A stretch of DNA of 34,875 nt, from NCBI GenBank assembly GCA_035516965.1, contig DATIZR010000074.1, forward strand, positions 1 through 34,875, given 5' to 3'. This DNA is from Nitrospirota bacterium. Its GTDB lineage: Bacteria > Nitrospirota > UBA9217. A program made the translations under genes and the position numbers. How positions within the stretch are numbered: position 1 is the first letter of the stretch; each line of letters begins with the position of its first letter. The notes beneath the pieces were generated by a model. That model had not been told where the DNA came from. It made no database searches and saw only the letters and a list, made by a program, of their open reading frames with translations. Shown here piece by piece: positions 1 to 34,875 of the stretch.

Positions 1-433
<433 letters not shown>

Positions 434-537
434 AATCTGATCCTTAAGCAATGTTACTCAAGGTAACTTGACTGTTTGTTTCTCAAAACCCGCCATCTCC
501 AAAGACCGTAAAGCCCTTGGAAGATATGCACCTATTT

Positions 538-551
538 AGTTTTCAAAGACC
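538..551 (-). promoter_or_regulatory. boxA-like antitermination site in the rRNA leader
   Basis: On the minus strand this reads GGTCTTTGAAAACT, similar to the boxA element (TGCTCTTTAACA type) that recruits the NusB/NusE antitermination complex on rRNA leaders. It lies ~105 nt before the 16S gene and ~29 nt after the proximal promoter, the usual order. The function is inferred from sequence and position. Confidence 0.6.
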
Positions 552-579
552 ATGTTTCTGCACACTTCGCAGAATATCA

Positions 580-608
580 ATACTAACTAATTTATATTAA
601 CTTGTCAA
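580..608 (-). promoter_or_regulatory. rRNA promoter, proximal (P2)
   Basis: On the minus strand, -35 TTGACA (603-608) and -10 TAGTAT (580-585) are separated by exactly 17 bp of AT-rich sequence. The boxA-like site follows and then 16S. This is a near-consensus sigma-70 promoter, as expected for an rRNA operon. Confidence 0.8.
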
Positions 609-711
609 GAAATTTATTCAGCTGGTTGAAAATTAGTCTCTGCCTGAAATGCTCGGTTGGTTTTCTTTAACTTCGAGGTTTTGCCCGAGGTCTACCGCCG
701 AACGAGGGCGC

Positions 712-740
712 AATTTATCACAAGCATATTTCTGTGTCAA
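712..740 (-). promoter_or_regulatory. rRNA promoter, distal (P1)
   Basis: On the minus strand, -35 TTGACA (735-740) and -10 TAAATT (712-717) have a 17 bp spacer. It sits only ~30 bp after the tyrS stop codon, and no terminator hairpin is visible between them, so tyrS transcripts may run into the rRNA leader. With the proximal promoter it makes the tandem arrangement common in rRNA operons. The rest of the 434-769 interval is leader without a credible gene. Confidence 0.7.
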
Positions 741-769
741 GACTTTTTTATCACAACGATAATTATTTT

Positions 770-1987
770 TCATTTCTTAGGTATTATCTGCACAAATCGT
801 TTTTTCCCAACCCGTAACGTGTAAAAACTGGTTGCCGACAGCTCCGCATTCACATCCATGATAGGCTGTTGGTTCACCTCCACAGCACCCTGTTGTATCA
901 GCCTTCTAGCCTCTGAGTTGCTCGTTACTGTCCCCGATGTTGACATAAGCTTGACGAGTTTCATGGTTTCGCCTTCCCAGACAACCTCAACAACGGGGAT
1001 ATTCTCCGGCATATCTTTCTTGCTAAAGACCTTCTCAAATTCTGCTCGGGCCCTTGCTCCTTCACCGGGACCACAGAACCGATCAACCAGCTCGGCGGCA
1101 AGCTGTTTTTTTGCTTCCATGGGATGGAGCAAACCGTTTTTCACGTCAGTATTGATCTTGTCCAGTCTCGGCAGAGAAACAGAACTGACCAGCTCATAGT
1201 ACCGCATCATGAGGGTATCGCTCGTCGACATGATTTTCCCGAATACTTGCCCGGCGGGCTCACTGATCCCGATGTAATTCCCGAGGCTCTTGCTCATTTT
1301 GTTCACACCGTCGAGCCCTTCGAGGAGCGGCATCATCACGATGCACTGCGGTTCCTGGCCATATTCCTTCTGGAGTTCCCGGCCTACGAGGAGATTGAAC
1401 TTCTGGTCTGTTCCGCCAAGCTCCACATCCGCCTTCAGCATCACCGAGTCGTAACCCTGGATGAGCGGATACAGGAACTCATGGATGCTGATGGGAAGCT
1501 CGGACTGATAGCGCTTCTTGAAATCCTCCCGCTCCAGCATGCGCGCAACCGTGTGTCTCGCGGCAAGCTCGATCATCTGCTCCGCCGACATCTTCGACAT
1601 CCACTCGCTGTTGAAGACGATCGACGTCCTGGCAGGGTCGAGGATTTTGTTGATCTGCGCCTGATAGGTCTTCGCGTTCTGGACGACCTCTTCCTTCGAC
1701 AGATGTTTTCGCGTCTCGGACTTTCCGGTCGGATCGCCGATCATGCCGGTAAAATCCCCGATCAGGAAAACAACCTCATGTCCGAGCTCCTGGAATTGAC
1801 GCATCTTGTTCAACAGGACCGTATGCCCCAGATGGATATCAGGCGCTGTCGGATCGAATCCTGCCTTGACACGCAGTGGTATCCCTGTCGAAACTGACTT
1901 TTCGAGCTTTTTAAGGAGATCCGCTTCAATAATGATCTCTACGGCTCCGCGCTTTATGATATCCAGTTGTTCTTTGGCCGAAATCAT
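770..1987 (-). CDS. tyrS: Tyrosyl-tRNA synthetase
   Basis: TyrS charges tRNA-Tyr with tyrosine in the cytoplasm. The 405-residue product is a full-length class I synthetase. The HIGH-type signature is HLGH at 52-55, inside the [13 protein letters not shown] block. The KMSKS loop is at 230-234, and the GGTDQKFN block at about 191-198 belongs to the active-site fold. The C-terminal ~65 residues ([15 protein letters not shown]) form the S4 RNA-binding domain that contacts the tRNA. The ATG start follows a purine-rich AGAGAAG stretch. It lies 18 nt downstream of cbiX on the same strand and probably shares its promoter. The stop codon is ~30 bp from the distal rRNA promoter. This is the TyrRS type with about 400 residues and a C-terminal S4 domain. 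Nothing is missing. Confidence 0.97.
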
Positions 1988-2005
1988 GTTTCGTTTCTTC
2001 TCTGG

Positions 2006-2371
2006 TCAGTTATGTTTCTTCGCGAGTTCAAGCACGATATCCGTCATGAGCGGATGAGATCCCACCAGCTCCGTGACCGTGATCCCGACATCCGGATACT
2101 GCATTCGCGCCTTCTCGATGAGCGCGGGCAGATCCTTCGTTACATGGGCTCCAGGCTGTAAAAAGAACGGGACCACCACGATCATCTCGGCCCCCTCCTT
2201 CACGCATTGCTCCAGCACTTCATCGGGGCCCGGCTTCATATACTGAAGAAATGCATAGGCCACGATCTCGAAGCCGCCGCTGCCTTTTACTTCGGAAGCG
2301 ACCCGCCGGATCGTTCCGTCGGCATCCACATTTCGGCTGCCATGTCCCAGAAGTATGACTGCTTTTTTCAT
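2006..2371 (-). CDS. cbiX: Sirohydrochlorin chelatase, short CbiX/SirB type
   Basis: The 121-residue product matches single-domain CbiX(S)/SirB chelatases, which insert Co or Fe into sirohydrochlorin for cobalamin or sirohaem. The N-terminal ILLGHGSRN motif puts the first metal-binding His at residue 10. The second lies in VPFFLQPGAHVTKDLP at about residue 76. The reading frame extends upstream to 2521, but the family begins at MKKAVILLGHGS, and the promoter found at 2400-2428 puts transcription start near 2393, so 2371 is the start. The Shine-Dalgarno is weak. A four-codon mini-ORF (ATG near 2383) ends in a TGA overlapping the start ATG, which might allow coupled initiation. tyrS follows after 18 nt. 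No other cobalamin or sirohaem genes are in the window, so the metal cannot be assigned. Confidence 0.88.
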   Translation of the reverse strand: MKKAVILLGHGSRNVDADGTIRRVASEVKGSGGFEIVAYAFLQYMKPGPDEVLEQCVKEGAEMIVVVPFFLQPGAHVTKDLPALIEKARMQYPDVGITVTELVGSHPLMTDIVLELAKKHN

Positions 2372-2399
2372 CCAAACACCATGAGGAAATGAGAGTGCT

Positions 2400-2428
2400 T
2401 TTCTAGCACAGGCTGGTAAAAATGTCAA
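2400..2428 (-). promoter_or_regulatory. Promoter of the cbiX-tyrS operon
   Basis: On the minus strand, -35 TTGACA (2423-2428), a 17 bp spacer and -10 TAGAAA (2400-2405). Predicted transcription start is near 2393, about 22 nt before the cbiX ATG. The preceding transcription unit ends at a terminator (2483-2513), so a promoter is needed here. Confidence 0.75.
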
Positions 2429-2482
2429 TTCAGAATGAAGTTTATCACGCCGATCGGGGGGGGCAGGCCCGCTGTCAATAAT

Positions 2483-2513
2483 AAAAAAGGGGCGGGTTTG
2501 CATCCCACCCGCC
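2483..2513 (-). terminator. Rho-independent terminator of the ribF transcription unit
   Basis: The stem GGCGGGT (2491-2497) pairs with ACCCGCC (2507-2513) around a 9-nt loop. On the minus strand the stem is followed by CC and a T-rich tract (TTTTTTATTATT, about 2477-2488). It lies ~30 bp past the microprotein stop and closes the ribF-microprotein unit. Confidence 0.8.
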
Positions 2514-2543
2514 GTCAACAATACACATCTCTAACCTATAAGA

Positions 2544-2609
2544 CTATTTCTTCTTGGCCGATTTCTTTGTCGACGCCTTTTTGGTTCCGCATTTTTTACC
2601 ACATGCCAT
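2544..2609 (-). CDS. Lys/Cys-rich 21-residue microprotein downstream of ribF
   Basis: A 22-codon frame (ATG at 2607-2609, TAG at 2544-2546) encodes 21 residues: 9 Lys, 2 Cys, and otherwise only Met, Gly, Ala, Ser and Thr. The N-terminus reads MACGKKCG, so the two Cys are four residues apart. Lys pairs recur every five residues (5/6, 10/11, 15/16, 20/21). It is preceded by one of the best Shine-Dalgarno sequences in the window, AAGGGGGTGA, 7 nt before the ATG, with only one mismatch to the 16S 3'-end complement. It lies 45 nt after the ribF stop and 30 nt before a clear terminator, so it has the full layout of a translated last gene of an operon. I do not recognise a family. The composition resembles the basic tails of histone H1-like proteins, which bind nucleic acid, and the CxxxC could bind metal. 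Both are inferences. Confidence 0.6.
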   Translation of the reverse strand: MACGKKCGTKKASTKKSAKKK

Positions 2610-2654
2610 ACGATCTTCACCCCCTTTCGCAATGCAGGTGCTGTCTGTATCAGA

Positions 2655-3581
2655 TCAGAGAACCTTCAGCACCTCCTGCGCATCCTGCACATCCTTGCGG
2701 ATCTGCTGCACGAGGGCGTCCGCGTTCGAGAATTTCTCTTCTCCTCGCAATCGTTTCACGAAAGAGACATCCATCGACTTTCCATAAAGATCCTCATTAA
2801 GATCGAACAGATAGACTTCGATCGATACCGGTCCGCTGTCAAAGGTGGGCCGTATGCCAATGGATGCCACCCCTTTGATATCGCACCCGCCAACATGGGC
2901 GATGACAGCGTAAACCCCGATTCCCGGGATCAGTTCATTCGCGGTCTTCAGATTCGCCGTTGGGAAACCGAGTGACTGGCCCCGATGCGCGCCGTGCACG
3001 ACCTCGCCTTCAATGGCATAGTGCCGTCCGAGCAGGCGGGCCGCCTCTTCCACACGCCCGTTCACCACAAGATCACGAACCGCCGAACTACTGACAACAA
3101 CGCCGTCCACCCGGACCGGCTCGATGACTCCGACCTCAAATCCATAGGCCTGACCCATCCTTTTCAGAGACTCGATGCTGCCCTCCCGGCCCTTGCCAAA
3201 GGCGTAGTCATAGCCGACATACACCTCTCGCACCCCGAGCAATTTGTGAAGCACTTCACGGGCAAAATCCTCTGGGTTCTGATCGGCGAAGGAGCGGTTA
3301 AAATGAGCACAGACAACGACCTGGATACAGGCTGCCTCAAAGAGGCGCATTTTCCCGTGAAAGGTATTCAAGAGGCGCGGAGACCGCTCGGGTGCCAGCA
3401 CTTTGAGCGGATGCGGTTCGAAGGTAAACGCAATACTCGTCCCCTTGATCCTTGTTGCGCGCTCAACGACCTTTTGAAAGATCGCCTGATGCCCAAGATG
3501 AACACCGTCGAAGTTCCCGAGCGTGAGTACCGGGTTTGGAAGCCGCTCGGTATAGTTTTTTACGCCGCGGATGATCCTCAT
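2655..3581 (-). CDS. ribF: Bifunctional riboflavin kinase / FAD synthetase
   Basis: RibF phosphorylates riboflavin to FMN and adenylates FMN to FAD in the cytoplasm. From the ATG at 3579-3581 the product is 308 residues, the usual family length. The N-terminal nucleotidyltransferase half has TLGNFDGVHLGHQ (its HxGH motif) and the later SSSAVRDLV block. The C-terminal kinase half has GQSLGFPTANL and the IEVYLFD strand. The open frame extends 23 codons upstream to 3650, but that extension contains a good promoter (3591-3619), so the shorter start is preferred. The consequence is a very short or absent 5' leader. It is transcribed with the microprotein at 2544-2609 and ends at the terminator at 2483-2513. 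Confidence 0.95.
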   Translation of the reverse strand: MRIIRGVKNYTERLPNPVLTLGNFDGVHLGHQAIFQKVVERATRIKGTSIAFTFEPHPLKVLAPERSPRLLNTFHGKMRLFEAACIQVVVCAHFNRSFADQNPEDFAREVLHKLLGVREVYVGYDYAFGKGREGSIESLKRMGQAYGFEVGVIEPVRVDGVVVSSSAVRDLVVNGRVEEAARLLGRHYAIEGEVVHGAHRGQSLGFPTANLKTANELIPGIGVYAVIAHVGGCDIKGVASIGIRPTFDSGPVSIEVYLFDLNEDLYGKSMDVSFVKRLRGEEKFSNADALVQQIRKDVQDAQEVLKVL

Positions 3582-3590
3582 TGCGCTGGG

Positions 3591-3619
3591 ATAATCGCAC
3601 ACTGTGACGAAATTGTCAA
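3591..3619 (-). promoter_or_regulatory. Promoter of ribF, predicting a nearly leaderless transcript
   Basis: On the minus strand, -35 TTGACA (3614-3619), a 17 bp spacer and -10 GATTAT (3591-3596). A start ~7 nt after the -10 would lie near 3584, within about 3 nt of the ribF ATG at 3581. No Shine-Dalgarno precedes that ATG, consistent with leaderless initiation. Confidence 0.5.
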
Positions 3620-3640
3620 CCTCGGCCTGCGCAAAAGGTG

Positions 3641-3670
3641 TTGACATCAAAACAAGCGCTGTGTTATAAA
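3641..3670 (+). promoter_or_regulatory. Promoter of the DUF1015 gene
   Basis: -35 TTGACA (3641-3646) and -10 TATAAA (3665-3670, 18 bp spacer) or TTATAA (3664-3669, 17 bp spacer). It fires rightward towards the gene at 3723, back-to-back with the ribF promoter; the two -35 boxes are 21 bp apart. Confidence 0.7.
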
Positions 3671-3722
3671 AGAGGTCTTTTGAAGGCCGTTTTAAGCGCC
3701 TCTTCCGGCAAGGATTCGATCA

Positions 3723-5048
3723 ATGGCAACCATAAGACCCCTCAGGGGAATTCTGTACAACCAGGCAAAAGCGGGGCGCATAAGCGAACTCGTCTGTCCG
3801 CCGTATGACATCATACCGCCAATCGAGCAGCAGGAACTGTACCGGAAAAGCCCCCATAACGTCATACGGCTCGAATTCGGGCTGGAAAGCCCCGGCGATA
3901 CCGATACGGACAACCGGTACACGCGGGCGGCCGCCTTCCTCGACGAATGGCTGAGGACCGACATCCTCCGCAAAAGCGAAACCCCGGCAATCTATGTCTA
4001 TGAAATGGAGTATCCTGCAGGAACCGAGACCAGGAAACTCCGGGGCATGATCTGCCTCGTGCGGATAGAGGATTACGATTCGGGTGTTGTCAAGCCGCAC
4101 GAGACCACACTGTCCGGCCCCAAGACGGACCGGCTGAAGCTGCTGAGGGCCTGCAACGCGAGTTTCAGCCAGATATTTTCACTCTTTTCGGACCCGGAGA
4201 ACAGGGTGGCAGCCATCCTAGGGAGGGTCGGCGGGCGGCCCGATATGGATGTCAAGGACAGCGATGGTGTCCTCCACAGGATCTGGACAATAACCGACAC
4301 AGCTGACATCGCCGCAATTGTCCGCGAGATGGCGGACAAGCCGATCTTCATTGCCGATGGTCACCATCGATACGATACCGCGCTCAACTACCGGAATGAG
4401 CGCCGGATCGCGGCTGGATCGTATACCAGCGATGAGCCTTACCAGTATGTTGCCATGTACCTCGCGCGGCTTGAGGACCCCGGGCTGACGGTTCTGCCCG
4501 CTCACCGCGCCCTTTTCAACCTGTCCGGTTTCGACCCGAAGCGCTTTGAGGACGATCTGAACCGCTACTTCAATATTGAGCGAATCGACTTCGACCGCAA
4601 ATCAGAGACCGCGGACCGCCGGACGGTTCTGGACACTATGGCTCACCGTGCCGAGCGCGCTCATGTGTTCGGGATGCGGGTCAAGGGAGAGACAAGCTAC
4701 TATATCCTGACCCTCAGGAACGAGTCGGACATGGATGAGGTGATCCCGGACAGGTCTGCGGCATACCGGCGGCTTGACGTCTCGATCCTCCATCACCTGA
4801 TCATCGACAAACTGCTGGGCGTAAAGATGGCGACTCACAAGCTCGGCCTGAACATCGAATACATCAAGGACGCTGCCGATGCTGACGAGCGCGTCCACGA
4901 CGGACTCGCTGAAATTGTTTTTTTCATGAACCCGACCAAGGTGCGGGAGGTAAAAGAGGTGGCATCGGCCGGTGAACGCATGCCTCAGAAGGCGACCTAT
5001 TTTTATCCCAAGCTCCTCACGGGCCTGGTGATACACAGGCTAGAATAA
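3723..5048 (+). CDS. DUF1015 family protein of unknown function
   Basis: The 441-residue product belongs to the widespread DUF1015 family of soluble bacterial and archaeal proteins, which has no assigned reaction. Recognisable blocks are the N-terminal IRPLRGILYN and ELVCPPYDII, the central FIADGHHRYDTAL (about residues 210-222), and C-terminal FFMNPTKV and KATYFYPKLLTGLVIH. The conserved DGHHRYDTA stretch looks like an active-site or metal-binding loop, but that is inference. The ATG start has AAGGA 8 nt upstream. The gene has its own promoter and lies 89 bp before gap on the same strand. No signal peptide or membrane segment is seen. Confidence 0.9.
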   Translation: MATIRPLRGILYNQAKAGRISELVCPPYDIIPPIEQQELYRKSPHNVIRLEFGLESPGDTDTDNRYTRAAAFLDEWLRTDILRKSETPAIYVYEMEYPAGTETRKLRGMICLVRIEDYDSGVVKPHETTLSGPKTDRLKLLRACNASFSQIFSLFSDPENRVAAILGRVGGRPDMDVKDSDGVLHRIWTITDTADIAAIVREMADKPIFIADGHHRYDTALNYRNERRIAAGSYTSDEPYQYVAMYLARLEDPGLTVLPAHRALFNLSGFDPKRFEDDLNRYFNIERIDFDRKSETADRRTVLDTMAHRAERAHVFGMRVKGETSYYILTLRNESDMDEVIPDRSAAYRRLDVSILHHLIIDKLLGVKMATHKLGLNIEYIKDAADADERVHDGLAEIVFFMNPTKVREVKEVASAGERMPQKATYFYPKLLTGLVIHRLE

Positions 5049-5104
5049 GGTCATCGGTGAAAGCGCAATTCGTAGAAGGATCAAACCCATTTCCGTCATT
5101 TTGA

Positions 5105-6145
<1,041 letters not shown>

Positions 6146-6212
6146 GACCTGACAGGGAGACAAAAAGGCAAGCTTTTCTCGGTGTCTCTGTGGCTGATTC
6201 TGGAGATTGCAT

Positions 6213-7406
6213 ATGGACAAGAAGACGATCGAAAAGGTGGACCTCAAGGGCAAGCGGGTGTTCATCCGTGCGGACTTCAATGTACCGCTCGACGAGAACG
6301 GCAACATCACCGACGATACGCGCATTCGTTCCACCCTGCCGACCATCAATTACGCCCTTGACGCGGGAGCGAAGGTGATCCTCGCATCGCACCTGGGCCG
6401 GCCCAAGGGCAAGCCGAGCCCGAAGTACAGCCTCGCGCCGGTCGCAACGCGCCTGTCACGCCTCCTGAGCAAGGAGGTCCAGTTCGCGAAGGACTGCGTG
6501 GGACCAGACGTGGAACACCTGGTCCAGGGCATGCGGCCCGGCGACGTGCTGCTCCTCGAGAACCTGCGGTTCCATGCCGAGGAGGAAAAGAACGATGAGG
6601 CCTTCTCCAGGGCCCTCGCCGCCTTCTCCGACATCTACGTGAACGACGCCTTCGGCACGGCTCACCGCGCCCATGCGTCCACCTATGGCATCACCAGGCA
6701 CGTCAGGTATTCCGTAGCGGGCTTCCTGATGAAGAAGGAGATCACCTATCTCCAGAAGACCGTGGCGAACCCGGTGCGCCCCTTCGTCGCCATCCTGGGC
6801 GGCGCCAAGGTATCGGGCAAGATCGGCGTGATCGAGAACCTCAAGAACAAGTGCGACAAGATCATCGTGGGCGGTGCCATGGCCTTCACCTTCATCAAGG
6901 CCCGCGGCCAGGAGGTCGGCGGCTCGCTCGTGGAAACCGAGATGCTTCCGATGGCGCAGAAGATACGCAAGAGCCTCCGCGAGAGCGACGTGAAATTCTA
7001 CCTGCCCGTGGATTTCGTCGTTGCCGAGAGCATGAATGACGGTGCGACGACCAAGATCGTCACCTCCCAGGAGATCCCCCAGGGGTGGGTCGGCCTCGAC
7101 ATCGGACCTGCCACGACGCGACTCTTCTCGGAGGCGCTCCAGGACGCGAAGACCATCATCTGGAACGGCCCCATGGGCATGTTCGAGAAGGACGCCTACT
7201 CGCGCGGCACATTCGCCATAGCGCGCGCGGTGGCCGACTCCTATGCGACGACGATCGTGGGCGGCGGCGACACCGACGTTGCCGTGCACAATGCCGGAGT
7301 GTCGGACAGCATCACCTTCATCTCGACGGGCGGAGGAGCCTCGCTGGAACTGCTTGAAGGCAAAGAGCTCCCTGGCCTTGCGGCGCTGACGGATGATAAG
7401 GAATAA
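6213..7406 (+). CDS. pgk: Phosphoglycerate kinase
   Basis: This enzyme transfers phosphate from 1,3-bisphosphoglycerate to ADP, the first ATP-forming step of lower glycolysis. It is 397 residues from the ATG at 6213, with GGAG 7 nt upstream; an in-frame TTG two codons earlier is less likely. The N-terminal substrate domain shows [13 protein letters not shown], then [10 protein letters not shown] and LLENLRFH. The C-terminal nucleotide domain shows [23 protein letters not shown] and the glycine-rich GGGDTDVAV and [14 protein letters not shown]. Length and motifs are typical. It lies 67 bp after gap; that gap contains a fragment (tctcggtgtctctgtggctg) of a dispersed repeat type seen elsewhere in the window. 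Confidence 0.98.
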
Positions 7407-7572
7407 CGATAAATCCAAAAGGACAAGTCTCGCGGTTCTGATCAGATCCAACGCTCGAGATGAACAGGGAGAGCGATTCAATCTCTATTGCCTGAAGTTT
7501 GATTGAAGTCTGAAATTTGAGCCTCATACCGGGAAAACCATCGGCAGGCTTTCCAGAAAGCGGGTACCTCCC

Positions 7573-8334
7573 ATGAATCAAAGAAGAATACCGATCATTG
7601 CCGGCAATTGGAAGATGAACAAGACATCCCGGGAGGCACGCGAGCTTGCGGCGAGTCTCATTCCGCTCGTCTCCGTCGTAAAAGATCGGGAGATTGTGCT
7701 CGGCCCCCCGTTCACGTCTCTTCAAGCGGTGAGCGAAATTATCAAAGGCACGAACATCGCCCTGTCGGCCCAGAACATGCACTGGGAGGACAAAGGCGCC
7801 CTTACCGGTGAGATCTCAGCCGAAATGCTGTTGGATTTGGGATGCCAGTATGTTATCATAGGCCACAGCGAACGCCGTCAGTACTTCGGGGAGACCGACG
7901 AGACGGTGAACAAAAAGGTGAAGCAGGCGCTCAGGAAAGGCCTGCGGCCCATCCTCTGCGTGGGAGAAACCCTCGCCGAGCGCGAGGGCGGAAAACTCCA
8001 GGAGATCATCAACCGGCAGATCACCGGCGGCCTGAATGACATCGGAGCCGGCGACATGAAGAAGATTGTGATCGCCTACGAGCCGGTCTGGGCTATCGGA
8101 ACCGGGAAGACAGCCACCCCCGAACAGGCGAATGAGGTGCATGCGCTGATCCGGCAGCGGGTAAAAGCCCTGTACCGGGAAGAGATCGCCGACGGTCTCC
8201 GGATCCAGTACGGCGGCAGCGTGACGCCCGAGAATGTCTCGAGCCTGATGGCTATGCCGGACATCGATGGCGCACTCGTAGGGGGGGCAAGCCTGAAACC
8301 CGAATCGTTCGCCGCTCTGGTCAATTTTCGGTAA
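7573..8334 (+). CDS. tpiA: Triosephosphate isomerase
   Basis: This enzyme interconverts dihydroxyacetone phosphate and glyceraldehyde 3-phosphate. The 253-residue product has Lys14 in AGNWKMNK, the catalytic His98 in IIGHSERR, the catalytic base Glu170 in AYEPVWAIGTGKTATPEQ, and phosphate-binding YGGSVTPEN and GALVGGASLKP near the C-terminus. All catalytic residues are present. The start is the only sensible ATG for the family, though its Shine-Dalgarno is weak (AAAGCGGG). The 166 bp between pgk and tpiA holds no gene, promoter or hairpin that I can see. Confidence 0.98.
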   Translation: MNQRRIPIIAGNWKMNKTSREARELAASLIPLVSVVKDREIVLGPPFTSLQAVSEIIKGTNIALSAQNMHWEDKGALTGEISAEMLLDLGCQYVIIGHSERRQYFGETDETVNKKVKQALRKGLRPILCVGETLAEREGGKLQEIINRQITGGLNDIGAGDMKKIVIAYEPVWAIGTGKTATPEQANEVHALIRQRVKALYREEIADGLRIQYGGSVTPENVSSLMAMPDIDGALVGGASLKPESFAALVNFR

Positions 8335-8441
8335 TCATCGTACTGCAGAGATCGCTGAGATTTAACCGCTCACAGCGCAGATCAAAGTCCCTCTCGGCGG
8401 ATTCCGCGGTGCGGGAAATATATTAAGGAGGGTACACGCTC

Positions 8442-8777
8442 ATGCTTCGCATTTTATTGATAACGGTCCACGTCATTGTATCGGCCATCCTGGTGTCGAT
8501 GGTCCTTCTCCAGAAGGGTAAAGGAGCTGACATCGGCGCTGCATTCGGCGGTGCATCGCAGACCGTCTTCGGCCCTCGCGGGGCGCAGAGCTTTCTGGCA
8601 AAGCTTACGACCGGTGCGGCCATCCTGTTCATGTTCACCTCGCTCGGACTGGCGATCACGTCGTCGAAGAAAAGCTCCGTCATGGAGGGAGTACGGCCGC
8701 CCCAGCAGCAGACAGCTCCTGCGGCTCCTCTCGCCCCACCTGCTCAGCAAGCACCTGCTCCCGCTCCGGCAAAATAG
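8442..8777 (+). CDS. secG: Preprotein translocase subunit SecG
   Basis: SecG is the small membrane subunit of the SecYEG channel and assists SecA-driven export. The 111-residue product has two membrane segments (about 3-22 and 54-72) joined by the conserved [26 protein letters not shown] loop. The C-terminal tail is rich in Pro, Ala and Gln, common in SecG and not structurally conserved. An AAGGAGG ribosome site precedes the ATG. It closes the glycolytic run, 107 bp after tpiA and 32 bp before a perfect terminator. The link of tpiA with secG is seen in many bacteria. Confidence 0.96.
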
Positions 8778-8809
8778 CCATTGCTGCAGTTGAGTGCGTG
8801 TATCATACA

Positions 8810-8838
8810 GGGTAGGCTTTGCCTACCCTTTTATTTTT
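8810..8838 (+). terminator. Rho-independent terminator after secG
   Basis: A perfect 8-bp stem GGGTAGGC/GCCTACCC (8810-8817 with 8821-8828) with a TTT loop is followed by TTTTATTTTT. It ends the gap-pgk-tpiA-secG unit and lies only ~6 bp before the nominal start of the next gene. Confidence 0.92.
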
Positions 8839-8843
8839 TCGTT

Positions 8844-10520
8844 ATGATGATCATTAAACGACTCAAGAAGATTCCTTCACCACAGAGGACTCCGGGGGAA
8901 AAGCATGACCGCCCGCTTTGTTCAAAAACTCTTTGCTCTTTTCCGCGCTCTCTGTGGTTAATCATTTTTGTCCTTGGCCTTCTTCTTTCCGCCTGCGGCC
9001 AGAAGGCCGAGAGGAACCCGAACAGTTTCGTCGAGAGCTCGATCGGTGACGCCCGCCGGCTGAACCCGGTCATCGCCAATGACTCCGCCTCGGGGACGAT
9101 CAATGACATGGTCTTCAACGGCCTGGTCAAGTATGACAAGGACATCAGGCTCATCGGCGACCTTGCGGAAAAATGGAACGTGACCAACGGGGGCAAGACC
9201 ATCACGTTCCATCTGCGCAAAGGCGTGAAATGGCACGACGGCGTGGAATTCACGGCCGAGGACTGCCTCTTCACGTACCAGAAATTCATGGACCCGAAGG
9301 TCGCCACTCCGTACAGCAGCTCCTATATGGACGTTGCGAAGGCGGAAATCGTGAACCGGTACACGTTCCGGGTGACCTACAAGGAGCCCTTCTCGCCGGC
9401 GCTCGAAAGCTGGGCCGCGGGCATGATCCCGAAGCATCTCCTCGAGGGAAAGGACATCAACACCGACGCATTCAACCGGAAACCCATCGGAACGGGGCCT
9501 TACCGGTTCAAAGAATGGATCGCGGGCCAGAAGATCGTGCTTGAGGCGAACCCGGACTACTTTGAAGGCCGGCCGAACATCGACACCTTCCTGTACCGGA
9601 TCATCCCGGACAGCACGACCATGTTCCAGGAACTGCTGTCCGGCGGCGTGGATATGATGGGTCTGACGCCGCTCCAGTACCTGAGGAAGAGCGAGACGCG
9701 CAGGATCAGGGAGCATTACGACAAGTTCCGCTACCCGGCGAACGCCTATACATACCTGGGGTACAATCTGACCAACCCGCTGTTCGGCAGCATTGCCGTC
9801 CGCCAGGCGCTTTCGTACGCGATCGACCGGCAGAGCATCATCGACGGCATCCTGCTCGGCCTCGGCAAACCCTGTACCGGTCCCTTTTCGTACGTCTCCT
9901 GGGCTTACAATCCCGACGCCCGGAGCTACTCCTACGATCCCGGACGCGCCCGGCGCATGCTCGCCGAAGAGGGATGGCAGGTCGGGTCGCAGGATGGAAT
10001 GCTCGCAAAAAACGGCAAGCCCTTCCGCTTCACGATCCTGACCAACCAGGGCAACAACGAACGTATTCATGCCGCCGAGATCATCCAGCAGAACCTGAAG
10101 GCCGTGGGTATTGACGTGAGCATCAGGGTCATGGAATGGCAGGCCTTTCTCGAACAGATCGACAAGCGTTCCTTCGATGCGATCATTCTCGGCTGGAGCA
10201 TGGGCCGCGATCCGGACCTGTACGACATCTGGCATTCGAGCAAGACCAAAAAGGGAGAATACAACTTCATCGGCTACAAGAACGCCGAGGTCGACCGGCT
10301 TCTCGTCGAAGGACGGAGGACCTTTGACCTGAAAAAAAGAAAGAAGATCTATTACCGCATCCATGAGATCCTCGCGGAGGAGCAGCCCTATGCCTTCCTC
10401 TATGTCCCCGATGCGCTGCCGATCGTGCACAGGCGGTTCAAGGGGATCGAGGTCGCGCCGCTCGGCATCATGTACAACTTCATCCACTGGTACGTGCCGA
10501 AGGATCGGATGGAGTGGTAG
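8844..10520 (+). CDS. Peptide/nickel-type ABC transporter substrate-binding lipoprotein (SBP family 5)
   Basis: The product resembles DppA/OppA solute-binding proteins. Family blocks include SSIGDARRLNPV, LAEKWNVTNGGKTITFHLRKGVKWHDG, FTAEDCLFTYQKFMD, PIGTGPYRFKEW and the later ALSYAIDRQSII. A lipobox (LLLSAC) after a hydrophobic stretch implies attachment to a membrane. The in-frame ATG at 8844 gives 558 residues but is doubtful: it has no Shine-Dalgarno, abuts the secG terminator and leaves a ~38-residue hydrophilic n-region before the hydrophobic core. An out-of-frame ATG at 8905 with GGGGGAA upstream gives a normal n-region (MTARFVQKLFALFRAL) that would join the core if one CT unit of CTCTCT (8948-8953) were lost. 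No cognate permease genes are adjacent; an ABC-2 exporter pair follows instead. The ligand is unknown. Confidence 0.88.
   Translation: MMIIKRLKKIPSPQRTPGEKHDRPLCSKTLCSFPRSLWLIIFVLGLLLSACGQKAERNPNSFVESSIGDARRLNPVIANDSASGTINDMVFNGLVKYDKDIRLIGDLAEKWNVTNGGKTITFHLRKGVKWHDGVEFTAEDCLFTYQKFMDPKVATPYSSSYMDVAKAEIVNRYTFRVTYKEPFSPALESWAAGMIPKHLLEGKDINTDAFNRKPIGTGPYRFKEWIAGQKIVLEANPDYFEGRPNIDTFLYRIIPDSTTMFQELLSGGVDMMGLTPLQYLRKSETRRIREHYDKFRYPANAYTYLGYNLTNPLFGSIAVRQALSYAIDRQSIIDGILLGLGKPCTGPFSYVSWAYNPDARSYSYDPGRARRMLAEEGWQVGSQDGMLAKNGKPFRFTILTNQGNNERIHAAEIIQQNLKAVGIDVSIRVMEWQAFLEQIDKRSFDAIILGWSMGRDPDLYDIWHSSKTKKGEYNFIGYKNAEVDRLLVEGRRTFDLKKRKKIYYRIHEILAEEQPYAFLYVPDALPIVHRRFKGIEVAPLGIMYNFIHWYVPKDRMEW
8880..8957. 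repeat. Dispersed repeat with CCACAGAG/CTCTGTGG ends inside the lipoprotein 5' region
   Basis: CCACAGAG (8880-8887) and CTCTGTGG (8950-8957) are inverted ends 78 bp apart. Both ends resemble the CTCTGTGGTTAAT phrase that recurs between genes here (compare 26168-26286). It lies where the lipoprotein signal peptide is encoded. Confidence 0.5.
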
Positions 10521-10534
10521 CCGAAGCTTTTTTT

Positions 10535-11518
10535 ATGTCTATTATAAAAGTCCACAATCTCACCAAACATTTCAAGACCCTGACCGCTGTCGACAACATC
10601 TCCTTCTCCGTGAACGAAGGCGAGGTCTTCGGCTTTCTCGGGCCGAACGGCGCGGGAAAGACAACGACCATCAACATCCTCTGCACGCTCCTGTCCCCCA
10701 CGGGCGGGAGGGCTGAGATCGCCGGCCACGACTGTACAAAGGATCCCGACGAGGTCCGCGCAGCCATCGGCCTCATCTTCCAGGACACCACGCTCGATGC
10801 CGGCCTGACAGCCTACGAGAACCTCAAGTTCCATGCGTACCTCTACAATCTGGACCGGAAGCTGACCGAGCGCCGGATCGACGAGATGCTCGCCGTGGTC
10901 GCGCTCCAGTCCCGGAAGCACGACCTGATCAAGAACTTTTCGGGCGGCATGAAACGCCGCCTCGAAATCGCCCGGGGCCTGCTCCATTACCCGCGGGTCC
11001 TGTTCTTGGACGAGCCGACCATCGGACTCGACCCTCAGACAAGGAACACCATCTGGGACTTCATCGATCAGCTCAGGAAAAAAGAGAAGATCACCGTCTT
11101 CATGACCACGCATTACATGGAGGAGGCGGAGAACTGCGACCGCATCGCCATCATGGACCACGGCAGGATCATCGCGCTCGACACTCCCCCCCGGCTCAAG
11201 GAAATGCTGCATGGTGACATCATCACGCTCGTGACCTCGGACAACCAGCGCGCCGCGCGGGAAATAGAGCGTGTCTTCAACAAGAAGACCTGGGCCGAAA
11301 ACGACGGGGTGTGCATCGAGGCGGAGAGGGGCGACGAGTTCATTCCCAAGCTCCTGCAGGCGCTGTCGGTCGAGACCCGTTCGGTCGGGCTCAAGAAGCC
11401 GACGCTGAACGATGTCTTTCTCCGGCTCACCGGAAGAACCATCAGGGATGAAGGGCTCCAGAACGACCGGGAGATAACGCGGGAATTCGTGCGCAGCCAC
11501 CGGAGGGCGCAGCGATGA
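10535..11518 (+). CDS. ABC transporter ATP-binding protein, DrrA/ABC-2 exporter type
   Basis: This is the ATPase of a probable exporter. From the ATG at 10535 it is 327 residues, with Walker A GPNGAGKT (36-43), Q-loop IFQDTT, signature FSGGM (135-139), Walker B VLFLDEP with catalytic Glu160, and the switch His in MTTHYMEE. The C-terminal ~90 residues form the extra domain usual in DrrA/CcmA-like ATPases. An upstream GTG (10514) overlapping the lipoprotein stop is also possible, and neither start has a strong ribosome site. The stop overlaps the permease start by ATGA, so the pair is translationally coupled. Daunorubicin, polysaccharide and multidrug exporters share this type; the substrate cannot be read from sequence. 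Confidence 0.93.
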   Translation: MSIIKVHNLTKHFKTLTAVDNISFSVNEGEVFGFLGPNGAGKTTTINILCTLLSPTGGRAEIAGHDCTKDPDEVRAAIGLIFQDTTLDAGLTAYENLKFHAYLYNLDRKLTERRIDEMLAVVALQSRKHDLIKNFSGGMKRRLEIARGLLHYPRVLFLDEPTIGLDPQTRNTIWDFIDQLRKKEKITVFMTTHYMEEAENCDRIAIMDHGRIIALDTPPRLKEMLHGDIITLVTSDNQRAAREIERVFNKKTWAENDGVCIEAERGDEFIPKLLQALSVETRSVGLKKPTLNDVFLRLTGRTIRDEGLQNDREITREFVRSHRRAQR

Positions 11519-12282
11519 TCCAGCTCCGGCCCATCTACGTGATATGCCTGCGCGAGTTCAAGAAGTTCTTCCGCGAGAAGAGCCGGCTCCTGGGGACCCT
11601 TGCCCGTCCCGTTCTCTGGCTGTTCGTCGTCGGCAACGGCATGAGCTCGCTCATCAGACCGCAGGCGGGCTTCTCGTACCTCCAGTTCATCTTTCCCGGC
11701 ATGATCGGCATGACCATCCTGTTCTCGTCGATCTTCTCGTCCATCTCGATCGTCTGGGACCGTGAGTTCGGGTTCATGAAGGAAATGCTGGTCGCACCCA
11801 TTTCGCGGCTGTCCATCGTGATCGGCAAGGCCGTCTCGGGGACCCTGATATCCGTGGCCCAGGCCGTCATCATCCTGTTCCTCATCCCCTTTCTCGGCAT
11901 TCACGTGACCATCGCGCAGTTTGCCGAGGTCGTTGCCGTGTCCCTGCTGGTCTCATTCTGCATCACGTCGCTCGGCATCCTGATTGCCGCCCGGCTCACG
12001 TCCTTCGACGGCTTCAACATCATCATGAACTTCCTGGTGATGCCCATGCTGTTCCTCTCGGGCGCGATGTATCCGGTCTCGGCCATGCCTCCCGCGCTCC
12101 GCCACCTTTCCCAGGTCAACCCCCTGACCTATGGCATAGACGCCTTCAAGCACGCTCTTCTCCTGAACGCCACGCCACCCCTCGGCCCCGAATTCCCGAT
12201 CTCCCTCGATCTTTTCATCGTGGCTGCGGTCTCGGTCATTATGATCACCCTTGCCGCACTGTCGTTTCGAAGCAAAGAATAG
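11515..12282 (+). CDS. ABC-2 type transporter permease
   Basis: The 255-residue membrane protein pairs with the ATPase just upstream (ATGA overlap). It shows about six hydrophobic segments, a cytoplasmic N-terminus with REFKKFFREKSRLLGTLARPVLWLF, and the ABC-2 signature region MPMLFLSGAMYPVSAMPPALRHLSQVNPLTYGIDAFKHALL, typical of DrrB/NodJ-like permeases. One copy would form a homodimer with two ATPases. The haem operon promoter follows 33 bp after the stop. The substrate is unknown. Confidence 0.93.
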   Translation: MIQLRPIYVICLREFKKFFREKSRLLGTLARPVLWLFVVGNGMSSLIRPQAGFSYLQFIFPGMIGMTILFSSIFSSISIVWDREFGFMKEMLVAPISRLSIVIGKAVSGTLISVAQAVIILFLIPFLGIHVTIAQFAEVVAVSLLVSFCITSLGILIAARLTSFDGFNIIMNFLVMPMLFLSGAMYPVSAMPPALRHLSQVNPLTYGIDAFKHALLLNATPPLGPEFPISLDLFIVAAVSVIMITLAALSFRSKE

Positions 12283-12314
12283 CCCTTCTTTCACAGGATT
12301 CACGCAAAAATCCC

Positions 12315-12343
12315 TTGAGTTTTATTCAATAACATACTATTAT
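12315..12343 (+). promoter_or_regulatory. Promoter of the hemE operon
   Basis: -35 TTGAGT (12315-12320), 17 bp spacer, -10 TATTAT (12338-12343), in a locally AT-rich interval. Predicted start is near 12350, about 50 nt before hemE. Confidence 0.7.
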
Positions 12344-12401
12344 TGTTGCTTGCAATTCAGCATCCACTACTATTTGACAGGCTAGGGTAAGGAGACCATC
12401 G

Positions 12402-13433
12402 ATGTCCAGAGCAGACAGGTTCATCAAGGCATGCAGGCGGGAGCCCGTGGACTGCACGCCCGTATGGATGATGCGACAGGCGGGCAGGTATCTGCCTGAA
12501 TACCGCGAGATCCGCGCGAAGCACACCTTCCTTGAGATGTGCAAGACGCCGGAGGTGGCTGCCGAGGTGACCGTTCAGCCCGTCCGGCGCTACGAGATCG
12601 ACGCGGCCATCATCTTCGCCGACATCTTGCTGCCGCTCGAGCCCATGGGCATCGGCCTCGAATTCGCCAAAGGCGAAGGCCCGGTCATCCACAACCCCGT
12701 GCGGACCATGGCCGACGTGCAGAAGCTGAAGCCCATTGATGCCGCATCCCAGATCGAGTATCTGATGAAGGCCATCAAGCTCGTGCTCAAGGAATTGAAC
12801 GGCAAGGTGCCGCTCATCGGCTTCTCGGGTGCGCCGTTCACGCTTGCAAGCTACATGATCGAGGGCGGCGGCTCCCGGAACTACGAGCACGCCAAGGCCA
12901 TGATGTTCTCCGAGCCGAAGGCCTGGCATACGCTCATGGAGCATCTTACCGGCGTCATCATCAATTACCTGGACGCCCAGATCGACACGGGCGTGCAGGT
13001 CGTCCAGCTCTTCGACTCTTGGGTCGGCGCGCTCGGGCCGAGCGATTACCGGGAGTTCGTGCTGCCGCACCAGAAGAACGTTATCGCCGGCGTCAAGAAG
13101 ACGGTGCCGCTCATCCACTTCGCCCACGGGGCGACCCATCTCCTCGAGATGGTCTCTGAGGCCGGCGGAGACGTGATCGGCCTGGACTGGCGCTGCGACC
13201 TCGATGTGGCCTGGAACCGCGTTGGACACCACAAGGCTGTGCAGGGGAACCTCGACCCCGTGACCCTCTTCGGCTCCAAGGAGTTCATCCGGAAGCGCAC
13301 CCGGGAGATCCTCGACCGGGCGGGCGGCAGGAACGGCCACATCATGAACCTGGGCCATGGCATCCTGCAGCAGACGCCGCTCGACCACGCCGCTGAGTTC
13401 ATCAACGCGACGCACGAACTGAGCAAGAGATAG
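12402..13433 (+). CDS. hemE: Uroporphyrinogen decarboxylase
   Basis: HemE removes four acetate carboxyls from uroporphyrinogen III to give coproporphyrinogen III. The 343-residue product carries the signature PVWMMRQAGRYLPEYR (about 21-36) with the conserved Arg pair, then FADILLPLEPMG, GFSGAPFTLASYMIEGG, LFDSWVGALGPSDYREFVLPH and GNLDPVTLFGS. Length and motifs are complete. AAGGAG lies 9 nt before the ATG. It is the first gene of hemE-hemH-hemG-ybgC and has a good promoter 60 bp upstream. Confidence 0.98.
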   Translation: MSRADRFIKACRREPVDCTPVWMMRQAGRYLPEYREIRAKHTFLEMCKTPEVAAEVTVQPVRRYEIDAAIIFADILLPLEPMGIGLEFAKGEGPVIHNPVRTMADVQKLKPIDAASQIEYLMKAIKLVLKELNGKVPLIGFSGAPFTLASYMIEGGGSRNYEHAKAMMFSEPKAWHTLMEHLTGVIINYLDAQIDTGVQVVQLFDSWVGALGPSDYREFVLPHQKNVIAGVKKTVPLIHFAHGATHLLEMVSEAGGDVIGLDWRCDLDVAWNRVGHHKAVQGNLDPVTLFGSKEFIRKRTREILDRAGGRNGHIMNLGHGILQQTPLDHAAEFINATHELSKR

Positions 13434-13499
13434 GGTTCGGGGCCCCGAGCCAGGGTCCGGGAATTCGGACTGTCCTGGCCTCCCTGTCCCTGCATTTTC

Positions 13500-14399
13500 A
13501 TGTCCAACCACACAGCCGTCATACTCATCGCCCTGGGCGGGCCGCGGTCGCTCGACGAAGTGGGCCCCTTCATGGCCTCGTTCATGGGGCGTCCTGCCCC
13601 TGCCCCCGTGGTCGCCGCCGTCGCCGAACGGTACAAACTGATCGGAGGCGGGTCGCCGCTGCCCGACCTCGTCAAGGCGCAAGCCCAGGCCCTTGCCGCG
13701 GAACTCGGCAGCGGCTTCCGCGTGTATGAGGGCTTCCGGTACTCCTCCCCCTCCATCGGAGTGGCTTTCGAGAAAGCGGTCCGGGAGGGCGCCAAACGCG
13801 TGATCGGCCTCTCCCTGTCTCCCTTTGCCACGGAGGTGACCACCGGCGTCTACCAGTCGGCCTTCGACCGGCTGAATGAAGGGTCCATCGGCAAGAAGTT
13901 CATTGCAAGCTGGCACGATAACCCTCATTTCATCGATGCCTGGGAGGAACGAGTTTTTGACGGCCTGAAACGCTTCTGGACCGGAGAGCAAAGACACGTA
14001 GTGGTGATCTTCACCAGTCACAGCATCCCCGTGCGGTACATCACGGCGGGCGATCCGTACAAGCGTCAGGTCGAAGAAACCATTCAGCTCGTTGCAAACA
14101 GCCTTGACCTCAAACACTGGCGCGCGGCCTGGCAGAGCAAAGGCGCCCGCGCCACCGAGCCCTGGCTCGAACCCGGGGTCGAGCCCACACTCGACGCCAT
14201 CGCCCGGGAGGGCTTTCGCTCGGTCCTGGAAGTTCCCGTCGGCTTCACCTGCGACCATCTGGAAACACTGTACGACATCGACATCGTGCACCGGGCGCAC
14301 GCGGAAAAACTGGGTATCACGTTCGAACGGGCTGAATCGCTGAACACCTCGCGGCTCTTTATCATGGCACTGGCTGAAATTGTGAAACAGGCAACGTAA
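13500..14399 (+). CDS. hemH: Ferrochelatase
   Basis: HemH inserts ferrous iron into the porphyrin macrocycle. The product is 299 residues, at the short end of the family. Recognisable parts are the N-terminal ILIALGGPRSLDEV, GGGSPLPDL, the metal-site His in FTSHSIPVRYI, and GFTCDHLETLYDIDIV, which carries the conserved Glu. The start agrees with the family but has no Shine-Dalgarno; the 66 bp before it contains a GC-rich palindrome (about 13435-13452). In a hemE-hemH-hemG order, the protoporphyrin-dependent route is most likely. Confidence 0.95.
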   Translation: MSNHTAVILIALGGPRSLDEVGPFMASFMGRPAPAPVVAAVAERYKLIGGGSPLPDLVKAQAQALAAELGSGFRVYEGFRYSSPSIGVAFEKAVREGAKRVIGLSLSPFATEVTTGVYQSAFDRLNEGSIGKKFIASWHDNPHFIDAWEERVFDGLKRFWTGEQRHVVVIFTSHSIPVRYITAGDPYKRQVEETIQLVANSLDLKHWRAAWQSKGARATEPWLEPGVEPTLDAIAREGFRSVLEVPVGFTCDHLETLYDIDIVHRAHAEKLGITFERAESLNTSRLFIMALAEIVKQAT

Positions 14400-14503
14400 T
14401 CTTTACTGAGCGTAAAAAGATCGAACGAACGTCGTTGAGGATGCATTGTTCAAATAATTAATCTGCACGTTTTGAAACAAGCTATGCTTAAAAAGCATTC
14501 GAT

Positions 14504-14546
14504 GGCTTATCTGCGTTCATCTGCTCAAATCTGCGTCCACAAGGGG
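14504..14546 (+). repeat. Dispersed repeat fragment (TCTGCGTTCATCTGC type) before hemG
   Basis: The segment reads ttatctgcgttcatctgc followed by tcaaatctgcgtccac, a form of the dispersed phrase also visible at 26168-26286. It ends directly at the AAGGGG that serves as the hemG ribosome site. The rest of the 152-bp hemH-hemG gap shows nothing recognisable. Confidence 0.5.
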
Positions 14547-14551
14547 TTCTT

Positions 14552-15976
14552 ATGACAAAAACAATCATCGTAGGCGGCGGCATCGCCGGGCTGGCCGCGG
14601 CCGTCCAGCTGAAGGCCGGGGCCAAGGCGCACAACAAGCAGGCCGATGTGCTGCTGCTCGAAAAGAGCGGCCGTATCGGCGGCAAGTTCATCTCCGAGAA
14701 GGTCGGCCAGTTCACCATCGAAGGCGGGCCGGACAGTTTTCTTCCCGAGAAGGTCTGGACCGTGAACCTCGCCAGAAACCTCGGCCTGGAACCGGAGATG
14801 CTGCCTTCGAACGACCAGTTCAAGGGGACCTTCATCTACTCCCGGAAGCGGCTCCACTCCCTGCCGGAAGGCGTAATGCTCATGGTGCCGACGATGTTCA
14901 TGCCCATGGCGAAATCGAGACTCATCTCCTGGCCGGGCAAGATGCGCATGGGCATGGAGATCTTTGTGCCGAAGCGCAAAGTCATGGAGGATGAAAGCCT
15001 CGCCACGTTCGTGACGCGCCGCCTCGGCCGCGAATGCCTCGAGAAAATCGCGGAGCCGCTCGTCGCCGGGATCCACACCTCGAACCCGGACAACATGAGC
15101 GTACTCGCCACGTTCCCGCGCTTCGTGCAAATGGAACAGAAGAGCGGCAGCCTGATCCGCGGCATGCTCGCTTCCATGCGAAGCAGGCCCCAGGCAACGC
15201 TGAGCGGTCCGCCTCCCAAGCCCGGCGCGCCGAAGATGACCTATTTCATGAGCTTCAAGAACGGCATGGAGACCCTGTCGCAGGCCTGCGCCGATGCCAT
15301 CGGCAAGGACTCGATCAGGCTCAATACTTCCGTGAAGGCCGTCGAGCCGCGGGGCACGGGGTACCGCGTGATCCTGGAGAGCGGGGAAGCGCTCGAGGCG
15401 GACCAGGTCGTGCTCGGCACAGCTTCCTACGATTCAGCGGAAATGGTCAAGGGATTCGACGAGACCCTTGCGGCCCAGTTGAACCGGATCGAGTGGTCCT
15501 CGTCGGCCACGGTCTCGATCGCGTTCCGGAAGGAGGACGTCAAGGTACCGCTCAAGGGCTTCGGGTTCATCGTCCCGCGCGTGGAGGGCAGGCGGATCAA
15601 CGCCGCAACCTACAGCTCGATCAAGTGGTCCTTCCGCGCGCCCGACGACCATATCCTGATCCGCGGCTTCGTGGGCGGCGGTCATCACGAGGATCTCGTG
15701 CAGGAGCTCGACGACGCCGGCATGACCACGATGGTGCTCGAAGAGCTCGACGCGATCCTGGGGCTCAAGGCGAACGCGCAGTTTTCGAAGATCTACCGCT
15801 GGATCAAGGGCATGCCGAAATACACGGTAGGGCACCTGGACCGGGTCGGCGTGCTCGACCGCACCATCTCGACCCACCCGGGACTGCATCTCATCGGCTG
15901 TTCCTACAAGGGCATCGGCATCGGGGACTGCGTGCATGAAGGGCAGATCGCGGCGGAGAAGATCCTGAAGGGGTAG
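14552..15976 (+). CDS. hemG: Protoporphyrinogen oxidase (FAD-dependent, HemG/HemY type)
   Basis: This flavoprotein oxidises protoporphyrinogen IX (or coproporphyrinogen III in the alternative route) to the porphyrin. The 474-residue product starts with the FAD Rossmann motif VGGGIAGLAAAVQL, continues with LLEKSGRIGGKF and EGGPDSFLPEK, and ends with the FAD-binding block IGCSYKGIGIGDCVHEGQ. The central part has EPLVAGIHTSNP, typical of the oxygen-dependent-type family that also occurs in anaerobes. AAGGGG lies just upstream of the ATG. Position after hemE and hemH supports the assignment. The electron acceptor cannot be told from sequence. Confidence 0.95.
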   Translation: MTKTIIVGGGIAGLAAAVQLKAGAKAHNKQADVLLLEKSGRIGGKFISEKVGQFTIEGGPDSFLPEKVWTVNLARNLGLEPEMLPSNDQFKGTFIYSRKRLHSLPEGVMLMVPTMFMPMAKSRLISWPGKMRMGMEIFVPKRKVMEDESLATFVTRRLGRECLEKIAEPLVAGIHTSNPDNMSVLATFPRFVQMEQKSGSLIRGMLASMRSRPQATLSGPPPKPGAPKMTYFMSFKNGMETLSQACADAIGKDSIRLNTSVKAVEPRGTGYRVILESGEALEADQVVLGTASYDSAEMVKGFDETLAAQLNRIEWSSSATVSIAFRKEDVKVPLKGFGFIVPRVEGRRINAATYSSIKWSFRAPDDHILIRGFVGGGHHEDLVQELDDAGMTTMVLEELDAILGLKANAQFSKIYRWIKGMPKYTVGHLDRVGVLDRTISTHPGLHLIGCSYKGIGIGDCVHEGQIAAEKILKG

Positions 15977-15977
15977 G

Positions 15978-16373
15978 ATGATGAACCACTTCATGGACGT
16001 CAAGATCTATTACGAGGACACGGACTGCGGAGGCGTGGTCTATTACGCGAACTACCTCAAGTATATGGAGCGCGCGCGGACCGAATACCTCGCGAGCAAA
16101 GGCTACTCGGTCAGGAAGCTCGCGGACGAGGGAACCATATTCATGGTGCTCAGGGCGGAGATTGACTATAAGTCTCCGGCCCGGTACGGTGACGTCATCG
16201 AGGTCGAGACCTGGGTCCGTGATATCACGCGCGTGACCACGGTCTTCGAACATATCATGCGGGAAAAGAGCTCCCAACGCGTCCTGGTGGAATGCAGGGC
16301 GAAAGTCGTTTACGTGGACCCACAGGGCAGGCCGAAGCGGCTGACCGAGGAATACGTGGAAAAGGTGCAGTAA
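15978..16373 (+). CDS. ybgC: Acyl-CoA thioesterase, YbgC type (hotdog fold)
   Basis: The 131-residue hotdog protein has the YbgC signature YYEDTDCGGVVYYANYLKYMERART near its N-terminus, with the probable catalytic Asp at residue 16. Such enzymes hydrolyse short- or long-chain acyl-CoA or acyl-ACP and often sit with Tol-Pal genes; here it is attached to the haem operon instead. The ATG lies one base after the hemG stop and a purine-rich GGGGTAGG overlaps the junction, so translation is probably coupled. The physiological substrate is unknown. Confidence 0.92.
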   Translation: MMNHFMDVKIYYEDTDCGGVVYYANYLKYMERARTEYLASKGYSVRKLADEGTIFMVLRAEIDYKSPARYGDVIEVETWVRDITRVTTVFEHIMREKSSQRVLVECRAKVVYVDPQGRPKRLTEEYVEKVQ

Positions 16374-16484
16374 CGGCACTCTCTTCGCGTCACGGATCAC
16401 AGCTTACAAATAAGTTCCAATCGCCACGCTGCTGTCAGCAATCCGTAGCATCTTCCTGCCGGGCTCCTGGTACGTTCTGTTCAT

Positions 16485-17282
16485 GTGCACTTCGTATTGA
16501 GAATTTCAGGCATCGATCCGATTGAGGGAACTCATCCGTTGACCGGCCAGGAAATCCATACTCTCGACAGCATGTCTCTGCGTGGCGCGGGTGTCGTGAC
16601 CGTTGCTCAGGACAAACGAGGCGCCCGCTTCAATCTGGACAGTCTCCTGCTCGCCGATTTCTGCCGCATCAAGCCCTGGGACCGCATCCTGGAACCGGGC
16701 ACGGGAACGGGCATCGTCTCCCTCCTCCTCGCGAAAAAACATCTTCGCTCTCACCTGACCGCGGTCGAGATCCAGCCGGCCCTGGCAAGGCTGTGCCGCA
16801 GGAATATCGTTGACAATGGGCTCGAGGACCGGGTCCAGTTAAGCGAGGGAGACCTGCGGTCGATGAAGAGGGATCTCTCGTCCGCTCTCTTCGACGTCAT
16901 CGTTGCGAACCCGCCCTACCGGCGGAACGGGGCCGGGAAGCAGAGTCCCGGAGAAGAGCGCCGGGTGTCCCGCCAGGAGCGCCAGGGAAGTCTTTCCGAC
17001 TGGCTGGACCTCCAGCGGTTCCTGAAGAACGGGGGGCGCTATGTTGTCGTTTTTCCCGCAGACCGGCTCGCTGAACTGCTCCCCTCGCTCCGGAAGCGGG
17101 GACTCGAGCCGAAGCTCATGCGCCTCGTCCACCCCTTCCGTGACAAGCCTGCGTCGCTCGCATTGATCGAGTCCGTGAAGGCCGCGGGGGTCGGGCTGCG
17201 TGTTCTTCCGCCGCTCGTCGTTCACCAACCCGGATGCGGGTTTACCGGGGAGATGCTCGGAATTTATGGTCAGTCCGTCTGA
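16485..17282 (+). CDS. TrmN6/YfiC-like tRNA (adenine-N6) methyltransferase
   Basis: The product is a class I SAM methyltransferase of the YfiC/TrmN6 type, which methylates A37 of tRNA-Val in E. coli. SAM-binding motif I is ILEPGTGTGIVSLLLA (about 68-83), the acidic residue follows in LTAVEIQP, and the catalytic NPPY tetrad is at about 142-145 in VIVANPPYRRNG. The frame opens with GTG at 16485 and gives 265 residues, but similarity starts near VTVAQDKRGARFNLDSLLLADF, so ATG 16572 (236 residues) is equally possible. Neither has a clear ribosome site. It follows ybgC by 111 bp in which I see nothing. The family is clear, but the substrate is inferred. Confidence 0.85.
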   Translation: MHFVLRISGIDPIEGTHPLTGQEIHTLDSMSLRGAGVVTVAQDKRGARFNLDSLLLADFCRIKPWDRILEPGTGTGIVSLLLAKKHLRSHLTAVEIQPALARLCRRNIVDNGLEDRVQLSEGDLRSMKRDLSSALFDVIVANPPYRRNGAGKQSPGEERRVSRQERQGSLSDWLDLQRFLKNGGRYVVVFPADRLAELLPSLRKRGLEPKLMRLVHPFRDKPASLALIESVKAAGVGLRVLPPLVVHQPGCGFTGEMLGIYGQSV

Positions 17283-17363
17283 GAAGGATCGTCCCGCGAA
17301 GAGAGCTTCCCGTCTGCCCGTTCTCCTTACCTCGCCGTGCTCACTGCCGCCTCAGAGTTCCCG

Positions 17364-17392
17364 TTGATTTTTCGTCGTGTCCTCTCTATAAT
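17364..17392 (+). promoter_or_regulatory. Near-consensus promoter upstream of the MalT-like regulator
   Basis: -35 TTGATT (17364-17369), 17 bp spacer, perfect -10 TATAAT (17387-17392). Predicted start is near 17399, giving a ~300-nt leader before the regulator at 17700. That leader contains the whole left copy of the hairpin repeat (17480-17640). The interval 17283-17699 has no credible protein gene. Confidence 0.7.
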
Positions 17393-17479
17393 CATGACGA
17401 TCATGCCGGATTGGCGGCTGAGCGCTTTTTATTCATCAGCAGGGCGGAATGCAGAGAACCCGGCCTTTTTTCATTTTCG

Positions 17480-17640
17480 TCCTAACCCGGAAGCTAAAGG
17501 CGTCTCTCGCGGAGCACGCAGAGTTTATAACCAAAACCCGAAAGTCTTTCATGGCAAATTATTTTTGATTTTCTCTGCGAGCTCTGCACCTCTGCGAGAA
17601 ATTTTCTTGCCGTTTTGTAAAGAATTTGATTTGTTAGTTA
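17480..17640 (+). repeat. Hairpin repeat, left copy (inverted relative to 21128-21318)
   Basis: This ~160-bp segment runs from TCCTAACCCGG to TTGTTAGTT. Its reverse complement is found at 21128-21318, with shared blocks AAGCTAAAGGCG, CCGAAAGTCTTTC, CTCTGCGAGCTCTGC and GCGAGAAATTTTCTTGC. The copy is itself an imperfect palindrome: the GCGGAGCACGCAGAG side can pair with CTCTGCGAGCTCTGC, and AACCAAAA lies inside the arms. The left copy lacks ~30 bp present in the right one, mostly near the CCGG and CACGC blocks. It encodes no transposase, so it is a MITE-like or intergenic hairpin element. Confidence 0.85.
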
Positions 17641-17699
17641 CTAAGACCGCCTGAAGCGTTCCACGTGCAGGCATTCAGACCGTACGAGGGGACATCACC

Positions 17700-20600
17700 A
17701 TGCACACAGCGAAATTTCTTCCTCCCCGCGCCGCTCCCGTCCTCGACCGGGACCGCCTCCTGAACCGCCTCCACGCGTGGGATGACAAAAAGCTCGTGAT
17801 CATCCACGGCCAGGCCGGGCAGGGGAAAAGCACCCTGGCGGCCGGCTTTGCACGGGCAACGGAGTCGCCTTTCTTGTGGTACAACATGGACCAGGAGGAT
17901 GAAAATCCGGCGCTCTTTCTTTCCTCCCTGGGACAGGCACTGCAGCTCGTCTTTCCCGGCCTTGTCCCCGCTCTCCCGCGCATCTCCCATGACCGGCACG
18001 GTGTCGAAGCTCTCAGGCACACGGCGCGTCAATGGGTCCGCCAGGTTTTCGCTTCGCTCGCCGCTCCCTGCCTTATCATTTTCGATGATCTCAATAATAC
18101 GTCCTGCTCTCCCGAGCTTCTGCAGGTCCTCGCAACACTCTTCGAGGATGCGCCGTCCCACGTCCGGTTCATGGTCCTTTCGCGGACGCGGCCGGAACTG
18201 GCGATCGCGGGTCTGAGGGCAAGGCGGGCCGTCGCGGAGATGTCCGGCAGTGATCTCAAGTTCAGTGATGGCGAGGCGCAGGACCTCTTTAGTTCCGTGT
18301 TTGGAATGCATCTTGCTCCGGATGATGCCGCCCTTGTGAACAGGACAGCCGAAGGATGGCCCACGGCGCTCGTGCTGATGCATGAATACCTCGCGACTGC
18401 GTCGGCCCCCCTGCACGAATCCCTGAAGGGGCCGGGCAGGAACGCCCTCCACGCCCACGTCTTTGACTATCTGGCCCAGGAGGTCATTGCTCACCTGCCT
18501 GCGGACCTTCAGCAGTTCCTGCTGCGGACCTTCGTCTCCGACCATCTGCCGGCCCCGCTTATGACGCAGCTCACCGGGCTCCCCCAGGGAAAAACGGCCA
18601 GCCTCCTGGCCGAGCTCCGGCGGAGGAACCTCTTCATCGCCGCTGCCGACGACGCCGGCACGGTCATCCGCTATCACGCGCTCTTCCGGGAATTCCTTTC
18701 CAAAAAGCTGTGGACTTCCCTGAAGCCGTGTGAAGCCCGGAAACTGTACTCCCGCGCATCCGTCTATTTCGCACGCTCAGGGGACGCGGTGCGGGCCGTC
18801 GACCTTTTGCTCGCCTCAGGCCAGTTCGCGCAGGCCCTTCGCCTGATCGAGACCTCGGCACCGGGACTGATCTCCCGGGGGAAGACGCAGACACTTCTCC
18901 GCTGGCAGGGAGACCTTCCCAAAGATAACCGCAACCGGCCCTGGTTCCATCTGGCGCGTGCAGTTTCATGCCGGTTCACGGACCCCCGTGCCGCCCTTTC
19001 GTTCTTCGACCTCGCACAGAAGGGCTTCCGCTCCCGCACCATTGTTCCCAGCCGGGGTTCGGGTCTGATGCTGTCCCTCTGCGGCATCATCGAACAATGC
19101 TTCCATACGGGCGGCGACTTCAGCCGTATGGAGCGCACAGCGCGCCAGGCGCTCACGATCCTCAGCCGGGGCGCCCGGGAGCCCCAGGTGGCCCGGGCCA
19201 GGCTCCATCTGGCGCTCGGCATGGCATGGTTCTTCACCGGGAAGCTGCAGAAGAGCGCGGACTCGCTGACGCGGGCGCTCGATCTCTTCGGGAAGCAGGG
19301 GGATGTCTTTTACCAGATCACGTGCGCTGTGTACCTGACGCCCTGCGCGCTCTACGAGGGCGATTTCCCTCTTGCCCGAGAAGCGCTCCGGAGAGGCTTC
19401 GAAGCTCATGCCGCCATCCCCCACGAGATGGGCAGCAGGGCCGCGCTGCTCCTGACCAGCGCCATGACCGCGCTGTTCGAGGGCGATTTTACGGAAGCTC
19501 AGGAACGCATCGACGAATGCAGGAGGGTGGCGGACAGCCACACCCTGGAATCCATCGGTTTTCTCTCCCTTGATATCGAAGGGTGGCTCAAGATCGCGCA
19601 GGGCGATTACCGGGCGGCCGAGGTGCTGCTTGGCGAGTGCAAGCGCAGGGGCTCCCAGTCCGGCAACGAGTTCTTCCGTGCATCAGCGTCGCACCTGCTC
19701 GCGATCACCTATCTGTTCCAGGGGAAGCTGCGGCAGGCAAAATGCGAATCGGACTCCGCCCTCGCGGTCCGATCGTAGTCCGGGAGCAAGCTGTTCCACG
19801 CGATCTACCTGATCGCCAGCGGGGCGATCCATCTGAAGTCCGGGAAACTGCAGCGGGCCGAGCAGGAGTTGACGTCCGCACTCCGTTCGCTCAGGAGCCT
19901 CAGGGCCGCCCAGCAGGAGGCGAACGCCCACCTGATGCTGGCCATGCTGTACGAAAAGAAGAAGAAAAACGATCTCGTCCTGCGTCATCTCGCCGAAGGT
20001 TTTTCCATCGGCCAGGACCGGGGCTTCACCTATTACGCGCTGCTGACCACCGGGGAGCTGAGGGACCTGGCCCGGAAAGCCGCGACTGCGGGCATCTGCA
20101 CGGACTACTGCACGTCCCTGGCCGGAGACCACGGGACCGGAGCCGGGTATCAGCTCCTGTCCGTACAATGCCTCGGCGGGTTCAAGGTATTCCGCGGCGG
20201 CAAGCCCGTCAGCGACGGGGAGTGGAAGAGCAAACGCGCCAGGACCCTGCTCAAGCTGCTGGTGGCGCAGGACGGCAAGATCTCCCGGGAGCTAGCCGCG
20301 GACATTCTCTGGCCGGCAAAGGGGTCGCAGAACGGAGGCAGCCTGCTCAACGCCATGCTGTACCGGCTCCGGAAAACGCTCGACCCGCGGCCTCTGGCAG
20401 GGAGGGACATCTTCATCATCCGGCAGCAGGGCGACCTGCTCGGGCTCAACCGGCGCCGCGTCCGCACCGATGTCGGGCAATTCCTTGCGCAGGCCGAACA
20501 CGTTGCCCGGCTGAGAACGGCGCACCCGCGGAAGGAGCTCCTGAAGGAGTACGAAAAGACCCTCTCGCTCTATGCCGGAGATTTCCTGCCCGAAGACCTT

Positions 20601-20912
20601 TACGCCGGATGGAGCGCCGAGACGCGGGACCGGCTGCGCCTGCAGTACCTGCGCACGCTCGAGGAGGCGGGCACCCTTGCAGATTCGCTGGGAGAGGGGG
20701 AAAAGGCCGTAGCTCTTCATGAGACGCTCTTCCTGGCAGACCCCGCGAATGAGCAGACCTGCCGCTGGCTGATGGCCCGGTACCGTGCTTCAGGACAGCG
20801 GACAGAGGCGATCCGGACCTACGAACGGTGTGAGCGGGCCTTGAGCCGTGACCTGGACCTGGAGCCGGAGGAGCGGACGAAGAAATTATTCCGGAGCATT
20901 ATTGGAGGCTAA
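17700..20912 (+). pseudogene. MalT-like ATPase / TPR / wHTH-BTAD transcriptional regulator interrupted by an in-frame TAG
   Basis: Two frames, 17700-19778 and from 19779 to 20912, are in the same phase and separated only by a TAG at 19776-19778 (codon 693). Both sides read as one TPR-rich protein of about 1070 codons: ...DSALAVRS, stop, SGSKLFHAIYLIASG. The N-terminus has a STAND-type ATPase with Walker A GQAGQGKST (37-45) and Walker B CLIIFDD, then MalT-like TPR helices. The C-terminus has an OmpR-type winged helix (about 820-913) and a bacterial transcriptional activator domain (about 923-1068), as in SARP-like regulators. Codons 1-692 lack the DNA-binding part. GAGGGG precedes the ATG by 8 nt. 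The frame is otherwise intact over 3.2 kb, so the mutation is recent, an assembly error, or read through. Target genes are unknown. Confidence 0.88.
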
Positions 20913-20930
20913 TTGAAAACTGGCAATATG

Positions 20931-21052
20931 TCATTGCGAGGAGCGATTTTTGCGACGCGGCAATCTCGAAGTTCTTGATTTATCTAAAACCGATATTGCG
21001 GAGTTTATCCCGGGCCACAAAGCGAGATTGCTTCGCCTTCGGCTCGCAATGA
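20931..21052. repeat. MITE-like palindromic repeat (TCATTGCGAG ... CTCGCAATGA)
   Basis: A 122-bp element has perfect inverted ends TCATTGCGAG (20931-20940) and CTCGCAATGA (21043-21052), plus inner inverted words CAATCTCG (20961-20968) and CGAGATTG (21023-21030). Palindromes of the TCATTGCGAGGAGCGA type are dispersed in many bacterial genomes. It starts 18 bp after the regulator stop. No target duplication is evident. Open frames crossing it are not credible genes. Confidence 0.85.
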
Positions 21053-21127
21053 CGGCGCGGGATCTCTCGCAAAAACGGCTAAAGCCTGCTCGTGATACTG
21101 CTTCGGCTTTCGTGCATGGCTTTGAGG

Positions 21128-21318
21128 AACTAACAAGTCAAATTCTTTACAAAACTGCAAGAAAATTTCTCGCAGAGGCGCAGAGCTCGCAGAGAAAACC
21201 AAAAAATAATTCGCCAGGAAAGACTTTCGGGTTTTGGTTCTAAACTCTGCGTCCTCCGCGTGCTCCGCGAGAGACGCCTTTAGCTTCTGGTTCTGATTCG
21301 GCTTGTCCGGGTTAGGAA
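21128..21318 (-). repeat. Hairpin repeat, right copy (inverted relative to 17480-17640)
   Basis: Read on the minus strand this ~190-bp segment matches 17480-17640 from CCTAACCCGG to TTGTTAGTT. Its arms (complements of CTCTGCGTCCTCCGCGTGCT and CGCAGAGGCGCAGAGCTCGC) can fold into a long imperfect stem with inner AACCAAAA/TTTTGGTT pairing. It abuts the mltA stop codon at 21319 and might help end mltA transcription. Between the two repeats (21053-21127) I see nothing else. Confidence 0.85.
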
Positions 21319-22524
21319 CTATTCCTGCTTCTTCCTCATCAGAAAATAGAGCTCCCCTTCCTGCTGCATGTATCCCGCGCCCAGTTCCGCCTCCGGCCCC
21401 TGGCCCCAGAACAGGTCGACCCTGCCCGGACCCCTGATGGCGCCCCCGGTGTCCTGGTTCACGACGAAACGCGTAAAGGGCACCCACCCTCTGATGATGT
21501 TGTTCTCGATCACGGGTTTCTCCGTGGCGATCAAGGCAAGCGCGCCCTTGGGAAAGAGTTTGCTGTCCGTGGCAATTGAGCGGAACGGCGTGAGCGGCAC
21601 GCCGATGTTTCCCACCGATGGTCCGCTCCCGGTCTTGAAAAAAATATAGCTGGGGTCCTGGGTCAGTATGTCCCGGATCTGCTCAGGATTATCACGCAGG
21701 TACTGGCGGATCATCTGCATGGACATCGCTTCCCGCGGGATAATGCCCGAATTGATTAAATAGCTGCCCACTCCCTTGAAGGGTCTTCCGTTCCCCCCGT
21801 CATAGAGGATGCTCAACACCATGCCGTCCCCGAGGTCGACCTTTCCCGATCCCTGGACCTGCAGAAAGTAAATGTCCACGAGGTCGTTGCACCACAAGAT
21901 CTCCAGGTCCTTCTTTGCCAGCGCGTTCTTCCGGTCGATCTCCTCGCGCGAGAAGTAGGGGATCACCTTTTTCCCCTCGAGCCTGCCGAGGAGCTTGTTC
22001 TTCGGGAACCCGTTCCCAAACTGGGTCAGGTCCACTTCGATGATATCGTCGGGACGGCGGTAGAGGGGATACCGGAAGACGTCATCCGCGGCGAGCCTGC
22101 AGGACAGGTGCGGTTCGTAATACCCGGTGAAGAGCACCCTGCCGCGGCCATTCGACCCCACTGACCGGTAGAGAATAAAATTCTTCTTGATTTGCCTGGC
22201 CTTTTCCGCCTCGCTCAGGGATCCGTTCTCGATGATGAGCAGAAAGTTCTGGATCGTCAGGGTCATATCCAGGGCGGTCACATGATCGGAGCCGAAGGGG
22301 AGCACCGTGTCCGGCGGCAGTTTCCGGTAGTACTCCAGGCTCTGCCGCGCGGCGCCGCTCATGTCCCTGAACCCGCGGTCATCATTCGGCGCAGCAGCGC
22401 GCCACCAGGAGATCCGCTCCAAAGCGTCTTCTGGTTTCGAAACCAACACCGGTCGCGCACAGGAGGATAGCAGAACAAGGAGGAGAATCGCGGCGATACG
22501 TTTTAGTGGGTAGTGGACGTTCAT
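21319..22524 (-). CDS. mltA: Membrane-bound lytic murein transglycosylase A (lipoprotein)
   Basis: MltA cleaves peptidoglycan between MurNAc and GlcNAc to form 1,6-anhydro ends, anchored to the outer membrane. From the ATG at 22522-22524 the product is 401 residues. The signal peptide KRIAAILLLVLLSSC ends in a lipobox. The MltA domain starts near GYYEPHL and includes LVDIYFLQVQGSGKV and YDGGNGRPFKGVGSYL. The C-terminal 3D-type domain has VNQDTGGAIRGPGRVDLFWGQG with the catalytic Asp region intact. The open frame extends 22 codons further, but a promoter at 22562-22590 and the normal signal peptide support the shorter start. The right hairpin repeat follows immediately. Confidence 0.95.
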   Translation of the reverse strand: MNVHYPLKRIAAILLLVLLSSCARPVLVSKPEDALERISWWRAAAPNDDRGFRDMSGAARQSLEYYRKLPPDTVLPFGSDHVTALDMTLTIQNFLLIIENGSLSEAEKARQIKKNFILYRSVGSNGRGRVLFTGYYEPHLSCRLAADDVFRYPLYRRPDDIIEVDLTQFGNGFPKNKLLGRLEGKKVIPYFSREEIDRKNALAKKDLEILWCNDLVDIYFLQVQGSGKVDLGDGMVLSILYDGGNGRPFKGVGSYLINSGIIPREAMSMQMIRQYLRDNPEQIRDILTQDPSYIFFKTGSGPSVGNIGVPLTPFRSIATDSKLFPKGALALIATEKPVIENNIIRGWVPFTRFVVNQDTGGAIRGPGRVDLFWGQGPEAELGAGYMQQEGELYFLMRKKQE

Positions 22525-22561
22525 GGGATTCCCAGGTTTCGACGATAGGTGTTGATGCGGT

Positions 22562-22590
22562 ACTGTATGGCTTTTTCCCTTTCTTGTCAA
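22562..22590 (-). promoter_or_regulatory. Promoter of mltA
   Basis: On the minus strand, -35 TTGACA (22585-22590), 17 bp spacer, -10 TACAGT (22562-22567). Predicted start is near 22555, about 30 nt before the mltA ATG. Confidence 0.6.
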
Positions 22591-22669
22591 CAGCCGGTGC
22601 GGCGGAGACTGGACAGCGTTGCTTCATCACGCTTTACATCTCTGCCACCCCTGCCACGGCCTGCTGCTG

Positions 22670-23578
22670 TCAACCCTTGCGGTCCAGTCCCCCGTCCACT
22701 TCCCGCACATCCGCCCTGAGCGAGTTCCACTCCGGCTCATGCCGGTGCTGGAGGGACCGGGCCCTGTCCTTGTCGCTGTTCGCGTAGCAGTACAGGCACC
22801 CGTGGCCGCACGTGTCGTAGGCGCCGATGTCCGTGCTCCGTGTGCACCCGCATTCCCTGCGGGACGCCGCTGCCCGGACATCGATGGGGCTGCCAAAAAG
22901 CAGCGAGAGACGCCTGCCGTCGATGCAGCGCACCTTCCCGATCTGCTCCGATACGAGCCCGTCATTGCAGCAGGCCATGAGTCTGATCCCGTACCGGGCT
23001 GCCTTTTCCGCGAGCCTCTCGGCATATGCCCGCTTCACGTCCCCCGAGAGATCGACGAAGGCGTGGTCGGTGTACTTTTTAAAGTTTTCGATGGCCTTGC
23101 GGTAGGGATGGGCGAAACTGATGATGCACTGCTTCGCATGCCCCTGCAGAAGCTCGGCGCACCGCACGAAGCGCTCCTGGTGCGTCTCGAAGGACAGTTT
23201 GTCCGTTATGCAGACCGGATCGTACCGCCAGATGATGTGGTCCGGCGAGTAGCGTCGGGCGATATGGATATAGTCCCCGACCGCCTCTCTGGGGTCCGGA
23301 ACGTGGAATTCGAGCTCATGGTTCCCCGTGATGGTGAAGTGGAAGAAGAGGTTCCTCGTAGTCTTCTCGACATCTTCCAGCCTGCCCAGGAGCTGACCAT
23401 AATTCTTCGACCAGAAGACCAGCGCGTTCACGTCCCCCGGGAGGAGCGAGACACGTGACATCCGTCCGGAGTAGGGCTGCTGGACATAGACGAAGCCGGC
23501 CCTGAGCCGGTTCACGAACCATTCCGAATAGAATCCGGGGATATCCGTCCTTCGGCTGGCCGATATCACCTGGGCCAT
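22670..23578 (-). CDS. DUF1848 family radical-SAM-like protein
   Basis: The 302-residue product belongs to DUF1848, a family of unknown function. It begins with VISASRRTDIPGFYSEWFVNRLRAGF, continues with NALVFWSKNYGQLL and HIIWRYDPV, and ends with a Cys cluster (C243, C245, C257, C261, C264). The last three form CGHGCLYC, the Cx3Cx2C pattern that holds a 4Fe-4S cluster in radical SAM enzymes, but at the C-terminus instead of the N-terminus. The ATG at 23576-23578 follows GGGAGA by 9 nt. It lies upstream of mltA on the same strand and divergent from the efflux operon (148 bp between start codons). The reaction is unknown. Confidence 0.88.
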   Translation of the reverse strand: MAQVISASRRTDIPGFYSEWFVNRLRAGFVYVQQPYSGRMSRVSLLPGDVNALVFWSKNYGQLLGRLEDVEKTTRNLFFHFTITGNHELEFHVPDPREAVGDYIHIARRYSPDHIIWRYDPVCITDKLSFETHQERFVRCAELLQGHAKQCIISFAHPYRKAIENFKKYTDHAFVDLSGDVKRAYAERLAEKAARYGIRLMACCNDGLVSEQIGKVRCIDGRRLSLLFGSPIDVRAAASRRECGCTRSTDIGAYDTCGHGCLYCYANSDKDRARSLQHRHEPEWNSLRADVREVDGGLDRKG

Positions 23579-23726
23579 GATTGTTTCTCCCTGAGCACGT
23601 GATACTATAAATCCGAGCGCGCCGGTTGTGAAGAAAAATGTCACAGATGACCCCTTTTCTTTTTATTTGTTTTATCGTATTATAGTGAGCACTTACATTA
23701 TCTCCGGAAATCGCCGAGGGAGCCCT

Positions 23727-25016
23727 ATGAGACGTTTTCCCATCATAGCCTTGTTGTGCTCGATCCTGATCCCGTCCGCAGCCGGGGCCCTGACGCTCGA
23801 GGAAGGGCTCAGGATCGTGGCCGATTCCGGCAGGGACGTGAAGATCGCCCGGATGCAGGAGGACGCCGCGCGTGCCGGCGTGTCCCTCGCCCGTTCTCCC
23901 TGGCTCCCGCAGGTGAGCGTCTACGGCAACGAGACCCGTCTCAGGTATCAGCCCACGGCGCGTTTCGGCTCCGTTGTGGCTCCCACGTCGCAGGACCAGT
24001 TCCTCACCTACGGCGTAACCGCGAACCAGCTGCTCTATGACTTCGGGAAGACCTCGTCTTCCATTGACGCGGCCGGCTATAATCTCAAGGCGAGCGAGAT
24101 CGAGACCCGGCGGACACGGAACCGGTCTGCGCTCGATTTCATTCTCGTCTACTATGATCTCCTCGAGTCCGAGAAGCTGCTGCAGGTGGCCGCGGAAGAG
24201 GTGAAGCAGTACGAGGCGCATAAGCACGACGCGGACGTGCGTTATGCCGGCGGCGTAGTGACCAGGAACGAGGTACTCCAGGCCGAAGTGGCGCTCGCCG
24301 ATTCCCGCCAGCGCTACCTGGTTGCCGAGAACAGCCGGTCCCTCCTGGCATCGCGGGTCAACAGCCTCCTGCTGCGCCACCTGGACGAGCCCGTTCAGCC
24401 GGAAGAGGTCAGGGAGAGCCCGTCGGCAGGAATCACCCTCGACGCCGCCTGGGCCGTGGCCGAGGCGGAGAGCCCTGAGCTCCAGGCGCTCGATTCGGAC
24501 ATCCTGTCGAAGGAGGAGAGCATCAAATCCACCCGGGCCGAATATCTCCCCACCTTTTACCTGTCGGGGGGGTACCAGTACCAGGAGAATGAGTTCATGG
24601 TCTACCCCCGGAACTGGTCGCTCATTGCCGGCGCAAGCTTCAACCTATTCTCCGGGGGGGCAACCAGCGCGCGGGTCCACATCGGAACAAGCGAGCTGGC
24701 ATCGCTCAGGGCAACGCGGGACAAGATCCTGGACGCCGTGCGGCTCGACGTGAAGGGGGCCTATCTCAACCTCCAGAGCTCGACGCAGCAGATCGAAGTG
24801 ACGAAGACGGCGGTCACCCAGGCCGAGGAGAACCTCCGCCTGCAGCGGCTCCGGTACCAGGAAGGCGTGGGTACGGCAACGGAAGTGCTCGATGCGGTGA
24901 CGCTCCTGACCGCCACGGGGACCGGCACCTGGAAGGCCCGGTATGGGTTCGCCCGGGCCGAGGCGGGCCTGCTCTACGCAATGGGCAGGGACCTTACGGG
25001 AATGTATGGGAAGTAG
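23727..25016 (+). CDS. TolC-family outer-membrane efflux protein
   Basis: The 429-residue product is an outer-membrane factor of the TolC/OEP family. A signal peptide (MRRFPIIALLCSILIPSAAGA) is followed by LTLEEGLRIVADSGRDVKIAR, the usual start of the mature OEP fold. Two repeats of long helices follow, the second including EENLRLQRLRYQEGVGTATEVLDA. The frame is open from 23628, but GAGGGAG precedes the ATG at 23727 and the signal peptide starts there. It leads a co-directional run with the HlyD- and DHA2-type genes, so it probably forms the outer-membrane exit of that pump. No regulator gene is adjacent. An AT-rich stretch with TATTAT (23678-23683) may be its promoter, but the -35 is poor. 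Confidence 0.93.
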   Translation: MRRFPIIALLCSILIPSAAGALTLEEGLRIVADSGRDVKIARMQEDAARAGVSLARSPWLPQVSVYGNETRLRYQPTARFGSVVAPTSQDQFLTYGVTANQLLYDFGKTSSSIDAAGYNLKASEIETRRTRNRSALDFILVYYDLLESEKLLQVAAEEVKQYEAHKHDADVRYAGGVVTRNEVLQAEVALADSRQRYLVAENSRSLLASRVNSLLLRHLDEPVQPEEVRESPSAGITLDAAWAVAEAESPELQALDSDILSKEESIKSTRAEYLPTFYLSGGYQYQENEFMVYPRNWSLIAGASFNLFSGGATSARVHIGTSELASLRATRDKILDAVRLDVKGAYLNLQSSTQQIEVTKTAVTQAEENLRLQRLRYQEGVGTATEVLDAVTLLTATGTGTWKARYGFARAEAGLLYAMGRDLTGMYGK

Positions 25017-25153
25017 CGTTTTCCCTGAATGCGGGGAGGTTGCCCGTTCGGGTCCCGGTTCCGCCGTATGCGCCGGGACGGCGCCGGGTCGGTGTCCGTC
25101 GATACGGCCTCGTTCCGATAACGGGATCGTGAATCAAGAGCAAGGAGATCAGC

Positions 25154-26158
25154 ATGGCGGAACAGCAGGCAGCGAACAACGGAAAAAAGAAAAAGGCGTT
25201 CATCATAGTCGGGATCGTCGTGATCGTGGGGGCGATCCTCGGCTACTTCTATTCCCAGTACCGCAGGACCCATGTCTCGACCGATGATGCCTTCATCGAC
25301 GGCAATATCCACACCATCGCGGCCAAGATCAATGGAACGGTGAAGAGGATCTACGTCGACGACAACCAGCACGTGAAGCAGGGCGACCTCCTGCTCGAGA
25401 TCGATCCGGAGGACTACAGCGTCCGGTACCGCGAGGCGTCGTCGAGCGCGAATGCCGAAAAGGCGAAGCTGTCCGAGATGGAGAACCGGATCGCGGCGGC
25501 ACAGGCAAACCTCGAACTGCAGCGTGCCAACTTCAAGCTCGCCGAGATCGAGAAGGCGCGGGCGGAGAGCCTGTTCCAGAAAGAGGTCCTCCCCCGGGAC
25601 CGGTACGACCGGGCCATGACGAACTATGACGTGGCAGCGGCCCAGGTGAAGGCGGCGGAAGAGCAGCTGCGCACCGCGGAATCGCAGCGGCTGACGCAGG
25701 CCTCCACGGCCCGGCAAAAGGAAGCAACGGCGGAGCTGGCCGGGCTCAACTTCCAGTACACGAAGATCTACGCGCCCGCGGACGGCTACATCGCAAAAAA
25801 ATCCGCCCAGCTCGGCAACCAGATCCAGGCTGGCCAGCCTCTCATGGCCGTTGTGGGGCTGCAGGACATCTGGGTGACGGCGAACTTCAAGGAGACCGAG
25901 ATGACGAACATCCGGCCGGGTCAGGCGGTCACCATCTCCGTCGATATGTACCCGGGAAAGAAGTTCACGGGCAGGGTCGACAGCATCATGGCCGGTACGG
26001 GGGTCAGTTTCTCGCTCTTCCCGCCCGAGAATGCCACCGGCAATTACGTGAAGGTCGTGCAGCGGATCCCGGTCAAGATCGTTTTCGACCAGGGCCAGGA
26101 CAAGGACCATGTCCTCAGGATCGGCATGTCCGCGGAGCCCACGGTGATCGCAAAATAA
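25154..26158 (+). CDS. HlyD/EmrA-family membrane fusion protein
   Basis: The 334-residue periplasmic adaptor links the inner-membrane pump to the TolC-like channel. It has a short cytoplasmic N-terminus, one membrane segment (about 16-35), then HVSTDDAFIDGNIHTIAAKINGTV, the EmrA-like start of the lipoyl/barrel-sandwich part. VDDNQHVKQGDLLLEIDPEDY follows, then a helical hairpin rich in Ala, Glu and Lys (about 90-185) and the returning half-motif IYAPADGYIAKKSAQLGNQIQAGQPL. AAGGAG lies before the ATG. The 137-bp gap after the tolC-like gene shows nothing clear. Confidence 0.94.
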   Translation: MAEQQAANNGKKKKAFIIVGIVVIVGAILGYFYSQYRRTHVSTDDAFIDGNIHTIAAKINGTVKRIYVDDNQHVKQGDLLLEIDPEDYSVRYREASSSANAEKAKLSEMENRIAAAQANLELQRANFKLAEIEKARAESLFQKEVLPRDRYDRAMTNYDVAAAQVKAAEEQLRTAESQRLTQASTARQKEATAELAGLNFQYTKIYAPADGYIAKKSAQLGNQIQAGQPLMAVVGLQDIWVTANFKETEMTNIRPGQAVTISVDMYPGKKFTGRVDSIMAGTGVSFSLFPPENATGNYVKVVQRIPVKIVFDQGQDKDHVLRIGMSAEPTVIAK

Positions 26159-26167
26159 CTACCGTGC

Positions 26168-26286
26168 AACCACAGATGAACATACCCTGCTGCTGCCAGG
26201 ACGTTACAAACCAGAGTTTGCATCCATGCGGCGAAGCCGCGTACGAACATAGCTCCCGCGGTTCTCATCCGTGTCCATCTGTGGTT
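26168..26286. repeat. MITE-like repeat with AACCACAGATG/CATCTGTGGTT ends
   Basis: Perfect 11-bp inverted ends lie at 26168-26178 and 26276-26286, 119 bp overall, with CATCCGTGTCCATCTGTGG at the right end. It fills the emrA-emrB gap. A second partial phrase (CCTCGGTGTCAGCTGTGATC) follows at about 26323. Similar phrases occur at 6175-6200, 8880-8957 and 14504-14546. No target duplication is obvious. Confidence 0.75.
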
Positions 26287-26380
26287 AAATAAGAACGCAA
26301 GCGATTTCGTTCTTTCGCTGTTCCTCGGTGTCAGCTGTGATCTCTTTGGTTAATTTTTTATGAAGTGAGAAGGAATCTCC

Positions 26381-27916
26381 ATGAAACCGGGAGCCAGTCG
26401 CGGCCTCATCGCCTTTACCGTGATGCTGCCGACGCTGATCGAGATCATCGACACGTCGGTCGTGAACGTGTCCCTGAACCACATCCGGGGCTCGCTCTCC
26501 GCCGGCCTTGACGAGTCGACCTGGACCATCACGGCCTACCTCGTGTCGAACGCGGTCGTCATCCCCATGGCCGGCTGGCTCGCCCGGCTCATCGGAAGGA
26601 AGAACTACCAGATCGCGTCCATAGCCCTCTTCACGTTCAGCTCCTTCATGTGCGGCTCGGCCTGGAGCCTCCAGAGCCTCGTCTTCTTCCGGGTCCTGCA
26701 GGGCATCGGCGGAGGGGGGCTCGTGCCGATCAGCCAGTCGATCCTGCTCGAAAGCTTCCCGCGGGAGAAGCACGGCACCGCCATGGCAATCTTCGGCATG
26801 GGCGCCATGCTCGGCCCCATCGTGGGCCCGCTGCTCGGAGGCTGGATCACGGACAACTGGTCCTGGCGCTGGATCTTCTACATCAACATCCCCATCGGCA
26901 TCCTGTCCATCATCATGAACAGCATCGTGATCCAGGACCCGCCCTACATGCAGCGCCAGAAGATGAAAATCGACTACTGGGGGCTCCTGTTCCTGGCGGT
27001 GGGCCTCGGCTCGCTCCAGTTCGTTCTCGACAAGGGTGAGAGCGAGGACTGGTTCGGGTCGAACCTGATCGTGGCCTTCGCCATCGTCTCGGCCGTGGCG
27101 CTGGTCCTGCTGTTGATCAACGAATACTATTCCGAACACCCCATCGTGAACCTGAAGGTGTTCAGGGACCGGACCTTCACGAGCGGCGCCACGGTGATGT
27201 TCTTCGTATTCCTGAACCTCTTCGGGAGCATCGTGCTCCTGCCCATCTTCCTCCAGAGCCTCATGGGGTACACTTCGTTCTACGCGGGGCTCGTGCTCGG
27301 CCCCGGCGGGCTCGCAACGATGTTCACCATGCCCTTTGCGGGGAAACTTATCAGTAAGGTCAACCCCAAGCGGATCCTTGCCTTCGGGATCCTGGTCTGC
27401 GCCTACAGCACCTACCAGATGTCCCGGTTCAACATGACGGCGGACTTCTGGACATTTGTCTGGCCCCGTGTCATTCTCGGGCTCGGCATGGGCATGACCT
27501 TCATACCGCTCACGACCATGACGCTGTCGCACATCCCGAAGGAGAACATGACCGAGGCAACGTCCCTGTACAACCTGCTCCGGAACCTCGGCGGCAGCGT
27601 CGGAATCGCCTTCACCACGACGATGCTCTCCCGGCGCGCGCAGTTCCACCAGTCCCGCCTCGTGGAGCACCTCTCGCCGTTCGATCCGGCCTACCAGATC
27701 GCGCATCAGCGGTTCGGCTCGGCGCTTGCGTCAAGGGGGCTGCCGCCCTCGGGCGCCGACGGCGCACTCTACGGAGAACTGGTCCGCCAGGCGAACACGC
27801 TGGCCTTCACCGACGCCTTCCTGACCATCTGCATCCTGATCCTCTGCGTGCTCCCGCTCGTGTTCATCATGCAGCGCGCCCCGGCGCAGGCAGCCGGTCC
27901 GCCCGCCGCGCACTGA
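26381..27916 (+). CDS. EmrB/QacA-family (DHA2) drug efflux transporter
   Basis: The 511-residue major-facilitator protein uses the proton gradient to expel drugs or lipophilic compounds. It begins with TVMLPTLIEIIDTSVVNVSLNHI, the DHA2 motif of the first membrane helix, and has FRVLQGIGGGGLVPISQSILLESFPREKHGTAMA and GGWITDNWSWRWIFYINIPIGI, with about 14 hydrophobic segments in all. AAGGA is 8 nt before the ATG. With the HlyD-type and TolC-type genes it completes an EmrAB-TolC-like tripartite exporter. Substrate range is not predictable. It converges on the histidine kinase; the 212 bp between them shows no clear terminator. Confidence 0.95.
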   Translation: MKPGASRGLIAFTVMLPTLIEIIDTSVVNVSLNHIRGSLSAGLDESTWTITAYLVSNAVVIPMAGWLARLIGRKNYQIASIALFTFSSFMCGSAWSLQSLVFFRVLQGIGGGGLVPISQSILLESFPREKHGTAMAIFGMGAMLGPIVGPLLGGWITDNWSWRWIFYINIPIGILSIIMNSIVIQDPPYMQRQKMKIDYWGLLFLAVGLGSLQFVLDKGESEDWFGSNLIVAFAIVSAVALVLLLINEYYSEHPIVNLKVFRDRTFTSGATVMFFVFLNLFGSIVLLPIFLQSLMGYTSFYAGLVLGPGGLATMFTMPFAGKLISKVNPKRILAFGILVCAYSTYQMSRFNMTADFWTFVWPRVILGLGMGMTFIPLTTMTLSHIPKENMTEATSLYNLLRNLGGSVGIAFTTTMLSRRAQFHQSRLVEHLSPFDPAYQIAHQRFGSALASRGLPPSGADGALYGELVRQANTLAFTDAFLTICILILCVLPLVFIMQRAPAQAAGPPAAH

Positions 27917-28128
27917 TTCAAAAGACTCATTTCAGACCCCCCCTTCGCTCAAGCCGCGCAGCCGCGGAGAGGACCCTGCCTGCCTTGGGTAATAAAGCAA
28001 CGAGATGGGAGGGCGGGGCACGTTCAGATGTGTTCGCATGAGAATGCTTCTGGGGGGTGATGGGAGGGGAGTAAATCTGGCGCCGGTAAGGAAGGCGGTC
28101 CTGTCCGTCTTCGGCCGGGAAGGGATCC

Positions 28129-31100
28129 TCAGCGGTCCAGGACTTCACGGACCTTTTTCAGGATATCACTCGGCCGCAGCGGCTTGAACAGCACCGATGC
28201 GTTTTCCTCGAGCAGCTCCTTCTGATGCAGCATGTCGGCGGAATATCCGCTGGCGAAGATCACCGGCATCCCGGGCTTCATCCTCCTGATCTCGTCAAAG
28301 GCCTCTTTCCCGCTCTTCTTCGGCATGATGAGGTCGAACAGGAGGAGCTGGATCCGGTCGCGGTTCTGGTTGAATTTTATCACCGCGTCCTCGCCGTCGT
28401 GAGCGACGATCACCCGGTATCCCGATTCTTCGAGCACCTCCTGCGTGAGCTCCCGCAGGACGGCATCGTCTTCCGCGAAAAGGATCGTCTCGGTGCCGCC
28501 CTTTGGCTGTTCGAAAGAGACCGCGCTTTTCTCAGGTGCGGCTTCCGCCGAGATCAGGGGCAGGTACACCTGGAACGTGGTTCCTTCGCCGGGCTCACTG
28601 TGCACCGTGATGTATCCGTCGTGCTGCTTGACGATGCCGTACACCATCGCGAGGCCGAGCCCCGTTCCCCTGCCGACTTCCTTGGTCGTGAAAAAGGGGT
28701 CGAATATCCGTTTTTGCGTCTCTTGGTCCATTCCGATGCCGGTGTCGACCACCGTGACCATTGCATAGGCGCCGGGGGTTCCGAAGCCATGGGCAAGTAT
28801 GAACGCATTGTCCAGCTCCGCGATCGCGGTCTCGATCCGGAACGTGCCGCCCTTCGGCATGGCATCCCGAGCATTCGTCGCAAAATTCATAAAGACCTGC
28901 TCCAGCTGGTTTGCGTCCGCAAAGAGCGTGACCGGCCCCCCGCTCAGGGACATCCTGACCTCGATATCCTCGCCGATGATGCGCACGAGGAATTTTTCCA
29001 CCTTCCTGAGAATTGCATTCAGATCGACCTGCCTTCTGTCGATGATCTGCTTCCGGCTGAAAGCAAGAAGGCTCTGCGTGAGCTGCGCGGCCCGGTCCGC
29101 GCCCTCCAGCATCTGACGGATGTTCACCCGCTGCGGATCGTCCTCCCTCATCGCCATGAGGGCCAGGTGACCATAGCCGATGATCGCCGACAGGATATTG
29201 TTGAAGTCATGGGCGATGCCGCCGGCAAGCGTGCCGATGGCCTCCATCTTCTGCGCCTGGCGGAGCTGATCCTCGAGTCCCTTCTTTTCCGTGATGTCGT
29301 TGACGATCTCGATAATGGCGCTGACCTTTCCGGACCCGTCCTTCATGGCATAGGTTTTTGTCTCCACATGCACGGGGTTGCCGGCATGGTCCGCATGCAT
29401 ATGGGAAGAGACTGCGGGCTCTCCCGTCAGGAAGGTGCGCCTGCATGCGCAGGCCTGATTGAGCTCATGGCAGGGCGCATGCACGCGGTGCGTTATTGCA
29501 TAACAGGGCTTCCCGATGATCGCTTCCAGGGTCATTCCCGACTGCTCGCAGAACGCCCTGTTGGCGGATATGATCCGGTACTCGGGATCGATGACCACAA
29601 AGCCCTCGTCAACGCTCTCGAGGATGTTCTTGATGAACTCTTCGGAATGCTTCAGCGCCTCCTGGGCCCGGACGCTCTCGGTGATATCCTGCACCGTACC
29701 CAGGGTGCGCAGCGGCGTTCCCGACTCATCATAGAACGTTTCGCACTGCGAGTTGACGTGTTTCACCCGCCCGTCCTTCATCAAGAGGCGATAGGAAACG
29801 CTGTAGGGGGTGTGGTCCCGGAGCGAATCCCGGAAGGCCTTATTCACGGCCTCCCGGTCATCGGGATGGATAGAGCCCAGGAAGGCCTCGTAGGATGCGC
29901 CGAACCCGGGATCGACCTCGAAAATGCGAAAGGTCTCGTCGGACCAGGCGAGCACGTTGTTCGCGATGTCGAGCTCCCAGGAGCCGAGGCGGGCGATGCG
30001 CTGCGCCGTGTTCAGCATGTTCTCACTCTTCCGCAGCACCTCTTCCGCCCGTTTGCGCCGGGTAATGTTGCGGGAGATGCCGAACAGGCCGATCACGTTG
30101 CCGTCGGCGTCGTGAAGCGGCCCCTTGGTAGCCATGTACGTGCTAACGCCGTCGGCCGTTGTAAGAGGATCCTCATAGGTCCTGACCTCATCCGCGGCCA
30201 TCACCTGTTGGTCATTGGCCATGATCTTCTCGGCCTCGGCCGGAGGGAAAAGCGCCCGGTCGTCTTTGCCGAGCACCTCCTCCCGGGCCTTGTTCGCCAA
30301 TCGGGAAGCTTCCTTGTTGAACAGCAGGTACCGGCCTTCACGGTCCTTGGCAAAGATGGCGTCGGTGGAACTCTCGGCGATGGCATCGAGGAGCTGAAGG
30401 GCCCGGAGCTTCTCCAACTGCTCCTGGCGCTGCACGAGAGATAGCTGCAATTCTCCGCGCTGGCGGAACAGGAAAAGCGCGACCGCAGCGATGAACAGCG
30501 CCAGCAGGGTAACCAGACTGATCCAGACCGCCTCACGCCTGGCAGCAGCGTAAAGCTCGGTCTTGTCCAGCTTGGCGATCAGGAACCAGTCCGTACCCGG
30601 GATCGCCCGCGCCACGCCCATGACCGGCACCGGGCGGTAATCGATACCCTCGATTGCGCTCCCCTGCTTTGCCCTGCCCTGAAGCACCTGCACCGCCAGC
30701 AGGTCCGTCTGTTCCATGGAAATGCGAAGCTTGAGGGCAGTGTCTTTCTGGTGGCGCAGCTCGTTGAGAAACAGCACCTGCCCGCTATCGCGCCGGAACA
30801 GCAGGGTCTCGGCGCTTGCACTCGGAATCGGCCAGGCCTGGATGTAAGGATAGAGAAAGGTCCTGGGATCGACTCGCAGGGCGACCGCCAGACTGGTCAG
30901 GCCATGAGCCTTTGGGAGGGGGGCTACGAAATCAAGGTAAATGCGGGACGGCTGTGGATTCTCAACACGGTAGAGATTGGTGTTCATGACCCGCCCCTCG
31001 CTCATGGCGCGGAGCGCTGTTCCGTGCAGTTCAGGAGTGGAGCGCGTGCCGGGCTTACCGGCTGCCAGAACCACCTCTCCCCTGCTGTTGAGCAGCAGAA

Positions 31101-31761
31101 CGTCGTCAAAGGAAAAGGAGCTCCGGTAGCTTTCCAGCAGCTGAAGCAGCTTCGCACGGCTGGCCTTGTCGCCGGAGCTCTGCCAGCGCTGATAGAGCTC
31201 GGGAATCATGATGTTGCTGTGCATCGTCTCGGCATCGGCATGGCGTTCCGAGAGCCAGTTCGAGACCTGGCCGGCCTTGAGTTCGCTGATGGCCTGGAGC
31301 CGCGCGACCTCCCTGTTCTTCTGCTGACGCACGGCGTAACAGACCCCGCCGGCTCCCGCCGCGATGATAACAACGGCCAGGAGGGAGACCGGGAGGAGCA
31401 AGGGTTTGACATCGGAACCGATGAAGAGTCCGGAGGAAATCGCCCGCCCCTGATCTTCGATACACAGCGCCCTCGCCCCCCTGAACTCCGGCGGGCTTGC
31501 AGGCGATTCTCTCCCGCCGGCATCCAGACGGCGCGCGAAGCGCCTCATCAGAACAAAGAGCAGCAGCGACGTGACCACAACGAAGGCCCAGCCCTTGAGC
31601 ATGCTGACGGTCGTCATCAGCCCGGGATCGGCGATAACGAGGCCAAGCAGGGTGTCGGACGCAAAGATCCATGCCGCTGCAAACACCGCGTACAGCAGCA
31701 CGCTCCGCACGATGGCAAAGGTAGTGGCTTTATCCAGGCCTTTCTTATTCAACGGCGGCAT
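28129..31761 (-). CDS. Hybrid sensor histidine kinase with extracytoplasmic sensor, three PAS domains and receiver
   Basis: The 1210-residue membrane kinase starts at the ATG at 31759-31761, which follows GAGGAG; the frame is open to 32079 but a promoter lies inside that extension. Hydrophobic segments are at about 18-43, 52-73, 119-143 and 411-433. Between the last two is a ~265-residue Cache-like extracytoplasmic sensor. PAS domains follow at about 455-570, 585-700 and 710-825; the third holds C753, C764, H765, C771 and C773. The HisKA His is about 851 ([18 protein letters not shown]), the ATPase domain has [17 protein letters not shown] and [13 protein letters not shown], and the receiver (about 1090-1210) has the phospho-acceptor Asp1143 in [13 protein letters not shown]. 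No partner regulator is adjacent. The signal sensed is unknown. Confidence 0.94.
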
Positions 31762-31907
31762 GATACTCCTCACGCGGGGCGGATCAGGATACCCTATGGT
31801 CTTTTTCGGGCGCAGGATAATCTCACGTTCAGCATCGAGCGATAGAGCTAGGGAAGGGTTTAACCTGGATGAAAAAGCAATGTGCTGCCTGTCCACCCAA
31901 TAGGATA

Positions 31908-31936
31908 ATAATATCGTACTTCTGGCGGTTTCGCAA
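31908..31936 (-). promoter_or_regulatory. Promoter of the hybrid kinase gene
   Basis: On the minus strand, -35 TTGCGA (31931-31936), 17 bp spacer, -10 TATTAT (31908-31913). Predicted start is near 31901, giving a ~140-nt leader. I looked for a riboswitch in that leader and recognised none. Confidence 0.6.
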
Positions 31937-32159
31937 GCCGGAATGATGCAAGGGTCGGCAGGCATTGTTTTATGAATATCAGCAATATGAGACCGTTCTC
32001 GGCTTGCGAAAAAGTGTCTTAGCCGAGGCGGCCTGACGAACAGGATGTTAGTACGACTTTGGCTCGCATTGACAGCCAATGGGGGGATACATAAATATTA
32101 CAAAGGTCGGCGGACTTCGGCCCTGGCCCACTGAGTGTGGATGGCAGGAACAGACGGCA
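31937..32159. other. Intergenic stretch without recognisable gene
   Basis: Between the kinase promoter and the oxidoreductase stop I see no gene with a ribosome site, no clear hairpin terminator and no repeat family member. The open frame of the kinase runs through it, but without a family match in that part. Confidence 0.5.
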
Positions 32160-32825
32160 TTACCTGCCGGACAACCGCAAACGCTTGTTCTCCAGTATCT
32201 GCACTCCCGGTGCGGCCTCCCGCGCGGCCCGCACGAGCGCCGCAGCCACTTGGGAAGCCCGCACGGGCGCATACCCTGGCGGCGCGAGCCAGGCGAACCT
32301 TTTGGCAAACTCTTCACCGAACCTGCGCTCCTTCCGGTCTCCCAGGAGGAGCGAAGGACGTGCGATCGTGACCGAAGGAAAGCCGAGAGCAATAACCGCT
32401 TCTTCGAGCTCGCCTTTGACCCGGTTATAGAAGAAGCGTGAACGGGGATCCGCTCCAAGGGCGCTCACGAGCAGAAAATGGACGGCGCCCGCAGCGCGCG
32501 CCGCCCTGGCGATGGCGAGGGGATAGTCGAAGTCAACCCTGCGGAAGGCTTCCGGAGAGCGGGCCTTCGCGATCGTTGTACCGAGAGCGCTGAAGACAAG
32601 GTCGACCTTGAACCAATCGGGATGGTCCTTCAGGTCATCGAAGCCAGTCACCAGTTCCCGGACGCACGGCCGTCTGTCCTCCTCCGGCAGCGGCCGCCGC
32701 ACCAGCGCCCGCACTTCCACGATTTTTTCGTCGTCTGAAATCAGGCGCAGGATCTCGCTGCCAACAAGCCCTGTCGCGCCCGCAAGCAGAGCAACCCGCT
32801 GATTAGTCTCCTCACCGCTATTCAT
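32160..32825 (-). CDS. NAD(P)-binding oxidoreductase, HTATIP2/TIP30-like atypical SDR
   Basis: The 221-residue product is a compact Rossmann protein. The nucleotide-binding GATGLVGSEIL lies near the N-terminus (about 17-27), followed by ALVRRPLPEE, the VDLVFSALGTTIAKA strand-loop typical of HTATIP2-like proteins, FLLVSALGADPRSRFFYNRVKGELEEAV with the YxxxK pair, and IARPSLLLG. The ATG at 32823-32825 follows GGGGGTG by 5 nt; the frame extends 22 codons further without similarity. The substrate is unknown. It lies after a bidirectional-looking terminator (32905-32945). Confidence 0.85.
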   Translation of the reverse strand: MNSGEETNQRVALLAGATGLVGSEILRLISDDEKIVEVRALVRRPLPEEDRRPCVRELVTGFDDLKDHPDWFKVDLVFSALGTTIAKARSPEAFRRVDFDYPLAIARAARAAGAVHFLLVSALGADPRSRFFYNRVKGELEEAVIALGFPSVTIARPSLLLGDRKERRFGEEFAKRFAWLAPPGYAPVRASQVAAALVRAAREAAPGVQILENKRLRLSGR

Positions 32826-32904
32826 AAGTGCACCCCCGTGTACTGGCTGCCTTCCTGCGATAAAGTATAGCTGACTTTCACTTCGGGACAAGGAACGTCA
32901 CCGT

Positions 32905-32945
32905 AAAAAAGGCTGCCCGGGTTCCGGGCAGCCTTTTGCTTTTTT
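32905..32945. terminator. Strong bidirectional-looking terminator hairpin
   Basis: A perfect 10-bp stem GGCTGCCCGG/CCGGGCAGCC (32911-32920 with 32924-32933) with a 3-nt loop is flanked by AAAAAA on the left and TTTTGCTTTTTT on the right, so it can stop transcription in both directions. On the minus strand it would end the MinD-like and small-gene unit before the oxidoreductase. Confidence 0.88.
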
Positions 32946-32946
32946 C

Positions 32947-33048
32947 TCACCCTGAGCGAAGTGAGGGTTGCGTCTATGAAAGGGCGGGACCCTTCGCGGA
33001 ACTCGTCCTGATGCCTTGGATCAAGACCCTTCTCTGTGCTCAGCGTGA
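32947..33048. repeat. Dispersed palindromic repeat (TCACCCTGAGC ... GCTCAGCGTGA)
   Basis: The ends TCACCCTGAGC (32947-32957) and GCTCAGCGTGA (33038-33048) are inverted with one mismatch, and CCCTTC-type words lie inside (GGGACCCTTCGCGGA, AAGACCCTTCTC). Repeats of the TCACCCTGAGCGAAG kind are dispersed in many bacterial genomes. It lies right after the terminator hairpin. Confidence 0.7.
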
Positions 33049-33081
33049 CATCGCAGAACGTCTCTGCAAGACGCCCGTGGT

Positions 33082-33216
33082 TCAGAACAGGTAGGTCACC
33101 CCGCTCACAGCCTTGTAGGTCTCCCCCAGCTGGGTCCCGTAGAGGTTGTGCAGGACCGCTCGCAGATAGGTAAGCTCCACGATGCTGTCCTCATTATGCT
33201 GCGACAGGAAATGCAC
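33082..33216 (-). CDS. Possible 44-residue protein coupled to the small exported protein
   Basis: A GTG (33214-33216) overlaps the TAG of the preceding frame by one base (TAGTG), and the frame encodes 44 residues starting HFLSQHNEDSIVELTYLRAVLHNLYG and ending at 33082. The amphipathic, protein-like composition and the overlap suggest a real coupled gene, but there is no ribosome site and I recognise no family. It could also be the remnant of a frameshifted C-terminus. Confidence 0.3.
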   Translation of the reverse strand: MHFLSQHNEDSIVELTYLRAVLHNLYGTQLGETYKAVSGVTYLF

Positions 33217-33500
33217 TACTGATTCGGCGGCTGTTCGGTCAGATCGGTGAAGAGGATTTGGGAATGCTTTGCCTCGGGAAGGACTGCGTCCGCTGTTGCG
33301 GAGAAGGGCGTGTGATGCTCGATCCCGGCGCTCAGGAACGGCATGTCGCCGTTCAAGGAGAGGGCAGGGACCGCGGAATGGCACACATCGAGCGTGCCTA
33401 TCCTCACGCGGTTGTCAGCGACCACGACCTGCAGCGTGAGCGGCGCCGCCGCGAACGCGAGCACGATCGCGGCAAGAACGATGATGGCTTTCCACCGCAT
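33216..33500 (-). CDS. Small exported protein of unknown function
   Basis: From the ATG at 33498-33500 the frame gives 94 residues: MRWKAIIVLAAIVLAFAAAPLTLQ is a clear signal peptide or single membrane anchor, followed by a mostly polar part (RIGTLDVCHSAVPALSLNGDMPFLS) with one Cys. No family is recognised. It lies 85 bp after the MinD-like gene on the same strand and before the terminator at 32905-32945. There is no strong Shine-Dalgarno. Confidence 0.5.
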   Translation of the reverse strand: MRWKAIIVLAAIVLAFAAAPLTLQVVVADNRVRIGTLDVCHSAVPALSLNGDMPFLSAGIEHHTPFSATADAVLPEAKHSQILFTDLTEQPPNQ

Positions 33501-33585
33501 GCAGACACTATAAAGATGGCGGCCTGCTGTTGTCAACCTAAAGTTCCAGTTTTATGTACCCGCCATGAAGCGCTGCAGGATGCCA

Positions 33586-34710
33586 TCAGGCGGAGTTCGA
33601 GAAGAGCCGGTGGGTCACGCCCCGGCTGACGAGGTACCCTATAACGTCGGAGGGCTTGAAGAACAGCCGCAGCTTCCAGGTGTTCCTGGTCGCAGCGCTG
33701 AACACGCGCTCGTCGAGCGTGTCGATGAAACGCAGGATCTCCTCACGCTCCTCGTCGCTGAAATCGAAGGTGCCGGCCTTTTTCTCCTGCCCGGCGGCTC
33801 CCCCTTGGGTCAGCCGGGCGGCGATTTCCCGCGCGGCCCCGTAGTAGGACGCGCCCTCGGACAAGTTAAAGAACCGGGGTACGTTCAGCAAGTGGTTCGA
33901 GATCTCGCGCACGTCGGGCAGGTCGCCCACGTGATCGAGAGAGACCCCGAGCTTCTCGGTGCAGAGGGCGATCAGGTTCTTCACCAGGAGGTGCGTCTGG
34001 CCCTGGGGCGCCCGGTTGATGACGAGCGCCGGGGTGAAGGACTGCTCGATCTCGCCCAGGATCGGCAGGAGGTCCGGGGCCGCGCGCTCCAGCGTCTCCC
34101 CGAACCATTCGAGCGTGAACCGTCTGTCGCTGCCCGCGGTCTTCGTCTCGGCCTCGATGATTGCCGCGATGTCCGGGTGGTTCTTGAAGATGTTCTGCAT
34201 CCTGCGAAAGAGCGCGCCCTTGATAAAGCTGTAGGCGTTCATCACCGCCCCGGGCTCGGGCGCCGTGATCACAACGCCGCGGTCAGAGATGCCGAAGAAG
34301 TCGAGGGTGTTGAAGTGGACGCCCGCGCCGAGGTCAATGATGATGTAGTCGGCCGGGAGCGCCCGCAGATGGCGCATGAGCTTGAGCTTTATCCAGTGCG
34401 CGGGGCTCGTGATGCCCGGCACGAACTCGGCGCCGCTGATCAGACCGAGGTTCCGCTCCGGCGTCTCGACGACCAGGTTCTCGAGGGAGGGCACCTTGTT
34501 CAGGATGAAGTCCGCGATGGTCGGCGTACGGCCGAGGATGCCGAGGTAGGTGTGAAGATTCGCTGCGCCGAGGTCCAGGTCCGCAAGCACCACGCTGCGG
34601 CCTTCGCGGGCCAGCGCGGTGCCGAGCGCAATGGAGAGGATGCTCTTCCCCACGCCGCCTTTCCCGCCGCCCACGGAGAAAATGACGCCGCTTTCGTGAG
34701 CTTTTTTCAT
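33586..34710 (-). CDS. MinD/ParA/FlhG-like P-loop ATPase
   Basis: The product is 374 residues from the ATG at 34708-34710; an in-frame GTG three codons earlier (34719) is possible, and neither has a good ribosome site. The deviant Walker A GGKGGVGKS (about 15-23) with its signature Lys, ADLDLGAANLHTYLG (Walker A') and DYIIIDLGAGVHFNTLDFF (Walker B) define the MinD/FlhG class of dimerising ATPases that position cell structures. The usual ~250-residue core is extended by an insertion around IFKNHPDIAAIIEAETKTAG and a C-terminal ~80-residue part (SDEEREEILRFIDTLDERVFS...). No flagellar or division genes are in view, so its cargo is unknown. A 7-bp tandem array begins 45 bp upstream of the start codon. 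Confidence 0.88.
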   Translation of the reverse strand: MKKAHESGVIFSVGGGKGGVGKSILSIALGTALAREGRSVVLADLDLGAANLHTYLGILGRTPTIADFILNKVPSLENLVVETPERNLGLISGAEFVPGITSPAHWIKLKLMRHLRALPADYIIIDLGAGVHFNTLDFFGISDRGVVITAPEPGAVMNAYSFIKGALFRRMQNIFKNHPDIAAIIEAETKTAGSDRRFTLEWFGETLERAAPDLLPILGEIEQSFTPALVINRAPQGQTHLLVKNLIALCTEKLGVSLDHVGDLPDVREISNHLLNVPRFFNLSEGASYYGAAREIAARLTQGGAAGQEKKAGTFDFSDEEREEILRFIDTLDERVFSAATRNTWKLRLFFKPSDVIGYLVSRGVTHRLFSNSA

Positions 34711-34754
34711 GGGGTTCACTGTAACAGGTTTTGAAAGGAGAGTAAAGGGGATCC

Positions 34755-34875
34755 GTCTCTTGTCTCTTGTCTCTTGTCTCTTGTCTCTTGTCTCTTGTCT
34801 CTTGTCTCTTGTCTCTTGTCTCTTGTCTCTTGTCTCTTGTCTCTTGTCTCTTGTCTATTGTCTCTTGTCTCTTGT
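34755..34875. repeat. Heptanucleotide tandem repeat (GTCTCTT)n, about 17 copies, cut by window edge
   Basis: At least 17 head-to-tail copies of a 7-bp unit (GTCTCTT on the plus strand) run from 34755 to the window end. The copies are identical except for one C-to-A change at 34857. The array lies in the upstream region of the MinD-like gene and is not inside any credible coding frame. Confidence 0.97.

Follow-up and report, generated by a model that had tools for sequence, protein, structure and literature searches.

A 21-codon open reading frame (ORF) on the minus strand of the 34,875-nucleotide stretch of DNA analyzed here (the window) is, judging by comparison with its relatives, almost certainly a genuine, independently expressed gene of 20 to 40 codons that belongs to Nitrospirota, a phylum including nitrite oxidizers, sulfate reducers, and magnetotactic bacteria. 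Its relatives are under protein-level selection, as read from their substitution patterns, in at least seven families of the phylum. The features surrounding the gene in the window are as follows.

2544..2609, minus strand: microprotein gene, 21 codons plus stop, translation MACGKKCGTKKASTKKSAKKK; homologues in 23 other Nitrospirota genomes, with an excess of synonymous changes
2617..2626, minus strand: Shine-Dalgarno site AAGGGGGTGA, 7 nt 5′ of the microprotein ATG
2479..2513, minus strand: intrinsic terminator, a GC-rich hairpin (GGCGGGTGGGATGCAAACCCGCC, at 2510-2490) plus a T-run, about 30 nt past the microprotein stop
2655..3650, minus strand: ribF (bifunctional riboflavin kinase/FAD synthetase), the upstream neighbor; Pfam FAD_syn (2e-46) and Flavokinase (8e-43)
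2006..2371, minus strand: cbiX-like sirohydrochlorin chelatase gene, the syntenic neighbor beyond the terminator
770..1987, minus strand: tyrS-like gene, named from its sequence rather than by family search; syntenic, marking the far side of the interval

The window opens (positions 1-430) with the 5′ portion of a gene for 16S rRNA, recognized by eye, on the minus strand and downstream of tyrS.

The first-pass annotation of the window had described an ORF with a good ribosome site, located 3′ of ribF and ahead of a terminator. All of these elements are seen in the window, beyond what chance would be expected to produce. Among the 332 ATG-initiated ORFs of 15 to 45 codons in the window, the microprotein ORF alone has a Shine-Dalgarno match of ≥7/8, and it alone has a Lys content of ≥35%. 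Across 200 windows simulated with a first-order Markov model, a mean of 0.99 ORFs per window had a ribosome site of ≥7/8, and 40%-Lys ORFs were absent from all of them. The Lys pairs, said to recur every five residues, do so roughly (KK at residues 5-6, 10-11, and 15-16); the last run is a KKK at residues 19-21.

The genome carrying the window (G000) belongs to a family of 14 genomes, 12 of which encode the microprotein in the same place (ribF ... cbiX-tyrS); the remaining two (G012 and G013) lack a ribF match as well. Within the reach of the contigs, the genes run in the order gapA/DUF1015, ribF, microprotein, cbiX, and tyrS, with a convergent DUF1844 gene between the microprotein and cbiX in seven genomes, and a terminator-like hairpin follows the ORF in all 12 members. 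Relatives with an interrupted frame or a lost ribosome site had been named in advance as grounds for rejecting the gene. The relatives favored it: both the ORF and its ribosome site are retained, as is a terminator among the members of the same family, and the changes are mostly synonymous. The microprotein is apart from ribF in 4/12 genomes of the family, where the ribosome site and the terminator-like hairpin are still kept: several kilobases of other genes lie between the two on the same contig in G002, G004, and G005, and they are on different contigs in G006. The link to ribF is thus not general, since genes intervene in three genomes, the contigs differ in a fourth, and other families place the gene elsewhere; ribF was rejected as an operon partner on these grounds. 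cbiX is a weak candidate partner, its adjacency having been seen only in the family of the window. Close upstream of the own-family members, no strong promoter was found; the best candidate is TTGACT-17-TATACT, which in G008 and G011 lies about 150 nt 5′ of the gene.

The convergent DUF1844 gene is present in G002, G003, G004, G006, G007, G009, and G010; none was observed in the corresponding interval of the window, G001, G005, G008, or G011. In G002, G004, and G006, the region 3′ of ribF contains a cluster resembling multiheme cytochrome genes (named from its sequence), which separates ribF from the microprotein in the first two. In G013, one of the two family genomes lacking a microprotein match, contig C44 carries a longer Lys-rich ORF beginning MAKRIAVKKKAMKKKATKKKAAKKK (L124, positions 6166-6330, minus strand; also L062), with Cys near its C terminus and a terminator-like hairpin 3′ of the ORF.

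A short Lys-rich ORF with a terminator within about 10-40 nt resembles an amino acid attenuator, in which a leader peptide rich in one codon type precedes a terminator, and translation of its Lys or Cys codons would control the genes downstream. An attenuator, however, regulates a gene that lies downstream on the same strand, whereas the gene next to the microprotein is usually on the opposite strand: in the seven relatives with DUF1844 just named, there is therefore nothing adjacent to attenuate. In the window, moreover, the genes that follow (cbiX and tyrS) do not concern Lys or Cys, and selection acts on the protein sequence itself, the amino acids being conserved rather than the Lys codons alone, with no Rfam match. 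Contradicted by the gene order, the leader peptide reading is hardly tenable.

Substitutions were counted pairwise between members by the Nei-Gojobori method. Between G000 and G001, there are 6 synonymous and 3 amino acid changes on 12.3 and 50.7 sites, respectively (p 0.003); between G000 and G005, the counts are 14 and 6 (p 2e-6), and between G007 and G010 they are 4 and 1. Members outside the window's family behave similarly, with 5 synonymous versus 2 amino acid changes for G247/G229 (p 0.006), 9 versus 1 for G261/G275 (p 4e-6), and 10.5 versus 5.5 for G125/G381 (p 3e-4). G008 and G011, with 0 synonymous and 1 amino acid change, are a pair too close to tell. When G000 is compared with G001 or G005, the flanks of the ORF (40 bases on the 5′ side and 50 on the 3′ side) show near-random similarity, at 16-33% identity without gaps, which argues that the constraint acts on the protein. 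The short promoter-to-terminator unit would also suit a small regulatory RNA with an incidental ORF, but the free synonymous change with amino acids kept, the near-random flanks in G000, G001, and G005, and the lack of an Rfam family speak against it. We consider this explanation scarcely credible in view of the synonymous excess, though the RNA may have a second role. Synteny, synonymous excess, and ribosome-site conservation, used instead of similarity scores, offer a route to proving such genes in a size range where usual gene calling is blind; the high Lys content would, in addition, hide the microprotein from trypsin-based proteomics.

The distribution was established with iterated profiles over 396 Nitrospirota genomes, the best-scoring loci being opened by script and then read. 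Members occur in six further families: f11 (G247, G229, G337, and G159), f5 (G261, G275, G125, and G381), f33 (G265), f34 (G200), f21 (G277), and f13 (G100). The total of at least 24 of the 396 genomes is a lower bound because short, low-complexity profiles are insensitive, each having missed members that another found. Members are 21-40 aa long with no second domain (examples from outside the window's family are MSCKPGHKGAPCGTKKTAKKKKK and MACKSSAGSKSKCGTKKPATKKPAAKKK) and follow a common pattern: M-(A/S/P)-C, 3 to 9 residues, a second C, usually G-x-K-K, and a Lys-rich tail ending in Lys. Position 3 is Cys and the C-terminal residue is Lys in 24/24 members, the second Cys is found in all, the Lys content is 33-50%, and every member keeps a ribosome site (6/8 to 8/8 match). 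The members in G002 and G006 were recovered at the syntenic place by a screen on Lys content only, and both carry the Cys pair; the pair is therefore not merely an artifact of the search. In another Nitrospirota family, a short Lys-rich ORF devoid of Cys and starting with TTG (MATKKAAKKKTAKKKK; L050, positions 1498-1557, minus strand) has a ribosome site and a hairpin 3′ of the ORF.

The CxxxC spacing noted in the first-pass annotation is not general among the homologues, in which 3 to 9 residues separate the two Cys. Because the spacing varies in this way across the 24 members, a fixed single-chain zinc knuckle or a CxxCH heme site is unlikely. The same variability weighs against a metal-handling peptide, in which the mature (Ala/Ser)-Cys N terminus and the second Cys would bind a transition metal, with a secondary role for the Lys tail. 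Such a peptide would account for the invariant Cys at position 3 and the second Cys of all members, for the His found between the two Cys in several of them, and for the cbiX metal chelatase gene nearby in most own-family genomes, and Met removal would bring the first Cys next to the N-terminal amine; adjacent cbiX genes are, however, missing from the other families in the stretches read. We regard metal handling as improbable, ranking next after the ribosomal explanation considered below.

In G261, G275, G125, G381, G265, and G100, all outside the window's family, a promoter of the form TTGACA-17 nt-TATATT lies 28-40 nt 5′ of the ATG, and the ribosome site is of the AAGGAG type. The corresponding promoter in G200 is TTGACA-17-TATTTT, and G337 and G159 carry TATGATATAAT. 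Terminator-like hairpins follow some of these members, none being scored in G337, G200, G265, or G277. The neighbors vary by family and include ABC-2 transporter genes, radC-like and peptidoglycan-glycosyltransferase-like genes, and others (named from sequence only); no constant partner able to name a pathway emerged across families in the loci read. The gene is thus a unit complete in itself. A secreted antimicrobial or modified-peptide precursor would likewise be small, cationic, and Cys containing. Against such a precursor, the microprotein has no signal or leader segment and no constant modifying enzyme or dedicated exporter adjacent to it (ABC-2 genes are found only in G200, G229, and G247), and its position is kept throughout a family in the manner of a housekeeping gene. 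We judge this origin very improbable.

Pfam and NCBIfam yielded matches for none of the 22 members scanned at E values up to 1, and PHROGs gave none for the four Nitrospirota members tried. No Rfam family was found in seven loci. A 26-aa relative had no match in the PDB, where the family profile gave a single chance match (tau, E 5.3), and a literature search for the peptide strings had no match. The proposal of an unannotated gene type was borne out, in that the gene is a conserved protein gene without a match in family libraries. The further suggestions of the first-pass annotation, that the protein may bind nucleic acid or an acidic partner and that the Cys pair may serve metal or redox chemistry, are plausible. 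The members add to Nitrospirota a protein family that the libraries searched do not match.

The Cys at mature position 2, the second Cys, the polycationic C terminus, the good ribosome site, and the often strong promoter point toward a polyanion-binding peptide made in abundance. With somewhat less than even confidence, we favor a small polycation that would bind nucleic acid or another polyanion, its Cys pair forming a metal-bridged or disulfide link; binding is proposed from the composition and by analogy to the DNA-binding lysine-rich repeats of AlgP. The initiator Met would be removed, leaving an (Ala/Ser/Pro)-Cys N terminus; by an established rule, Ala, Ser, or Pro at position 2 should allow this removal. 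The Lys-rich tail, probably unstructured, would then bind its polyanion electrostatically, most likely rRNA or DNA and possibly polyphosphate. The Cys pair would link chains into a metal-bridged or disulfide dimer, and the link would double the charge and provide redox or metal control. An extended version, which we offer as speculative and improbable, would be a self-standing, highly expressed polycation in which the N-terminal (Ala/Ser)-Cys...Cys acts as a metal- or redox-operated link: two or more linked tails would condense DNA, rRNA, or polyphosphate, and once the link was broken the monomers would let go. If the mechanism holds, the microprotein would rank with the smallest proteins that bind chromatin or ribosomes, with the Cys pair as a simple, testable switch.

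Lineage-specific ribosomal mini-proteins, which also include bTHX and eL41, provide the strongest rival: the microprotein would be a ribosomal or ribosome-associated protein, seated in rRNA and abundantly made. Its size, its basicity, and the strong promoter in several families fit, and bL37, a 24-aa ribosomal protein of actinobacteria that is similarly tiny, easily left unannotated, and lineage limited, furnishes in its mycobacterial form a precedent for overlooked proteins of this kind (PMC5876184). The microprotein differs from these proteins in its Cys pair, its lack of a PDB sequence match, and its low-complexity tail of variable length (21-40 aa overall), unlike a protein fitted in an rRNA pocket, and no ribosomal-protein operon was present at any locus read. 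We hold a ribosomal role to be unlikely, if less so than metal handling.

The favored polycation also invites comparison with the histone H1-like tails of AlgP, whose lysine-rich repeats bind DNA (PMC9239181), and PhaF, which are likewise rich in Lys, Ala, Thr, and Pro, probably disordered, and polycationic. The AlgP tail, however, is a long domain in a larger protein (a 154-aa KPAA-repeat region), whereas the microprotein is 21-40 aa in its entirety, carries an N-terminal Cys pair, and lacks the long Lys/Ala/Pro repeat joined to another domain that characterizes proteins of the histone H1-like/AlgP type. The Cys pair recalls the nickel hook that Ni-superoxide dismutase forms with its N-terminal Cys2 and Cys6, since the mature chain in the window would read A-C-G-K-K-C-G and so have Cys as its residues 2 and 6. 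Ni-superoxide dismutases combine His1, Cys2, and Cys6 with the SOD fold; the microprotein has Ala, Ser, or Pro at mature position 1 in place of His1, lacks the Pro and the SOD body, and does not keep the spacing among relatives, and it is not a member of that family.

Scanning 84,980 species genomes with a DNA pattern returned 25 loci. Twelve of them are short ORFs that are rich in Lys and have a K-rich tail: five in Nitrospirota, four in Rickettsiales, and one each in Buchananbacteria, Planctomycetota, and Omnitrophica. The others mostly fall in a different frame or within a longer ORF; two additional short ORFs, in Flavicella and Paenibacillus, look like chance. Plasmids gave no hits, and the three hits on viral contigs all lack the Lys-rich tail. 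The ORFs from the four groups outside Nitrospirota start MACG..CG and are short and Lys rich. The queries used were matched in full by 1/240 genomes of the phylum of the Buchananbacteria group and by 1/131 genomes of the Rickettsiales order, in each case the query-source genome. The family profile gave no full-length match in the Omnitrophica phylum (145 genomes) or the Planctomycetota phylum (149 genomes), where it missed the originating locus of each phylum too; four of the nine weak hits were opened. The similar ORFs are rare and sporadic in their groups, and homology beyond Nitrospirota is not claimed. Short Lys-rich ORFs outside the phylum may be convergent, and a comparable polycation may have evolved independently in Rickettsiales and in one genome each of Buchananbacteria and Planctomycetota. 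The four Rickettsiales metagenome-assembled genomes (L068, L071, L085, and L086) encode a microprotein of 18-23 aa (MACGCGCGTKK...) with a hairpin after the ORF; the block 5′ of the ORF, around TGTTTTAT.ATTAAA..GTGGGGCGG, is likewise similar among them.
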